64,000 nt of DNA from Stutzerimonas kunmingensis (GTDB lineage Bacteria > Pseudomonadota > Gammaproteobacteria > Pseudomonadales > Pseudomonadaceae): NCBI RefSeq assembly GCF_014764705.1, contig NZ_JACXXG010000003.1, positions 186,001-250,000 of the forward strand, read 5' to 3'. Made by a program: the position numbers and the translations under genes. Below are positions 1 through 64,000 of this stretch, in pieces. The notes beneath the pieces were generated by a model that made no database searches, was not told the origin of the DNA, and was given only the letters and a program-made list of their open reading frames with translations. Within the stretch, counting starts at the first letter, position 1; the number at the start of each line of letters is the position of its first letter.

Positions 1-865
1 ATCATGCCGCCGGCCGAGGGTGGCGGCGCGCCGATCAGCTCACGGCCATCGGCGAGGGTGAAGCGTAGTGGCTCGCGCTCGACGGTGTGGTAGTCGGCCA
101 GATCCTCCAGCGACCAGATGCCGCCGGCGGCGCGAACGCCATGCACCAATTTCTTCGCGAACTCGCCGCGGTAGAAGCCGTCGTGACCGTGACTGGCCAG
201 GCGCTCCAGGGTTTGCGCCAGCTCCGGCTGACGCAGCAGATGGCCTTCGGCGGGCAGGTCGCCGTCGTGGAGAAACAGCCGCGCGCTCTCCGGATCGTCA
301 CGCAACGCCGCGAGGCGCCAGCCGGCGCGCTGGCGATAGACGGAATCCACCGCAAATCCGTCGCGGGCCAGGGCGATAGCCGGTGCCAAAGTGGCTTGCA
401 GTGGCAGGCGACCGCGCTTCTCCGCGAGCTCGACCAGTGCGGCCGGCGTGCCAGGTATCGCCGCGGCCAGCGGGCCATTCAGCGAAAGTTCGCGCCGGAT
501 CTTGCCCTCGTGCAGGTACAGGTCCGGCGTGGCAGCGGCGGGTGCGCGCTCGCGGGCGTCGAGGAAACTGTGGTGGGGGGATTCGCCGGCTTCGCGCAGC
601 AGAAAGAAGCCGCCGCCGCCAAGTCCGGAGCCGTATGGCTCGACCACGGCCAGGGCGGCGCTGACTGCAACGGTGGCATCGAAGGCGTTGCCGCCGGCTT
701 CGAGAATGCGCCGGCCAACTTCACTGGCCAGCGGATGGGCCGTGGCGACGGCGCCGTTTGCAAGAGGGTTGCCCTGGGCCGCGCAGGCCAGCAGCAGGAG
801 GGCGGCGAGACAACCCTGGAGGCCCCTGAGCAGGCGGGTCCTTCGGGTCGGTCGCCGCGAGAGCA

Positions 866-866
<1 letters not shown>
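1..866 (-). CDS. ggt: Gamma-glutamyltransferase, N-terminal part (runs off the window)
   Basis: The first 288 codons of a gamma-glutamyltranspeptidase are visible; the gene continues beyond base 1. Family members cleave the gamma-glutamyl bond of glutathione and related compounds in the periplasm. The N-terminus has basic residues, then a hydrophobic run LAALLLLACAAQG, so it is exported and the LLAC may be a lipobox. The mature start matches the family (ANGAVATAHPLAS, EAGGNAFDA, PYGSGLGGGGFFLL). The autocatalytic threonine and the small subunit lie outside the window, so activity cannot be judged. Its ATG overlaps the ferredoxin stop by one base (TGATG), which suggests translational coupling. 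P. aeruginosa has the same neighbour order (from memory). Confidence 0.85.
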
Positions 867-1159
<293 letters not shown>

Positions 1160-1224
1160 TTACGACCGGGCAATTGTGCCGCATCGCCGGCCAGCGTGCA
1201 CTCGACGCGGCCCGGCGGGCATCG

Positions 1225-1806
<582 letters not shown>

Positions 1807-1812
1807 TCAATC

Positions 1813-3408
1813 TCAGGACTTCTGCAGGCGATCACCCAGTTCCGTGGCGAGTTTGGCGCACAGCGCATAGATCGACAGCTGGGGATTGGCGCCGATGCTG
1901 GTGGGGAACAGTGAGCCGTCGTGTATCGACAGGTTGGCCAGCTGATGGTGCCGACCGAGGCTGTCGGTGACGGCCCGGCGTGGGTCATCACCCATGGCGC
2001 AACCGCCCATCACGTGGGCGCTGCCAAGACGGGTGCGGTACAGCGCGAGGTCCAGACCCTCGATCAGCTCCCGGGCGGCGCGGGGCGTGCGCACGTAATG
2101 GGCGTCGGCATGCAGGGGCAGCACGTCGCGCGCACCGGCGGCGAACTGGATCTCGGCCATGCTCAGAAAGGCGCGGCGGATACCGTTCCAGGCATAGTCG
2201 GTCATGCGGTAGTCGAGCACCGGGCTGCCGTCGCTGCGCAGCTCGACCGTGCCCTCGGCGCTGTCCTGATGAAAGCCGTCGCGCTGCAGGGCGATCATCG
2301 CGTGGGTATGCGGCAGCTCGGCCATGCGCTGCGCATTCTCCGGGCCGAAGTCGCCGAGCAGGGTGGCCGCGAGCGCGGGATGGACGGGCGGTACTTCGAG
2401 CTTGTAGCCCGCCGGCCCGGCAATTCCGTCGCGCCACTGGAAGTGGTCGGAATAGATCGATTGTGGCGCGCCGCTGAAGGCGTCGATGCGCTCGTCGAAT
2501 TGCGCCGCGGAGAAGTTGGTCAGATGCAGGAAGGTGCGCTTGCCGACGCGCTGATGCGGGTCGGGCGCCTGCGAGCGCAGCAGCAGCGCCGGCGTGTTGA
2601 TGCCGCCGCCGGCGAGTATGTAGTGCCTGGCGACGACGCGGATGCGCCGCCCGTTCGGTTCAACGCAGCGGTCGTCCATGCCCAGACAGTCCAGGCCAAC
2701 GACCCGCTCGCCCTGCATCAACAGGCGTTCGGCGCGCGCGAGGTAGAGCAGTGCGCCGCCCTTATCCAGCAGCGCCGGAATGCTGGTGACCAGCATCGAC
2801 TGCTTGGCGTTGGTCGGGCAGCCCATGCCGCAATAGCCTAGGTTCCAGCAGCCACGCACGTTGCGCGGGATCACCGCCCAGTGCTGGCCGAGGCTTTCGC
2901 AGCCGCGCTGCAACACCGCGTTGTTGGCATTCGGCGGCACGGCCCAGGGCGCGATGCCGAGGCGCTGTTCGATGCGTTCGAACCAGGGTTGCAGCGCCTC
3001 GACCGACAGCCCGCTGACGTCGTGCTCGCGGGCCCAGTGCTGCAATGTTTGCGGCGGTGTGCGAAAGCTCGAGGTCCAGTTCACCAGCGTGGTGCCGCCG
3101 ACCGCGCGGCCCTGCAGGATGGTGATGGCGCCGTCCTTGCTGGTGCGGCCGATGGCTTCCTGATAGAGCGAGCGGTAGGCGCGGGCTTCCTGCATGTCGA
3201 AGTCGCTGCTGGTGCGCAGCGGGCCTTCTTCGATCAGCAGCACCTTGTAGCCCGCGGCGCTCAGCACTTCCGCACTGGTGGCGCCACCTGCGCCGCTGCC
3301 GACGATGGCAATGTCGGCTTCCAGGGTCAGATCGCGTTCCAGTCGCGAGCCGTCGTATGTGGTCCAGCCGCGGGCGAGGCCCGCAGCAAACAGATCGGGA
3401 ACCGGCAC
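1813..3408 (-). CDS. GMC-family FAD-dependent oxidoreductase
   Basis: A 531-residue flavoprotein of the glucose-methanol-choline family. The Rossmann FAD site is IAIVGSGAGGATSAEVL near residue 34, and the C-terminal active-site region holds HVMGGCAMG and SIGANPQLSIYA. A cysteine cluster (GCWNLGYCGMGC) is typical of the membrane-associated gluconate/sorbitol dehydrogenase branch. The start is a GTG at 3408, fixed by an AAGGAGG ribosome site a few bases upstream. There is no signal peptide of its own, but the gene just upstream encodes a Tat-signal small subunit, so co-export is likely. The substrate is unknown; the aldehyde dehydrogenase in the same operon suggests alcohol-to-acid oxidation. 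Confidence 0.88.
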   Translation of the reverse strand: MPVPDLFAAGLARGWTTYDGSRLERDLTLEADIAIVGSGAGGATSAEVLSAAGYKVLLIEEGPLRTSSDFDMQEARAYRSLYQEAIGRTSKDGAITILQGRAVGGTTLVNWTSSFRTPPQTLQHWAREHDVSGLSVEALQPWFERIEQRLGIAPWAVPPNANNAVLQRGCESLGQHWAVIPRNVRGCWNLGYCGMGCPTNAKQSMLVTSIPALLDKGGALLYLARAERLLMQGERVVGLDCLGMDDRCVEPNGRRIRVVARHYILAGGGINTPALLLRSQAPDPHQRVGKRTFLHLTNFSAAQFDERIDAFSGAPQSIYSDHFQWRDGIAGPAGYKLEVPPVHPALAATLLGDFGPENAQRMAELPHTHAMIALQRDGFHQDSAEGTVELRSDGSPVLDYRMTDYAWNGIRRAFLSMAEIQFAAGARDVLPLHADAHYVRTPRAARELIEGLDLALYRTRLGSAHVMGGCAMGDDPRRAVTDSLGRHHQLANLSIHDGSLFPTSIGANPQLSIYALCAKLATELGDRLQKS

Positions 3409-3424
3409 GGATGCCTCCTTTCAG

Positions 3425-3955
3425 TCAGACCGTCGGCGGTCCGGGATAGCCGCAGTGCGCCCAGGCGGCGGGGCTGGCGTACCAGGCCATGAGGATCATC
3501 TGCAGCAACGAGGCGTGGCCCTGGCGCAGCAGGGCGAGCGAACTGTTCTGCCAGCGCTGCAGGAACGCTCGTAATTGATCATCGGAGGCTGCAGCCCAGC
3601 CGCTCCAGATGCCGGTCAACGGCCCGCGGGTCAGTGGCAGGCTGAGTACGTCGAACAGCTGGCGTACTTGGCTCAACAATGCGGGCGACAGGTGGTGCAG
3701 GCCTCGGTCCAGGCTGACGAGGGTGGTCTGCACGGCCTGCGGCATGTCGCTGGGTGCCGCCGAGCCTTCCAGCAGCAACGGCGTTACTCGGCGCAGCATC
3801 GGCAGATCGCTGTCACGCAGCACGAAGAAGCCGCTCGCCGGACCGTCTGCCGCGACGCTGAGGCTCCGGCTGAGCAGCCCGCCACCGGCCAGGAGGGCGC
3901 CGCCGAGCAGTCCGACCTTGAGCAGGCCGCGGCGATTGAGGGAAGGCTCGTGCAT
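3425..3955 (-). CDS. Tat-signal small subunit, gluconate 2-dehydrogenase subunit 3-like
   Basis: A 176-residue protein starting MHEPSLNRRGLLKVGLLGGALLAGG (shown here only to mark the twin-arginine motif): the pair of arginines at 8-9 followed by a hydrophobic stretch is a clear Tat signal. The rest resembles the small subunits that accompany flavin dehydrogenases of the GMC type. A GTG at 3967 would add four residues, but neither start has a strong ribosome site; the ATG gives the usual short Tat n-region. It lies 15 bases after the aldehyde dehydrogenase and 16 before the GMC gene. By analogy with gluconate dehydrogenase it may carry the signal-less flavoprotein across the membrane. Confidence 0.75.
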   Translation of the reverse strand: MHEPSLNRRGLLKVGLLGGALLAGGGLLSRSLSVAADGPASGFFVLRDSDLPMLRRVTPLLLEGSAAPSDMPQAVQTTLVSLDRGLHHLSPALLSQVRQLFDVLSLPLTRGPLTGIWSGWAAASDDQLRAFLQRWQNSSLALLRQGHASLLQMILMAWYASPAAWAHCGYPGPPTV

Positions 3956-3970
3956 CGACTCAGCCACGTA

Positions 3971-5383
3971 TCAGCGGATAAACAGCGTATAGATCAGCTT
4001 CTGCCACCACTTACCGTAGGGCGGGTAGATCAGCCGGGCGGCATTGAAGCGCTGCTTGATGAATACACCCTTGGCCTTGCTGAAGGTGAGGAAGCCCTCG
4101 TGGCCGTGATAGTGCCCCATGCCGGAGGGACCGATGCCGCCGAAGGGGAGGTCGTCCTGGGCGACGTGCAACAGGCTGTCGTTCAGGCACACGCCACCGG
4201 AGTGGGTGGTTTGCAGCACGCGCTGCTGCTCGCCGCGGTCGTAGCCGAAGTAGTACAGCGCCAACGGTCGTGGGCGCGCGTTGATGTAGGCCAGCGCTTC
4301 GTCCAGATCGGCGTAGGGCACGATCGGCAACAGCGGGCCGAAGATTTCCTCCTGCATCACGCGCATGTCGTCGGTCGTGTTCAGCAGCAGGCAGTGCGGC
4401 ATACGCCGCTGCTGCGCTTCGGCAAACAGCGGCACGACATGTGCGCCCTTGGTCCGCGCGTCGTCGAGGTAGTCCTGCAGTCGCGTCAGCTGACGCACAT
4501 TGATGATCGCGGTGTAGTCGGGATTGTCCGCGAGGCTCGGATACAGACGCTGTACCGCCTCACGGTAGGCACCGACGAAGCCCTCGACACGCTCGCGCGG
4601 CACCAGCACATAGTCCGGCGCGACGCAGGTCTGTCCGGCGTTCATGCACTTGCCGAAGGCGATGCGCTCGGCGGCATCGGCCAACGGGACGCTGGCCGAG
4701 ACGATCGCTGGCGACTTGCCACCGAGCTCCAGCGTCACTGGTGTCAGGTTTTCCGCTGCCGCGCGCATCACCTCGCGGCCGATGTGCGTCGAACCGGTGA
4801 ACAGCAGATGATCGAACGGCAGCCGGGCGAAGGCCTGCCCGACCTCTACATCGCCGAGCACCACCGCTACCTGATCTTCAGGGAAGATCTGCGCCAGCAG
4901 CTCCTTGAGCAGCTGCCCGGTGGCAGGCGTCGATTCGCTCATTTTCAGCATCACGCGATTGCCGGCGGCGAGCGCGCCGATCAGCGGCCCGATGGCCAGA
5001 TAGAGCGGGTAGTTCCACGGCACGATGATGCCGACCACGCCCAGCGGCTGGTAGACCACCCGTGCGCTGGCTGGCTGGAAGGCGAGGCCGACATGCCGGC
5101 GTGAGGGTTTCATCCAGCGCCGCAGGTGACGGCTGGCGTAACGGATGCCGTGCAGGCTGGGCATGATTTCCGCCAGCAGGGTTTCGTCGGCCGAACGATG
5201 ACCGAAATCCGCAGCGATTGCCTCGATCAGCGCCGGTTGATGGCCGGCCAGCACATCGCGCAGGGCGTCGAGCCAACGCAGACGATCCTCTTCCGAGGGC
5301 ATCGGTGCGGCGGTGAAGGCCAAACGCTGGCGGGCGAACAGGGCCTCCATGGCGACCAGCGCTTGCGGGATTTCGGCTGACAT
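3971..5383 (-). CDS. Coniferyl-aldehyde-dehydrogenase-type NAD(P)-dependent aldehyde dehydrogenase
   Basis: A 470-residue aldehyde dehydrogenase oxidising aldehydes to carboxylic acids. Visible motifs are VPWNYPLYL, the general base in LELGGKSP, and the catalytic cysteine in NAGQTCVAPDY, followed by the EEIFGPLLPI region. The C-terminus (YPPYGKWWQKLIYTLFIR) is that of the class 3-like, coniferyl aldehyde dehydrogenase group. An AGGAG site precedes the ATG. It is the first gene of an operon with the Tat subunit and GMC oxidoreductase, driven by a strong promoter carrying a TetR-type palindrome. The true aldehyde cannot be told from sequence. Confidence 0.9.
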   Translation of the reverse strand: MSAEIPQALVAMEALFARQRLAFTAAPMPSEEDRLRWLDALRDVLAGHQPALIEAIAADFGHRSADETLLAEIMPSLHGIRYASRHLRRWMKPSRRHVGLAFQPASARVVYQPLGVVGIIVPWNYPLYLAIGPLIGALAAGNRVMLKMSESTPATGQLLKELLAQIFPEDQVAVVLGDVEVGQAFARLPFDHLLFTGSTHIGREVMRAAAENLTPVTLELGGKSPAIVSASVPLADAAERIAFGKCMNAGQTCVAPDYVLVPRERVEGFVGAYREAVQRLYPSLADNPDYTAIINVRQLTRLQDYLDDARTKGAHVVPLFAEAQQRRMPHCLLLNTTDDMRVMQEEIFGPLLPIVPYADLDEALAYINARPRPLALYYFGYDRGEQQRVLQTTHSGGVCLNDSLLHVAQDDLPFGGIGPSGMGHYHGHEGFLTFSKAKGVFIKQRFNAARLIYPPYGKWWQKLIYTLFIR

Positions 5384-5412
5384 GCGGGCTCCTGATGCGA
5401 TGTGCTGGAGGA

Positions 5413-5441
5413 TTTCTAGAGTAATTACTCTAAACTGTCAA
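5413..5441 (-). promoter_or_regulatory. Sigma-70 promoter of the aldehyde dehydrogenase operon
   Basis: Read on the minus strand: TTGACA (5441-5436), a 17-base spacer, then TAGAAA (5418-5413). The predicted start of transcription lies about 23 bases before the aldehyde dehydrogenase ATG. The -35 is perfect and the -10 matches 4 of 6. The spacer is largely occupied by a palindrome, so repressor and polymerase should compete. Confidence 0.65.
5417..5432. promoter_or_regulatory. Perfect 16-bp palindrome, probable TetR operator
   Basis: TAGAGTAATTACTCTA is its own reverse complement. It lies in the divergent interval between the aldehyde dehydrogenase operon and a TetR-family gene, inside the -35/-10 spacer of the operon promoter. 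TetR-family repressors usually bind such a palindrome next to their own gene, so assignment to the adjacent regulator is a direct inference from position. Confidence 0.6.
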
Positions 5442-5513
5442 CGAGACGTGCTTACCCGCCTGCTGGCGTGTACCGTTGCTTCCTTCGCTTCGCCGCCGAG
5501 AACTCGCCGCCTC

Positions 5514-6188
5514 ATGGCATCCCGCACCAAGACCCGTGACCGCATCATCGAAGCCAGCCTGGGGCTGTTCAACGCCCAGGGCGAGCGGAACGTCACGACC
5601 AACCACATCGCCGCCCATCTCGGCATCTCGCCGGGCAATCTGTACTACCACTTCCCCAACAAGCAGGCGATCGTCGCAGAGCTGTTCGGGCAGTACGAAT
5701 CGCGTGTCGACCAGTTTCTGCGCCTGCCGCCGGAGCGGGAAATGCAGGTCCAGGACAAGGCGCTTTACCTCGAAGCGCTGCTGGGCGCGATGTGGGATTA
5801 CCGATTTCTGCATCGTGATCTGGAAGGCCTGCTGGATGCCAATCCGCAGCTCGCCCAGCGCTACCAGGCGTTCGCCGGCCGTTGCCTGCGGCATGCCCGG
5901 GCGATCTATCAGGGGTTCGTCGATGCCGGCATTCTGCTGATGGATCCGCTCCAGGCCGAGGCCTTGGCGCTGAATGCCTGGATCGTCCTTACCTCCTGGG
6001 TGCGTTTCCTCGGCACGGTTGGCGCGGGAGCCGGAAGCCTGGATCAACTACAGCTGCGTCGGGGCATCTATCAGGTGCTGGCACTGGAAAGTGGCTTCGT
6101 TGCTCCGGGTGCCCGCGAAGCTGTGGCGGCGCTGCAGCAGCAGTACTTCGTCGAACTGGATCCCCTGCCGGACTCGCGAGGCGTCTAG
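5514..6188 (+). CDS. TetR-family transcriptional repressor
   Basis: A 224-residue regulator with an N-terminal TetR helix-turn-helix: RDRIIEASLGLFNAQG, then HIAAHLGISPGNLYYHF at about residues 30-46. The C-terminal ligand/dimer domain is all helical and tryptophan-rich (MWDYRFLHRDL). The start MASRTKTRDR is the usual short lead into the DNA-binding domain; its ribosome site is weak and upstream in-frame starts look unlike the family. Divergent from the aldehyde dehydrogenase operon with a perfect palindrome in between, it probably represses that operon and responds to an aldehyde or alcohol. The inducer is unknown. Confidence 0.88.
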   Translation: MASRTKTRDRIIEASLGLFNAQGERNVTTNHIAAHLGISPGNLYYHFPNKQAIVAELFGQYESRVDQFLRLPPEREMQVQDKALYLEALLGAMWDYRFLHRDLEGLLDANPQLAQRYQAFAGRCLRHARAIYQGFVDAGILLMDPLQAEALALNAWIVLTSWVRFLGTVGAGAGSLDQLQLRRGIYQVLALESGFVAPGAREAVAALQQQYFVELDPLPDSRGV

Positions 6189-6201
6189 AGCAGGCGAGGG
6201 C

Positions 6202-7185
6202 TCACGGCGTTTGTGCCAGCCACTGCGGAATGCGCCGCTCCAGGTAGTAGCGAGGCCTACGCGGCGTGCCTTCGACAAAGCCAACGTGGCCACCGTTGGC
6301 GTGCAGCTCGAGGGCGGTGGTGACGGATAGCTCGGCCGGTTCCGGCACGCTGTGGCGGAACACGAAGGGATCATCCTCGGCCTGGATCAGCAGGGTTGGC
6401 GTCGTGATCGTCGGCAGGTAGTAGCGGCTGGAGGCACGGCGGTAATAGTCCTGGGCGTCGCTGTAGCCGTGCAGCGGCGCGGTGAAGCGACCGTCGAAAT
6501 CCCAGAAGGTGCGCATGCCGTGCAGCGGGCCGAGGCTCTGCAAGGCACCGAGGTGATTCAGCAGCCCCTCGCGCTGGAAGCGCTGCTGTTTGTCCCTCAC
6601 GTAGGCGACCATCGCCTTCATGAAATGCGCCTGGTAGACGCGTGAGAAGCCGAGGCCGATGCGATCGGCACATTGGTCCAGGCGGAACGGCACGGACACC
6701 GCCACGGCCTTGCGCAGCGGACAACTGGCTGCCATTTCGCCCATGTACTTGAGCAGTACGTTGCCACCCAGCGAGTAGCCGACCGCATGCAGCGGCGCCA
6801 TGGGCCGGCAGGCCTGTAGATGCCCGATCACTTCGGCGAGATCATCGCTGGCGCCGGAATGATAGGCGCGCGGCAGCAGGTTCGGTTCGCCCGAGCAGCC
6901 GCGCCAGTTGATCGCGACGCTCGCCCAGCCCTGCGCGCTCAGTTGTTGCTGCAGACCGAGCACGTAAAGCGAATTCGACGAGCCGGTGAGCCCGTGTAGC
7001 ACCAGAACCAGCGGCGCTGTTGCTTCATGCGGGCCGTGCCAGTCCAGGTCGATGAAATCGCCATCGGCCAGCCACAGTCGCTCACGCCGGCGTTCGAGGC
7101 GCGGCGCCTTGCGAAAGAATGCGTTCCACAGGGTCTGCAGATGCGGCCCGGGAAGCCACCAGGCGGGTTGGAAGGATTCGGACAC
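6202..7185 (-). CDS. YheT-type alpha/beta hydrolase
   Basis: A 327-residue alpha/beta-fold hydrolase of the YheT/ABHD1-3 group, likely an esterase or lipase-like enzyme. The N-terminus WWLPGPHLQTLW is diagnostic of the family. HGLTGSSNS forms the oxyanion region, GYSLGGNVLLKY carries the nucleophilic serine, and the acid and base are likely in QAEDDPFV and ELHANGGHVGF. It is convergent with the TetR gene, ending 13 bases from it. The substrate is unknown. Confidence 0.88.
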   Translation of the reverse strand: MSESFQPAWWLPGPHLQTLWNAFFRKAPRLERRRERLWLADGDFIDLDWHGPHEATAPLVLVLHGLTGSSNSLYVLGLQQQLSAQGWASVAINWRGCSGEPNLLPRAYHSGASDDLAEVIGHLQACRPMAPLHAVGYSLGGNVLLKYMGEMAASCPLRKAVAVSVPFRLDQCADRIGLGFSRVYQAHFMKAMVAYVRDKQQRFQREGLLNHLGALQSLGPLHGMRTFWDFDGRFTAPLHGYSDAQDYYRRASSRYYLPTITTPTLLIQAEDDPFVFRHSVPEPAELSVTTALELHANGGHVGFVEGTPRRPRYYLERRIPQWLAQTP

Positions 7186-7357
7186 GGTTGCTCGGGTTCC
7201 TCGTTTGCTCCGACGTTAGAGCCTCGGCGGCGGGAAGAAAAGCACGATGCAGGCGTTGAATGATGCTGGCCGCCTGGCGACTTATGTCTTTGGGGATATG
7301 GTCAGCGCCGCCCAAGGGGTGGAGAGTGACGCGATAGTCTTATCCGGAACCCTGCCC

Positions 7358-7762
7358 ATGATGCCAACCCCCTTCGATCAACTGCTGGCCGCTGCGCGCG
7401 AGGAGCGCGAACCCCAGCGCCTGCTGTTCGTTTTCGTCAGTGCCGAACTGCCGGACGATGCCACCGAGGCCGAGCGCCAGCGCTTCGAGGAAAATGCCGG
7501 CGGCTCGCTGAAACCGGTGCTCTGCGTCGACAAGCTGCCCGAGGAACTGAGCGACTTCGCCGCGCTGCGTGAAGAATCCGAGCGCACCGGCGTGGCCTGG
7601 GACCTGCTGTTCGCCGCGGCGCTGCCCGGCCAGGCCGGTATCACGCCGAACGCCGACGAGGCCGAGCAGCCACTGAAGATGATGGTCAGCGCCATCGAGA
7701 CCGGCAACGTCGGCCGCTTTCTGGCCTTCGATCGCAACGGTCAGACCGTCGACTTCTACTGA
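7358..7762 (+). CDS. Conserved hypothetical protein (Pseudomonas family near rsmD)
   Basis: A 134-residue soluble acidic protein starting MMPTPFDQLLAAAREEREPQRLLFVF. It has no signal, membrane segment or catalytic motif that I recognise. A similar protein is found at this place in other pseudomonads (memory), sometimes labelled ribonucleotide reductase alpha subunit, a name the sequence does not justify. An in-frame extension to 7247 exists, but its 37 extra residues look non-coding. The ribosome site (CCGGAA) is weak, so the start is uncertain by one codon. It is convergent with rsmD, 11 bases apart. Confidence 0.7.
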   Translation: MMPTPFDQLLAAAREEREPQRLLFVFVSAELPDDATEAERQRFEENAGGSLKPVLCVDKLPEELSDFAALREESERTGVAWDLLFAAALPGQAGITPNADEAEQPLKMMVSAIETGNVGRFLAFDRNGQTVDFY

Positions 7763-7773
7763 AGTCGCCGACT

Positions 7774-8376
7774 TCAAGCGGCGGGTGCGCTGCGCTCCCA
7801 CAGCGCGTAGTGCACCTTGCCAGCCTGCTTCTCCCGATGCAGTCGCCAGTTCCCCGGCAGGCCGAGGCTGGACGGCAGTGCCTCGCTTTCGGTGTAGACC
7901 CAGGCGTGCGCGGCCAGCCAACCCTTTGTCTCCAGCAGCTCGCAGGCCGGTTGCAACAGATTCTTGTTGAACGGCGGGTCGAGGAATACCAGGTCGAAGG
8001 CGGTCGGCGTCTGGGTTTCCAGATAGCGCAGGGCATCGCTCTGCAGTAGCTGGCCGTGGCCGCAGTTCAGCGTGTCCAGATGCTTGCGCAGGCTGGCGAT
8101 GGCGTTGGCGTTCACGTCCAGCGCCAGGGCCATGCTGGCGCCGCGCGACAGGGCTTCCAGATAGATCGCGCCGCTGCCGGTGAACGGATCGAGCACCCGC
8201 GCGCCGGATAGGTAGGGTGCCAGCCAGTTGAACAGGGTTTCGCGCACCCGGTCCGGCGTCGGCCGCAGGCCTTCGGCATCGGGGAAGCTGAAGCGGCGCG
8301 AGCGCCACTCGCCGCCGATGATGCGCAACTGGCCCTGGCCGCCGTGGGCGTTGGGGCGAATGGGTGGATTGGCCAT
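7774..8376 (-). CDS. rsmD: 16S rRNA (guanine-966-N2)-methyltransferase RsmD
   Basis: RsmD methylates N2 of G966 in 16S rRNA on the assembled 30S subunit using S-adenosylmethionine. The 200-residue protein shows RIIGGEWRSRRF, the RPTPDRVRETLFNWL family signature, the SAM-binding LDPFTGSGAIYLEALSRGA, and the catalytic DPPF of N2-methyltransferases (VFLDPPFNK). Its ATG overlaps the stop of the upstream M16 gene by one base (TGATG), so it is probably translated with the peptidase pair. Confidence 0.95.
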   Translation of the reverse strand: MANPPIRPNAHGGQGQLRIIGGEWRSRRFSFPDAEGLRPTPDRVRETLFNWLAPYLSGARVLDPFTGSGAIYLEALSRGASMALALDVNANAIASLRKHLDTLNCGHGQLLQSDALRYLETQTPTAFDLVFLDPPFNKNLLQPACELLETKGWLAAHAWVYTESEALPSSLGLPGNWRLHREKQAGKVHYALWERSAPAA

Positions 8377-9908
8377 CAGTGCTCCGGAACGCCGCTGGGC
8401 TGTTCGACTGGTTTATCGGTGGGCGGCGGCAGCGGTTGCTGCTCGACGCTGGGGCCGGCAGTGACGATGACGAAGGCGTCTTGCTGCAGATGCTTGTTCA
8501 TCGCTGTCTTGACCTGTTCGACTGTCAGCGCCTGCACCTCGCCCATGAAATCCTCCAGGTAGGTCAGCGGCAGGTCGTAGAAGCCGATGCTGCCCAGCTG
8601 ACCGACGATGTCGGCATTGCTTGCGGTAGACAGCGGGAAACTGCCGGCGATCTCGCGCTTGCTGCGTTCCAGCTCGGCCTCGGTCGGCCCTTCGGCGAGA
8701 TAGTCGCGGACCAGCTGCTGCACCAGTTCCAGCGCGCCATCGGTGAGTTCGGCGCGGGTCTGCATGCTGATCATGAACGGCCCTTCGGCTCGCATCGGGC
8801 TGAAGCCGGAGTAGATGCCGTAGGTCAGGCCGCGCTTTTCGCGCACCTCTTCCATCAGTCGCGTGCCGAAGCCGCCGCCGCCGAGTATCTGGTTGCCCAG
8901 ATACAGCGCCGCATAGTCCGGATGGCCGCGAGGGATACCGAGCTGGGCCAGCATCAGGTGGCTCTGGTTGGATGGGAAGTCGATATGGTGCTTGCCGGCA
9001 ACCGGAGCCTCGGGTGTCGGCGTCGTTGGCAGCGCCGGGCCTTCCGGCAGGGCGGCCGAGACACCGGCGGCGAGCGCTTCGGCTTCCTCGCGGGAGAGGT
9101 CGCCGACCAGCGCGATCACCGCGTTGCCTGCCGCATAGGCGCGGGCGTGGAAGTCGCGCAGCTGCGCGACGCTGATCGCCGGCACCGACTCGGGGGTACC
9201 TTCGCTGGGGTGGGCGTAGGGGTGATCGCCATAGAGCTGCTCGAACAGCTCGAGGCTGGCGAGCTTGCCGGGGTTCTGCTTCTGGAATTCGAAGCCGGCC
9301 AGCAGCTGATTCTTGATCCGTTGCAGCGAGTCCTCGGGGAAGCTCGGTTGGCCGAGGACCTGATTGAACAGCGCCAGGGCCGGCTCGCGCTTGTCCGGCG
9401 CACTGAGGCTGCGCAGACTGACCACTGCCATGTCGCGGTAGGAACCGTTGCCGAAGTCCGCACCTAGGCCTTCGAAGCCGCGGGCGATGGCGCCGACGTT
9501 CTTGCCCTCGACACCCTCGTTGAGCATGGCGTTGGTCAGCAGTGCCAGGCCGGGTACGTCGCCGTCCTGGCTGCTGCCGGCGGAGAAGGTCAGGCGCAGG
9601 TCGAACATCGGCAGCTCGCGGGCTTCGACGAACAGTACCTTGGCGCCTTCGGCGGTCTGCCAGCTCTGGATGTCCAGCTTGCGCCGGGCCAGGGGTTGAT
9701 CGCCTAGCTCGGCGAGCGACTCCAGACGTGATTTTTCCGGCGTTGCGGTCGGCACGGCAGGCTGGGTCGCCTCGCGGGCGACATCCTGCTTCGCCGGCTC
9801 GCCGGGTTGTGGCAGGGCGGTGGAGCCTTCATCGCAGCCCGCCAGGCCGAAACCGGCTGCCAGCAGCAGGCCGAACAGGCCGTTGCGCAGCGCTTTGCAA
9901 TCACTCAT
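8376..9908 (-). CDS. M16-family peptidase subunit lacking the zinc motif (lipoprotein)
   Basis: A 510-residue M16 protein whose N-terminus LLLAAGFGLAGCDEG is a lipoprotein signal with lipobox LAGC. The zinc-binding HxxEH found in active M16 peptidases is absent at the expected place (PGLALLTNAMLNEG), while the C-terminal half keeps the substrate-contact motif FGTRLMEEVREKRGLTYGIY. Such proteins pair with an active M16 partner, here the gene immediately upstream. The ATG at 9908 overlaps that gene's stop by eight bases (ATGAGTGA), supporting this start over a longer frame. The substrate is unknown. Confidence 0.88.
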   Translation of the reverse strand: MSDCKALRNGLFGLLLAAGFGLAGCDEGSTALPQPGEPAKQDVAREATQPAVPTATPEKSRLESLAELGDQPLARRKLDIQSWQTAEGAKVLFVEARELPMFDLRLTFSAGSSQDGDVPGLALLTNAMLNEGVEGKNVGAIARGFEGLGADFGNGSYRDMAVVSLRSLSAPDKREPALALFNQVLGQPSFPEDSLQRIKNQLLAGFEFQKQNPGKLASLELFEQLYGDHPYAHPSEGTPESVPAISVAQLRDFHARAYAAGNAVIALVGDLSREEAEALAAGVSAALPEGPALPTTPTPEAPVAGKHHIDFPSNQSHLMLAQLGIPRGHPDYAALYLGNQILGGGGFGTRLMEEVREKRGLTYGIYSGFSPMRAEGPFMISMQTRAELTDGALELVQQLVRDYLAEGPTEAELERSKREIAGSFPLSTASNADIVGQLGSIGFYDLPLTYLEDFMGEVQALTVEQVKTAMNKHLQQDAFVIVTAGPSVEQQPLPPPTDKPVEQPSGVPEH

Positions 9909-11253
9909 CACGGGCTTCCTCGGGCAGAACATGGGCGACGCTCAGGCGGGAGCGGGTGAAATAGGTGCTGGCGGCCTGCTGGATGTCCTCGGGCGTGACC
10001 GCTTCCAGTGCGCTCAGCTCCTCGTCCATCAGGCGCCAGGACAGGCCGACGGTTTCCAGCTTGCCGATGGTGGTGGCCTGCTGGGTGATGGAATCGCGCT
10101 CGTAGACCAGGCCGGCGATGACCTGCGCACGCACGCGCTCGAGTTCGTCCGCCGAGGGCGGTGTCTGCTTGAGCGCATCGAGTTCCTGCCACAGGCCGGC
10201 TTCGACTTCTTCCAGCGTGCGGCCCTTCTGCATGTTCGGCGCGGCGCTGAGGACGAACAGGCTGTCGCCGCGGGCATAGGCGTCGTACCAGGCCGAAGCG
10301 CTGGTCACCAGTTCTTCACCGCGCTCCAGCCGCTCCGGCAGGCGCGCGCTGTAGCCGCCGTCGAGCAGGGCGGAAATCAACCGCAGCGCGTGCACTTGGC
10401 GGGCGTTCTCCTCGGTCGCCAGGCTCGGTGCGTTGAAGGCCATGAGCAGCGTCGGCAGCTGGGTCTTCACGTGCAGCTTGAGGCGCCGCTCGCCCGGCTC
10501 GGCCAGTTCCAGTGGCCGCTTGGCTGCTGGCACTTCGCGTTTCTCGATGTCGCCGAAGAAGCGCTCGGCCAGTCCGCGGACCTCATCGGCGGTCACGTCG
10601 CCGACCACCACCAGGGTAGCGTTGTTCGGCGCGTACCACTGCTCGTACCAGGCGCGCAGCTCGTCGGCCTGCATGCGGTTGAGGTCGGCCATCCAGCCGA
10701 TGGTCGGGTTGCGATAGCCGCTGGCGGGGTAGGCGATGGTCTTGAAGTGCTCGTAGGCCAGCGAGCTCGGCTTGTCATCGGTGCGCAGGCGGCGCTCTTC
10801 CTTGATCACTTCGATCTCGCGGGCGAACTCGTCTGGCGGCAGCTTGAGGCTGGCCAGGCGATCGGCTTCGAGCTCGAACGCAACGGCCAGGCGGTCACGT
10901 GCCAGGACCTGGTAATAGGCGGTGTAGTCGTCGCTGGTGAAGGCGTTTTCCTCGGCGCCCAGCTCACGCAGGATGCGCGAGGCTTCGCCGGCATCGAGCT
11001 TGCGGCTGCCCTTGAACATCATGTGCTCAAGGGCGTGGGAGAGGCCGGTCTGGCCAGCCGTCTCGTAGCTGGAGCCAACCTTGTACCAGAGCTGGGATAC
11101 CACCACCGGCGCACGATGATCCTCACGCACGATCACTTTCAGGCCGTTGTCGAGGAAGAACTCGTGGGTGGGCTGGTTGTCTGCTGCTGCCAGCAGGGGC
11201 AGATAAAGCGCTCCGAGCAGCAGGGCGGCGGCGCGGCGTAACATCAGAGGCAT
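9901..11253 (-). CDS. M16-family zinc peptidase, catalytic subunit
   Basis: A 450-residue periplasmic M16 (pitrilysin-type) metallopeptidase. The start MPLMLRRAAALLLGALYLPLLAAA gives a clean signal peptide (cleavage near AAA-DNQ). The inverted zinc motif HALEHMMF (HxxEH) near residue 72 and the downstream glutamate region (EIEVIKEERR) are intact. It forms a two-gene unit with the motif-less partner downstream, like the heterodimeric bacterial M16 peptidases. The same frame stays open for about 260 codons further upstream, but that part is antisense to ftsY and Ser/Gly-repetitive, so it is not coding. Confidence 0.9.
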   Translation of the reverse strand: MPLMLRRAAALLLGALYLPLLAAADNQPTHEFFLDNGLKVIVREDHRAPVVVSQLWYKVGSSYETAGQTGLSHALEHMMFKGSRKLDAGEASRILRELGAEENAFTSDDYTAYYQVLARDRLAVAFELEADRLASLKLPPDEFAREIEVIKEERRLRTDDKPSSLAYEHFKTIAYPASGYRNPTIGWMADLNRMQADELRAWYEQWYAPNNATLVVVGDVTADEVRGLAERFFGDIEKREVPAAKRPLELAEPGERRLKLHVKTQLPTLLMAFNAPSLATEENARQVHALRLISALLDGGYSARLPERLERGEELVTSASAWYDAYARGDSLFVLSAAPNMQKGRTLEEVEAGLWQELDALKQTPPSADELERVRAQVIAGLVYERDSITQQATTIGKLETVGLSWRLMDEELSALEAVTPEDIQQAASTYFTRSRLSVAHVLPEEARDE

Positions 11254-11482
11254 AGTCGGGACTCGTCCAGTTGGTGTCCGCCACGGCAGACTGGCAGGGC
11301 GGCAACACGGCAGCCATGGTACTGGCGCGTGCGAATCAGGCAAAGCCGGGATATCCGCAGCCGAACCGGCCCTGATGCCGGAACCCGTGCTTAGCGCACC
11401 CGCTTTGCGAGGTGCTAGGATAGAGCCCGTTTGGCCGGCAGCGTGGCTGCCGGCGTATCGCATCCTTGAGAATACCTTCTCC

Positions 11483-12750
<1,268 letters not shown>

Positions 12751-12754
<4 letters not shown>

Positions 12755-13422
12755 TTCGTTTCGAACAGGTCGGCAAACGCTACCCCAACGGCCACATCGG
12801 GTTGCACGAGCTTTCCTTTCAGGTGCGGCGTGGCGAATTCCTCTTCGTCACTGGCCATTCCGGCGCCGGCAAGAGCACGCTGCTGCGCCTGTTGCTGGCA
12901 ATGGAGCGTCCCACCAGCGGCAAGCTGCTGCTGGCCGGGCAGGACCTGTCGCGCATCACCAATGCGCAGATTCCTTTCCTGCGCCGGCAGATCGGCGTGG
13001 TGTTCCAGAATCACCAGTTGCTGTTCGATCGCACGGTGTTCGACAACGTCGCCCTGCCGTTGCAGATTCTCGGGCTCAACAAGCGCGAGATTGGCCAGCG
13101 GGTGATGACCGCGCTGGAGCGCGTCAGCCTCAAGGACAAGGCGCTGCAGTATCCGGCGGACCTGTCCACCGGTCAGCAGCAGCGTGTCGGCATCGCTCGC
13201 GCCGTGGTGCACCGGCCGGCCCTGCTGCTCGCCGATGAACCGACCGGCAACCTCGACCCGCGACTCGCTGCGGAGATCATGGGCGTGTTCGAAGACATCA
13301 ATCGCCTGGGTACCACCGTGCTGATCGCCAGCCACGATCTGGCGCTGATCGCGCGGATGCGTCATCGCATGCTGACCCTGCAACGTGGTCGCCTGATCGG
13401 CGACGGGGAGGCCAGCCGATGA
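12751..13422 (+). CDS. ftsE: Cell division ATP-binding protein FtsE
   Basis: FtsE is the ATPase of the FtsEX complex, which sits at the septum and controls periplasmic murein hydrolases through FtsX. The 223-residue ABC ATPase shows Walker A GHSGAGKSTLLRLL, Q-loop VVFQNHQLL, signature LSTGQQQRVGIARAV, Walker B LLLADEPTGNLD and the switch histidine in IASHD. It overlaps both neighbours by four bases (ATGA), so the three genes are translationally coupled. Confidence 0.97.
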
Positions 13423-14438
13423 GCAGCGAACGCGATCCCAAGACCAACCCGAGCACGGCCGAGCGCGTCGGCGGTTCGGTGAAGAAGCCGGAGCAGCCGC
13501 GCGGCGACGAGCCGGACTTCAAGACGCTGTTCCACGCCTGGCTGGAAAGTCATCGCGCCAGTTTGGTCGACAGCGTCGGGCGTCTGATCAAGCAGCCGAT
13601 CGGCAGCTTCTTCACCTGCCTGGTGATGGCCGTGGCGTTGAGTCTGCCCATGGGCCTGGCGCTGCTGCTGGACAACGTCGAACGGCTGGGTGGCTCGTGG
13701 CAGCGTGCCGCGCAGATATCGCTGTTCATGCAGCTTGAGGTGGATGGCGACGCTGGCGAGCGCCTGCGTGACGAGGTTGCCGCCATGCCCGACGTGGCAG
13801 CGGCGGACTGGGTCAGCCGCGAGCAGGCGCTGGACGAGTTCCAGCAGCTGTCCGGGCTTGGCGAAGCGCTCAAGGAGTTGCCGGAGAATCCGCTGCCCGG
13901 CGTGGTCATCGTGACACCCGAAGTGGTGGACAAGGACAAGCTCGAAGCGCTGCGTCAGCGGCTGGCCGAACTGCCCGGCGTGCAGTTGGCTCAGCTGGAT
14001 CTGCTCTGGGTCGAGCGGCTGACCGCTATTCTCAAGCTTGGCGACCGCTTCGTCTTCGGCCTGACATTGTTGCTGGTGGCGACGTTGCTGCTGGTGATTG
14101 GCAACACCATCCGCCTGCACATCGAGAACCGCCGCACCGAGATCGAGGTGGTCAAGCTGGTGGGCGGCACCGATGGTTACGTCCGCCGTCCGTTCCTCTA
14201 CATGGGTGCCCTCTACGGTCTGGGCGCCGGCCTGATCGCCTGGCTGCTGCTGGTCTATGGACTGGGCTGGCTGAACGAGGCCGTGGTGAATCTGGCGGGC
14301 CTCTACGGCAGCGATTTCGGCCTGGGAGGCGTTCCGGCCGGCGATGCGTTATCGCTGGTGATCGGTGCGGTGCTGCTCGGCTACATCGGTGCCTGGCTGG
14401 CTGTCGCAAGGCATCTGAGCGAGCTTGCTCCTCGATAA
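13419..14438 (+). CDS. ftsX: Cell division membrane protein FtsX
   Basis: A 339-residue FtsX with a long basic cytoplasmic N-terminus (about 60 residues), four predicted membrane segments (around FFTCLVMAVALSLPMGLALLL, FGLTLLLVATLLLVIGNTI, ALYGLGAGLIAWLLLVYGL, ALSLVIGAVLLGYIGAWLA) and a periplasmic loop between the first two. The loop contacts hydrolase activators such as EnvC in other bacteria. NTIRLHIENRRTEIEVVKLVG after segment two is family-conserved. Confidence 0.95.
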   Translation: MSSERDPKTNPSTAERVGGSVKKPEQPRGDEPDFKTLFHAWLESHRASLVDSVGRLIKQPIGSFFTCLVMAVALSLPMGLALLLDNVERLGGSWQRAAQISLFMQLEVDGDAGERLRDEVAAMPDVAAADWVSREQALDEFQQLSGLGEALKELPENPLPGVVIVTPEVVDKDKLEALRQRLAELPGVQLAQLDLLWVERLTAILKLGDRFVFGLTLLLVATLLLVIGNTIRLHIENRRTEIEVVKLVGGTDGYVRRPFLYMGALYGLGAGLIAWLLLVYGLGWLNEAVVNLAGLYGSDFGLGGVPAGDALSLVIGAVLLGYIGAWLAVARHLSELAPR

Positions 14439-14493
14439 AATTTCATTTGAAAACAATCACTTGACAGTTGTGTCAGGGAACTTTTCCACAGGC

Positions 14494-14521
14494 TTGCAGT
14501 CTCATGTGGCAATGCTAAACT
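14494..14521 (+). promoter_or_regulatory. rpoH: Possible rpoH promoter
   Basis: TTGCAG (14494-14499), 16 bases, then TAAACT (14516-14521) lies about 30 bases before the rpoH ATG. A second -35-like TTGACA at 14461 has no good -10 at the right distance, but begins an inverted repeat TGACA-GTTG-TGTCA that could bind a regulator. The call rests on consensus match only. Confidence 0.35.
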
Positions 14522-14549
14522 GCTGCAGCTTCGTCATTGGAGGTACTGC

Positions 14550-15404
14550 ATGACAACTACTCTGCAACCTGTTCAAGCGCTAGTCCCGGGAGCGAATCTC
14601 GAGGCCTACGTGCAGACCGTGAACAGCCTCCCGCTGCTCACCGTCGAGCAGGAGCGCGAGCTGGCCGGGCGCCTCTTCTATCATCAGGATCTCGAAGCGG
14701 CTCGGCAGATGGTGCTGGCGCACCTGCGTTTCGTCGTTCACATCGCGCGCAGCTATTCCGGCTATGGTCTGGCCCAGGCCGACCTGATCCAGGAAGGCAA
14801 CGTCGGCCTGATGAAGGCGGTCAAGCGTTTCAATCCGGAAATGGGTGTGCGGCTGGTGTCCTTCGCCGTACATTGGATTCGCGCCGAAATTCACGAGTTC
14901 ATCCTGCGTAACTGGCGCATCGTCAAGGTCGCGACGACTAAGGCGCAGCGCAAACTGTTCTTCAACCTGCGCAGCCAGAAGAAGCGTCTGGCCTGGCTGA
15001 ACAACGATGAAGTCACCGCCGTGGCCAATAGCCTGGGCGTCGAGCCGCACGAAGTGCGCGAAATGGAAAGCCGCCTCACCGGCCATGACATGGCCTTCGA
15101 CCCGGCCGCCGATGCCGACGACGACAGCGCCTACCAGTCGCCTGCGCACTATCTGGAAGATCATCGCTACGATCCGGCCCGCCAGCTTGAAGATGCCGAC
15201 TGGAGCGACAGTTCCACTTCCAGCCTGCATACGGCGCTCGAGGGGCTCGACGAGCGCAGCCGGGACATTCTCCAGCAACGCTGGCTGAACGAAGACAAGG
15301 CGACCCTGCACGACCTGGCTGCCAAGTACAACGTATCGGCCGAGCGCATTCGTCAGCTGGAGAAGAATGCGATGAACAAGTTGAAGGGCTCGATTCAGGC
15401 CTGA
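14550..15404 (+). CDS. rpoH: Heat-shock sigma factor RpoH (sigma-32)
   Basis: RpoH directs RNA polymerase to heat-shock promoters and is controlled by chaperone binding and FtsH proteolysis. The 284-residue protein has region 2 ([17 protein letters not shown], then [17 protein letters not shown]), the sigma-32-specific RpoH box [15 protein letters not shown] at about residue 132, and region 4 ([23 protein letters not shown]). A GGAGG site lies 6 bases before the ATG. It follows ftsX by 111 bases and ends in a strong terminator. Confidence 0.97.
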
Positions 15405-15423
15405 TGCTCGTCAGCTGAAAAAG

Positions 15424-15459
15424 AATCGCGGGATGCCATTGGCTCCCGCGATTTTTTTT
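15424..15459. terminator. Bidirectional rho-independent terminator between rpoH and the histidine kinase
   Basis: A perfect 10-bp stem AATCGCGGGA/TCCCGCGATT with a 10-base loop is followed by eight T on the plus strand. Read from the minus strand the same stem is followed by TTCTTTTTC, so it can end both rpoH and the convergent histidine kinase gene. Confidence 0.9.
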
Positions 15460-15488
15460 GCCTGCCGTTCGCTCGGGATACCGCCCGG

Positions 15489-18059
15489 CTATCGAGGCTT
15501 GCTTCTGGCCTGGCGGATGTTGTCTCGCGCCTGTTCAACCGCGACCAGCAGCTGGGCGTTGGTGATCGGCTTGTGCAGCCAGACGATCCCTGCGGGGAAC
15601 TGTGCCTGCTCGAACTGGTGCGCGGCGGAGATGACGACGATGGGCAGATCCTGCATCGCCGGTTGATCGCGCAATTCGTCGATAAGCTGCATGCCGCTGC
15701 CGTCGGGCAGGTGCAGGTCCAGTGTCATGGCCTCGTAATGGCTGGCAGCGAGCTTTTCACGGGCCTGATGCAGGCTTTGCACGCGCTCCACGCCGTAGCC
15801 GCCCTCGCGCAGCATCATATGCAGCAGACGGCCGGTGTCAGGCTCGTCTTCGACGACCAGGATTCGCGGCTGGCCGTCGCGGCAGTCCGATTCGGCTGGC
15901 GGTATCTGGATCGGCAGCTCGCACCAGAAGGTGGTGCCCTGGCCGGGTACGCAGTCGAAGCCGACCGTACCGCCCATGCGTTCGATCAGCTCCTTGGTGA
16001 TCGCAAGTCCGAGTCCGGTACCGGACTTCTGCCGGCTGTCGGAGGCATCGGCCTGGGCGAACTTCTCGAACACGCGGGAGCGGAACGCCTCGGGAATGCC
16101 GGGGCCCTGGTCGGTGACGCTGATACGAACCTTGGTCCCACGCAGGGAGCTGTGCAGGCGAATCTCTCCGCCCTCGGGGGTGAACTTGACGGCGTTTGAG
16201 AGGAAGTTGCCAAGCACCTGCTGCAGGCGCAGGCCGTCCACCCAGACCAGCACATCGGTCGGATGCTCGAGCGTACAGCGCACGCCATGCTGCTCGCAGA
16301 GGGCCTGGTTGCTCGCCAGCGATTCCTCGAGCAGGTCGCCAAGCGAATGTTCGCGCAGTTCGAACGACATCTTGCCGGCGGCAATCTTTTCCATGTCCAG
16401 CAGGTCGTTGATCAGATGACCCAGGCGCAGGCTATTGCGGTAGGCGATCTCAAGCATCTGCTGCATGGCTGGAGGCGCTGCACCGAGCGCGCCGCCGACG
16501 ATCAGTCCGAGCGCACCGCTGATGGAGGTCAGTGGCGTGCGCAGCTCGTGGCTGACGGTGGAAACGAAGTCGTTCTTCATCTGCTCGACGCGCTTGCGTT
16601 CGGTGAGGTCCATCAGCGTACCGCTGATGCGCTGGGCCATGCCTTGTGGGTCACGCTGGATATGGCCGCGCAGCAGTACCGGGACGACATGACCATGCTT
16701 GTGTTGCAACCGTAATTCGGTGGTGAAGTGGTCGACATTGGACAGCATGGTTTGGGCCAGGCGCGCCTTCTGCTGCGCTAGGTCTTCGGCAACCGTCAGC
16801 CGCTCCCACAGTTTGAGGTCGCAGGTCAGCTCGTTGGGACGATAACCGAGCATTTCCCAGGCGCGGGGCGAGGCGAACATGCTGCCGGCTTCCAGATCGA
16901 GATCCCACAGCCCATCGTTGCTGCCTTTCAGGGCAAGCGACAGACGCTCCTCGCTCAAGCGCAGATCGTGTTTGCTCTGACGTATGTGCCGGGTCATCTC
17001 GTTCGCCAGCGCCTGGGCACGGCTATGGCGCAGCGCCAATGACGAGGTCAGGAAAAAAACCAGCAGGCTCAGACCGAGCCCCAGGCCGAACACCAGTGCC
17101 TCGTTGGAATGAAAACGCTCGTCGAACTCGGGCCGGCTATCCATGCGCAGCGTCCAGGTCTGGCCGTACAGCTCCAGCTGCTGCAACTGGCTGAAGCGGG
17201 CACTGCCGGGCTCGGGGGCTTCGCTCGATGCGTACAGCAGGTGTTCCGGCTCTTCACCGGGACTGGCGTAGATATGCAGCGCCAGCGGCAGATCGGCCGC
17301 ACGCAGAATGCCGCGCATCAGATCTTCGACGCGATAAGGGCTATAGACGAAGCCGCGCAGCGCCTGCATGCGCTGCTCCGGCGTCGTCAGCGGCGCGCTC
17401 GGTCGATACACCGGCACATAGAGCAGCACACCGGCCTGCACCTTGCCATGGGTTTCCTGCAGCAGCGTCACCTTGCCGGTAATGCTCGTTTCGCCGAGCT
17501 GGGCGGCACGTTGCATGGCGCGACGGCGAGTCGGCTCGGAATACATGTCGTAGCCGAAGGCGGCCAGATTGCGCCTGAGGAACGGCTCAAGATAGACGAT
17601 CGAAGTGTAGAGCTCCCGCTGACCTGGCGGATGAATGTCGTAATCCGGGTAACCCTGCGCACGCATGTGTGCGACATGCGCATCGCGTTCGGCCTGCGGA
17701 ATTGCCTGGCTGAAACCGACGCCCTGGATGCCAGGATAACGGTCTGGTAGCAGCAAGCGCTCGACGTACGTGCGCCACTGCTCGCGGCTGACGTTCTCCA
17801 CGGCATCGAACAGACCGGCGCCGCCGAGCAGGATCTGTTCATGGTCCCGCAGCCGCTTGCGGATCGCTTCAGTGACCTTCTCGCCGAGCATCTGGAACTG
17901 CTGCCGAGCAGCGCGATCCTCGTTGGTGCGCAGACTCTGCCAGACCACCAGTTGGACCAGCAGGGTGAACGCCAGCATTCCCCAGGCAACGCCGTTTCGC
18001 CAGCTGAACAGCTGTCGCAGGCCGTGAGGCTGATTGTGGTTTATCGCTGGATCGCTCAT
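15489..18059 (-). CDS. Hybrid sensor histidine kinase (CHASE-PAS-HisKA-HATPase-REC)
   Basis: An 856-residue membrane kinase. Two membrane segments (about 24-44 and 330-352) flank a periplasmic domain of CHASE type (GIQGVGFSQAIP, YDMYSEPTRRRAMQRA). Next come a PAS domain (GSNDGLWDLDLEAG), HisKA with phospho-histidine H504 in VSHELRTPLTS, HATPase boxes NFLSNAVKFTP, DQGPGIP and GTGLGLAITKEL, and a C-terminal receiver (ILVVEDEPDT, phosphoacceptor D781 in LDLHLPDG, LHKPI). The start MSDPAINHN avoids an arginine-rich 38-residue extension lacking a ribosome site. No output regulator is adjacent, but a c-di-GMP enzyme lies 178 bases upstream on the same strand. The ligand is unknown. Confidence 0.9.
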   Translation of the reverse strand: MSDPAINHNQPHGLRQLFSWRNGVAWGMLAFTLLVQLVVWQSLRTNEDRAARQQFQMLGEKVTEAIRKRLRDHEQILLGGAGLFDAVENVSREQWRTYVERLLLPDRYPGIQGVGFSQAIPQAERDAHVAHMRAQGYPDYDIHPPGQRELYTSIVYLEPFLRRNLAAFGYDMYSEPTRRRAMQRAAQLGETSITGKVTLLQETHGKVQAGVLLYVPVYRPSAPLTTPEQRMQALRGFVYSPYRVEDLMRGILRAADLPLALHIYASPGEEPEHLLYASSEAPEPGSARFSQLQQLELYGQTWTLRMDSRPEFDERFHSNEALVFGLGLGLSLLVFFLTSSLALRHSRAQALANEMTRHIRQSKHDLRLSEERLSLALKGSNDGLWDLDLEAGSMFASPRAWEMLGYRPNELTCDLKLWERLTVAEDLAQQKARLAQTMLSNVDHFTTELRLQHKHGHVVPVLLRGHIQRDPQGMAQRISGTLMDLTERKRVEQMKNDFVSTVSHELRTPLTSISGALGLIVGGALGAAPPAMQQMLEIAYRNSLRLGHLINDLLDMEKIAAGKMSFELREHSLGDLLEESLASNQALCEQHGVRCTLEHPTDVLVWVDGLRLQQVLGNFLSNAVKFTPEGGEIRLHSSLRGTKVRISVTDQGPGIPEAFRSRVFEKFAQADASDSRQKSGTGLGLAITKELIERMGGTVGFDCVPGQGTTFWCELPIQIPPAESDCRDGQPRILVVEDEPDTGRLLHMMLREGGYGVERVQSLHQAREKLAASHYEAMTLDLHLPDGSGMQLIDELRDQPAMQDLPIVVISAAHQFEQAQFPAGIVWLHKPITNAQLLVAVEQARDNIRQARSKPR

Positions 18060-18237
18060 CGTCTTCGCTGCGGTACGCGGTGGTTGACCGATTGGACGCC
18101 GGAGGCCTGGAATCGGTGCCAGTCTGCGGCAGTCGAGCCAGTATGCCGCAAAGCTGGTTGCCCGGCCTTCCATGATGGCGAGGTTGACCGTTCTGTCAGC
18201 TTACCTGCCGTAATGGCCTATTGATATATGCGCCTGA

Positions 18238-20166
18238 TCAGGCTCCGGACGAGCGGCAACTCTGCCCGTAGCGGAGTTCGGCCGCGCGCCAATCGATGTC
18301 GCTGGCAGGCTGCGGTCGTGCAAAGCCGTAGCCTTGGCCATAGTCGCAATTCTGCGCCAGCAGAAACGCCGCCTGGTCTGCAGTCTCGATGCCTTCCGCC
18401 ACGACTTTGAGGCCCAGATTGTGTGCCAGACCGATGACCGAGCGGGTGATAGCGGCGTCCTCGCGGTCGTCGGGCAGGCCGCGGACGAAGCCCTGGTCGA
18501 TCTTCAGTTTGTGCACGTTCATGCGCTTGAGTCGCTGGAGCGACGAGTAACCGGTGCCGAAATCGTCGATCGCCAGCTGAACGCCGAGTGCGCGCAGGCG
18601 CTGCAGTAGCTCCAGGGCGGCGTCCGGGTCCTGCATCACCGCGCTTTCGGTTATCTCCAGTTCCAGATGGTGCGCCTCTAGCCCGCAGCGGGCCAGAATG
18701 GTGGCGACCTGCAGGTCGAGCTCACCGTTGCCGAACAGGCGGCTGGAGATGTTCACCGCGATGAAGCCAAGTGGGCGACCCTGGCCAAGCCACTCTCGAG
18801 CCTGATTGCAGGCCTGCTCCAGCACCCAGTGATCGATCGCGCTGATCAGCCCGGTTTCCTCGGCGACGGGAATGAAGATGCCCGGTGCTATCAGGCCTTT
18901 CTCCGGGTGTAGCCAGCGTACCAGTGCCTCGAAACCGGTGATCGTACCCTCGCGCAGGTCGTAGATCGGCTGAAAGTGCAGGCGCAGCTGTCCTTGCTCG
19001 AGGGCCTGGCGCAATGCGGTGACCAGTTCGACGCGCTGGCGGGCCTGGCTGGTCAGTTCCTCGGAATAGAACGCATAGGTTGAGCGGCCGCTGTTCTTGG
19101 CCTTGAACAGCGCCGAGTCGGCGTTGCGCATCAGCTGTTCGACGTTCTGCACGTCGGTCGGATAGGGGTACAGCACGATGCCAATGCTGGCGCTGCTGAA
19201 CAGCTCCTGGCCAGCGATATGGAAGGGTTCGTTCAGTCGGTCGAGAATGCGCAACGCCAGCGAGGTGGCCTTCTCCGCGCCATAGCCTTCACAGAGCAGG
19301 GCGAACTCGTCACCGCCGAGTCGGCCAAGCGTCATGCCTTCTTCCAGGTACTCGCCCAGTCGCGTGCTGACAGCCTGCAACAGCGCGTCGCCCAGGCTGT
19401 GGCCAAGGCTTTCATTGATGTCCTTGAAGTGATCGAGGTCGATCAGAAGTAATGCACCGCTGCGTCTGTTGGCCCTGGCGCGCTCGAGATCCTGCTTGGC
19501 GCGTTCGGTGAACAGCAGCCGATTCGGCAGCTTGAGCAACGGGTCGTAATGAGCGAGCTGGTCGAGCTCTTCGCGCGAGCGCTTGAGCGCCGAGAGATCG
19601 GAGAACACCGCCACGTAATGGCTGAGCTGGCCCTGGTTGTCATGGATGCAGCGCAGGTTCTGCCATTGCGGGTACACCTCGCCATTCTTGCGTCGGTTCC
19701 AGATCTCGCCGCTCCACTCGCCATGCTCTTTCAGCGCCAGCCACATCTGGTTGTAGAAGGCTGCGTCGTGCTTGCCAGACGCGAAGAGTCTAGGGGTCTG
19801 TCCAAGGACTTCCTCGGTGCTGTATCCGGTGATGCGGCTGAACGCCGGATTGACGTGCACGATGTGTTGGCTTGGATCAGTGACCAGCACGCCTTCCTGA
19901 GTGCTGTCGAAGACTGCGGCGGCCTGCTTCAGGCTGGTCTCCTGCAGGTGATGTGCGCGCTGCTGTTCGTCGAAGCGGCGAAAGTGCTGGCGGCCGAGCA
20001 GGAATATCAGCACGGTAGTAAGCCCCACGAACAGCGCTCCCTTGCCCGTTTGCCAGGTTTGGCTATCGCCTGCAGCGAGGTAGCCGACCAGCATGTCGCC
20101 GAGGAGAATCCACAGCATGGCCAGGCAGAAATAGCCCAGACTTAGCCGGACGAGGTAGGTGTTCAT
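18238..20166 (-). CDS. Membrane-bound PAS-GGDEF-EAL c-di-GMP enzyme
   Basis: A 642-residue protein with two N-terminal membrane segments (LSLGYFCLAMLWILLGDMLVGYL and GALFVGLTTVLIFLLG), a PAS domain (VFDSTQEGVLVTDPSQHIVHVNPAF), a GGDEF domain with intact GRLGGDEFALL near residue 283, and an EAL domain with intact FEALVRW near 410, ITESAVMQ, DDFGTGYSS and KIDQGFV. Both synthesis and hydrolysis of cyclic di-GMP are therefore possible; which dominates cannot be told. The ATG at 20166 has a GAGAG site just upstream. It is probably functionally linked to the hybrid kinase downstream. Confidence 0.9.
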   Translation of the reverse strand: MNTYLVRLSLGYFCLAMLWILLGDMLVGYLAAGDSQTWQTGKGALFVGLTTVLIFLLGRQHFRRFDEQQRAHHLQETSLKQAAAVFDSTQEGVLVTDPSQHIVHVNPAFSRITGYSTEEVLGQTPRLFASGKHDAAFYNQMWLALKEHGEWSGEIWNRRKNGEVYPQWQNLRCIHDNQGQLSHYVAVFSDLSALKRSREELDQLAHYDPLLKLPNRLLFTERAKQDLERARANRRSGALLLIDLDHFKDINESLGHSLGDALLQAVSTRLGEYLEEGMTLGRLGGDEFALLCEGYGAEKATSLALRILDRLNEPFHIAGQELFSSASIGIVLYPYPTDVQNVEQLMRNADSALFKAKNSGRSTYAFYSEELTSQARQRVELVTALRQALEQGQLRLHFQPIYDLREGTITGFEALVRWLHPEKGLIAPGIFIPVAEETGLISAIDHWVLEQACNQAREWLGQGRPLGFIAVNISSRLFGNGELDLQVATILARCGLEAHHLELEITESAVMQDPDAALELLQRLRALGVQLAIDDFGTGYSSLQRLKRMNVHKLKIDQGFVRGLPDDREDAAITRSVIGLAHNLGLKVVAEGIETADQAAFLLAQNCDYGQGYGFARPQPASDIDWRAAELRYGQSCRSSGA

Positions 20167-20290
20167 GGTTGCTCTCGGGTCCGATCCAGATACTGCATAG
20201 TCAAACCCCATCGCACTGGCTGAGCGGGAGGCACGTCATCTCGCACCGGAGGTGCTGCATCCTGCTGCGCCGGTTGTTCTGCATGCTGGT

Positions 20291-21019
20291 TCAGAGCCAG
20301 CCCGGCCACCAGTCCGGGTGGTCCGGTTTGATCCGCTGCAGGTAGTGGCTGCCACCCAGCTGGCGCATCTGTTGCCGAATCCAGGCGGCGCGATTGTTCA
20401 CGTGGCTGCCCGGTTTGCCAGCGCTCCACTGTCGCGGGTTGGGCAGCACTGCGGCGAGGAGGCTGGCCTGGCGGGTCGACAGGTACGGTGCACCGGTGCC
20501 GAAGTGATGCTGGGCCGCCGCCTGCGCACCGAAGACGCCATCGCCCCACTCGACGCTATTGAGATAAACCTCAAGGATGCGCTGCTTGGGCCATAACAGC
20601 TCGATCAGCGCAGTGAACCAGACCTCCAGTCCTTTGCGCGGCCAGCTGCGGCCGGACCAGAGAAACAGATTCTTCGCCACCTGCTGACTCAGCGTGCTGG
20701 CACCGCGCAATGAGCCACCGCGCTCATTGTGGCTGAGCGCCGCACGGATTGCTGCGACATCGAAGCCCCAGTGGTCGGCGAACTTCTGATCCTCGGCGGC
20801 GATCACCGCCATCTTCAGATCGTCCGGCAGCACTTTCCAAGGCCGCCAGTCGCGGGTCAGGTCGATAGTTTCGCCTGTGCGCCATGACTCGATCTTGCGC
20901 TCGATCATCAAAGCGGTGAACGGAGGTGGCACCCAGCGAAACAGCAGTACCAGCAGCGCCGAGAGGCCGATCAGCCAGAGCAGCAGTTTGGAGAGGCGCA
21001 GCAGCAGGTTTCGCAACAT
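20291..21019 (-). CDS. mtgA: Monofunctional biosynthetic peptidoglycan transglycosylase
   Basis: MtgA polymerises lipid II into glycan strands without a transpeptidase domain. The 242-residue protein has one N-terminal membrane anchor (LLLWLIGLSALLVLLFRWV) and the GT51 motifs: VIAAEDQKFADHWGFD with the catalytic glutamate, RGASTLSQQVAKNLFLW, KQRILEVYLNSVEWG and RQASLLAAVLPNPR. The start MLRNLLLRLSK gives a normal length. It is divergent from the DUF423 gene. Confidence 0.95.
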   Translation of the reverse strand: MLRNLLLRLSKLLLWLIGLSALLVLLFRWVPPPFTALMIERKIESWRTGETIDLTRDWRPWKVLPDDLKMAVIAAEDQKFADHWGFDVAAIRAALSHNERGGSLRGASTLSQQVAKNLFLWSGRSWPRKGLEVWFTALIELLWPKQRILEVYLNSVEWGDGVFGAQAAAQHHFGTGAPYLSTRQASLLAAVLPNPRQWSAGKPGSHVNNRAAWIRQQMRQLGGSHYLQRIKPDHPDWWPGWL

Positions 21020-21049
21020 GGCACTTGGTCGTGGGCGAAAAGAGCGGGC

Positions 21050-21055
21050 ATTATA
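21050..21055 (-). promoter_or_regulatory. mtgA: Perfect -10 box upstream of mtgA
   Basis: TATAAT is read on the minus strand, about 31 bases before the mtgA ATG. No convincing -35 is seen at 16-18 bases, so this is a partial promoter call. Confidence 0.35.
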
Positions 21056-21087
21056 GCGGCCGCTAAGGCCATCGACCGGAAATGGCA

Positions 21088-21462
21088 ATGATTCGTGCTT
21101 ATATCGTCCTTGCCGCGCTGTTCGGATTGACCGGCGTTGCGCTCGGCGCCTTCGCTTCCCATGCCCTCAAGAGCCAGTTGAGCGCTGCCTATCTCGCGGT
21201 GTTTCAGACAGGCGTGCAGTACCAGATGCTTCATGCGCTGGCGCTGCTCGGCGTCGCGCTTCTTTCGCTGCATCGGCCCAGCCGCCTGCTAGCTTTAGCA
21301 GGCGGCCTGTTCGTCGTCGGTATCCTGTTGTTCTCCGGCAGTCTCTATCTGCTCACCCTCAGTGGAATCGGCAAACTGGGCATGATCACGCCGCTCGGGG
21401 GGACGTCCTTTCTCGTGGGTTGGCTCTGCCTGGCGCTGGCCGGCTGGCGCATACGCAGCTGA
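21088..21462 (+). CDS. DUF423 family small membrane protein
   Basis: A 124-residue integral membrane protein with four hydrophobic segments and the DUF423 signature FGLTGVALGAFASHALK near the N-terminus, then QTGVQYQMLHALALL. Its function is unknown in the family. An ATG two codons earlier (21082) is possible, but GGAA lies at a better distance from 21088. It diverges from mtgA and precedes thiS by about 90 bases. Confidence 0.88.
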   Translation: MIRAYIVLAALFGLTGVALGAFASHALKSQLSAAYLAVFQTGVQYQMLHALALLGVALLSLHRPSRLLALAGGLFVVGILLFSGSLYLLTLSGIGKLGMITPLGGTSFLVGWLCLALAGWRIRS

Positions 21463-21489
21463 GCGGGACGAACGGCCGCGGGCTTCGCG

Positions 21490-21518
21490 TTGGTGGCGTG
21501 GGTGATTCGGGCTAGAAT
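21490..21518 (+). promoter_or_regulatory. thiS: Sigma-70 promoter before thiS
   Basis: TTGGTG (21490-21495), exactly 17 bases, then TAGAAT (21513-21518), about 33 bases before the thiS ATG. The -10 matches 5 of 6. It would serve thiS-thiG. Confidence 0.5.
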
Positions 21519-21550
21519 GCCGTCCCCTTTTCGCAATGGCGGCGAACAGC

Positions 21551-21751
21551 ATGCAGATCCAGTTGAATGGCGAACCCTATGAGCTGCCAGCCGGCGAGTC
21601 GGTGGCCGACCTGCTGGTGCGTCTGGACCTGACCGGGCGCCGTCTGGCCGTCGAGCTCAACCGGGACATCGTGCCGCGCAGCGCGCACGCGACCACCGAA
21701 CTCAGCGAAGGCGATCACGTCGAGGTGGTGCACGCCATCGGTGGCGGCTAG
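21551..21751 (+). CDS. thiS: Sulfur carrier protein ThiS
   Basis: A 66-residue ubiquitin-fold protein ending in the required Gly-Gly (HAIGGG); its C-terminal thiocarboxylate donates sulfur to the thiazole of thiamine. [13 protein letters not shown] is family-typical, and the in-frame codons upstream of it have no ribosome site. It is directly followed by thiG, which takes the sulfur. Confidence 0.95.
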
Positions 21752-21825
21752 CCGGTCGCGCTCATCCGAATTGCGCCGCCCTGCGGCGCCCAGTCCGCTG
21801 CAACACGTCCGAACGAGGAATTCCC

Positions 21826-22620
21826 ATGCGCCCAGTTCCGCACGACAAGCCCTTCACTCTGGCCGGTCGCACCTATCAATCGCGCCTGCTGGTCGGCACC
21901 GGCAAGTACAAGGACCTTGAGGAAACGCGTGCTGCCATTGAGGCCTCGGGTGCCGAGATCGTCACCGTCGCGGTGCGCCGCACCAATATTGGCCAGAATC
22001 CGGGCGAGCCGAATCTGCTCGACGTGATCAGCCCCGAGCGCTACACCATCCTGCCGAACACCGCCGGCTGTTTCACCGCCGAGGACGCGGTGCGTACCTG
22101 CCGCCTGGCCCGTGAACTCCTCGACGGCCACAAGCTGGTCAAGCTGGAAGTGCTGGCCGATCAGAAGACGCTGTTTCCCAATGTGATCGAGACCCTCAAG
22201 GCCGCCGAAGTACTGATCCGGGACGGCTTCGACGTCATGGTCTATACCAGCGACGACCCGATCATCGCTCGCCAGCTGGCCGAGATGGGCTGCATCGCGG
22301 TGATGCCGCTGGCCGGCCTGATCGGCACTGGTCTGGGCATCTGCAATCCCTACAACCTGCGCATCATCCTCGAGGAAGCCACCGTGCCCGTGCTGGTGGA
22401 TGCCGGTGTCGGAACCGCTTCGGACGCCACTATCGCCATGGAGCTGGGCTGCGAAGCGGTGCTGATGAACAGCGCCATCGCCCATGCGCAGAATCCCGTG
22501 CTGATGGCCGAGGCCATGAAGTACGCCATCGAGGCCGGCCGCCTGGCCTATCTCGCCGGCCGCATGCCGAAGAAGCTCTACGCCAGCGCCTCGTCGCCGC
22601 TGGACGGGCTGATTCGCTGA
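21826..22620 (+). CDS. thiG: Thiazole synthase ThiG
   Basis: ThiG builds the thiazole phosphate of thiamine from deoxyxylulose phosphate, dehydroglycine and ThiS thiocarboxylate. The 264-residue TIM-barrel shows [41 protein letters not shown], the Schiff-base lysine in VKLEVL, and the phosphate-binding [20 protein letters not shown] site lies before the ATG. thiS and thiG form an operon closed by a strong terminator. Confidence 0.97.
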
Positions 22621-22631
22621 ACCGATTCGTG

Positions 22632-22667
22632 GCCGGCCCCGACCTTGTGTCAGGGGCCGGCTTTTTT
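22632..22667 (+). terminator. Rho-independent terminator after thiG
   Basis: A perfect 9-bp stem GCCGGCCCC/GGGGCCGGC with a 12-base loop, followed by a run of six T. It lies 12 bases after the thiG stop and just before the trmB ribosome site. Confidence 0.9.
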
Positions 22668-22685
22668 ATTTCTCGCAGGTAGACC

Positions 22686-23402
22686 ATGACAGAGCAGAAC
22701 CCCGCGGCCGAAGCGCAGCAAACCGAGCACCGCCGTACCATCAAGAGTTTCGTGATGCGTGCCGGGCGCATGACCGAAGGCCAGCAGCGTGGCCTGGAGC
22801 AAGGCTGGCCGAAGTTCGGCCTGGAGATCGAGAACGGTCTGCGCGATTTCGACGAGGTGTTCGGCCGTAGCGCGCCGCGCACCTTCGAGATCGGCTTCGG
22901 CATGGGCCATTCCACCCTGGAAATGGCCGCCGCGGCGCCGGATCAGGACTTCATTGGCGTGGAAGTGCATAAACCTGGTGTCGGCGCGTTGCTGAGCGGA
23001 CTTGTGTCACAGAAATTGAACAACGTCAGGGTCTACAGTTGCGACGCCTTGGAGGTACTGCGCGATTGCGTGGCCGATGCCAGCCTGGACCGCGTATTGC
23101 TGTTCTTTCCGGACCCCTGGCACAAGAGCCGTCATCACAAGCGACGTATCGTGCAGCCGGCTTTCGCCGAGCTGGTGCGCAGCAAGCTGAAGATCGGCGG
23201 CGTACTGCATATGGCTACCGACTGGGAGCCCTATGCCGAATACATGCTCGATGTAATGAACGTCGCCCCGGGCTTCCGCAATCTGGCCGAGGATGGACGT
23301 TGCGTGCCACGGCCTGCGGAGCGACCGATCACCAAGTTCGAGCGCCGTGGTGAACGGCTCGGTCATGGCGTCTGGGACCTGAAATTCCAGCGCATCGACT
23401 GA
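22686..23402 (+). CDS. trmB: tRNA (guanine-46-N7)-methyltransferase TrmB
   Basis: TrmB adds a 7-methyl group to G46 in the tRNA variable loop. The 238-residue Rossmann methyltransferase has the SAM site [15 protein letters not shown], the acidic IGVEVHKPG, the catalytic-region [16 protein letters not shown], and [22 protein letters not shown] at the C-terminus. It lies just after the thiG terminator and so presumably has its own promoter in the short gap or reads through. Confidence 0.96.
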
Positions 23403-23625
23403 GCGCGGTCAGTAAAAGAGAAACGCCCGCGACCTAGTCCCGGCTGCCCTATCAGCGGCGCCAGGCAGCCAGGTCGCTTGCCACACCCAGATCGAGAGCC
23501 GCAGCAGCGGCCAGGGAAGAGTGCTGCCAGGACGGCATGCCTGCCCACACCATATAACAATGCAACGCCGATAGCCGGGCTCGCCACGCGGTGCCCAGCA
23601 TCGTGCGCAATTGGGGGAGTAGACG

Positions 23626-24963
23626 ATGTACGGAAAGATCGGAATTCTGCTGTTGGCAGCCTGTACCGCGTTACCGGCACAGGCGAAGGTAGACAGCACG
23701 CAGGCCGCGCGACTGGGGCAGGACCTGACTCCGCTGGGAGCGGAGCGCGGCGGCAATCCCGCGGGGACGATCCCGCCCTGGGCCGGGGGCGTTGCAGCAC
23801 CCGCCGGCTACCAGCCCGGGATGCACCATCCCGACCCGTATGCGGCCGATACAGTGCTCTATCGCGTCGATCACACCAATATCAACGAGTACAGCGGCCA
23901 GCTTTCCGGCGGTATGAAGGCGCTGCTGGAGCGTTATCCCGACTACCACCTGCGCGTATTTCCGACCCGCCGCAGCGCCTCGGTGCCGCAGCGGATCTAT
24001 GATGCCACTCGCTACAACGCCGTCAGCGCCGAGCTCATCGCCAACGGCAACGGTATCCAGGGCGCGGCAGCCGGCATTCCCTTCCCGATCCCGCAGAGCG
24101 GCATCGAAGTGATCTGGAATCACATCCTGCATTACAAGGGTGACCAGAGCCACATGATCAATAACCAGGCAGTGGTGATCGGTGGCCGGGCCAACTACAT
24201 CAAGCGCGATCGGCACATCTATTACGTTTACAACCGCGAAGGCATGACTCACGCGGACCTGGACAACACAGTGCTGTACTACAAGTACCGTGTCACCGCG
24301 CCGGCCAAGCTGTCCGGTACGGCACTGGTGGTGCAGGACCCGCTCGACCAGGTGCTGACCACTCGCAAGGCGTGGCGCTACAGCCCGGACGATCGCCGCG
24401 TGCGCCGTCTGCCGTCGCTGGCCTATGACTCCTTGCAGCCCGACACCAGCGGCTTGGCCACGGCCGATGTGGTCGACTCGTTCAACGGCGCGCCGGATCG
24501 CTACGAGTGGGAGCTGCTCGGCAAGCGTGAAATGCTGATGCCCTACAACAGCTATGCCGTGCATCAGAAGGGCCTCCCCTACGACAGCATCGTCCAGGCA
24601 CGCACCCTGAACCCGGAACTGCTGCGCTATGAGCTGCATCGCGTGTGGGTGGTCGAGGCGACCTTGCGCAAGGGCTTCAGTCACCTCTACGACAAGCGTC
24701 GGTTCTATATCGACGAGGACAGCTGGGCGATCCTTGCCGTCGACCTGTACGACGAGAAGGGCGAGCTGATCGGCCTGCAGGAAAGCCATCCGATCAGCTA
24801 TTACGACGTGCCGATGTTCAACAGCACGCTGGAAACGCTCTACCACCTCAAGGACGGCAACTACTTCGTCGATGGGCTGGACAACAACGAGCCGATGTAC
24901 GACTTCAACGTCAAGCTCGGCCCGCGTGATTTCTCGCCGCAGGCGCTGCGTCGCGGCAACTGA
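23626..24963 (+). CDS. DUF1329 family outer-membrane/periplasmic protein
   Basis: A 445-residue exported protein: signal peptide MYGKIGILLLAACTALPAQA, then the DUF1329 signature DLTPLGAERGGNPAGTIPPW. The rest is beta-rich and tyrosine-rich and resembles the LolA/LolB-like fold assigned to this family. Family members often sit beside a DUF1302 protein and an RND exporter; here the gene is alone, between a 223-base gap and its own terminator. A GGGGGAG site precedes the ATG. The role in lipid or substrate transfer is a family-level guess. Confidence 0.88.
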   Translation: MYGKIGILLLAACTALPAQAKVDSTQAARLGQDLTPLGAERGGNPAGTIPPWAGGVAAPAGYQPGMHHPDPYAADTVLYRVDHTNINEYSGQLSGGMKALLERYPDYHLRVFPTRRSASVPQRIYDATRYNAVSAELIANGNGIQGAAAGIPFPIPQSGIEVIWNHILHYKGDQSHMINNQAVVIGGRANYIKRDRHIYYVYNREGMTHADLDNTVLYYKYRVTAPAKLSGTALVVQDPLDQVLTTRKAWRYSPDDRRVRRLPSLAYDSLQPDTSGLATADVVDSFNGAPDRYEWELLGKREMLMPYNSYAVHQKGLPYDSIVQARTLNPELLRYELHRVWVVEATLRKGFSHLYDKRRFYIDEDSWAILAVDLYDEKGELIGLQESHPISYYDVPMFNSTLETLYHLKDGNYFVDGLDNNEPMYDFNVKLGPRDFSPQALRRGN

Positions 24964-24994
24964 CGAAGGACAGAAAAGAAACAGAAGATGCACG

Positions 24995-25019
24995 AAAGGG
25001 CGCCGCTGGCGCCCTTTTT
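24995..25019 (+). terminator. Rho-independent terminator after the DUF1329 gene
   Basis: A stem AAAGGGCGCC/GGCGCCCTTT with a 3-base loop GCT and a T run, 31 bases after the stop codon. Confidence 0.88.
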
Positions 25020-25219
25020 CGTACCACCAGAACTGCCGTCGCGCGCCGCTGCGGCGGTGTGAGGCTACAAGGTTGTTCCTGTTCGGTGGGGCCGAGCACG
25101 GGTAGTGACTTCGCTCAAGAGTGGGCTGGCACGGCAGTGGGATGATCGCCTGCGTAGCGCTGAAAAGGCGGCCCGACAGCCGGGCAAGCAGCCGCGCCAT
25201 TCGCAAAGGAGGGAGCCGC

Positions 25220-25582
25220 GTGTTCAGACCGGGACAACTGGAGTACCACAGCCTTTCCGCTTCCGGGAAGCCGGGTTATCACCTGCAGCTCGACTACCGT
25301 GTCGAGGGCACGCCGGAGGCGCCGCAGTGGGCGTGTTTTCACCTGCGCTTCGAGGCCGGAGCAACTCTGGTGGACGAGCAGTTTCGAATGCACCGCGATG
25401 TTGCCTGCAACTTCCTGCAACGCGTCCGTCAGTGCCTGCGTCGCCACGGTGTGCCGGTGGACGCCGATATCCTCTTCGGCCTGCACGGCATCTACGACCC
25501 GCTGTTCGAGGATCTGCGCCGGCAGCTGTGCTATCGGCCGGGCGAGGCCGTCGATCTCGATCGCTTCCTTCGCGAAGGCTGA
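25220..25582 (+). CDS. Hypothetical protein with GTG start
   Basis: A 120-residue soluble protein with no family I recognise. The GTG at 25220 is chosen because an AAAGGAGGG ribosome site lies 6 bases upstream, while the longer reading frame lacks one. The protein is predicted beta-rich in the first half (YHLQLDYRVEG, WACFHLRFEAG), with a helical stretch ACNFLQRVRQCLRRHG. Codon use resembles the neighbours. It lies between the DUF1329 terminator and the convergent DUF3392 gene and may be a pseudomonad-specific conserved gene. Confidence 0.7.
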   Translation: MFRPGQLEYHSLSASGKPGYHLQLDYRVEGTPEAPQWACFHLRFEAGATLVDEQFRMHRDVACNFLQRVRQCLRRHGVPVDADILFGLHGIYDPLFEDLRRQLCYRPGEAVDLDRFLREG

Positions 25583-25716
25583 GCGGCGTTACTGGCTTGT
25601 GCGGTCAGTTGGTCAAGGCAAGTTCGGATGGACATGGCTCCGAGACAAGGCGCAGCAACACAGTATCGGGGGCCATGGGCGCCGAAATCGACCAACTGCC
25701 CTTACCAACCAAGCCA

Positions 25717-26040
25717 CTAGTTACGGTCGGCGATCACGCCGATGAGGAAGAAGATCAGCAGCAGCACCGGTGCCAGGCTGTAGTTGTTCAGGTGGGCCAG
25801 CCCCTGGGTCATCCACGGGGTGAGGAAGACGATCGCCAGGCCATAGCCCACCGCGCAGACCAGTACGAAGATCAGCGTGCGGAAAAAGAAGTTCAGGCTG
25901 CTGACGGCGCCTTTTACCCAGGTATTGATTGCCGGGCCGAACAGTACGAAGAGCGTGGCCATCAGCGCCAGGGAGATATCGGACAGGTGGCTGCGGCTCC
26001 AGCGCGACAGCGTGACGATCAGGTCGAGTAGCAAATCCAT
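25717..26040 (-). CDS. DUF3392 family small membrane protein
   Basis: A 107-residue protein with three hydrophobic segments (LALMATLFVLFGPAI, FRTLIFVLVCAVGYGLAIVFL, LAPVLLLIFFLIGVIA) and the DUF3392 pattern. Its function is unknown. It is the last gene of the leftward metX-to-DUF3392 run, 9 bases after hemW. Confidence 0.8.
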   Translation of the reverse strand: MDLLLDLIVTLSRWSRSHLSDISLALMATLFVLFGPAINTWVKGAVSSLNFFFRTLIFVLVCAVGYGLAIVFLTPWMTQGLAHLNNYSLAPVLLLIFFLIGVIADRN

Positions 26041-26049
26041 GCGGTGTCC

Positions 26050-27255
26050 TTAAGGCAGGAAGCTCTGTAGCAGGTCGTTGAGAAACAGCTGGCCCTTCGG
26101 CGTCGCCGCCAGGCGCGCTGGGTCAGCCGAGAGCAGGCCGCGCGCTTCGGCGTCGCGCCGTGGCTTGGCGAGCACATCCAGCGGCAGTCCGGTGCGCTGA
26201 GTGAACAGCATGGCCGGTACGCCGTCGGTGAGGCGCAGCACATTCATCAGGAATTCGAAGGGCAATTCATCCGCTGCCAGCAGCTTTTCGCCTGCGCGGA
26301 AGGCCTTGGCCGGATCGAGGTAGTCCTTCGGCAGGCGGGTCTTCCAGCTGCGCAGAATGCGTCCGTCCGCGTGGCTGAGTTTGGCATGGGCGCCGGCACC
26401 GATGCCGAGGAAATCGCCGAAGGTCCAGTAGTTCAGGTTGTGCCGCGCCTGCCGCCCGGGCTGGGCGTAGGCCGAGGTCTCGTACTGGCGATAGCCGTGC
26501 TCCGCGAGCAGCGTCTGGCCGGCTTCCTGGATGTCCCAGAGGATATCGTCTTCGGGCAGCTGCGGCGGCTGGCTCCAGAACACCGTGTTTGGCTCCAAGG
26601 TCAGCTGGTACCAAGACAGGTGCGTCGGTTGCTGCGCGATGGCGATGCGCAGGTCGCTCAACGCATCCTCCAGGCTCTGGTCCGGCAGGCCGTGCATGAG
26701 GTCGAGGTTGAAATTGTCGAAGCCGGCGGCGCGAGCCATGTCGGCGGCGCGAATCGCTTCGTCGCCGTCGTGAATGCGCCCGAGCGCCTTGAGCTTGTCG
26801 GCCTGGAAGCTCTGCACGCCAATGGACAGCCGGTTGATGCCGAGCTGGCGGTAGTCGCGGAACTTGGCCTGTTCGAACGTCCCCGGATTGGCTTCCAGGG
26901 TGATCTCGATGTCCTCGGAAAAGGCGACCAGCCGTTCCAGCCCGTCGACGATCGCCGCCAGTGCCTTGGCAGAAAACAGGCTTGGCGTACCGCCGCCGAA
27001 GAAGATCGAAGTCAGGCGGCGGTCCCCGACGTGCTCAAGATCCGCGCGAAGATCGGCCAGCAGCGCGGCGACATAGGCGTCTTCGGGCAGTTCGGGGCCG
27101 GCCGCGTGGGAATTGAAGTCGCAGTACGGGCATTTGCGCACGCACCAGGGAATATGTACGTACGCCGCCAGCGGGGGCAATTCGAAGCCTGCCGTTGTCG
27201 GCGCGCCGTGGTTGCCTTCGCTGGCGCTTAGCGGGGCTGAGTCTGCCGCTTTCAT
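26050..27255 (-). CDS. hemW: HemW-type radical SAM heme chaperone (coproporphyrinogen oxidase-like)
   Basis: A 401-residue radical SAM protein. [10 protein letters not shown] gives the CxxxCxxC cluster motif, with the HemW/HemN-like [10 protein letters not shown] and ITLEANPGT. HemW proteins deliver heme rather than oxidise coproporphyrinogen. The N-terminus [15 protein letters not shown] lacks the extra N-terminal residues of true HemN. The ATG at 27255 overlaps the rdgB stop (ATGA). Older databases call it a coproporphyrinogen III oxidase. Confidence 0.92.
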
Positions 27256-27845
27256 ATCCCCAGCCGCTGCTTGAGCAGGGCCATGGCGCGTGCACGGTGG
27301 CTGAGCTGGTTCTTCTGCGCTGCAGGTAGCTCGGCGCTGGAACAGTCGCATTCCGGCACCCAGAACAGCGGGTCGTAGCCGAAGCCATGCTCGCCGCGTG
27401 CTGCATGCAGGATGCGGCCGTGCCAGAGGCCTTCGCAGATGATCGGCAGTGGATCGTCGGCGTGGCGCACCAGCGCCAGGGCACAGACGAACTGCGCGCC
27501 GCGTTCGGCATCCGGAACCTCACGCAGGACGTCCAGCAGCTTGGCGTTGTTGGCGGCATCGCCCTGGCCATCGGCGTAGCGCGCCGAGTAGATGCCCGGT
27601 GCGCCGCCGAGGGCGTCGACGGCCAGGCCGGAGTCGTCGGCGAGCGCCGGTAGACCGGATATCCGCGCGGCGTTGCGCGCCTTGAGAATGGCGTTCTCGA
27701 CGAAGGAAAGACCGGTTTCCTCCGGCTCGACGGTGCTGAACTCGGCCACCGAGCGCACGCGAACCGCGTCACCGAGCATGGCCTGGAGCTCCTTGAGTTT
27801 GCCGGCGTTGTGGCTGGCCAGTACCAGTTCGGAAAAAGGCATCAT
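27252..27845 (-). CDS. rdgB: dITP/XTP pyrophosphatase RdgB (HAM1)
   Basis: RdgB cleans the nucleotide pool of deaminated purines (dITP, XTP) before they enter DNA. The 197-residue protein has [15 protein letters not shown], the catalytic [23 protein letters not shown], and the C-terminal SHRARAM. It is coupled by ATGA overlaps both to the DUF4426 gene upstream and to hemW downstream. Confidence 0.96.
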
Positions 27846-28264
27846 CGGTCGGGGAAGAATTCCTGGTTGAACTCGAAGCTGAACGGCTCGGCGCCGGTCG
27901 GCTGAACGGTGAGGGCGAAACGCAGGGTTTCCTGCGAGTCGAAGGGGAACTGCGCGAGGTAATAGATCGCCTCGTCACCTTCCTTGAGCTGCTTGAAGCC
28001 CAGCGGGCGATCCTGCCCGAGCAGGTTCTTCACTACGCCGCTGACCTGCGCCGCGACCGGTTTGCCGTCCTTGATCACCGAGACGTTGACTACGCCCTGG
28101 GTCTTGCTGCGCGTGAGTCCGGCGGCGGCGGCAATGTCCGGCTGCAGGAAGCCCGAATTGAAGGCGCTGTAGTGGACGTCGTATTCGCCGACGCTGTGTT
28201 TGCGCTCGGCCAGCGCCGGCAATGTGAGCAGTGCGGCCAACAGACCGATCAGGATGCGTTTCAT
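27842..28264 (-). CDS. DUF4426 family periplasmic protein
   Basis: A 140-residue exported protein with signal peptide ([16 protein letters not shown]) and the DUF4426 core ([22 protein letters not shown]). Its function is unknown. It sits between metW and rdgB in a conserved gammaproteobacterial order and is coupled to rdgB by a 4-base overlap. Confidence 0.88.
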
Positions 28265-28290
28265 GTGCTTACCTCCAGCGTTGAAGCCGC

Positions 28291-28890
28291 TCAGCGGGAT
28301 GGCCCGGTGACGCGGTAGATGCCGATTTCACCCAGCAGATTCGGCCATATGCGACTGGCCCAGCCATGCCGATGATCGCGGTCGACTGCCAGGCGTTCGA
28401 GTACCCTGGCACCGCTTTCCTGGCACAGCCGCTCGAAATCCTCGAACGTGCAGAAGTGAATGTTCGGCGTGTTGTACCAAGTGTAGGGGAGGAACTCCGA
28501 CACCGGCATGCGGCCTTTGCTCGCAAGGTACCAACGGCAGCGCCAATGGCCGAAGTTGGGGAAGGTGATGATGCACTGGCGGCCGACGCGCAGCATTTCC
28601 TTCATCAGCTGGTCGGGGTAATGCACGGCCTGCAGCGCCTGGGTCATCACCACCATGTCGAAGCTGTCGCTGGCGAAGTTGCCCAGGCCCAGGTCGAGGT
28701 TCTGCTCGATGACGTTGACGCCTTTGTCGATGCAGGCGGCGATGTTGTCCGGGTCGATTTCCAGGCCGTAGCCGCTGACCTGCTTGTGATCGCGCAGCCA
28801 GGCCAGCAGCTCGCCATTGCCGCAGCCGAGGTCGAGAACTCGGCTGCCGGCCGGAATCCACTCTTGGATGATGTCCAGATCGGCGCGCAT
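28291..28890 (-). CDS. metW: Methionine biosynthesis protein MetW
   Basis: A 199-residue SAM-binding-fold protein (SRVLDLGCGNGELLAWL, then VVMTQALQAVHYPD). In pseudomonads MetW works together with MetX in making O-acylhomoserine; its exact role is unsettled. It starts 9 bases after the metX stop, on the same strand. Confidence 0.94.
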   Translation of the reverse strand: MRADLDIIQEWIPAGSRVLDLGCGNGELLAWLRDHKQVSGYGLEIDPDNIAACIDKGVNVIEQNLDLGLGNFASDSFDMVVMTQALQAVHYPDQLMKEMLRVGRQCIITFPNFGHWRCRWYLASKGRMPVSEFLPYTWYNTPNIHFCTFEDFERLCQESGARVLERLAVDRDHRHGWASRIWPNLLGEIGIYRVTGPSR

Positions 28891-28899
28891 CTTCGTTCC

Positions 28900-30039
28900 T
28901 TATACGGCTATGCGGTTCATGTAACCGCGGAAGGCTTGCAGGTAGCGGGGATTGGGGATCAGGAAGGCGTCGTGGCCCTGCGGCGCATCGATCTCCAGGT
29001 AGCAGACATCCTTGCGCGCAGCGAGCAGGGCGTCGACGATTTCCCGCGAGCGCTCCGGCGAAAAGCGCCAGTCGGTGGTGAAGGACATCACGCAGAAGCG
29101 CGCCTGGGCGCCCTCGAAGGTCTTGGCCAGATCGTCGTTGTGGGCTGCCGCCGGGTCGAAGTAGTCCAGCGCCTTGGTCATCAGCAGGTAGGTATTGGCG
29201 TCGAAACGCCCGGAAAACTCCTCGCCCTGATAGCGCAGGTAGCTTTCGACCTGGAATTCCACGCTGTTGAAGTCGTAATTGAGCTTCTCGCTCTTGAGTC
29301 CGCGACCGAACTTGGTGCCCATGGCGTCATCGGACAGGTAGGTGATGTGGCCGACCATGCGCGCCAGCATCAGGCCGCGCTTGGGAATCACGCCCATCTC
29401 CTGGAAATGGCCGCCGTGGAATTCCGGGTCGGACAGGATGGCCTGGCGCGCGACTTCGTTGAAGGCGATGTTCTGGGCCGACAGTCTGGGCGCCGAGGCG
29501 ATGGCCAGGCAGTGGCGGACTCGCTCAGGGTAGCTGATGGTCCATTGCAAGGCCTGCATGCCGCCCAGGCTGCCGCCTATCACCGCTGCCCATTGGACGA
29601 TGCCAAGGCGGTCGGCCAGAAGTGCCTGACTGTGCACCCAGTCTTCCACTGTCACCACTGGGAAGTCTGCACCGTAGGGCTTGCCGCTGGCCGGGTTGGT
29701 GCTGCTGGGGCCGGTCGAACCGTTGCAGCCGCCCAGGTTGTTAAGGCTGACGACGAAGAAATGATCGGTATCGATGGCCTTGCCCGGGCCTATGCAGGAA
29801 TCCCACCAGCCGGGTTTGCGGTCGTCCATGCTGTGGTAGCCGGCGGCATGATGGTGGCCAGAGAGTGCATGGCAGATGAGCACGGCATTGCTGCGCGCGG
29901 CATTCAGCTCGCCATAGGTTTCATAGATCAGCTGGTAATCGGCCAGCGTACGGCCGCAGGCGAGTGTCAGTGGTTCGGCAAAATGCGCGACCTGCGGACT
30001 CACCAGGCCAACGGAATCGGCGGGAATTGCAGTGGGCAT
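28900..30039 (-). CDS. metX: Homoserine O-acyltransferase MetX
   Basis: MetX activates homoserine by O-acylation in methionine synthesis; the pseudomonad enzyme is reported to use succinyl-CoA despite its acetyltransferase-type fold. The 379-residue alpha/beta hydrolase-fold protein shows [12 protein letters not shown], the nucleophile serine in [14 protein letters not shown], and the catalytic His in [11 protein letters not shown]. It is first in the metX-metW-DUF4426-rdgB-hemW-DUF3392 run. Confidence 0.95.
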
Positions 30040-30092
30040 CGACCCTGGCTCTTGCTTGAAGAAGGCGGCAAAGTCTAAAGGTATGCGCGTTG

Positions 30093-30114
30093 CAATTCAT
30101 CCTGAAATGCAACG
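30093..30114. repeat. Imperfect hairpin before metX
   Basis: TTGCA and TGCAA arms lie within a larger CGTTGCA...TGCAACG pairing, with an inner TTC/GAA and loop ATCCT. It lies between the dynamin-like gene stop and the metX start, so it could be a terminator, a leader structure or both. There is no long T run. Confidence 0.4.
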
Positions 30115-30127
30115 GCGAGCGGGGCTC

Positions 30128-30162
30128 TCGCCATTTCCTCGCGGGTTGCGACGAAATGGCGA
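30128..30162. repeat. Long two-part hairpin downstream of the dynamin-like gene
   Basis: TCGCCATTTC pairs perfectly with GAAATGGCGA. After a single C/C mismatch an inner TCGC/GCGA stem closes over loop GGGTT, giving 14 base pairs in 35 bases. It begins 6 bases beyond the dynamin-like gene's stop. It could be a terminator without a T run or a REP-like palindromic unit. Confidence 0.6.
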
Positions 30163-30167
30163 CAGCT

Positions 30168-32132
30168 TTAGCTGATCTGCGCGCTGGTCAGGCTGACCAC
30201 CTTGCCCTGCCGCCGCAACGGCGCCGGTCGGCGCAGCGCGCGGAGCATTTCTGCGGCCTGTGCCAGTTGCAGCTCCAGTTCGCCGCTGTAGCGCGTCAGC
30301 AATTGTCCGCGCTGGCTGTTCTGCTGGCTCTCCCTGGCCAGGCTCTTCAACTGCAGGATGTGGGTTTCCAGCTGTTGCTTGTGTTCCAGAGAAAACTGCA
30401 GCAGCGGCGTCAGCGCATCTCCAGCCCACTGTTCGGCTTCCTGGCGCAGCCGCTGGTGCATGCCGATGACCTCCTGCACCAGGGTAGAGAAGAAGCGTCT
30501 GGTGAGTGTTCGCTGCTCGGTGAGCAGGGTCTTCAACTGCAGGCGGAACTGATCGGCCTTGCCTTGCAGGCTGCGCAGCTCGCGCTGATAAGGCAGCAAC
30601 TGGAACAACGGCGGGTCGATACCTTGTAGGGGGTTTTCTTCGCTGTGCCGCCGGTAGATCGCCGAAACCATCTTGTTGGCCCTTTCCGCCTCCTGCTCGA
30701 GGATGCCCAGGTCCTGTTCCACCGAGCGGAAGAAGTGCAGGATCGCCAGGTTGATGCCCAGCGTGGTCAGGCTGCCGGTCAGGCTGCGTCGCAACCGGGT
30801 CAGGTGCTCCTCGAGGCGTTCGGCACGTATTGCCGTGCGCAGCAGCTCACCCTGGCGTTGCAGCAGGCGCTGATTGGTCTTCAGGTCGAGCAGGCGCTTG
30901 TGGTGGCGGTTGTGATCGTGCCGCGTGCGCGCGGTGAGCTCGAGCAACATCTGCCCGCTGCCTTCCTGATGACTGGCCAGCACATCGCGCTGCTCGATGA
31001 CCTTTTCCAGGCGCAGCTTGAGGGCATGCTGACTGTTCTGCAGCAGCGCCATCACCTGCTGCACCACCTGGTCTTCGAGCAGGCGTTCCTTCTGCGTGAG
31101 GATGCGCTGGCTGAGCAATTCTTCCAGCCGTGCCAGCTGGCTGCGTTCGAGCAGCGCCTGGTCACCGCGAATCTTCGCCATCAGCGCCTGTTTGGCCGAC
31201 AGCGGCAGGACGTCGGCGCAATCAATGCCCAGCTGTTGCGCGGTGGTGTCACGGATATCCTCGACGGCCTTCTGCACGAAGCTCTCGCCGGCAACATCGT
31301 CCCAGAGCACGTCGATCTTGTTCAGTACGGCGAACAGGCTGTTCTGCGTATCTTCGTCGAGCTGGCGGATGTGCTGCTGCCAGATCTGCATGTCACTGGC
31401 GGTGACCCCGGTGTCGGCAGAGAGCAGGAACACGATTGCCTGGGCATTGGGCAGCATCGACAGGGTCAGTTCCGGCTCGCTGCCCAGCGCGTTCAGCCCG
31501 GGCGTATCGAGAATGCGCAAGCCCTGACGCAACAGCGGGTGGTCGAAGTTGACCACGGCGTGGCGCCAGGCCGGGACCAGTACGGTATCGCCGCTGCTGC
31601 TTTCCAGGCCGGCCGGGTCAAAGCCCAGCTGAATCGCCTGTTCCACCGGCATGGCCTTGGTCAACGCGACCTGGGCAAAAGCTTCGGCCATGCTTTCCGG
31701 GTCATGCGGGTCGAGCGGGAGATTGAGCCAGAGTCGCGGTGTGCGCTTGAGCTGCGCGATGCTGGTGTCTTCCAGGCGCGACTCAATGGGCAGCAGGCGG
31801 ATGTAGGAGCGTTCCGAACGCGGATCGAACAGCAGTTCGGTGGGGCACATGGTGGTGCGGCCAGCCCGTGAAGGCAGGATGCGCTGACCGTAGTTGGAGA
31901 AGAACAGGCTATTGATCAGCTCGGTTTTGCCGCGCGAATACTCGCCGACGAAAGCCAGGGTGATGTGATCGGTGCGCAACACCCGCAGCGCTCGTTCCAG
32001 GCGCGCCTCGACGCCCTCGCTGGAAAGCCGGTTATGCGCCAGCCAGCTGCGGTAGCGGGTGATCTCACGAATGAGGTCACGCTTCCAGGTGACGTAGGCG
32101 TCCACTTGTCGATCGAGACGTTCCATGCTCAT
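30168..32132 (-). CDS. Bacterial dynamin-like GTPase
   Basis: A 654-residue dynamin-family protein. The G1 P-loop is GEYSRGKTELINSL at 63-76, followed by a switch threonine in RAGRTTMCPTELLF, G3 ILDTPGLNALG, and G4 LNKIDVLW. The rest is long helices and coiled coil (residues about 330-640), with a short hydrophobic patch (SLTTLGINLAILHFF) that could touch membrane. Relatives reshape membranes or act in membrane stress. A GGGAG site precedes the ATG. It is monocistronic, flanked by gaps of 128 and about 260 bases. Its role here is unknown. Confidence 0.85.
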   Translation of the reverse strand: MSMERLDRQVDAYVTWKRDLIREITRYRSWLAHNRLSSEGVEARLERALRVLRTDHITLAFVGEYSRGKTELINSLFFSNYGQRILPSRAGRTTMCPTELLFDPRSERSYIRLLPIESRLEDTSIAQLKRTPRLWLNLPLDPHDPESMAEAFAQVALTKAMPVEQAIQLGFDPAGLESSSGDTVLVPAWRHAVVNFDHPLLRQGLRILDTPGLNALGSEPELTLSMLPNAQAIVFLLSADTGVTASDMQIWQQHIRQLDEDTQNSLFAVLNKIDVLWDDVAGESFVQKAVEDIRDTTAQQLGIDCADVLPLSAKQALMAKIRGDQALLERSQLARLEELLSQRILTQKERLLEDQVVQQVMALLQNSQHALKLRLEKVIEQRDVLASHQEGSGQMLLELTARTRHDHNRHHKRLLDLKTNQRLLQRQGELLRTAIRAERLEEHLTRLRRSLTGSLTTLGINLAILHFFRSVEQDLGILEQEAERANKMVSAIYRRHSEENPLQGIDPPLFQLLPYQRELRSLQGKADQFRLQLKTLLTEQRTLTRRFFSTLVQEVIGMHQRLRQEAEQWAGDALTPLLQFSLEHKQQLETHILQLKSLARESQQNSQRGQLLTRYSGELELQLAQAAEMLRALRRPAPLRRQGKVVSLTSAQIS

Positions 32133-32175
32133 CCAGCTCCCGGAGGTGTGATTCGGCGAATTATCGGACCCGCCG

Positions 32176-32382
32176 TTACAAGGTCAATTCAATCGAAGCC
32201 TGACGTGACCGAGCGGCCTTGCTGGCGGCATGGGCGGCTCGGTTCGAGTCGATGTCCTCGTTCACACCCCGCAGCAAAGTACGAGGCAGGATGGAAAAAG
32301 CCGAGAAGTTGAAGTCTACGTGCAGCCATGCGGCATTCCGAGGCGCTTTTGGCTCCTCGATGCCGCTTTGGCAGCAAAGCAT
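32176..32382 (-). CDS. Doubtful small ORF between yggT and the dynamin-like gene
   Basis: A 68-codon frame in the otherwise empty 260-base gap. It begins MLCCQSGIEEPKAPRN and ends ARSRQASIELTL. No domain or signal is recognised, the ribosome site is poor, and the third-position bias is weaker than in neighbouring genes. It starts 10 bases after the yggT stop, so read-through translation is conceivable. It is listed so the gap is not unexplained; it may be non-coding or a gene remnant. Confidence 0.25.
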   Translation of the reverse strand: MLCCQSGIEEPKAPRNAAWLHVDFNFSAFSILPRTLLRGVNEDIDSNRAAHAASKAARSRQASIELTL

Positions 32383-32392
32383 GAACGGCGTC

Positions 32393-32983
32393 TCAGATGA
32401 GCATGCGCAGGATGTTCGGCATGTGGGTCATGGTGGCCAGGTTGTTGACTACCAGCATGTCCAGCAGCTTGATTGCCAGGAAGGCGAAGATCGGCGAGAT
32501 ATCCAGCCCGCCGAGGTTCGGCAGCAGGCGGCGGAACGGCGCCAGGACCGGCTCGCAGAGTTGGCTGACCAGCTGTGCGCCCGGGTTGTGGCTGCCCGGC
32601 GCGACCCAGGACAGGATCACGCTGATGATCAGCGCCCAGAAAAAGATGTTGAGGAACAGCCCAGTGATGCCGATCAGCGCCCAGACCAGCAACAGCAAGG
32701 GATTGCCGATGGTGCCGTAGGCGATCAGCAGGATCAGCGCCATCAGCACCATCTGCACGATCAGCGCGAGGATCAGCGAAGAAATATCCAGCGTGCCCAT
32801 GCTCGGAATGATGCGGCGCATCGGCCGCAAAAGTGGATGGGTTGCCTTGACGATGAATTGGCTGAGCGGGTTGTAGAAGTCGGCGCGTACCAGCTGCAGG
32901 ATGAAGCGCAGCAACACGATCAGCAGATAGAGGCTGCCCAGCGTCTGGATGACGAGGATCAAAGCTTGCGAGAGTTGGGACAT
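32393..32983 (-). CDS. yggT: YggT family membrane protein
   Basis: A 196-residue protein with two YGGT repeats, each a pair of hydrophobic segments around a conserved motif: RADFYNPLSQFIVKATHPLL in the first half and VAPGSHNPGAQLVSQLCEP in the second. It is linked with osmotic/ion homeostasis in E. coli and with membrane complex assembly in other bacteria. It follows proC by 50 bases; between them is a small hairpin. Confidence 0.92.
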   Translation of the reverse strand: MSQLSQALILVIQTLGSLYLLIVLLRFILQLVRADFYNPLSQFIVKATHPLLRPMRRIIPSMGTLDISSLILALIVQMVLMALILLIAYGTIGNPLLLLVWALIGITGLFLNIFFWALIISVILSWVAPGSHNPGAQLVSQLCEPVLAPFRRLLPNLGGLDISPIFAFLAIKLLDMLVVNNLATMTHMPNILRMLI

Positions 32984-32999
32984 GAATGCTCCTTAGAGG

Positions 33000-33031
33000 C
33001 TGTTGTTTCGTCGCGAACGAAGCGTCAACAG
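33000..33031. repeat. Small hairpin between proC and yggT
   Basis: CTGTTG (33000-33005) pairs with CAACAG (33026-33031), with an inner TTCG/CGAA pairing. It lies in the 50-base gap before yggT. It could weaken read-through or protect an RNA end; there is no T run. Confidence 0.35.
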
Positions 33032-33033
33032 AC

Positions 33034-33858
33034 CTATTGACCCAGTTGTTCGGCCAGTTCGGCCGAGCGTTGTGCGGCCGCGTTCAACGCCTGCTGCACC
33101 AGTTGCTCGAAGCCGCCCGCCTGGAAGGCTTTGATCGCCGCTTCGGTGGTTCCGTTCGGCGAGGTGACGCGACGCCGCAGTTCGGCGGCATCGACGTCGC
33201 TTTCGCAAGCCATGCGAGCTGCGCCCAGCGCGGTCTGCATGGTCAGTTGCGCGGCGGTCTCGCGGGGCAGGCCGAGCTGCTGCCCGGCAGCCGTCATCGC
33301 TTCGATCAGCAGGAAGAAATAGGCAGGACCGCTACCGGAAACGGCGGTTACCGCATCGATCAGACGCTCTTCTTCGAGCCATAGCGCGATACCGACGGCC
33401 GACAGCAGTTGCTCGGCCTGCTGCTTCTGCGTGTCGCTGACCTGGGTGTTGGCGAACAGGCCGCTGACGCCCTGGCGCAGCAAGGCCGGCGTGTTGGGCA
33501 TGCAACGCACGATTGCCTGAGGGCGCGGGCCCAGCCAGCGCTGCAGGCTGTCGCAGCTGATGCCGGCGGCGATCGAGACGATCAGGGGGCCGTGGGCCAG
33601 ATGAGGAGTCAGATCCTGACAGACCGCCTGCATGACCTGCGGCTTGACCGACAGCACCACCACGTCGGCGCCGGCCAGTGCATCGGCGTTCTGCGCGAAC
33701 GTCTGGATGCCGTGCTCGGCGCTGATTTTCGCGCGCTGCTCGGCGCCTGGATCGCTGGCGCGAATGGCGTCCGCTGCGACGCCCTTGGCGCGCAGCCCGC
33801 CGATCAGACTGGCAGCCATGTTGCCGGCGCCGATGAAGGCGATGCGGGGTGAGGTCAT
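33034..33858 (-). CDS. proC: Pyrroline-5-carboxylate reductase ProC
   Basis: ProC catalyses the last step of proline synthesis, NAD(P)H reduction of pyrroline-5-carboxylate. The 274-residue protein has the Rossmann motif IAFIGAGNMAASLIGGL, VVVLSVKPQVM, RCMPNTPALLRQGVSG and the C-terminal signature AVSGSGPAYFF plus RRRVTSPNGTTEAAI. The start MTSPRIAF removes an upstream extension that overlaps yggS. It is in an operon yggS-proC-yggT. Confidence 0.96.
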   Translation of the reverse strand: MTSPRIAFIGAGNMAASLIGGLRAKGVAADAIRASDPGAEQRAKISAEHGIQTFAQNADALAGADVVVLSVKPQVMQAVCQDLTPHLAHGPLIVSIAAGISCDSLQRWLGPRPQAIVRCMPNTPALLRQGVSGLFANTQVSDTQKQQAEQLLSAVGIALWLEEERLIDAVTAVSGSGPAYFFLLIEAMTAAGQQLGLPRETAAQLTMQTALGAARMACESDVDAAELRRRVTSPNGTTEAAIKAFQAGGFEQLVQQALNAAAQRSAELAEQLGQ

Positions 33859-33868
33859 AGCGATTCCT

Positions 33869-34558
33869 TTATTGAGGGCGTCCGTAGTCGCGGGCGCCGA
33901 ACAGTGCGGTGCCGATGCGGACCCAGGTCGCGCCTTCGGCAATTGCCGCTTCGAGGTCCTGGCTCATGCCCATGGACAGCGTATCCAGTGTCAGTGGCAG
34001 TTCATCGCGCAATGCGCGCAGGCGGGCAAAGGCGGCGCGCTGCTCGGCGGGGTCTTCGCTCGGTGCGGGAATGCACATCAGTCCACGCAGGCGCAGACGC
34101 GGCATCGCGGCGACAGCCTGTGCCAGCTGCGGCAGTTCCTCTGGCGCGCAGCCGGATTTGCTCGCCTCACCGCTGACATTCACCTGCAGGCATATATTCA
34201 GCGGCGGCAGTTCGGCTGGACGTTGATCGGACAGGCGCTGGGCGATCTTGAGGCGATCCACCGAGTGCACCCAGTCGAAGTGTTCGGCGATGGATTTGGT
34301 CTTGTTCGACTGGATCGGTCCGATGAAGTGCCAGGTCAGCGGCAGCTCGCTCAGCTCGGCTTGCTTGTCCAGCGCTTCCTGCAGATAGTTCTCGCCGAAA
34401 TCGCGCATGCCGGCTTCGGCGGCCTCGCGAATGGCGGCGGCCGGCTGGGTCTTGCTCACCGCCAGCAGGCCGACCGAAGCAGGGTCGCGTCCCACAGCTT
34501 GCGCCGCCTCACGGATGCGCGCTGCGACCTTTGCAATATTCTTCTCTATCGTGGACAT
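33869..34558 (-). CDS. yggS: Pyridoxal phosphate homeostasis protein YggS
   Basis: A 229-residue alanine-racemase-fold protein that binds PLP and buffers vitamin B6, with no known enzyme activity. The PLP lysine is in LLAVSKTQP near residue 35, and HFIGPIQSNKTK and MGMSQDLEAAIAEGATWVRIG are family-conserved. The start MSTIEKNIAK is chosen because a longer frame runs back into the pilT promoter and coding start. It is divergent from pilT, 64 bases apart. Confidence 0.95.
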   Translation of the reverse strand: MSTIEKNIAKVAARIREAAQAVGRDPASVGLLAVSKTQPAAAIREAAEAGMRDFGENYLQEALDKQAELSELPLTWHFIGPIQSNKTKSIAEHFDWVHSVDRLKIAQRLSDQRPAELPPLNICLQVNVSGEASKSGCAPEELPQLAQAVAAMPRLRLRGLMCIPAPSEDPAEQRAAFARLRALRDELPLTLDTLSMGMSQDLEAAIAEGATWVRIGTALFGARDYGRPQ

Positions 34559-34622
34559 TACTTGCGCCGCCGCCTTGGGTCTGCGCGGCATTCTACCTGC
34601 TTGCTTGTAATTGGGGAGTCCC

Positions 34623-35657
34623 ATGGATATCACAGAACTGCTGGCCTTCAGCGCCAAGCAGGGTGCGTCGGATTTGCACCTTTCCGCCGGCCTGCCGCCG
34701 ATGATCCGCGTCGATGGCGACGTGCGGCGAATCAACCTGCCGGCCATGGACCACAAGCAGGTGCATGCGCTGATCTACGACATCATGAACGACAAGCAGC
34801 GCAAGGATTTCGAGGAATTCCTGGAAACCGACTTCTCGTTCGAAGTGCCGGGCGTGGCGCGTTTTCGCGTCAACGCGTTCAACCAGAATCGCGGTTCCGG
34901 CGCGGTGTTCCGGACCATTCCTTCCAAGGTGCTGACCATGGAAGACCTGGGGATGGGCGAGGTCTTCCGCAAGATTACCGATGTGCCGCGCGGGCTGGTG
35001 CTGGTCACCGGACCGACCGGCTCGGGCAAGTCGACCACCCTGGCGGCGATGCTTGATTACCTGAACAACACCAAGTACCACCACATCCTTACCATCGAGG
35101 ACCCCATCGAATTCGTTCACGAATCGAAGAAGTGTCTGGTCAACCAGCGCGAGGTCCATCGTGACACCCTGGGCTTCTCCGAGGCACTGCGTTCGGCACT
35201 GCGTGAAGACCCGGACATCATTCTCGTCGGCGAAATGCGCGACCTGGAAACCATCCGCCTGGCGCTGACCGCTGCGGAAACCGGTCACCTGGTGTTCGGC
35301 ACCCTGCACACCACCTCCGCCGCCAAGACCATCGACCGCGTGGTCGACGTGTTCCCGGCCGAAGAAAAGTCCATGGTCCGCTCGATGCTCTCCGAATCGC
35401 TGCAGGCGGTGATCTCGCAGACCCTGCTGAAGAAGGTTGGCGGCGGCCGTGTCGCGGCCCACGAGATCATGATCGGTACGCCGGCGATCCGTAACCTGAT
35501 TCGCGAGGACAAGGTGGCGCAGATGTATTCCTCGATCCAGACCGGCGGCTCGCTGGGCATGCAGACCCTCGACTCGTGCCTCAAGGGGCTGCTCGCCAAA
35601 GGGCTGATCTCGCGAGACAGCGCCAAGGAAAAGGCCAAGCAGCCAGAGAACTTCTAA
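34623..35657 (+). CDS. pilT: Type IV pilus retraction ATPase PilT
   Basis: PilT is the hexameric ATPase that depolymerises pilin and powers twitching. The 344-residue protein shows Walker A TGPTGSGKSTTLAAML near residue 133, the Asp box TIEDPIEFVHE, Walker B ILVGEMRDLET, the His box FGTLHTTSAAKTIDR and the retraction-specific AIRNLIRE. The ATG at 34623 (MDITELLAF) has a GGGGAG site upstream; an ATG four codons earlier is less likely. It is followed by pilU after 60 bases. Confidence 0.97.
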   Translation: MDITELLAFSAKQGASDLHLSAGLPPMIRVDGDVRRINLPAMDHKQVHALIYDIMNDKQRKDFEEFLETDFSFEVPGVARFRVNAFNQNRGSGAVFRTIPSKVLTMEDLGMGEVFRKITDVPRGLVLVTGPTGSGKSTTLAAMLDYLNNTKYHHILTIEDPIEFVHESKKCLVNQREVHRDTLGFSEALRSALREDPDIILVGEMRDLETIRLALTAAETGHLVFGTLHTTSAAKTIDRVVDVFPAEEKSMVRSMLSESLQAVISQTLLKKVGGGRVAAHEIMIGTPAIRNLIREDKVAQMYSSIQTGGSLGMQTLDSCLKGLLAKGLISRDSAKEKAKQPENF

Positions 35658-35717
35658 ACGCCTGACAACTACCGGGCGCCGCCCGATGCGGCGCTTGCCA
35701 CGATTGCGAGTACGACG

Positions 35718-36863
35718 ATGGAATTCGAGAAACTTCTGCGCCTGATGGTGGAAAAGGGCGGCTCCGATCTGTTCATCACGGCAGGCGTGCCGCCTTCGAT
35801 GAAGGTCAACGGCAAGATCATGCCGGTCAGCAAGACGGCGATGTCGCCGGAAATGACCCGCGAGACCGTGCACGGCGTTATGAACGAGCAGCAGCGCCGC
35901 GAGTTCACCGAGAACCATGAGTGCAACTTCGCCATCAGCGCCCGCGGTATCGGCCGTTTCCGGGTCAGTGCGTTCTACCAGCGCAATCTCGCCGGCATGG
36001 TGCTGCGGCGTATCGAAACCAACATTCCGACCATCGAAGAACTCAAGCTGCCGGACATCCTCAAGAAGCTGTCGATGACCAAGCGCGGGCTGGTGCTGTT
36101 CGTCGGTGCCACCGGTACCGGCAAGTCGACCTCATTGGCTTCGATGATCGGCTACCGCAACAAGAATTCCAGCGGGCACATCATCTCCATCGAAGACCCG
36201 ATCGAATTCATCCACCAGCATCAGAACTGCATCGTTACCCAGCGCGAGGTCGGTATCGACACCAGCTCGTTCGAAGTGGCGCTGAAGAACACCTTGCGCC
36301 AGGCGCCGGACGTAATCCTCATCGGCGAGATCCGTACCCGTGAAACCATGGACTACGCCGTGGCCTTCGCCGAAACCGGTCACCTCTGCCTGGCGACCCT
36401 GCACGCCAACAACGCCAACCAGGCGCTGGACCGCATCATCAACTTCTTCCCGCCCGACCGTCACAACCAGGTGTGGATGGATCTGTCGCTCAACCTTAAG
36501 GCCATCGTCGCCCAGCAGCTGGTGCCGACGCCTGACGGCAAGGGGCGTCGTGCGGTGATCGAGGTGCTGATTAATACGCCGCTGGCGGCCGACTTGATCC
36601 GCAAGGGCGAGGTGCATGAGCTCAAGTCGCTGATGAAGCGCTCCACCGAGCTCGGCATGCAGACCTTCGACCAGGCGCTGTACAACCTCTATGTGCAGGG
36701 TGAAATCACCTACGAAGATGCGTTGCTGCACGCCGATTCGGCCAACGACCTGCGTCTGCTGATCAAGCTGGGATCGGAAACCGATGGCGAGCATCTGACC
36801 AGCGTGTCCCAGGGCCTGAGCCTTGAGGTCAGTGACGACGATCCAGGCCGCAGCTTCCGCTAG
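35718..36863 (+). CDS. pilU: PilT-dependent retraction ATPase PilU
   Basis: PilU is a paralogue that works with PilT and increases retraction force. The 381-residue protein has Walker A GATGTGKSTSLASM, IEDPIEFIHQH, Walker B ILIGEIRTRET, ATLHANNANQALDR, and a C-terminal tail longer than that of PilT (SETDGEHLTSVSQGLSLEV). Its TAG stop overlaps, on the opposite strand, the stop of the DUF4130 gene, so no terminator fits between them. Confidence 0.96.
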   Translation: MEFEKLLRLMVEKGGSDLFITAGVPPSMKVNGKIMPVSKTAMSPEMTRETVHGVMNEQQRREFTENHECNFAISARGIGRFRVSAFYQRNLAGMVLRRIETNIPTIEELKLPDILKKLSMTKRGLVLFVGATGTGKSTSLASMIGYRNKNSSGHIISIEDPIEFIHQHQNCIVTQREVGIDTSSFEVALKNTLRQAPDVILIGEIRTRETMDYAVAFAETGHLCLATLHANNANQALDRIINFFPPDRHNQVWMDLSLNLKAIVAQQLVPTPDGKGRRAVIEVLINTPLAADLIRKGEVHELKSLMKRSTELGMQTFDQALYNLYVQGEITYEDALLHADSANDLRLLIKLGSETDGEHLTSVSQGLSLEVSDDDPGRSFR

Positions 36864-37696
36864 TCGGCCTGTTTTGCATCCCGGCCGATGCGCTTTCCGC
36901 TTCTCGCGGCGACGCGCTCGGCCTGGCCGTCACGCTGCGCACCGGCTCGTGCGCGGCTCATCAACTGCGGGATCAACATGCCTTCGGGCAGATTCTTCCA
37001 GAAGCGCACAGGCAGGTTGCTCTCCAGTACGCCGCGGTTCAGCCGGGCCGGGTTGAACGTGCTTTCGTAATACGCCTTCCATAGCTCGCCGCCGGGGTCC
37101 GCTGCGTTCTGCGCCAGCTGCCGCCACTGTGGCGGGCAGGGGCGGATGTAGTACATGTCTTGGCCATCCCAGCAAACCCCTTCTTCCGGCGTCGCGATCA
37201 GCCAGCTGTTGCCGCCCATCCGTTCGGCGAAGTGTCCCGCCGCCCAGGGCAGTACGTCGTGCGCAGGTTCGAACCAGGCGACGTGCTGTGGTCCATCACT
37301 GGTCTGCAGTGGGCTGAAGCGAAGAAAGGCATGCAGATGGTGGGCCTCACGTCGGACTGCCTTGATTCGACCATGCAGTTCGCTGCCATCAATGTCGCCG
37401 ACCATTCGCGCACTCGAATCGCCCTGGGTGACCCGCCAGAGCACACGATACAGCAGGCTCCAGCGCTGCTCGGTGCGATAGCGCGCGGCCATTTCGAGTT
37501 CGTCCAGCAGTTGTCGGGGGACGCGAACGCGCGGTCCGCCTTCCGTTGAAGGTGCCGGCGAGGGATCGTCGAATAGCCCTGTCGATTCATCGTCGCTGGC
37601 CCAGTTCAGCTCATGTGGCGCGACGCAGCTCTGCAGCAGCGCGCGAGCCCGAACTCGCCACTCCTGGAAGCTTCCATCGAAACGCACCGTGACCAT
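36860..37696 (-). CDS. DUF4130 family probable DNA metabolism protein, partner of the radical SAM protein
   Basis: A 278-residue protein of the family (TIGR03915 as I recall it) that always accompanies a radical SAM protein and in other genomes is fused to a uracil-DNA-glycosylase domain; that fused domain is absent here. Conserved segments include RRVLWRVTQGDSS-like WRVTQG, VRREAHHLHAFLRF, WFEPAHDVLPWAAGHFAERM and WLIATPEEGVCWDG, with several aromatic and His residues that could form an active site. Its ATG overlaps the radical SAM stop by one base (TAATG), so the two are co-translated. Biochemistry is unknown; a DNA repair role is inferred from the family and the SOS box upstream. Confidence 0.85.
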   Translation of the reverse strand: MVTVRFDGSFQEWRVRARALLQSCVAPHELNWASDDESTGLFDDPSPAPSTEGGPRVRVPRQLLDELEMAARYRTEQRWSLLYRVLWRVTQGDSSARMVGDIDGSELHGRIKAVRREAHHLHAFLRFSPLQTSDGPQHVAWFEPAHDVLPWAAGHFAERMGGNSWLIATPEEGVCWDGQDMYYIRPCPPQWRQLAQNAADPGGELWKAYYESTFNPARLNRGVLESNLPVRFWKNLPEGMLIPQLMSRARAGAQRDGQAERVAARSGKRIGRDAKQAD

Positions 37697-38907
37697 TACC
37701 AGAGCGCCAGTTGTGCGGGCGTGTCGCGCAGATGCTGGCGCAGCATGGCCGACTCCTGCCCTGCCAGGCTTGGCCGGTAATCCTGAGTGATGACGAAGGG
37801 TTTGGCTTTCTCGAGCGAGCAGCGCAGACGGGTCAGATCCTCGAAGCGGATGCGCTTCTGCCGGCGCAGATCCACCAGGCGTTTCGCGCTGAGCATGCCG
37901 ATTCCGGGAATGCGGGCGATCATCGTCGGTTCGGCGCGGTTGAGGTCCACCGGAAACTGGTCGCGGTGCGCCAGCGCCCAGGCCAGCTTGGGATCGATAT
38001 CCAGCGCGAGGTTGCCTGGCCCGCTGAGCAGCTCCCCGGCCTTGAAGCCGTAGCCTCGCATGAGGAAGTCGGCCTGATACAGGCGATGCTCGCGCATCAG
38101 CGGTGGTGCCGCGAAAGGCACGGTATTGGGGCTGTGCGGAATAGGGCTGAAGGCCGAATAGTAGACCCGGCGCAGTCGATAGCTGCCGTACAGCGACTGT
38201 GCGGTATGCAGGATGGTGCTGTCATCGGTGTTGTCGGCGCCAACGATCATCTGCGTGCTCTGCCCGGCAGGCGCGAAGCGCGGTGCCCGCCGCTCCGCGC
38301 TGGCCTCGGTTTCGCCCTGGTGAATGGTATGCATGGCCTGCTTGATGGTTACCACCTGCTTTTCCGGCGCCAGGCGGATCAGGCTGGTTTCGGTCGGCAG
38401 TTCGATGTTCACGCTGAGACGGTCGGCGTAGCGGCCGGCTTCGGCGATCAGCAGTGGGTCGGCATCTGGAATGGTCTTGAGGTGGATGTAGCCGCGAAAC
38501 TCGTGCTCCTCACGCAGCAGCCTGGCGACCCGCACCAGCTGTTCCATGGTGTAGTCCGCCGAGCGGATGATGCCGGAGCTGAGGAACAGGCCGCTGATGC
38601 AGTTGCGCCGGTAGAAGTCGAGCGTCAGGCTGACCACTTCTTCCGGCGTGAAGCGCGCCCGCGGCACATCGCTGGAGCGGCGATTGACGCAGTACTGGCA
38701 GTCGTACAGGCAGAAGTTGGTCAGCAGGATCTTCAGCAGCGCCACGCAGCGCCCATCCGGCGTGAAGCTGTGGCAGATGCCCATGCCATTGGTGGCGCCG
38801 AGTCCGCTCTTGCCCTTCGAACTGCGCTTCGGCGCGCCGCTGCTGGCGCAGGAAACATCGTACTTGGCCGCATCGGCGAGCACGCTGAGTTTGTCGATCA
38901 ATTGCAT
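37696..38907 (-). CDS. Putative DNA modification/repair radical SAM protein
   Basis: A 403-residue radical SAM enzyme. The cluster motif is CxxxCxxC at Cys66, Cys70 and Cys73 (FCLYDCQYC), with further conserved cysteines at 20, 45 and 54. IKTIPDADPLL-like HLKTIPDADPLL and LSVNIELPTE follow. The C-terminus holds a helix-hairpin-helix (IARIPGIGMLSAKRLVDLRR), a non-specific DNA-binding element. The family (TIGR03916 as I recall) is named for its link to uracil-DNA-glycosylase-like partners. A LexA box lies 17-32 bases upstream of the ATG. The reaction is unknown; comparison with spore photoproduct lyase is only by analogy. Confidence 0.88.
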   Translation of the reverse strand: MQLIDKLSVLADAAKYDVSCASSGAPKRSSKGKSGLGATNGMGICHSFTPDGRCVALLKILLTNFCLYDCQYCVNRRSSDVPRARFTPEEVVSLTLDFYRRNCISGLFLSSGIIRSADYTMEQLVRVARLLREEHEFRGYIHLKTIPDADPLLIAEAGRYADRLSVNIELPTETSLIRLAPEKQVVTIKQAMHTIHQGETEASAERRAPRFAPAGQSTQMIVGADNTDDSTILHTAQSLYGSYRLRRVYYSAFSPIPHSPNTVPFAAPPLMREHRLYQADFLMRGYGFKAGELLSGPGNLALDIDPKLAWALAHRDQFPVDLNRAEPTMIARIPGIGMLSAKRLVDLRRQKRIRFEDLTRLRCSLEKAKPFVITQDYRPSLAGQESAMLRQHLRDTPAQLALW

Positions 38908-38916
38908 GGTGGTGGC

Positions 38917-38946
38917 CGTGATACTGTTCGCATATACAGTATCACG
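38917..38946. promoter_or_regulatory. LexA (SOS) box inside a 10-bp inverted repeat
   Basis: On the minus strand TACTGTATATGCGAACAGTA matches 16 of 20 positions of the E. coli LexA consensus as I remember it, with the core CTG-N10-CAG intact at 38924-38939. The arms extend to a perfect 10-bp inverted repeat (CGTGATACTG/CAGTATCACG). It sits 17-32 bases before the radical SAM ATG, where bound LexA would block transcription, and about 100 bases before the divergent TM2 gene. Confidence 0.8.
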
Positions 38947-39040
38947 GTTGCGCATGGCGGCAAGGTCCGTCTGGCGGGGCGGTTCAGGCGCATTATCGGA
39001 TAAGCTGGACGTCACTCATCAATCGCACATCGAGGTTCGG

Positions 39041-39436
39041 ATGCAGCAGAACACCCATAGCACGCTGATCGGCTATCTCCTGTGGATATTCGGTTTTCTC
39101 GGCTCCCACCGCTTCTACTACGGCAAGCCCATCACCGGCACCATCTGGTTCTTTACCCTCGGCCTGTTCTTTGTCGGCTGGATCATCGACCTGTTTCTGA
39201 TCCCATCGATGGATCGTGAAGCGGACATGCGCTTCCAGCCGGGGCCCATTGACTACACGGTCGGCTGGATACTGCTGACCTTTCTCGGCGTATTCGGTGT
39301 ACACCGCATGTATCAGGGTAAGTGGATCACAGGGATCCTTTACCTGTTCACCGGTGGCTTGTTCTTTATCGGTGTGCTTTACGACTTCTGGACGCTGAAC
39401 TCGCAGATATCCGAGCGCAATCTGGCGCGGAGCTGA
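39041..39436 (+). CDS. Double TM2-domain membrane protein
   Basis: A 131-residue protein made of two TM2 repeats. Each has two membrane segments joined by the conserved motif: GSHRFYYGKPITG in the first, GVHRMYQGKWITG in the second. Most bacterial TM2 proteins have one copy and unknown function. A GAGG site precedes the ATG. It diverges from the radical SAM gene and shares the interval that holds the SOS box, so it could also be damage-responsive; that is inference. Confidence 0.85.
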   Translation: MQQNTHSTLIGYLLWIFGFLGSHRFYYGKPITGTIWFFTLGLFFVGWIIDLFLIPSMDREADMRFQPGPIDYTVGWILLTFLGVFGVHRMYQGKWITGILYLFTGGLFFIGVLYDFWTLNSQISERNLARS

Positions 39437-39468
39437 ACGAGTAGGGCAGGAAATACTTTAGAAAACTG

Positions 39469-39499
39469 GCAGGCATGGACGGGTTGATGTCCAGCCTGC
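39469..39499. terminator. Possible terminator between the TM2 gene and pyrC'
   Basis: GCAGGC-A-TGGAC pairs with GTCCAGCCTGC around a GGGTTGAT loop, with one bulged A. It lies between the two convergent genes and has only a short T-rich tail. Confidence 0.4.
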
Positions 39500-39513
39500 G
39501 CAGATCTTTCGCA

Positions 39514-40791
39514 TCAGCCTTCGAAGCTGATGTGGCCGTCGACGATGGTGTAGCGTACCGCGCCCGGCAGGCAGTGGCCCATGAACGGGCAGTTACGACC
39601 TTTGGAATACCAGCGCTCGCCGACCAGGGTCGAACTGTGTTGATCGAACAGCACTAGGTCCGCAGGTTGGCCAGCTTGCAGGGTGCTGGTCGGCAGCCGT
39701 AGTGCTGTAGCGGGCCCGCTGGTCAGGCGCGCCAGCAGGGTCGGCAGATCGAGCAAGCCGTCGTCCACCAATGTCAGCGCCAGTGGCAGCAGAATTTCGG
39801 CACTGCTGATACCCGGTTCGGTTTCGCCGAACGGGGCCAGTTTGGCATCGGCCTCGTGTGGTTGGTGATGACTGGAAATCGCCGAGATGACGCCCGCCTT
39901 CACCGCCTCACGCAGGCCATCGCGATCCGCTGCGCTGCGCAGTGGCGGCTGCACGTGATACAGGCTGGAGAAACCGTGCAGCGCTTCATCGGTGAGGATC
40001 AGCTGATACATGGCCACGTCGGCCGTCACCGGCAGGCCACGAGCCTGTGCCTGGGCAATCATTTCCGCGCCACGGGCGCTGGTCAGTTGGGCGAAATGCG
40101 CGCGAACGCCGGAGCGCTCGACTAGCAGCAGATTGCGCGCCAGTGCCACGGTTTCGGCAGTCTCCGGAATCCCCGACAGGCCGAGGAAGCTGGCGGCGGC
40201 TCCTTCGTGAGCAAGCCCGCCTTCGGCCAGGTCGCGGTCCTGGGAGTGGAAGATCACCGTCAGATCGAAGGTGGCGGCGTATTCCAGCGCACGGCGCAGG
40301 TTGCGATTGCTGGCAAATTCGGTAAGGCCGTTGCCGAACGCGACACACCCGGCTTCACGCAACGCGACCAACTCGGAAAGCTGCTCACCGGCCAGGTTGC
40401 GCGTCAGCGCGCCGATGGGGAACACCTTGGCATGGCCCGACTCACGGGCGCGATCGAGGATCAGTTCGGTCACTGCCGCGGTATCCAGCACCGGTCGCGT
40501 TTGCGGCGGGCAGCACAGGCTGGTGATGCCGCCAGCGGCGGCGGCCAGGGTCTCGCTGGCAATGCTGCCTTTGCGGCTGTAGCCGGGCTCGCGCAGGGCT
40601 ACCGCAAGATCGACCAGGCCGGGTGCGGCGGTCAGACCCTGTGCGTCGATTGTCTGTTGTGCTTCGAAGCCGGCTGGCGCCTGGCCGATGGCGGCGATCT
40701 TGTTGTGCTGTAGGTAGATATCGGCGATTTCGTTGCGCCCGCTGACGGGGTCGATCACGTGTGCGCCGAGGATTCGGGTTGCCACCATCAC
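39514..40791 (-). CDS. pyrC': Non-catalytic dihydroorotase-like protein PyrC'
   Basis: A 425-residue amidohydrolase-fold protein. The metal-binding HxH of true dihydroorotases is replaced ([15 protein letters not shown] has Ala-Val-Ala where DxHxH is expected), so it should lack activity. In Pseudomonas such a pseudo-dihydroorotase is a structural partner of aspartate transcarbamoylase, and its gene adjoins pyrB here. Its ATG (40791) overlaps the pyrB stop by four bases. An active dihydroorotase must be encoded elsewhere. Confidence 0.93.
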
Positions 40792-41804
40792 TGCTGCTCC
40801 TCGGATACGGATTCAGAATCGATCTGGCGCTGGGCCGCCTGGCCGCTCATCGCCATGGACAGCACGGCCATGCGAATGGCGATGCCATAGGTGACCTGAT
40901 TGAGGATCACCGATTGCGGGCCGTCGGCCACCGCCGACTCGATCTCCACGCCGCGGTTGATCGGGCCCGGGTGCATGACGATGGCGTCGGGCTTGGCCAG
41001 TGCGAGACGCTGGGTGTTCAGACCGTAGAGTTTGTAGAACTCCCCTTCGCTGGGAAGCAGGCCGCCCTGCATGCGCTCGCGCTGCAGGCGCAGCATGATC
41101 ACCACGTCGACATCGCGCAGCCCCTCGTTCATGTCGTTGAACACGCGCACACCGTATTGCTCGATGCCCTCGGGCAGCAGGGTTTTCGGTGCGATCACGC
41201 GGATGTCCGGGCAGCCCAGTGTCTTCAGCGCCAGCATGTTCGAGCGCGCTACCCGCGAATGCAGAATGTCACCAACGATGGCGACCGAGAGGTTCTCGAA
41301 GCTGCCTTTGTGGCGGCGGATGGTAAGCATGTCGAGCATGCCCTGGGTCGGGTGCGCATGGCGCCCGTCGCCGCCATTGATCACCGCGACCTCCGGGCTG
41401 ACGTGCTCGGCGATGAAATGGGCGGCGCCGGAGTCGGCGTGGCGCACCACGAACATGTCCGCGGCCATGGCTTCCAGGTTGCGCAGCGTGTCGGTCAGGG
41501 TCTCGCCCTTGCTCGTGGAGGAGGTCGAGACGTTCAGCGTGATGACGTCTGCCGACAACCGCTGCGCCGCCAGTTCGAAGGTCGTGCGGGTGCGCGTGGA
41601 GTTCTCGAAGAACACGTTGCAGACGGTTTTGCCGCGCAGCAGTGGAACCTTCTTCACCGCCCGTGCGCCGACTTCGAGGAAAGAATCGGCAGTGTCCAGG
41701 ATCTCGGTGAGCAACTCGCGCGGCAGGCCGTCGAGGGAGAGAAAATGGCGCAGCTGGCCTTGGTCGTTCAACTGTAGCGGGCGCTTGGCGTCGGTGGGCG
41801 TCAT
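40788..41804 (-). CDS. pyrB: Aspartate carbamoyltransferase, catalytic subunit
   Basis: PyrB condenses carbamoyl phosphate and aspartate, the committed step of pyrimidine synthesis. The 338-residue protein has the carbamoyl-phosphate motif [34 protein letters not shown] and the aspartate loop MLRLQRER. The N-terminal extension of about 30 residues is typical of pseudomonad class A enzymes and binds nucleotide effectors. The enzyme works in a complex with PyrC'. It is preceded by pyrR. Confidence 0.97.
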
Positions 41805-41851
41805 CGCAGGATCTCGGTTGGCGGGGCTGTGGGGCGGACTTGCCGGCTCGT

Positions 41852-42364
41852 TCAGGAGCCGCTGGTTTCCATCTGTTGTTCGAGGGCCAATGGCTCCGGT
41901 CCGATCAGCTTGATGCGCTGCTCGGGCGCCAGCGACAGGGTGGCGCCGACCACGTCCGGGCGAATCGGCAGCTCACGCGCGTTCAGGTCGAGCAGGCAGA
42001 CCAGCGTTACGCTGGCAGGACGACCGTAGTCGAACAGTTCATTGAGCGCGGCGCGGATGGTGCGGCCGGTCATCAGCACGTCATCGATCAGCACCAGGTG
42101 CTGGCCTTCGATCTCGAAAGGCAGCTCCGACGGCTGCACCTGCGGGTGCAGGCCCTTCTGGGTGAAGTCGTCGCGATAGAAGGACACGTCGAGAATGCCG
42201 AGCGGTTCGTTCTCCGCGCGGGCTGCGAGCAGCGCCTGGGCCACCCAGACGCCGCCGGTACGGATACCGATGAAGCGCGGCTCCTGGATGTCGCGATCAA
42301 TCAGGTGCTGCTTCAGTGTGGCGACCATCTCGGGCAGCAGCTGTTCGGGATTGGGCAGAATCAT
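41852..42364 (-). CDS. pyrR: Bifunctional PyrR: pyr regulator / uracil phosphoribosyltransferase
   Basis: A 170-residue phosphoribosyltransferase. The PRPP-binding loop is [18 protein letters not shown], and [12 protein letters not shown] is the substrate region. In Gram-positives it is an RNA-binding attenuator; in pseudomonads it is reported to influence pyr gene expression, by a mechanism less clear. It begins 21 bases after the ruvX stop and is followed by pyrB. Confidence 0.94.
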
Positions 42365-42385
42365 TGTGTCTCCTTACAGGTCTGA

Positions 42386-42814
42386 TCAGGCGGCAGGGTG
42401 ATCGCTCAGCCAGCCTTCCAGTAATAGGGCTGCGGCCAGGGCATCCACCGGGCGATCGCGATAGCCGCCGTGCTGGCCCTGGCGCAGACGCTCGCCTTTG
42501 GCTTCGAACGTGGTCAGGCGTTCGTCGTGAGTGTGCACCGGCAGGTTGAAGCGACCGTTGAGTCGGCGGGCGAACTTTTCCGCCCGGGCACTCATGTCGC
42601 TGGGCGTGCCGTCCATGTTCAGCGGCAGGCCGACGACCAGCGCATCGGGCTGCCATTCGCGCATCAGCGCCTCGATCTGTTGCCAGTCCGGCACGCCGTT
42701 CTGTGACTTGAGTACGCAGAGTTCACGTGCTTGCCCGGTAATGGCCTGGCCGACGGCGACGCCGATCTGCTTGGTGCCGTAGTCGAAGCCGAGCAGCAGT
42801 CGCGGCGCACTCAT
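42386..42814 (-). CDS. ruvX: Holliday junction resolvase-like/rRNA-processing nuclease RuvX (YqgF)
   Basis: A 142-residue RNase H-fold protein with the first catalytic Asp in LLGFDYGTKQIGVAVG, then VVGLPLNMDGT, and the last acidic region in VDALAAALLLEGWL. It is implicated in 16S rRNA 5'-end maturation and antitermination in E. coli. Its ATG overlaps the algH stop by four bases (ATGA). Confidence 0.95.
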   Translation of the reverse strand: MSAPRLLLGFDYGTKQIGVAVGQAITGQARELCVLKSQNGVPDWQQIEALMREWQPDALVVGLPLNMDGTPSDMSARAEKFARRLNGRFNLPVHTHDERLTTFEAKGERLRQGQHGGYRDRPVDALAAALLLEGWLSDHPAA

Positions 42815-43380
42815 GCGTGGCCGACCTGGGTGCTGAGCAGGCGCAGGTCGACGCCGAGTGATGCTGCCGCGGCGTTCAGGCGTTGGTCATAAGGTAGGTC
42901 GAACAGGATCTCGGTATCCGCGGGGCAGCTGAGCCAGGCATTGTCGGCCAGTTCGGCTTCCAGCTGTCCCGCTTCCCAGCCGGCGTAACCTAGGGCCACG
43001 AAGTGCCGAGCAGGCCCCTGGCCGTCCGCAATGGCGAACAGGACGTCCTGCGATGTGGACATGCCCAGCGGGCCGAGGGAGAGGGTGGCCTGGAATTGCT
43101 GGTCGGGCGAATGCAGAACGAAGCCGCGATCGGTCTGCACCGGGCCGCCGGAGAATATCGGCAGGCTCTGGCAGAGCGGGGGGATCGGCTCGTCCGGGCG
43201 CAGCTGCTCCAGCACATCAGCCAGGCTCAGCCCGCTCGGGCGATTGACGATCAGGCCCATGGCGCCTTCTGCGCCGTGTTCGATCAGGTAGATCAGCGTC
43301 TGGGCAAAGTTCGGATCGGCCATCTGCGGCATGGCGATCAGGAAGTGATGCTTGAGGTAGCTGGGCGCGGTGCTTTTCAT
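42811..43380 (-). CDS. algH: YqgE/AlgH family protein
   Basis: A 189-residue protein with family motifs HHFLIAMPQMADPNFAQTLIYLIEH and MGLIVNRPSG at the N-terminus and LGYAGWEAGQLEAELADNAWL in the second half. P. aeruginosa AlgH was named from alginate regulation, but its biochemical role is unresolved. It is coupled to ruvX by overlap, and tonB lies 66 bases upstream. Confidence 0.94.
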   Translation of the reverse strand: MKSTAPSYLKHHFLIAMPQMADPNFAQTLIYLIEHGAEGAMGLIVNRPSGLSLADVLEQLRPDEPIPPLCQSLPIFSGGPVQTDRGFVLHSPDQQFQATLSLGPLGMSTSQDVLFAIADGQGPARHFVALGYAGWEAGQLEAELADNAWLSCPADTEILFDLPYDQRLNAAAASLGVDLRLLSTQVGHA

Positions 43381-43446
43381 GCGCGTTAGCTTAAGCGTTG
43401 CACCGCGTTCCGGCTACAGGTGCGACGGTTCGCCCGGCTGCCGATT

Positions 43447-44340
43447 TCAGCGACTCGAAAGCTTGTCGCCGCGCTCGAAACGCCAGGTGCGGATGATCTC
43501 CACCTGGTCGAACTTCTGTGCCAGGTCGCCGGTGAAGGGCGCAAAAGGCGCTGCCAGTCGCACGATGCGCAGCGCGGCATCGTCCAGCACCGGCTTGCCG
43601 GAGGACTCGATCACGCGCAGCTCCTGGATGGTGCCGTCGCGGTTGATGGTCACCAGCATGCGCAGGCTGCCGTAGATCTGCTGGCGGCGGGCCTCATCGG
43701 GATAGTTGAGGTTGCCGATGCGCTCGACCTTCTTGCGCCATTCGTCGCGATACCAGGCACTGATGTCGCGCATGGTGGCGGCGCTGTTCTGTCGGCTGAC
43801 CCTGGGGCGCTTGGCATAGCGCTCGACCTCTTGTGCCAGCTCGGCTTCGAGGCTGGCGATCTCCGCGCTCAGTTGTGAGCTGTCGAATGCCGGCGCTGCT
43901 TGCGGCTCGGGCTGCGGTGGCGTCTGTTGCTTAACGTCGGCCTTTTCGCGCTGTGGGCTGCGAGTGGTGACGACGGTCTTCGCCGGTTCCGGCCGGGTGC
44001 TGCGAGGCGGTGCTGCCGGTGGGGTCACCTTGCGTACCTCGGTATCCTGGAACTGCGCTTGCTCGGTGGTTTTCGGCGTGGCCTTGTGCTCCAGCGTGCC
44101 GCTGCCCTGCTGATTGTCTTGGGCGAGGAAGTCCGCTTCCTTGGGCTTCTCTTCGCTTTTGAAGGTCGACAGGGTGATTTCCAGCGTCTTGCTGATCTGC
44201 TTCGGCTCGGAGAGGGTAAAGCCAAGCCCGAGAATCAAGGCCAGATGCAATGCGGTAGCCAGAAAAAGCGTGAAGCCGAGCCTGTCCGCCGGGCGGACTC
44301 GGGTGGTTTCAGGCTCGGGATGGCGGATAGCGGCGTTCAT
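43447..44340 (-). CDS. tonB: TonB-family energy transducer (TonB3-like)
   Basis: A 297-residue protein with one N-terminal membrane anchor (LGFTLFLATALHLALILGLGF; the SxxxH motif of classical TonB appears as TALHL), a Pro/Lys/Glu-rich periplasmic spacer with predicted helix (AEIASLEAELAQEVERYAKR), and the C-terminal TonB domain (NLNYPDEARRQQIYGSLRML). It is not accompanied by exbB/exbD. At the same position P. aeruginosa has tonB3, reported to be needed for twitching, which fits the neighbouring pil genes. Confidence 0.92.
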   Translation of the reverse strand: MNAAIRHPEPETTRVRPADRLGFTLFLATALHLALILGLGFTLSEPKQISKTLEITLSTFKSEEKPKEADFLAQDNQQGSGTLEHKATPKTTEQAQFQDTEVRKVTPPAAPPRSTRPEPAKTVVTTRSPQREKADVKQQTPPQPEPQAAPAFDSSQLSAEIASLEAELAQEVERYAKRPRVSRQNSAATMRDISAWYRDEWRKKVERIGNLNYPDEARRQQIYGSLRMLVTINRDGTIQELRVIESSGKPVLDDAALRIVRLAAPFAPFTGDLAQKFDQVEIIRTWRFERGDKLSSR

Positions 44341-44427
44341 CGCAGGTCGGGTCGGCTCGAAGTGCCGCGCAGTCTGCCGGCTTTGGGCTTGGAGTCGCAA
44401 GCTCCAAGCTCAAAGCTGTTAGCTGGT

Positions 44428-45378
44428 TCAACCTTGCAGCTTCGCCGCAATCGCGTCCATGAGCCGTTCGCCGATGCGGGTATCGAAAGCATTGTCGATT
44501 TCGCGGATGCAGGTCGGGCTGGTGATGTTGATTTCGGTGAGGTAGTCGCCGATCACATCCAGGCCGACGAACAGCAAGCCGCGCTTGCGTAGTTCCGGGC
44601 CGACGATCGCTGCAATCTCGCGGTCGCGATCCGACAGCGGCTGTGCCACGCCGCGACCACCCGCGGCCAGATTGCCGCGGGTCTCGCCAGTGGCGGGGAT
44701 TCGCGCCAGGCAATAGGGGATCGGCTCGCCATCGATCATCAGGATGCGCTTGTCGCCGTCCTTGATCGCGGGAATGTATCGCTGAGCCATGATTTGGCGG
44801 CTGCCATGCTCGGTCAGAACCTCGAGAATAACCGACAGATTCGGGTCGCCTTCGCGATGACGAAAGATCGATGCACCGCCCATCTCGTCGAGGGGTTTGA
44901 GAATGATGTCACGGTGCTCGCGGGCGAACTCGCGGAGAATGTCCGAGCGCCGACTGACCAGTGTCGGCGGGGTGCATTGTGGAAACTGGGTGGCGAAGAA
45001 CTTCTCGTTGCAGTCGCGCAGGCTCTGCGGTCGATTGACCACCAGCGTTCCGGCCTTTTCCGCCAGTTCTAGCAGATAGGTTGCGTAGACATACTCGCTG
45101 TTGAAAGGCGGGTCCTTGCGCATGAGGATCACGTCCAGATCAGTCAGGGCCGCATCGACCTCCCCATCCTTCTCGAACCAATGTTGTGGGTCGTTGAATA
45201 CCCGCAGCGGGCACATGCGCGCCCGGGCCTGATTGCCGAGCTGATATAGGTCGCGCTGCTCCATGTAGAACAGTGTCCAGCCTCGCGCCTGGGCAGCCAG
45301 CAGCATGGCCAGCGAGCTGTCCTTCTTGAAGGCGATCTGCGCGATAGGGTCCATGATGATCCCGACGCGAACGGTCAT
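44428..45378 (-). CDS. gshB: Glutathione synthetase
   Basis: GshB joins gamma-glutamylcysteine and glycine using ATP. The 316-residue ATP-grasp protein shows IMDPIAQIAFKKDSSLAML at the N-terminus, LRKDPPFNSEY, ILKPLDEMGGASIFR, MAQRYIPAIKDGDKRILMIDGEPIP and the metal-binding GLDVIGDYLTEINITSPT (key residues only). It is divergent from pilG, 236 bases apart, and is first of the leftward set gshB-tonB-algH-ruvX-pyrR-pyrB-pyrC'. Confidence 0.96.
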   Translation of the reverse strand: MTVRVGIIMDPIAQIAFKKDSSLAMLLAAQARGWTLFYMEQRDLYQLGNQARARMCPLRVFNDPQHWFEKDGEVDAALTDLDVILMRKDPPFNSEYVYATYLLELAEKAGTLVVNRPQSLRDCNEKFFATQFPQCTPPTLVSRRSDILREFAREHRDIILKPLDEMGGASIFRHREGDPNLSVILEVLTEHGSRQIMAQRYIPAIKDGDKRILMIDGEPIPYCLARIPATGETRGNLAAGGRGVAQPLSDRDREIAAIVGPELRKRGLLFVGLDVIGDYLTEINITSPTCIREIDNAFDTRIGERLMDAIAAKLQG

Positions 45379-45614
45379 GGGGTGTTCTCCGGCAATGGGC
45401 GGCGAAGCGCCGCCAGTGGCTCAAAATGTCGCTGCAGATTGGCTGTGGTTGTGCACTGGGTCAAGGAAAATCCGGATGCTTTTCCGGTTGATAGCGTGTG
45501 CATGAGGAGTGTGCTAAAAAGGTCCGGCGATTGGGTGCAGCCCATCGGTGGCAGGGCCTCCGGCGCACTGACATAACGATAAACTACGACTCACCGAGGC
45601 GATGGTAGGGCGAA

Positions 45615-46022
45615 ATGGAACAGCACTCCGAGGGCTTGAAGGTCATGGTGATCGACGATTCGAAAACGATTCGTCGCACTGCTGAAACCCTGCTGAAGAA
45701 AGTAGGTTGCGATGTCATCACCGCTGTGGACGGTTTCGATGCGCTCGCCAAGATTGCGGATACTCATCCCCGCATCATCTTTGTCGATATTATGATGCCC
45801 AGGCTGGACGGTTATCAGACCTGTGCGTTGATCAAGAACAACAGTTCCTTCAAGTCGACGCCGGTGATCATGCTGTCTTCCAAAGATGGCCTGTTCGACA
45901 AGGCCAAAGGGCGTATTGTCGGATCCGATCAATACCTCACCAAGCCGTTCAGCAAAGAAGAGCTGCTCGGTGCGATCAAGGCGCATGTCCCTGATTTCGC
46001 ACCGGTGGAGCAAGCATCCTGA
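45615..46022 (+). CDS. pilG: Twitching response regulator PilG (CheY-like)
   Basis: A 135-residue single-domain receiver: acidic pair in VMVIDDSKTIRR, phosphoacceptor Asp in IFVDIMMPRLDGYQ, and KP in YLTKPFSK. PilG is one of two CheY outputs of the Chp kinase and promotes pilus extension and polarity control and cAMP signalling in P. aeruginosa. A GTAGGGCG site is upstream of the ATG. It opens the pilGHIJK-chpABC cluster; the 236-base gap upstream must hold the promoter, but no strong consensus is seen. Confidence 0.96.
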   Translation: MEQHSEGLKVMVIDDSKTIRRTAETLLKKVGCDVITAVDGFDALAKIADTHPRIIFVDIMMPRLDGYQTCALIKNNSSFKSTPVIMLSSKDGLFDKAKGRIVGSDQYLTKPFSKEELLGAIKAHVPDFAPVEQAS

Positions 46023-46065
46023 AGTTCGGCATTGTTTGCCGCTGAAGCCTTCCTATGGAGAAATC

Positions 46066-46431
46066 ATGGCTCGCGTTCTGATTGTTGATGATTCGCCGAC
46101 CGAAATGTACAAGCTCACCGCCATGCTTGAGAAGAATGGTCATGTGGTGCTTAAAGCAGAGAATGGCGCTGACGGCGTCGCGCTGGCTCGTCAGGAAAAG
46201 CCGGATGCCGTGTTGATGGATATTGTCATGCCCGGGCTGAATGGTTTTCAGGCTACGCGCCAACTGACCAAAGATTCTGAAACCAGTCACATTCCGGTGA
46301 TCATCGTCACCACCAAGGATCAGGAAACCGATAAGGTCTGGGGCAAACGCCAAGGCGCCAAGGATTACCTGACCAAGCCGGTGGACGAAGCCACATTGCT
46401 GAAGACCCTGAATGCCGTTCTGGCGGGCTGA
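46066..46431 (+). CDS. pilH: Twitching response regulator PilH (CheY-like)
   Basis: A 121-residue receiver with RVLIVDDSPTEMYK, the Asp in VLMDIVMPGLNGF and YLTKPVDE. PilH is the second output, thought to act as phosphate sink or in retraction/reversal control. A GGAG site lies before MARVLIV. It is 43 bases from pilG and 41 from pilI. Confidence 0.96.
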   Translation: MARVLIVDDSPTEMYKLTAMLEKNGHVVLKAENGADGVALARQEKPDAVLMDIVMPGLNGFQATRQLTKDSETSHIPVIIVTTKDQETDKVWGKRQGAKDYLTKPVDEATLLKTLNAVLAG

Positions 46432-46472
46432 CGCCGCGGTAGCCAACACTCGGACAAAGGGACGTGGCCAGC

Positions 46473-47009
46473 ATGCCTGACATGCAAACGCCGTTTCAGC
46501 AGTTGCTGGAGCTAGATAAACGTTGCCGCACGTACGCGGCAGGCCTGCCTTCTCAGCAGGAAGCCGTGCAAACCTGGGGAGGGATCGGCTTTCGGATGGG
46601 GGGGCGCTTGTTCGTCGCTCCAATGGGGGAGGTTGGCGAAATCCTGCATGAGCCGCGCTATACGTTGCTTCCCGGCGTCAAGAGTTGGATAAAGGGCGTG
46701 GCGAACGTGCGCGGCAGATTGTTGCCTGTGATGGATCTTTGTGGGTATTTCGGGCTTGAGCTTTCGGCACTGCGTAAGCAGCGCAGGGTGCTGGTGGTGG
46801 ATCACCAGGAAGTGTTCGCCGGACTGACTGTCGATGAAGTCTTCGGCATGCAGCATTTCGCGGTGGAAGCCTTCTCGGAGGAGTTGCCTCCGATTGAGGC
46901 ATCGATTCAGCCATTCATTCATGGTGTGTTCCAGCGCGAGCAGCCCTGGCTGGTCTTCAGCCCGCACGCATTGGCTACGCATCAGGCGTTTCTGGACGTC
47001 GCGTTTTAG
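46473..47009 (+). CDS. pilI: CheW-like adaptor PilI
   Basis: A 178-residue CheW-domain protein coupling PilJ to the ChpA kinase. Conserved segments are GIGFRMGGRLFVAPMGEVGEI, PGVKSWIKGVANVRGRLLPVMDL and FAGLTVDEVFGMQHF. ATG 46473 is preferred because AAGGGA lies about 10 bases upstream and the length matches P. aeruginosa PilI; a GTG nine bases earlier (46464) would put the ribosome site too close. Confidence 0.93.
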   Translation: MPDMQTPFQQLLELDKRCRTYAAGLPSQQEAVQTWGGIGFRMGGRLFVAPMGEVGEILHEPRYTLLPGVKSWIKGVANVRGRLLPVMDLCGYFGLELSALRKQRRVLVVDHQEVFAGLTVDEVFGMQHFAVEAFSEELPPIEASIQPFIHGVFQREQPWLVFSPHALATHQAFLDVAF

Positions 47010-47084
47010 TTGTAGGTGGGTCGACCAAGGTCGGCCTTTTGGTTCTTGGATGGAAACGACGGGGGTCCAGGCGGGGGCCGGATA

Positions 47085-49133
47085 ATGATCAAAATGAATG
47101 CTAATGCTTTGTTGAGCGGGGTGCGCAGCAATTCGCTGACCACCGGTTTGTTTATCGTGCTGATCGTATCGATCGTGCTGCTGTTCGCGAACTTCGCGTA
47201 CGTCAATACTCAGGCCGATCACGATAACGAATACATCGCTCACGCAGGAGAGCTGCGCGTACTGTCCCAGCAGATCGCCAAGGATGCCGTGGAAGCGGCG
47301 ACCGGCACGCAGGAGGCGTTCGCGTCTCTGAAGCAGGCCCGGAACGAGTTCAACCAGCGCTGGGCCTATCTCTCGCAAGGAAACGAGAACATCGGTCTGC
47401 CGGCGGTTCCCGAATCGTTGCGCGATGAAGTCAACGCGGTGGAGCAGGACTGGAACACGCTGCGTCGCGATACCGACGCCATCCTGGCCAGTGAGCAGAC
47501 TGTCCTGTCGCTTCACCAGGTAGCCAGCACCCTCGCCGAAACCATTCCTCAGCTCCAGGTCGAGTACGAGGAGGTCGTCGACATCCTGCTGGAAAGTGGT
47601 GCGCCAGCAGCCCAGGTTTCGGTTGCCCAGCGCCAGTCGCTGCTGGCCGAGCGTATCCTCGGTTCGGTGAACAAGGTGCTGTCCGGTGACCAGGACTCGG
47701 TACAGGCGGCCGATATGTTCGGTCGTGATGCCAGTCTGTTCGGTCGAGTCCTGAATGCGATGATCGAAGGCAACGTCGCCATGGGCATCACTGCGGTGGC
47801 CGACGAAGAGGCGCTGGATCGTCTCTCGGAGATCGCTGAGCTCTTCCAGTTCGTATCCGGATCAGTGGACGAAATTCTCGAAACGTCGCCTGAACTGTTC
47901 CAGGTGCGCGAGTCGGCTAACAGCATCTTCGAGGTTTCGCAGACCCTGCTCGACAAGACCTCCGCGCTGTCGCAAGGCCTGCAGAGCCGCGCCGATGCCC
48001 GTTATCTCAACACTATCCTCGGTTACGTGCTGGGCGCCATTGCGCTGGCCTCGATCATCCTGATTGGTCTGGTAATGGTTCAGGAAGCACGCCGCCGCCT
48101 GAGCGAAACCGCTGAGAAGAACGAGCGTAACCAGGCTGCGATTCTGCGACTGCTCGATGAAATCGGCGACCTCGCAGACGGTGACCTGACGGTGGCCGCG
48201 ACCGTTACCGAAGACTTCACCGGTGCGATTGCCGACTCGATCAACTACTCCATCGACCAGCTGCGCGAACTGGTAGCCACCATCAACCAGACCGCTGTTC
48301 AGGTATCGGGCGCTGCGCAGGAAACCCAGGCGACTGCGATGCACCTCGCCGAGGCATCCGAACACCAGGCCCAGGAAATTGCCGGTGCTTCTGCTGCAAT
48401 CAACGAAATGGCGGTTTCCATTGACCAGGTATCGGCCAACGCCGCGGAATCCTCGGCGGTAGCAGAACGTTCGGTAGCGATTGCCAACAAGGGCAACGAG
48501 GTGGTGCACAACACCATCACCGGCATGGACAACATTCGCGAGCAGATCCAGGACACGTCCAAGCGGATCAAGCGTCTCGGTGAGTCGTCCCAGGAGATCG
48601 GTGACATCGTCAGCCTGATTAACGACATTGCCGACCAGACCAACATCCTTGCACTCAACGCGGCGATCCAGGCATCCATGGCGGGCGACGCAGGGCGCGG
48701 CTTCGCCGTGGTAGCGGACGAAGTACAGCGCCTGGCTGAACGCTCTTCCGCGGCGACCAAGCAGATCGAGGCACTGGTAAAGACCATTCAGACCGACACC
48801 AACGAGGCGGTCATCTCGATGGAACAGACCACCTCCGAAGTGGTGCGCGGTGCGCGTCTGGCGCAGGACGCCGGTGTGGCACTGGAAGAGATCGAAAAGG
48901 TATCGAAGACGCTTGCGGCGCTGATCCAGAACATCTCCAACGCGGCACGCCAGCAGGCTTCTTCGGCCGGTCACATCTCCAACACCATGAACGTGATCCA
49001 GGAGATCACCTCGCAGACCTCGTCGGGTACCACCGCTACGGCCAAGAGCATCGGTAATTTGGCCAAGATGGCCAACGAGATGCGCCATTCCGTTTCCGGC
49101 TTTACCCTGCCGGATGCTCCGGATCAGGCCTGA
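47085..49133 (+). CDS. pilJ: Methyl-accepting chemoreceptor PilJ
   Basis: A 682-residue transmembrane receptor. Segment 1 is at about residues 20-40, the PilJ-type helical periplasmic domain at about 41-305, segment 2 at about 306-328, followed by HAMP and the signalling hairpin. The tip is [20 protein letters not shown], followed by [18 protein letters not shown]; the SMAGD wording instead of the usual ARAGE is a PilJ trait. It senses type IV pilin/pilus state and signals through PilI/ChpC to ChpA. The ATG at 47085 ([10 protein letters not shown]) is preceded by a GGGGGCC region. Confidence 0.95.
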
Positions 49134-49194
49134 CTTGAGCAGTGGGGCAGTCATCTGATGGCTGCCGCCGATGATCATGAGCGAGGGGCAGGGC

Positions 49195-50061
49195 ATGCAG
49201 CCGAGGTTTGACTGGGCATTGGAGCCCTTGGCCGATATGTCGCCGGCGGAATTCCATGACTGGCAGACGCTCCTCGAAGAGCGCTCCGGCATGGTCGTCA
49301 GCGAACGCAGGCGCAGCTTCCTGCAGACCAATCTGAGCGCTCGCATGCGCGAGGTCGGTGCTCCCGACTATGCCAGCTACTATCGGCAGGTCACCTCCGG
49401 CCCCCGTGGTGCTGTCGAGTGGTCGACTCTCATGGACAGGCTGACCGTTCAGGAAACACGTTTTTTCCGTCATCCCGCTTCTTTTGATCTGCTCGAAACC
49501 TACTTGCGTCAGCGTCTGGAGCAGGAGTCGATCAAGCGACCCCTGGCGCTGTGGAGCGTGGGTTGCGCAAGTGGTGAAGAGACGTACTCGCTAGCCATGG
49601 CCACCACCGAGGCGCTGGCGGGACGCGAATTCGACGGCAGCTTCGGGGTCACCGGTACGGATATCAGTCTGAGCGCGCTGGCCAAGTCCCGAACAGCGGT
49701 CTACAGCGCGCGCAAGCTGGAGCAGGTCGAACCGGCGTTGCGTGAGCGTTATTTCCTGTCGCTATCCGATGATCGTTTTCAAGTGATTCCCGGCCTGGCC
49801 GCACGTGTGTGCTTTGCAAGGCTCAATGTGCTGGAACTGGCGAACTCGCCCGTTTCCAGCATGGACGTTATTTTCTGTCAGAACCTGCTGATCTATTTCC
49901 GCCGCTGGCGTCGCCGAGAAATCCTCAATCGCCTGGCAGATTGCCTGGCTCCGGGGGGATTGTTGGTGATCGGTGTAGGTGAAGTGGTCGGTTGGCAGCA
50001 TCCGGGATTGCTTCCGGTGGCCAACGATCAGGTTCTGGCTTTTACCCGGAAAAGTTTATGA
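49195..50061 (+). CDS. pilK: CheR-type chemoreceptor methyltransferase PilK
   Basis: A 288-residue methyltransferase that methylates glutamates of PilJ. Visible are VQETRFFRHPASFDLL, the SAM site LWSVGCASGEETYSLAMA, GTDISLSAL and VIFCQNLLIYF. The start MQPRFDWAL is chosen since GAGGGG lies 6 bases upstream; starts eight residues earlier have no ribosome site. It overlaps the region just before chpA, whose start lies 11 bases after the pilK stop. Confidence 0.94.
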   Translation: MQPRFDWALEPLADMSPAEFHDWQTLLEERSGMVVSERRRSFLQTNLSARMREVGAPDYASYYRQVTSGPRGAVEWSTLMDRLTVQETRFFRHPASFDLLETYLRQRLEQESIKRPLALWSVGCASGEETYSLAMATTEALAGREFDGSFGVTGTDISLSALAKSRTAVYSARKLEQVEPALRERYFLSLSDDRFQVIPGLAARVCFARLNVLELANSPVSSMDVIFCQNLLIYFRRWRRREILNRLADCLAPGGLLVIGVGEVVGWQHPGLLPVANDQVLAFTRKSL

Positions 50062-50072
50062 GCGGAGTCGCT

Positions 50073-53000
50073 ATGGGTGATCGGCACGATTATGTCGCCC
50101 TGGAGTGGGTGAAAGGCGAGATTGCCGAGACGCTTAAGCAGGCGCGTCAGGCTCTGGAGGCGTTCGTCGAGAACCCACAGGACTCGACCCGGATGCGCTT
50201 TTGCCTGACCTATGTGCATCAGGTCCACGGCACTCTGCAGATGGTGGAGTTCTTCGGCGCAGCATTGCTCGCCGAGGAAATGGAGCAGCTGGCGCGGGCC
50301 CTGCTCGACGAGCGGGTGGCCAATCAGGGCGAGGCGCTCGAGGTGATGATGCAGGCCATCCTGCAGCTGCCTGCATATCTGGACCGCATTCAGAGTGCGC
50401 GCCGCGACCTGCCGATGGTGGTGCTGCCGCTGCTTAACGATCTGCGCGCCGCTCGCGGTGAGAAGCTGCTTTCTGAAACCAGCCTATTTTCACCCGACCT
50501 GTCCGGACGCACGCCGGCGCTTTCCCAGGAGTCGGTCGAGCGTCTGCGTACGAACGAGCTGCCGGCCCTGCTGCGCAAGCTGCGCCAGATGCTGCAGGTT
50601 GCGCTGGTTGGGGTGATTCGCAACCAGGACCTGCCGACCAATCTCGGCTACATGGCGCGCGTATTCGCCCGCCTGGAAATGCTCTGCAAGGATGCGCCAC
50701 TGGCGGCGCTATGGCAGATCGCCTCGGGCATGGTCGAAGGTCTGGCCAGTGGCGGCGTGAGCAACGGCACCTCCGTCCGCACCTTGTTGCGACAGGTAGA
50801 CAAGCAGCTCAAGCGGTTGGTCGAGGAAGGCGCTGATGGCCTAAATCAGGCTGCGCCCGATGAGCTGATCAAGAACCTGCTCTTCTACGTCGCCAAGGCG
50901 CCGGGGCAGACGCCCCGTATCCAGGCGTTAAAGCAGCTTTACCGCCTCGACGAAGCGCTGCCGGACAGCGCCGTGGTCGATCAGGAGCGTGCTCAGCTGG
51001 CTGGTCCCGACCGTGGCGCGATGCGCTCGGTGGTCGCTGCCCTTTGTGAAGAGCTGGTGCGGGTAAAGGACAGCCTGGACCTGTTCGTGCGCAGCGATCG
51101 CAAGGTCATTGCCGAGCTGTCCAGCCTCGAGGTCCCGCTCAAGCAGATCGCCGATACCTTGGCAGTGCTCGGCTTCGCTCAACCGCGCAAGATCATTCTC
51201 GATCAGATCGTCCTCGTTCAGTCCGTAGCGCAGGGGCAGCAGGCGCCCGACGACGCCATACTGATGGATATCGCCGGTGCGTTGCTCTATGTCGAGGCTA
51301 CGTTGGCCGGCATGGTCGGCGGTCCCGCGGAGGAGCGCAGCGAAGCAAGCCACCTGCCGACCACCGATGTTGCCCAGATTCACCAGTTGGTCATTCGCGA
51401 AGCGCGTAACGGGCTGGAGCAGGCCAAGGACGCGATCATCGAATTCATTGCCTCGCAATGGAACCACGAGCATCTGGCCCGGGTGCCGGATCTGCTCACT
51501 CAGGTTCGCGGCGGCCTGGCGATGATTCCCCTGGAGCGTGCTGCGGCCCTATTGCAAGCCTGCAATGGCTACATCCAGGATCAGCTTCTGGCGCGACAGG
51601 CTGTGCCGGACTGGCAGAGCCTGGATACCCTGGCTGACGCGATCACCAGCGTCGAGTATTACCTTGAGCGACTGTCCGAGGATTGCGGCACCCAGGGCGA
51701 TCTGATTCTGGATGTGGCCGAAGAAAGCCTGCAGAACCTCGGCTACTCGCTGGGGCATGCAAATGCTCCGATGAAGGTCGAGGTGGTCGAGAACGAATTC
51801 GCCGATCAGCTGGACGAGATCGAAGTGCTGCCTGAGGAGCCGGACGCAAGTCTGGATGCATTCGACTCCGTTGCGGTCGGCCAGGAAGAATCTCCGGAAC
51901 CGATGGACCCTGATTTCTTGAGCGAGGCGCAAGCGCCACTCGAGAGCCATGATGCGGAGACCGCGGCGGAGGCCAAGGAAAGCGAGTGGACGCTGGAAGA
52001 CCTGTCCGGCGATGAAGAAATCATTTTCAACCTGCCAGAAGAGATGCCGGCGTCCGAAACGCCTCCAGACTCACTTGAAGATGAGTCGGACCTGAGCGAA
52101 TGGAGCGATGCGCAGGTCGCCGAGCTCGATCTTCCGGAAGTGAGCCTGCCAGATTATTCCGAACCTGAAGGCCTGCAGGTCGAAGTCGAGCCTGTACTCA
52201 GCCTTGAGGAAGTCATGGCGGCGCCGGTCGCAGCCATCAACCCGCCTGCTCAGGATGTACCGCCTAGCCTCCTGCCGCCTCCTGCCGACGAAGAACCGGT
52301 CGACGAGGACCTGCTGGAAGTCTTCATCGAGGAAGCGGCAGAAGTTCTGGAGGCGATTGGCGAGCAGTTACCACTCTGGCTTGCCGACAGTGACAACAAG
52401 GATGCCTTGGGCGAAGTGCGACGTGCATTCCACACGCTCAAGGGTAGTGGGCGGATGGTGCGTGCACTGGTCATCGGCGAGTTGGCGTGGTCCATCGAGA
52501 ATCTGCTCAATCGTGTACTCGATCGCAGCATCCAGCCGACCGACGCGGTGAGGCAGGTCGTGTGCGATGTCGTTGCACTCATGCCAGCCCTCGTCGATGA
52601 GTTCGCGGCTAAGGCCCAGCGCCAGCGTGATGACGTCGATCACCTTGCGGCAGCAGCGCATGCCCTGGCCAAGGGGCAGTCAGTGGTGCTTTCGCAGCCT
52701 GCCGAGACGCCTGCTGCGATTGCGGACGAGCCTGCCCCGTCCGCGGCGCCGCAAGACGATGACGACGCACTGGACCCCCAGTTGCTGGAAATTTTTCGCA
52801 ACGAAGCCGAATCGCATCTGACCACGCTGGTCAGTTTCCTCGCCGATTGCGCCCAGCGCCTGCCGCAGCCGGTGACCGATGCGCTGCAACGTGCCTTGCA
52901 CACGCTCAAGGGTAGTGCGCACATGGCCGGCATCCTGCCGGTGGCGGAAATCGCAACGCCTCTGGAGAAGATGGTCAAGGAATTCAAGACCAACCTGATC

Positions 53001-56000
53001 CAGATGGATCTGGCCGAAGCCGAGCTGCTGCATGAGGCCGAGCTGTTGTTACGTCAGGGGCTGGCCAATCTCGATTACGAACCGTTGGCGCCAATAGAAG
53101 GCGCCCCGGAGTTCCTGGCCAAGGTGCACGCCCTGCATCAGGCCAGATTGGTCGAAGCCGGCGCCCGCCAGCATAACGATGCTGGTGAGGCTCGCGATCC
53201 GAGCGTGATCGCGCTGTTCCTCTCTGAAGGCATGGACATCCTGCTGGATGCCGAAGATTTGCTGCGCAGCTGGCGCGAGCATCCTGCCGAGCGTCAGGAA
53301 CTCTCCGCTCTGCTGCAGGAGCTAACCACGCTCGGACAGGGCGCGAAGATGGCCGACCTGCCGCAGATGGAAGCGTTGTGCCGGGTGCTGCTGCGTTTGT
53401 ACGCGGTAGTTGAGGAGGGGCGACTGGCTGTCAGCGAGCGCTTCTTCGACGACGTCGAGCAGGGCCATGAAGCGCTGGTCGGCATGATGGATCAGGTAGC
53501 TGCCGCGCTGCAGGTGAGTGAGCAGTCGGAGTTGGTGGCGCGGCTCGAAGCATTGCTCGCCGAAGCCATTGATCCATTGGTTCTGGAGCAGCCGGGCGAC
53601 CCAGTTTCGGTTGCAGCTCCTGGCGAGATTGCGCTGACAGAATTGCCAGCCGAAGCCGAAGCCGAAGCCGAAGCCGAAGCCGAAGCCTGGCCCGAAGAAG
53701 ACGCCCCGCAAGACGAGGCGCAGGACGATCTCGATCACGAAATGGTTGAGATCTTTCTCGACGAAGCCGTCGACCTGATGGAAAGCGCCGGCCATGCGCT
53801 TGATCGCTGGCTCGCTGATCCGGCCAACCAGATGGCGCTCTCGGCTCTGCTGCGCGACCTTCACACCCTCAAGGGCGGCGCCCGGATGGCAGCAATCCGT
53901 CCGATCGGCGACCTCGCCCATGAGCTGGAGTCGCTTTACGAGGGGCTCTCCGACGGTCGCTACGTCCATTCCGCCCCGCTTGCAGCGCTGTTGCAGCGTA
54001 GCCACGATCATCTGGCGCTGCAGCTCGAGCAGCTGCAGGGCGAGATGCCGATGAGCAGTGCTGATGCACTCATCGAGTCGATGAAAGCCTTCCGTCAGGG
54101 GGCCCTGCCGGCATTCGACGGCGTTGATTCGACTGATGCTTCCCTACTGGAGACGGATGCGGGTCCTGACCTGATCCGACCGGAGAACGATTCTGCTCAA
54201 TCGCTGGATGAGCCGCTGAGCGCCGATGCGTTTGATTTGCCGCTGCTCGAGGTCGATGAGACTTCTGCCGAGGCGGATGAAGGCGACAACGAAACTGCAG
54301 CGGACGATAGCCGCGCTTCGGATATCCCGTTCAGCGAAGAGTTGGATGAGGTCGACCTCAGCCTTCCCGAGCTGGATGAGGTGCCGGAAGCGTTCGAAGC
54401 TGTGCCGGCCGCCGAGGAGCACGACGCAGTCGAGCGCGATCCCGAATTAGTGGAGATCTTCCTCGAGGAGGGTTTCGACCTCATCGAGAGTGCTGCGGGT
54501 GGTTTGCAACGCTGGATGGCGGATGTCGACAACAGCTTCGAACTCGAGGCATTGCAGCGCGATCTGCATACCCTCAAGGGCGGGGCCCGGATGGCTGATA
54601 TCCGTGAAATCGGTGATCTCTCCCACGAGCTCGAGTTTCTTTACGAAGGCCTGTGCGCCGGTAGCTACCGGGCCAGCCCGGAATTGTTCGGCCTTCTGCA
54701 GGCCTGCCAGGACCGCCTGGCGGAAATGCTCGAGGCGGTGCGGGCCCACCAACCGGTGTCATCGGGTGATGCGCTGATCGAGACGATTCGCCACTTTCGC
54801 AACAACCCCGATGAGCAACTGAGCATTCCCAGCAGCGTGTCGCTGAAGGCCGCTCAGGAAGATGCGCAGCAGTCTGCCGAAGCCGAAATTCTCGACATCT
54901 TTGTCGAGGAAGCTGACGACCTGCTGGAGGAAATGGAATCAGCGCTCGGTCGCTGGGATGCCGGCCGTGAGGATGCCGCTCCGTTGGCTGACATGCTCCG
55001 TGTGCTGCACACGCTGAAAGGCGGTGCGCGGCTGGCTGGGCAGACCGCACTGGGCAACATGGCCCACGATCTGGAGCAGCGGTTGAGCGAGGCGCAGCAG
55101 CAGGGCGCCCCCTGGCCGGATAGCCTGTTTCTCGATGTGCAGCACGGCTACGACGCGCTGCTGAAGGATGTCGAGCTGCTTCGGGCGGGCCTGGCGAGCG
55201 ACGGAGGCGACGCTTCGCAACCTGAGTCGCCGGAGCTCGAGCCAGAGTTGCCGCGCGAGCCGGTGGCTCTGGAACAACCGATCGTCGCGGCCAGTACCTT
55301 GCCGAAGCCGAGTACCAGCCCGGCTAAGGTGCTGCCATTCATTCGACGCGCACAGCTGGCCGCTCAGGAAGCCGCTGCGCGGCGGGCACCGCAGGAGCTG
55401 GTCAAGGTTCCCGCAGAACTGCTGGAGGGTCTGGTCAACCTGGCGGGCGAAACATCGATCTTCCGCGGTCGAGTCGAGCAGCAGGTCAGCGACGTCGGCT
55501 TCACCCTTGGCGAGATGGAAGCGACCATCGAACGGGTGCGCGACCAGCTGCGCCGATTGGATACCGAAACCCAGGCGCAGATTCTCAGCCGTTACCAGGC
55601 TGAAGCCGAGCGCGCCGGCTATGACGATTTCGACCCGCTGGAAATGGACCGCCATTCGCAGCTGCAACAGCTTTCGCGTGCACTGTTCGAGTCAGCGTCT
55701 GACTTGCTCGATCTGAAGGAAACGCTGGCTGCGCGTAATCGCGACGCTGAAACGCTGCTGCTGCAGCAGGCTCGGGTCAATACCGAGCTACAGGAAGGCC
55801 TCATGCGTACCCGCATGGTTCCTTTCGAGCGCCTGGTGCCGCGCCTGCGCAGAATCGTGCGGCAGGTCGCTGGCGAGCTCGGCAAACAGGTCGAGTTCAA
55901 GGTCGGCAACGCCACCGGTGAGATGGACCGCAGCGTGCTTGAGCGAATCGTTGCGCCGCTGGAGCACATGCTGCGCAACGCCGTCGATCACGGTATCGAG

Positions 56001-57239
56001 CCGGTCGAGCGTCGTCGTGCTGCCGGCAAGCCCGAGCAGGGCGTGATACGCCTGGATCTGGCCCGTGAGGGTGGCGATATCGTGCTGACGCTGGCCGACG
56101 ACGGTGGTGGCATCAATCTGGACGCGGTGCGGCGCAAGGCTATCGAACGCGGGCTGATGTCCGCCGATAGCGACCTGTCCGAGCATGAAATCCTGCAGTT
56201 CATCCTCGAAGCCGGGTTCTCCACCGCGGAGCGCGTCACGCAGATCTCCGGACGCGGCGTGGGCATGGACGTGGTGCACTCGGAAGTGAAGCAGCTCGGC
56301 GGGTCGATGAGCATCGAGTCGACGCTCGGTCAGGGCACGCGCTTCCTGATTCGCCTGCCGTTCACAGTGTCGGTGAACCGCGCGCTGATGGTTTATTCCG
56401 GTGAGGATCTGTATGCGATCCCGCTGAATACCATCGAAGGTATCGTGCGTGTCTCGCCATACGAGCTGGAAGCTTATTACCAGCCGGATGCGCCGCGCTT
56501 CGAATATGCCGGTCAGGCTTACGAGCTGCGTTATCTTGGCGATCTCTTGAACAACGGCCAGAAGCCCAAGCTGGTGGGGCAGAGTCTGCCGCTGCCGGTG
56601 ATCCTGGTCCGCTCGAAAGAGCACAGCGTTGCGGTACAGGTCGACAGCCTCGCCGGTTCTCGTGAAATCGTGGTGAAGAGCCTCGGGCTGCAGTTCGCCG
56701 GCGTACATGGCATTTCCGGCGCGACCATCCTCGGCGATGGCCGGGTCGTGGTGATTCTGGACCTGCTGGCGACCATCCGTGTGCTCCATGCGCACCAGCT
56801 CATTCAGCTGCAACAGCCGCGCCTTATCGATCAGGTGCAGGAGCCGGTCGAGGTCGAAACCGAACGGCCGACGCTGGTCATGGTGGTTGACGATTCGGTC
56901 ACCGTGCGCAAGGTCACCAGTCGTCTGCTGGAGCGCAATGGCATGAACGTTCTGACCGCCAAGGACGGGGTGGATGCCATCACTCAGCTGCAGGAGCGCA
57001 AGCCGGACATCATGCTGCTGGATATCGAGATGCCGCGCATGGACGGCTTCGAGGTGGCCACGCTGGTTCGCCACGACGAGCGTTTGAAGGATCTGCCGAT
57101 CATCATGATCACCTCGCGTACCGGCGAGAAGCACCGTGATCGCGCGCTGACCATCGGCGTCAACGAATACCTTGGCAAGCCCTATCAGGAATCGGTGTTG
57201 CTCGAGGCCATTCAGCGCTTGGTTCACGCCGATGTCTGA
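50073..57239 (+). CDS. chpA: Chemosensory multi-Hpt hybrid histidine kinase ChpA
   Basis: ChpA is the CheA-like kinase of the pilus chemosensory system. At 2388 residues it holds an N-terminal Hpt-like site with H49 (VHQVHGTLQM) and five canonical Hpt modules with His at 787, 943, 1264, 1499 and 1646 (FHTLKGS or LHTLKGG). One Hpt-like module has Thr1085 in place of His (LTTLGQGAKM). Then come the dimerisation helices, the HATPase (LRNAVDHGIE, DDGGGI, GRGVGMDVV), a CheW domain, and a C-terminal receiver (VMVVDDSVTVRK, LLDIEMPRMDG, GKPYQ). Acidic linkers separate the modules, one being an Ala-Glu repeat. The start MGDRHDYVAL has CGGAG five bases upstream. The P. aeruginosa protein is slightly longer (from memory). 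Confidence 0.96.
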   Translation: MGDRHDYVALEWVKGEIAETLKQARQALEAFVENPQDSTRMRFCLTYVHQVHGTLQMVEFFGAALLAEEMEQLARALLDERVANQGEALEVMMQAILQLPAYLDRIQSARRDLPMVVLPLLNDLRAARGEKLLSETSLFSPDLSGRTPALSQESVERLRTNELPALLRKLRQMLQVALVGVIRNQDLPTNLGYMARVFARLEMLCKDAPLAALWQIASGMVEGLASGGVSNGTSVRTLLRQVDKQLKRLVEEGADGLNQAAPDELIKNLLFYVAKAPGQTPRIQALKQLYRLDEALPDSAVVDQERAQLAGPDRGAMRSVVAALCEELVRVKDSLDLFVRSDRKVIAELSSLEVPLKQIADTLAVLGFAQPRKIILDQIVLVQSVAQGQQAPDDAILMDIAGALLYVEATLAGMVGGPAEERSEASHLPTTDVAQIHQLVIREARNGLEQAKDAIIEFIASQWNHEHLARVPDLLTQVRGGLAMIPLERAAALLQACNGYIQDQLLARQAVPDWQSLDTLADAITSVEYYLERLSEDCGTQGDLILDVAEESLQNLGYSLGHANAPMKVEVVENEFADQLDEIEVLPEEPDASLDAFDSVAVGQEESPEPMDPDFLSEAQAPLESHDAETAAEAKESEWTLEDLSGDEEIIFNLPEEMPASETPPDSLEDESDLSEWSDAQVAELDLPEVSLPDYSEPEGLQVEVEPVLSLEEVMAAPVAAINPPAQDVPPSLLPPPADEEPVDEDLLEVFIEEAAEVLEAIGEQLPLWLADSDNKDALGEVRRAFHTLKGSGRMVRALVIGELAWSIENLLNRVLDRSIQPTDAVRQVVCDVVALMPALVDEFAAKAQRQRDDVDHLAAAAHALAKGQSVVLSQPAETPAAIADEPAPSAAPQDDDDALDPQLLEIFRNEAESHLTTLVSFLADCAQRLPQPVTDALQRALHTLKGSAHMAGILPVAEIATPLEKMVKEFKTNLIQMDLAEAELLHEAELLLRQGLANLDYEPLAPIEGAPEFLAKVHALHQARLVEAGARQHNDAGEARDPSVIALFLSEGMDILLDAEDLLRSWREHPAERQELSALLQELTTLGQGAKMADLPQMEALCRVLLRLYAVVEEGRLAVSERFFDDVEQGHEALVGMMDQVAAALQVSEQSELVARLEALLAEAIDPLVLEQPGDPVSVAAPGEIALTELPAEAEAEAEAEAEAWPEEDAPQDEAQDDLDHEMVEIFLDEAVDLMESAGHALDRWLADPANQMALSALLRDLHTLKGGARMAAIRPIGDLAHELESLYEGLSDGRYVHSAPLAALLQRSHDHLALQLEQLQGEMPMSSADALIESMKAFRQGALPAFDGVDSTDASLLETDAGPDLIRPENDSAQSLDEPLSADAFDLPLLEVDETSAEADEGDNETAADDSRASDIPFSEELDEVDLSLPELDEVPEAFEAVPAAEEHDAVERDPELVEIFLEEGFDLIESAAGGLQRWMADVDNSFELEALQRDLHTLKGGARMADIREIGDLSHELEFLYEGLCAGSYRASPELFGLLQACQDRLAEMLEAVRAHQPVSSGDALIETIRHFRNNPDEQLSIPSSVSLKAAQEDAQQSAEAEILDIFVEEADDLLEEMESALGRWDAGREDAAPLADMLRVLHTLKGGARLAGQTALGNMAHDLEQRLSEAQQQGAPWPDSLFLDVQHGYDALLKDVELLRAGLASDGGDASQPESPELEPELPREPVALEQPIVAASTLPKPSTSPAKVLPFIRRAQLAAQEAAARRAPQELVKVPAELLEGLVNLAGETSIFRGRVEQQVSDVGFTLGEMEATIERVRDQLRRLDTETQAQILSRYQAEAERAGYDDFDPLEMDRHSQLQQLSRALFESASDLLDLKETLAARNRDAETLLLQQARVNTELQEGLMRTRMVPFERLVPRLRRIVRQVAGELGKQVEFKVGNATGEMDRSVLERIVAPLEHMLRNAVDHGIEPVERRRAAGKPEQGVIRLDLAREGGDIVLTLADDGGGINLDAVRRKAIERGLMSADSDLSEHEILQFILEAGFSTAERVTQISGRGVGMDVVHSEVKQLGGSMSIESTLGQGTRFLIRLPFTVSVNRALMVYSGEDLYAIPLNTIEGIVRVSPYELEAYYQPDAPRFEYAGQAYELRYLGDLLNNGQKPKLVGQSLPLPVILVRSKEHSVAVQVDSLAGSREIVVKSLGLQFAGVHGISGATILGDGRVVVILDLLATIRVLHAHQLIQLQQPRLIDQVQEPVEVETERPTLVMVVDDSVTVRKVTSRLLERNGMNVLTAKDGVDAITQLQERKPDIMLLDIEMPRMDGFEVATLVRHDERLKDLPIIMITSRTGEKHRDRALTIGVNEYLGKPYQESVLLEAIQRLVHADV
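53649..53684 (+). repeat. Hexanucleotide repeat GCCGAA (6 copies) in chpA
   Basis: Six perfect GCCGAA units encode (Ala-Glu)6 in the acidic linker between the Thr1085 module and the H1264 Hpt module. Copy-number change keeps the frame and would only alter linker length. Confidence 0.95.
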
Positions 57240-58284
57240 CGTTCTCTGCGCCCGCATTGCGGTACTCGCCGACACCTCTCTGCAGCGTCACGTGCTGCAG
57301 CAGGCTTTGACCGGCAGTGGCTATCAGGTGGTATTGAACAATGACCCGGCGCGCCTCGAGCCGGCAGACCTGGATAGTACCGAGGCCGATCTCTGGCTGG
57401 TTGATCTGGCGCAGACCGAAGATTCGCCTCTTGTGGATGCGTTGCTTGAGCGCGACACCACGCGGGTGCTGTTCGGTGAGGGGCATGCGCCGGAGCGGCA
57501 TTCGGAGTTCTACCCACGTTGGGAGCGCAGCCTGTTCAGCAAGCTGAAGCGCCTGATCGGTGACCCATCACGGGCAGTGGGGCCGCGTCTGGACGTACTG
57601 CAGGGTGAAGGACAACGCCCCGAGCGCCTGACGCTACCGCCGCTGCTGGCTGATAGCGCGCTGCATGCCGGTGAAGCGGCGACCCAGGTATGGCTGCTGG
57701 CGGCTTCGCTCGGTGGGCCGGAAGCAGTAAAGGCCTTCCTGGACGCGCTGCCTGGCGGCCTGCCAGTCGGTTTCATCTATGCCCAGCATATCGAAGCCAG
57801 CTTCGAGTCGGCGTTGTCCCAGGCCGTGGGCCGACATAGTCAGTGGCAGGTTCAACAGGTGCGCCCTGGCCAGCCGGTGCGCTGCGGAGAAGTGATCATC
57901 GCGCCGATCGGAGAGGAACTCGGGTTCGAGTCCGATGGCAGCACCCGCCTGAACGGTCGTTGCTGGCCTGAACCGTATAGCCCGTCGATCGACCAGATGA
58001 TGCTGAATCTGGCCCAGCAGTTCGGCCAGCGTTGCGGTGTCATTGCCTTCAGTGGCATGGGCAGCGACGGCAGTGCGGCGGCCGCATATGTGCTGCGTCA
58101 GGGTGGCAGGGTCTGGACGCAGCGCGCCGACTCCTGTGCCTGCTCAAGTATGCCGGACAATCTTCGCGAAGGTGGCTACAGCTCCTACAGCGGTGACCCT
58201 CGCGAGCTGGCGCAAGCCTTGGTCAATCATCTGGTCAGCCAGGTCGGTACGCCCGCCACGTCTTTTCAACGGGATAACTCATGA
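57232..58284 (+). CDS. chpB: CheB-type methylesterase ChpB
   Basis: A 350-residue protein removing methyl groups from PilJ. The C-terminal CheB domain has nucleophile Ser159 (AASLGGPEAV), the His in YAQHIEASF and the Asp in SGMGSDGSAAA. The N-terminal 110 residues look like a receiver that has decayed: the usual acidic pair is LADTS, an Asp remains in LWLVDLAQ, and no KP is seen. The ATG overlaps the chpA stop by eight bases (ATGTCTGA), so the start is firm. Confidence 0.93.
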   Translation: MSDVLCARIAVLADTSLQRHVLQQALTGSGYQVVLNNDPARLEPADLDSTEADLWLVDLAQTEDSPLVDALLERDTTRVLFGEGHAPERHSEFYPRWERSLFSKLKRLIGDPSRAVGPRLDVLQGEGQRPERLTLPPLLADSALHAGEAATQVWLLAASLGGPEAVKAFLDALPGGLPVGFIYAQHIEASFESALSQAVGRHSQWQVQQVRPGQPVRCGEVIIAPIGEELGFESDGSTRLNGRCWPEPYSPSIDQMMLNLAQQFGQRCGVIAFSGMGSDGSAAAAYVLRQGGRVWTQRADSCACSSMPDNLREGGYSSYSGDPRELAQALVNHLVSQVGTPATSFQRDNS

Positions 58285-58751
58285 GTCAAATGGTCGTTTC
58301 TCCGGAGGCGGAAAGCCTCACCGGGCTGCTGATGCCGCTCGCCGATCGCGTATTGCTGGTGCCCAACGTGGCCGTCGCCGAGCTGATTCCCTATCGCGCT
58401 CCGCAAGCGGTGCAGGGCATGCCTGCATGGTTTCTCGGGCAGGTGCAGTGGCGTGACCTGAGCCTACCATTGCTGTCGTTCGAGGCCGCGTCCAGCGGTC
58501 AGGCACAACCGGTTGGCAGTTCGGCGCGGGTTGCCGTGCTCAACGCGGTTGGTGGGCGCGACCACGTCAAGTTCATCGCGCTGCTGGTGCAGGGCATCCC
58601 GCACTCGATCAAGGTCGACGCCAGCCTCGCGCGCGCGGATGTCACGCTTGCCCCGCTCGAACTGGATGCGGTCAACCTTGGCGACGTGCAGCCGCGAATC
58701 CCCGATCTGATCGGTCTGGAGCAGAAGCTCGCCGATGCTGGCCTGATCTGA
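58281..58751 (+). CDS. chpC: CheW-like adaptor ChpC
   Basis: A 156-residue CheW-domain protein, the second adaptor of the pilus chemosensory array (LLMPLADRVLLVPNVAVAEL, WFLGQVQWRDLSLPLLSFE). It overlaps chpB by four bases (ATGA). The cluster ends here: the next gene, 24 bases on, is the convergent rsmE. P. aeruginosa has chpD and chpE after chpC (from memory); neither is present. Confidence 0.93.
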   Translation: MSQMVVSPEAESLTGLLMPLADRVLLVPNVAVAELIPYRAPQAVQGMPAWFLGQVQWRDLSLPLLSFEAASSGQAQPVGSSARVAVLNAVGGRDHVKFIALLVQGIPHSIKVDASLARADVTLAPLELDAVNLGDVQPRIPDLIGLEQKLADAGLI

Positions 58752-58775
58752 TCGAAGCCGTCCGCCGATCCATCG

Positions 58776-59492
58776 TCAGAAATCGCCCCAGAGCTGCTGT
58801 GCCACGCTCAGCGCCACCACCGGAGCGGTCTCGGTGCGCAGCACTCGCGGGCCGAGTCGAGCAGGCTGAAACCCTTGATTGGCCGCTTGTTCGACTTCGC
58901 TCTCGCTCAAGCCTCCTTCCGGACCGATCAGGAAAGCCAGTGTCTGCGGTCTGGCATGGCTCGTCAGCGGCGCCGCCACTGGATGCAGCACGAGCTTCAG
59001 GTCTGCCTCGACAGGCAACCAGTCACGCAGGCTGATTGGCGGGTGGATGACCGGCAGCACCGACCGGCCGCATTGCTCGCAGGCGCTGATCGCGATCTGC
59101 CGCCAATGGGCCAGACGTTTGTCGGCACGCTCATCGTTGAGGCGCACTTCGCAACGCTCGCTGATGATGGGCGTGATCTGCGTTACGCCTAGCTCGGTGG
59201 CCTTCTGAATGGCCCAATCCATCCGTTCACCGCGGGAAAGACCCTGCCCGAGGTGGATCTGTAGAGGTGACTCTGGCATCCCCGTCAGGCGTTCGTGCAG
59301 TTCGACGGTGACGGACTTCTTGCCGACTTCCAGCAGTTCGCCGCGAAATTCACTACCGCTGCCATCGAACAGCTGAACCGCGCTGCCGGCCGAAAGCCGC
59401 AGCACCCGGCTGATGTAGTGGGCCGGTGCGTCAGGCAGTGGGTGCTGGCCAAGGGAAAGGGGGACGTCGATGAAAAAACGGGATAGGCGCAT
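58776..59492 (-). CDS. rsmE: 16S rRNA (uracil-1498-N3)-methyltransferase RsmE
   Basis: RsmE methylates N3 of U1498 in 16S rRNA. The 238-residue SPOUT-type protein has an N-terminal PUA-like part (HYISRVLRLSAGSAVQLFDG) and the knotted SAM site LAFLIGPEGGLSESEV with LGPRVLRTETAPVVAL. It is convergent with chpC and lies 81 bases downstream of bioA, separated from it by a terminator hairpin. Confidence 0.96.
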   Translation of the reverse strand: MRLSRFFIDVPLSLGQHPLPDAPAHYISRVLRLSAGSAVQLFDGSGSEFRGELLEVGKKSVTVELHERLTGMPESPLQIHLGQGLSRGERMDWAIQKATELGVTQITPIISERCEVRLNDERADKRLAHWRQIAISACEQCGRSVLPVIHPPISLRDWLPVEADLKLVLHPVAAPLTSHARPQTLAFLIGPEGGLSESEVEQAANQGFQPARLGPRVLRTETAPVVALSVAQQLWGDF

Positions 59493-59534
59493 GGAGGCAG
59501 CTGCAGGCGGCGAGTTGGAAGCGGCAAGTCTAAA

Positions 59535-59567
59535 GCATCGGCAGCCTGGCTCGCAGGCTGCCGATGC
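59535..59567 (-). terminator. Terminator-like hairpin after bioA
   Basis: A perfect 14-bp stem GCATCGGCAGCCTG/CAGGCTGCCGATGC with a 5-base loop, 6 bases after the bioA stop. On the minus strand it is followed by TTTAGACTT, a weak T tract. Confidence 0.75.
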
Positions 59568-59573
59568 TCCACA

Positions 59574-60980
59574 TCAACCCGGATCTCTGAAGCCTGGGTA
59601 TGGACCGACCGGGACCGATACCCCGGAGGCATCTCGGGTGGCGATGTCGATTCCCTCGGTGGCGACTGCCGCCAGAAAGTCGATCTGTTCCTCGGTGATG
59701 CAATAGGGCGGCAGGAAATACACCACACTGCCGAGCGGGCGCAACAGCGCGCCCCGCCCCATCGCGTGCTGATAGACCTTCAGGCCGCGACGCTCCTGCC
59801 AGGGATAGGCCGTGCGGCTGGCCTTGTCCTGAACCATCTCGATGGCAAGTGCCATGCCGGTCTGGCGGACCTCGGCCACGTGCGGATGCTCGACCAGGTG
59901 CGCGGTGGCGCTGGCCATGCGCGCGGCCAGCGCCTTGTTCGCTTCGATCACGTTGTCTTCGGCGAAGATATCCAGGGTCGCCAGTGCCGCGGCGCAGGCC
60001 AGTGGGTTGCCGGTGTAGGTGTGCGAATGGAGGAAGGCGCGCAGCGTCGAATAGTCGTCGTAGAACGCCCGGTACATCCGGTCGGTGGTGAGCACTGCGG
60101 CCATCGGCAGATAGCCGCCGGTCAAGGCTTTGGACAGGCAGAGGAAGTCTGGCGTGATGCCAGCCTGCTCGCAGGCGAACATGCTGCCGGTGCGGCCGAA
60201 GCCGACCGCGATCTCGTCGTGGATGAGGTGCACTTCGTAGCGGTCGCAGGCCTCGCGCAGCAGCTTCAGATATATCGGGTGGTACATGCGCATACCGCCG
60301 GCGCCCTGAATCAGCGGTTCGACGATGACCGCGGCGATGTCCTGGTGGTGCTCGGCAAGGGTCTGTTCCATGTGCGCGAACATCTGCCGCGAATGCTCTT
60401 CCCAGCTCACACCCTCGGGTCGCAGGTAGCAGTCCGGGCTCGGCACCTTGAAGGTGTCCAGCAGCAGCGGCTTGTAGGTGTCGGTGAAGAGGGCGACATC
60501 ACCCACCGACATCGCGGCGACGGTTTCCCCGTGATAGCTGTTGGTCAGGGTGACGAAGCGCTGCTTCTGGCCACGGCCGCTGTTGCGCCAGTAGTGAAAG
60601 CTCATCTTCAGCGCAACTTCGATACCGGTTGAACCGTTGTCGGTATAGAAGACGCGGTCCAGTCCGGCCGGTGTCAGGGCGACCAGGCGCTCCGACAGCT
60701 CCACCACCGGCTGATGACTGAAGCCGGCCAGCATCACGTGCTCGAGTTGGTCGACCTGATCCTTGATGCGCTGATTGATGCGCGGATTGGCATGGCCGAA
60801 GACGTTGACCCACCAGGAACTGACCGCGTCCAGGTATCGCTTGCCGTCGAAATCCTCCAGCCAGACGCCTTCGCCGCGGCGGATCGGGATCAGCGGCAGC
60901 TGCTCGTGATCTTTCATCTGGGTGCAGGGATGCCAGAGTACGGCAAGGTCGCGTTGCATCCAGCTGTCGTTCAGGCTCAT
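59574..60980 (-). CDS. bioA: Adenosylmethionine-8-amino-7-oxononanoate aminotransferase
   Basis: BioA makes 7,8-diaminopelargonate in biotin synthesis with S-adenosylmethionine as amino donor. The 468-residue class III PLP transaminase shows LWHPCTQMKDHE, SSWWVNVFGHANP, FYTDNGSTGIEVALKMSFHYW, the aspartate in HLIHDEIAVGFGRTG and the PLP lysine in LSKALTGGYLPMA. The ATG has a GGAGTAACG site upstream. It stands alone from other bio genes, as in other pseudomonads. Confidence 0.95.
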   Translation of the reverse strand: MSLNDSWMQRDLAVLWHPCTQMKDHEQLPLIPIRRGEGVWLEDFDGKRYLDAVSSWWVNVFGHANPRINQRIKDQVDQLEHVMLAGFSHQPVVELSERLVALTPAGLDRVFYTDNGSTGIEVALKMSFHYWRNSGRGQKQRFVTLTNSYHGETVAAMSVGDVALFTDTYKPLLLDTFKVPSPDCYLRPEGVSWEEHSRQMFAHMEQTLAEHHQDIAAVIVEPLIQGAGGMRMYHPIYLKLLREACDRYEVHLIHDEIAVGFGRTGSMFACEQAGITPDFLCLSKALTGGYLPMAAVLTTDRMYRAFYDDYSTLRAFLHSHTYTGNPLACAAALATLDIFAEDNVIEANKALAARMASATAHLVEHPHVAEVRQTGMALAIEMVQDKASRTAYPWQERRGLKVYQHAMGRGALLRPLGSVVYFLPPYCITEEQIDFLAAVATEGIDIATRDASGVSVPVGPYPGFRDPG

Positions 60981-61047
60981 CGTTACTCCTCCGCAATGAG
61001 TCGCGAAGCCTAGCAGAAGCGCTGGGGCATGACTTGATGCGATCAGT

Positions 61048-61064
61048 CATCGATTTACTCGATG
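61048..61064. repeat. Inverted repeat in the bioA / cytochrome b561 divergent interval
   Basis: CATCGA-TTTAC-TCGATG, a perfect 6-bp inverted repeat with a 5-base spacer, about 70 bases from the bioA start. It could be an operator; no binding protein can be named. Confidence 0.35.
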
Positions 61065-61141
61065 TTTCAAAGCGAAAAAATGCGCTCTATTCCGATAGGT
61101 AACCGGCTAGGCTTCTAGGCCTGAATTTGAAGGAAGATTCA

Positions 61142-61696
61142 ATGCACTGGCGTAACTCCTCAACGAACTATGGGCTGACCAGCATTGCCTTGCACTGGTT
61201 GGTGGCCATCGCCGTATTCGGTCTGTTCGGCCTGGGCTTCTGGATGGTTGGGCTGAACTACTACAGCAGCTGGTATCGCACCGCGCCGGACCTGCACAAG
61301 AGCATTGGCATCGCGCTGTTTCTGATCATGCTGCTGCGGGTGCTCTGGCGTTTCGTCAGCCCTGCGCCGGCGCCGCTGGCGAGTCAGGGGCGGCTGACCC
61401 GGATCGCGGCCAGGCTTGGTCACAGCCTGCTGTACCTCGGCCTGTTCCTGGTGATGATCTCGGGTTACCTGATCTCCACCGCCGATGGCCGGCCGATCAG
61501 CGTGTTCGGTCTGTTCGAGGTGCCGGCGCTGATCACTTCCATCCCCGATCAGGCCGACAGCGCCGGGATTGTTCACGAATACGCTGCCTGGGCGCTGGTG
61601 ATCTTCGCCGTGGTACACGCCCTGGCTGCGCTCAAACACCATTTCATCGACCGCGACGCGACACTCAAGCGCATGCTCGGTCGTAGTGCCGGTTAA
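61142..61696 (+). CDS. Cytochrome b561
   Basis: A 184-residue membrane cytochrome of the bacterial b561 type with four membrane segments and conserved heme-ligand histidines (IALHWLVAIAVFGLF, PDLHKSIGIALF, VHEYAAWALVIFAVVHALAALKHHF). Relatives move electrons from quinol to periplasmic acceptors; one E. coli member is a superoxide:quinone reductase. GAAGGAAG lies 5 bases before the ATG; an earlier TTG codon is inside that site and is rejected. A YceI gene follows 25 bases on, a common pairing. Confidence 0.92.
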   Translation: MHWRNSSTNYGLTSIALHWLVAIAVFGLFGLGFWMVGLNYYSSWYRTAPDLHKSIGIALFLIMLLRVLWRFVSPAPAPLASQGRLTRIAARLGHSLLYLGLFLVMISGYLISTADGRPISVFGLFEVPALITSIPDQADSAGIVHEYAAWALVIFAVVHALAALKHHFIDRDATLKRMLGRSAG

Positions 61697-61721
61697 TCAC
61701 CCCCGATAGGAGAATCCATCG

Positions 61722-62297
61722 ATGCTCAAGAAAACCCTCGCCGCACTGGTCCTCGGTTCCGCACTGGTCGGTGGCCAGGCATTCGCTGCCGACTACGCCA
61801 TCGACAAGCAGGGCCAGCACGCCTTCGTCAATTTCAAGATCAGCCACCTCGGCTACAGCTGGCTATGGGGCACGTTCAAGGATTTCGATGGCAGCTTCAG
61901 CTACGATGCGGACAAGCCGGAAGCGAGCAAGGTTAACGTCACGTTGAAGACCGCCAGCGTCGATACCAACCACGCTGAGCGCGACAAGCACCTGCGCAGC
62001 GATGACTTCCTCAACGTCGACAAGCACCCGGTAGCCACCTTCGAGTCGACTTCGGTGAAGTCCACCGGCGACGGCACCGCTGACATCACCGGCAACCTGA
62101 CGCTCAACGGCGTGACCAAACCGGTGGTGATCGCTGCCAAGTTCATCGGCGAAGGTGATGATCCCTGGGGTGGCTACCGTGCCGGTTTCGAAGGCAGTAC
62201 CACGCTGACGCTGAAGGACTTCGACATCAAGATGGACCTCGGGCCGGCGTCGCAAACGGTCGATCTGATCATCTCGGTCGAAGGTGTGCGCAAGTAA
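61722..62297 (+). CDS. YceI-family periplasmic lipid-binding protein
   Basis: A 191-residue lipocalin-like protein with signal peptide (cleaved near [10 protein letters not shown]) and the YceI pattern [52 protein letters not shown]. The family binds polyisoprenoid-type ligands; the P. aeruginosa counterpart was described as PasP, an exported protein. A TAGGAG site precedes the ATG. It is co-directional with cytochrome b561 and ends in a hairpin. Confidence 0.93.
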
Positions 62298-62317
62298 ACG
62301 CTCCCCGTGGAACCCGA

Positions 62318-62340
62318 ACGCCGGCATCTTGCCGGCGTTC
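62318..62340 (+). terminator. Terminator-like hairpin after the yceI gene
   Basis: A perfect 9-bp stem AACGCCGGC/GCCGGCGTT with a 5-base loop, 20 bases after the stop codon, followed by a weak CTGCGTTT tail. Confidence 0.7.
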
Positions 62341-62454
62341 TGCGTTTGCCAGGATATGCATCAACGCTTCTTGCACAGCGGACAAACCTGTGTCGAATGG
62401 GTCTATGACGCACCTTTTGCAACATTTGCGGCAGGGCCGACGAGTCTTTTCAGG

Positions 62455-62485
62455 TTTACAGACAGTAATGGATGTAAGTATATTT
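62455..62485. promoter_or_regulatory. TtgR-type operator/promoter upstream of the RND operon
   Basis: TTTACAGACAG and then ATGGATGTAAGTATATTT strongly resemble the P. putida ttgA operator as I remember it, with the TTACA/TGTAA inverted repeat at 62456-62460 and 62473-62477. It lies about 75 bases before the adaptor ATG. In P. putida TtgR binds here and overlaps the ttgABC promoter. No tetR/marR-type gene flanks it in this window. Confidence 0.55.
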
Positions 62486-62560
62486 CGGCCCATTCCGCTC
62501 TCCGCGTCTGCGGCGCGCTGTTGCCCACTCCCGCCTGCCAGGTTTTCAAGAGGTCTAACC

Positions 62561-63703
62561 ATGCCAATCAAGTCAGCCAATGCTGCCCTGATGTCCATTC
62601 TCGCCATGGCTGTTTTCCTGGCCGGCTGTCAGGAAGAAGCCGCCCCACCGGCCCAGCAGAAGCCCAAGGTGGGTATCGTGACCCTGCAGGCAGAGCCGTT
62701 CGCGGTAACCACCGAGCTGCCCGGGCGTACCCGCGCCTACCGCATCGCCGAGGTGCGGCCACAGGTCAACGGCATCATCCAGAAGCGTCTGTTCACCGAA
62801 GGCAGCGACGTCAAGGCTGGGCAACAGCTCTATCAGATCGATGCGTCGGTGTACGAGGCCACGCTGAAGAGTGCTCAGGCGAGCGTCGCTTCCAGCAAGT
62901 CGCTGGCCGATCGATACGCCGAGCTGGTCAAGGATCAGGCCGTCAGCAAGCAGGCCTATGACGAGGCGCGGGCCACCAGCCTGCAGGCCGAAGCGGAGCT
63001 GGAGCGCGCGCGGATCGACGTGCGCTACACCAAGGTGCTTGCGCCGATTTCCGGCCGGATCGGCCGTTCCGCGGTGACCGAGGGTGCGCTGGTCAGCAAC
63101 GGTCAGGCCCAGGAGCTGGCGACCATTCAGCAGCTTGACCCGATCTATGTCGACGTGACCCAGCCGGCCCGAGACCTGCTAGCGCTGCGGCGCGACCTGG
63201 CCGAGGGTCGTCTGCAGAAGTCTGGCGATAACGCGGCCAAGGTCACCCTCAAACTGGAGGATGGCAGCGATTACGGTCACGAAGGCAAACTCGAATTCAG
63301 CGAAGTCACGGTGGATGCCGGTACCGGCTCGGTGACCCTGCGCGCCGTATTCCCGAATCCGGACAAGAATCTGCTGCCGGGCATGTTCGTCCATGCGCAG
63401 CTGGTGGCCGGCATGAAGAGCGAGGCGATCCTGGTTCCGCAGCAGGGCGTCACCCGCAACACCAAGGGTGACCCGACCGCCATGGTGGTCAATGCCGAGA
63501 ACAAGGTGGAAGTGCGCCCGATCAAGACCGAGCGCGCCGTGGGCAATCGCTGGCTGGTCGGCGAAGGCCTGCAGCCGGGCGATCGCGTGATCACCGAAGG
63601 CCTGCAGTTCATCCAGCCGGGGGTCGAGGTCGAGGTGGCTCCGGCGACCAATGTCGATAATCGCGGTGGGGTGTCTGCACAACCCCAAGGCCAAGAAGGC
63701 TGA
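62561..63703 (+). CDS. mexA: RND efflux periplasmic adaptor (MexA/TtgA type)
   Basis: A 380-residue membrane-fusion lipoprotein: lipobox LAGC with Cys23, beta-barrel and lipoyl parts (EVRPQVNGIIQKRLFTEGSDVKAGQ, APISGRIGRSAVTEGALV) and a helical hairpin (LKSAQASVASSKSLADRYAELV). It bridges the inner-membrane pump and an OprM/TtgC outer channel for export of antibiotics and solvents. AGAGG precedes the ATG. The transporter gene follows after 14 bases. Confidence 0.92.
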   Translation: MPIKSANAALMSILAMAVFLAGCQEEAAPPAQQKPKVGIVTLQAEPFAVTTELPGRTRAYRIAEVRPQVNGIIQKRLFTEGSDVKAGQQLYQIDASVYEATLKSAQASVASSKSLADRYAELVKDQAVSKQAYDEARATSLQAEAELERARIDVRYTKVLAPISGRIGRSAVTEGALVSNGQAQELATIQQLDPIYVDVTQPARDLLALRRDLAEGRLQKSGDNAAKVTLKLEDGSDYGHEGKLEFSEVTVDAGTGSVTLRAVFPNPDKNLLPGMFVHAQLVAGMKSEAILVPQQGVTRNTKGDPTAMVVNAENKVEVRPIKTERAVGNRWLVGEGLQPGDRVITEGLQFIQPGVEVEVAPATNVDNRGGVSAQPQGQEG

Positions 63704-63717
63704 GGGGTTTCTAATCC

Positions 63718-64000
63718 ATGTCCAAGTTCTTTATCGACCGGCCGATCTTCGCCTGGGTGATCGCCCTGGTGATCATGCTCGCCGGCGGGCTGTCCATTCT
63801 CAAGTTGCCGGTCAATCAGTACCCGAGCATCGCCGCGCCTGCGGTCGGCATTTCCGTCAGCTACCCGGGCGCCTCGGCGCAGACGGTGCAGGACACCGTG
63901 GTGCAGGTCATCGAGCAGCAGCTCAACGGCATCGACGGGCTGCGCTACATCTCCTCGGAGAGCAACTCCGACGGCAGCATGACCATTACCGTGACCTTCG
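63718..64000 (+). CDS. mexB: RND efflux transporter, N-terminal part (runs off the window)
   Basis: The first 94 codons of a MexB/TtgB-type hydrophobe/amphiphile exporter: [76 protein letters not shown]. The first membrane helix and the start of the porter domain are visible; the proton-relay aspartates lie outside. It is in an operon with the adaptor; an outer-membrane channel gene probably follows beyond the window. Confidence 0.93.

What the first reader, a model, noticed from the sequence alone, without database searches (positions are those of the whole stretch)
36860..38946. SOS-controlled radical SAM / DUF4130 pair: an uncharacterised DNA repair module
A radical SAM protein with a CxxxCxxC cluster motif and a C-terminal helix-hairpin-helix is co-translated (TAATG) with a DUF4130 protein. 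Directly upstream is a LexA box matching 16 of 20 consensus positions, set in a perfect 10-bp inverted repeat. The family is known only by association with uracil-DNA-glycosylase-like domains; no reaction has been assigned as far as I recall. SOS control would place it firmly in DNA damage repair or modification.
Basis: partly seen in the sequence, partly recalled or inferred. Interest (0 to 1): 0.75.

Follow-up and report, generated by a model that had tools for sequence, protein, structure and literature searches.

The report
SOS-controlled radical SAM DNA-damage pair
Two co-translated genes behind a strongly conserved DNA-damage (SOS) switch encode a radical enzyme and a partner whose reaction is unknown, and the enzyme's last five residues look like the hook by which repair proteins hold on to the replication sliding clamp.

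Summary
A TIGR03916 radical SAM gene and a TIGR03915/DUF4130 gene overlap in TAATG. A LexA operator (CTGTATATGCGAACAG, inside an 11-bp inverted repeat) ends 16 nt before the radical SAM ATG. It is conserved: 213 of 268 loci have an exact box within 150 nt (shuffles: 1.7). Its type changes with lineage (CTGT-N8-ACAG; GTTC-N7-GTTC in 35 of 35 loci outside the class). It is missing in all 7 tested genomes without a LexA over cut-off.

SOS control of this system is not new: COG1573-COG4277 is described as LexA-controlled in Bacteroidetes (PMC8565304, passages).

Not found in the papers searched: the enzyme ends in a clamp-type peptide (window QLALW; strict form in 234 of 268, shuffled 4.0); three further invariant cysteines; a UdgX domain fused to the partner in 120 of 268 loci but absent here; linkage to imuA-imuB-dnaE2 in 10 of 80 named loci; a faint RecJ/Cdc45-like shape of DUF4130.

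Best reading: a LexA-repressed, clamp-tethered radical SAM enzyme acting on damaged DNA near stalled forks or gaps, alongside the DnaE2 mutasome. SOS control is well supported, clamp docking likely, the reaction unassigned.

The parts
38916..38947 (-). LexA operator: CTGTATATGCGAACAG at 38924-38939 inside a perfect 11-bp inverted repeat with a 10-nt middle
   Evidence: conservation
37696..38907 (-). radical SAM protein, 403 aa, TIGR03916
   Evidence: 546 bits; start chosen from relatives
38746..38850 (-). stretch with three further invariant cysteines C20, C45, C54, possibly a second Fe-S cluster (inferred)
   Evidence: C20 in 267 of 268 rows, C45 and C54 in 268 of 268
38689..38712 (-). CxxxCxxC radical SAM cluster motif (C66, C70, C73)
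   Evidence: 268 of 268 rows
37831..37953 (-). helix-hairpin-helix (HHH_3-like) segment
   Evidence: 23.4 bits, under the curated cut-off of 27
37699..37713 (-). C-terminal QLALW, sliding-clamp-type peptide
37694..37698 (-). TAATG stop/start overlap of the two genes
36860..37696 (-). TIGR03915 / DUF4130 protein, 278 aa, without UdgX domain
36863..36961 (-). C-terminal stub that resembles the linker which in relatives leads to the UdgX domain
   Evidence: my reading of the sequences printed
39041..39436 (+). divergent TM2-domain gene that shares the intergenic region with the operator; its regulation is untested
   Evidence: PF05154, 103 bits

Best explanation
A DNA-damage-induced pair of genes. 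LexA sits on the operator just before the start codon and shuts the promoter; when LexA is cleaved both proteins are made together (inferred from strong comparative evidence). The radical SAM protein docks on the replication sliding clamp by its C-terminal QLALW and holds DNA with its helix-hairpin-helix segment (inferred). Its [4Fe-4S] cluster cleaves SAM to a 5'-deoxyadenosyl radical (inferred from the motif and the HydE/LipA/BioB-like barrel); three further invariant cysteines may hold a second cluster (inferred). The radical acts on a damaged nucleotide near a stalled fork or gap, reversing it or turning it into something that later steps can handle (inferred; no reaction is shown). DUF4130 is the constant partner, perhaps a strand-holding protein of distant RecJ/Cdc45-like shape (weak). 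In about half of the sampled loci a UdgX domain is fused to it that could capture a uracil-like or abasic product (inferred); the window's version lacks it. The likeliest pathway is that of ImuA-ImuB-DnaE2. My estimates: SOS control 0.95, clamp docking 0.75, DNA as substrate 0.65, work alongside DnaE2 0.4.
Against: No experiment. 55 of 268 loci lack an exact box and 20 of 268 lack even the loose form; L069 and L102 come from genomes with a LexA over cut-off and still lack the canonical box. 34 of 268 tails fail the strict tail pattern. The imu linkage is seen in 16 of 268 loci and not in the window's own genome, where imuA lies on another contig. The helix-hairpin-helix match is under its cut-off. 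Nearest folds include enzymes of small molecules and RNA. DUF4130-to-RecJ has no sequence support and no Foldseek match at E <= 0.001.
Confidence: 0.5

Rival explanations
1. It modifies normal bases (a DNA-marking system) rather than repairing lesions; damage merely induces the marking.
For: NCBI's own name is 'DNA modification/repair'; PMC3765255 (passage) suggests that DUF4130 and its partners might modify thymines.
Against: SOS control across lineages and the UdgX and DnaE2 company point to lesions or to gap filling.
Confidence: 0.2
2. It is a mutagenesis factor: a clamp-bound accessory of DnaE2 translesion synthesis whose radical chemistry prepares or edits the site, so that loss lowers mutation rather than survival.
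For: imuA-imuB-module-dnaE2 order in L268, L280, L283; clamp-type tail; PMC3765255 calls DUF4130 a 'predicted mutagenesis-related enzyme'.
Against: Linkage in a minority of loci only (16 of 268).
Confidence: 0.2
3. It is an ordinary spore-photoproduct-lyase-type (SplB-like) direct reversal enzyme.
For: Radical SAM under SOS control; SplB-type proteins are described as SOS-regulated (PMC8565304).
Against: No SPL or PA0069-type model among its 10 NCBIfam matches at E <= 10, while another protein of this genome scores 501 bits to the PA0069 family behind its own LexA-type box. Top folds shown are HydE, LipA and BioB.
Confidence: 0.05
4. It works on nucleotides, RNA or another non-DNA substrate during SOS.
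For: Relatives by fold act on small molecules, proteins or RNA (HydE, BioB, LipA, RlmN).
Against: Helix-hairpin-helix segment, clamp-type tail, UdgX and DnaE2 company.
Confidence: 0.05

Closest known systems
LexA-regulated COG1573-COG4277 operon (Bacteroidetes; cited there for Verrucomicrobia and Alphaproteobacteria), PMC8565304
   Same: Same radical SAM family (that COG4277 equals TIGR03916 is recalled), LexA control, two-gene unit.
   Different: There with a uracil-DNA glycosylase; in the window the partner has no such domain and the box is of the gamma type. The passages that I saw mention no clamp peptide ('clamp' occurs 0 times in the text).
UdgX (TIGR03914; structures 6ajo and others)
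   Same: The domain fused to DUF4130 in relatives scores 264 bits and matches UdgX structures best.
   Different: The window's protein ends before it, and the genome has no TIGR03914 match over cut-off.
ImuA-ImuB-DnaE2 mutasome
   Same: SOS control; neighbour of the module in 10 of 80 named loci; ImuB docks on the clamp by QLPLWG (PMC10421592, passages).
   Different: Not a polymerase part; here on another contig.
Spore photoproduct lyase and PA0069-type radical SAM proteins
   Same: Radical SAM and SOS association.
   Different: Other model family, other nearest folds.
RecJ / Cdc45 (DHH superfamily)
   Different: No sequence support, no DHH motif in the window's protein, scores in the range that unmatched models reach by chance (note).

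Membership tests
TIGR03916 radical SAM | score over the curated cut-off | tested here: met
   546.4 against 343.5 bits
TIGR03916 radical SAM | active [4Fe-4S]/SAM chemistry | not testable with these tools
   only the CxxxCxxC motif is seen
TIGR03915 / DUF4130 | score over the curated cut-off | tested here: met
   196.9 against 112.25 bits; PF13566 122.6 against 27
LexA regulon | lineage-type operator, conserved, close to the start | tested here: met
LexA regulon | LexA binding and induction by damage | not testable with these tools
   needs experiment
Sliding-clamp-binding proteins | QL(S/D)LF-type peptide at the C-terminus (PMC9690074, passage) | tested here: met
   QLALW in the window; strict pattern in 234 of 268
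Sliding-clamp-binding proteins | binding to DnaN | not testable with these tools
   no complex prediction or experiment was run
UdgX | TIGR03914 domain | tested here: not met
   absent from the window's protein; no match over cut-off in the genome (one of 29 bits)
Spore photoproduct lyase / PA0069-type | match to the family models | tested here: not met
   not among the matches at E <= 10
DHH phosphoesterases (RecJ/Cdc45) | fold | tested here: inconclusive
DHH phosphoesterases (RecJ/Cdc45) | DHH motif | tested here: not met
   absent in the window; the letters DHH occur in 18 of 263 relatives and are not among the conserved columns

The most novel reading that the evidence does not exclude
A radical SAM enzyme that works while riding the replication clamp: an SOS-induced enzyme, perhaps with two Fe-S clusters, that does radical chemistry on DNA at stalled forks or at gaps filled by DnaE2, with DUF4130 as a RecJ/Cdc45-like strand holder without nuclease activity and UdgX as an optional catcher of the product.
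Probability: 0.3. Interest if true: 0.85.

Novelty: new variant of a known kind. Interest (0 to 1): 0.6.

Why it matters
A widespread damage-induced gene pair without an assigned reaction becomes directly testable. The tail predicts where the enzyme works, the extra cysteines predict its cofactor content, the imu linkage predicts its pathway, and the UdgX-free form here isolates the core pair. If confirmed, radical chemistry on DNA at the replication clamp would be a new branch of DNA damage tolerance.

Tried and rejected
Chance origin of the box: rejected on conservation, spacing controls and LexA-less genomes, although loose forms of the motif are common by chance. Photolyase identity: no model support; spore photoproduct lyase was not among the 50 fold rows shown, which does not exclude it. 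RecJ homology of DUF4130 by sequence: hhalign against 18 RecJ proteins gave probability 0.2%. PDB sequence search with DUF4130: nothing useful. Clustering of neighbours found no gene common to all loci, only the imu cassette in a minority. No survey of Verrucomicrobia, Firmicutes, Bacteroidetes or Thermotoga was made (one search failed; 3 of 14 control genomes, among them Bacteroides and Thermotoga, have a TIGR03916 match).

Papers. Searches: TIGR03916/TIGR03915, 0 papers; DUF4130, 1 paper; COG4277, 1 paper; UdgX with radical SAM, 0 papers; 3 of: sliding clamp, radical SAM, clamp-binding motif, DNA repair; 35 papers, listing only. The library is open-licence only, so absence here is weak. Passages only were seen of PMC8565304, PMC3765255, PMC9380542, PMC9578287, PMC12700426, PMC10421592 and PMC9690074; none was read whole. 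PMC12700426 (Caulobacter SOS) has no mention of 'glycosylase' or 'radical SAM' in its main text, so it gave no support. Erill 2016, Erill 2006 and the 2015 UdgX paper are not held; what I say of the first is second-hand from PMC8565304. The hexapeptide form of the clamp motif, the E. coli LexA consensus and the equation COG4277 = TIGR03916 are recalled.

Rows and limits. L066 (a second piece of the gene in L049) was dropped; L001-L014 were not in the set. The 268 include the window's own locus (L032) and a few strains twice; 259 distinct proteins. The 80 named loci are the best 80 of 587 and lean to close relatives. UdgX state is by length; 9 of 268 unclear. The shuffle moves two-base blocks and is rough.

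Full report
What is there. On the minus strand a 403-aa radical SAM protein (TIGR03916, 546 bits) is followed by a 278-aa TIGR03915/DUF4130 protein whose ATG overlaps the stop in TAATG. The genome is Stutzerimonas-like: the nearest named relatives of the partner are Pseudomonas/Stutzerimonas stutzeri. Neighbours are pilT- and pilU-like genes on one side and pyrimidine genes on the other (my reading of the ORFs), with a divergent TM2-domain gene next to the operator.

The operator. CTGTATATGCGAACAG lies at 38924-38939 in a perfect 11-bp inverted repeat, 16 nt before the ATG. It is the only exact hit to CTGTATATN4ACAG in the window. In the whole genome the pattern CTGTNNATNNNNACAG has exact hits at 10 places. 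Of the 9 others, 5 adjoin damage genes: a PA0069-family radical SAM gene, umuD, a yebG-like gene (under that model's cut-off), imuA, and a shared umuD/SRAP region; 4 (on C26, C27, C44, C80) had no damage gene that I could name. The lexA, dinG and (by my reading) topB places have one mismatch.

Conservation. Within 150 nt of the start 213 of 268 have an exact box; shuffled upstreams give 1.7, and 18 wrong spacings together give 11; one representative per cluster under 70% identity gives 27 of 38 against 0.2. Exact counts are 42/47 genus, 60/82 family, 8/13 order, 8/11 class, all CTGT-N8-ACAG; 35/35 beyond the class, all GTTC-N7-GTTC or its reverse, the alphaproteobacterial type; and 60/80 named (20 gamma type, 40 alpha type). 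So the operator follows the lineage's LexA. A loose test leaves 20 of 268 without a box and admits some chance hits. Seven of these 20 (L045-L049, L110, L111) are the loci of the 7 genomes without a LexA over cut-off among the 13 tested, while three genomes with a similar divergent radical SAM and with LexA have an exact box (L112-L114). Against this, L069 and L102 come from genomes with LexA but lack the canonical box; L102 has another palindrome instead.

Prior knowledge. PMC8565304 (passages) lists COG1573-COG4277 as LexA-controlled in Bacteroidetes, cites Verrucomicrobia and Alphaproteobacteria, and proposes that the glycosylase deals with misincorporation by error-prone polymerases. PMC3765255 (passage) calls DUF4130 a predicted mutagenesis-related enzyme. 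The regulation is thus known in kind. The passages that I saw do not speak of Pseudomonas or Burkholderiales for this operon; here exact boxes are seen in both (for example L218-L221, L225-L228, L232-L239, L241, L243, L244).

The clamp-type tail. In 15 diverse proteins Q399 and L402 are invariant after a poorly conserved stretch. In the last 14 residues 234 of 268 match Q[LMIV]x[LMIV][FWLIMY]; shuffled tails give 4.0 on average and 10 at most; with any residue after Q it is 248 against 24.7, at most 36. By group the strict form is in 47/47 genus, 81/82 family, 12/13 order, 6/11 class, 29/35 phylum and 59/80 named. Elsewhere in the same proteins it occurs 4 times in 105,516 residues, and in 1 of 250 DUF4130 tails. 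Of the 20 that fail even the looser form, 16 end in six-residue variants such as QLGFGF or QMALAL (that form of the clamp motif is recalled), three carry QLELN, QADLF or QLMLF a little earlier, and L070 ends in QQAFDF. The letters vary while the type stays, as expected of a docking peptide. A review gives the bacterial clamp consensus as QL(S/D)LF at the C-terminus (PMC9690074, passage) and ImuB uses QLPLWG (PMC10421592, passages). Residues 400-403 have low confidence in the model, as for a free tail. DnaE2 of this genome has an internal QLPLF; its ImuB shows no such pattern in my scan.

Gene company. In 10 of 80 named loci (66 of them with full 4-kb flanks) imuA, imuB or dnaE2 adjoin the module. 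In L268, L280 and L283 the order is imuA-imuB-radical SAM-DUF4130/UdgX-dnaE2; L273 shows imuA-imuB and L274 dnaE2 only; in L255, L257, L258, L259 and L264 the cassette is divergent. Models were run on 9 proteins of six of these loci: DnaE2 scored highly (two over cut-off, two cut by the contig or flank), ImuA and the ImuB-type polymerase only weakly; the rest rests on tblastn. Six of 188 unnamed loci with shorter flanks also show imuA or imuB.

Distribution. Over the family cut-off: 47 of 56 genus, 128 of 248 family, 19 of 244 order, 7 of 274 class and 53 of 299 phylum genomes (the sets overlap). 158 of 72,556 plasmid and 10 of 50,697 phage records have a match.

Verdict. The system is known in kind; the clamp-type tail, the link to the DnaE2 cassette and the UdgX-free form make its function testable.

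Noticed in passing
L102, L251, L295, about 40 nt upstream of the radical SAM start: Xanthomonad-type loci (L251 Xanthomonas, L295 Stenotrophomonas, L102 unnamed) have a different palindrome, GTCTCA-N5-TGAGAC, where others have the LexA box; perhaps another damage repressor's site.
   Followed up: partly
L045-L048, about 100-125 nt upstream of the radical SAM start: Four loci of one family without a LexA over cut-off share a CGACA-N5-TGTCG-like palindrome (seen); possibly the site of a LexA-independent damage regulator.
   Followed up: no
L253, 35 nt upstream of the start: A Verrucomicrobiaceae locus has a long palindrome GAACAGTGC-N7-GCACTGTTC before the radical SAM gene.
   Followed up: no
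L001 (G000 contig C11, 25900-28900): A second radical SAM protein (PA0069 family, 501 bits) stands behind its own exact LexA-type box in the same genome.
   Followed up: partly
L009 (G000 contig C72, 9600-12600): An SRAP gene and a umuD-like gene diverge from one shared exact LexA-type box.
   Followed up: no
window 39041-39436: The divergent TM2-domain gene shares the intergenic region with the operator and might be SOS-controlled too.
   Followed up: no
H21, H22 (phage records CAKLQH020000003.1 and CAKLQF020000004.1): Two 240-kb records named Acinetobacter phage carry a radical SAM gene of this family at 51% identity.
   Followed up: no
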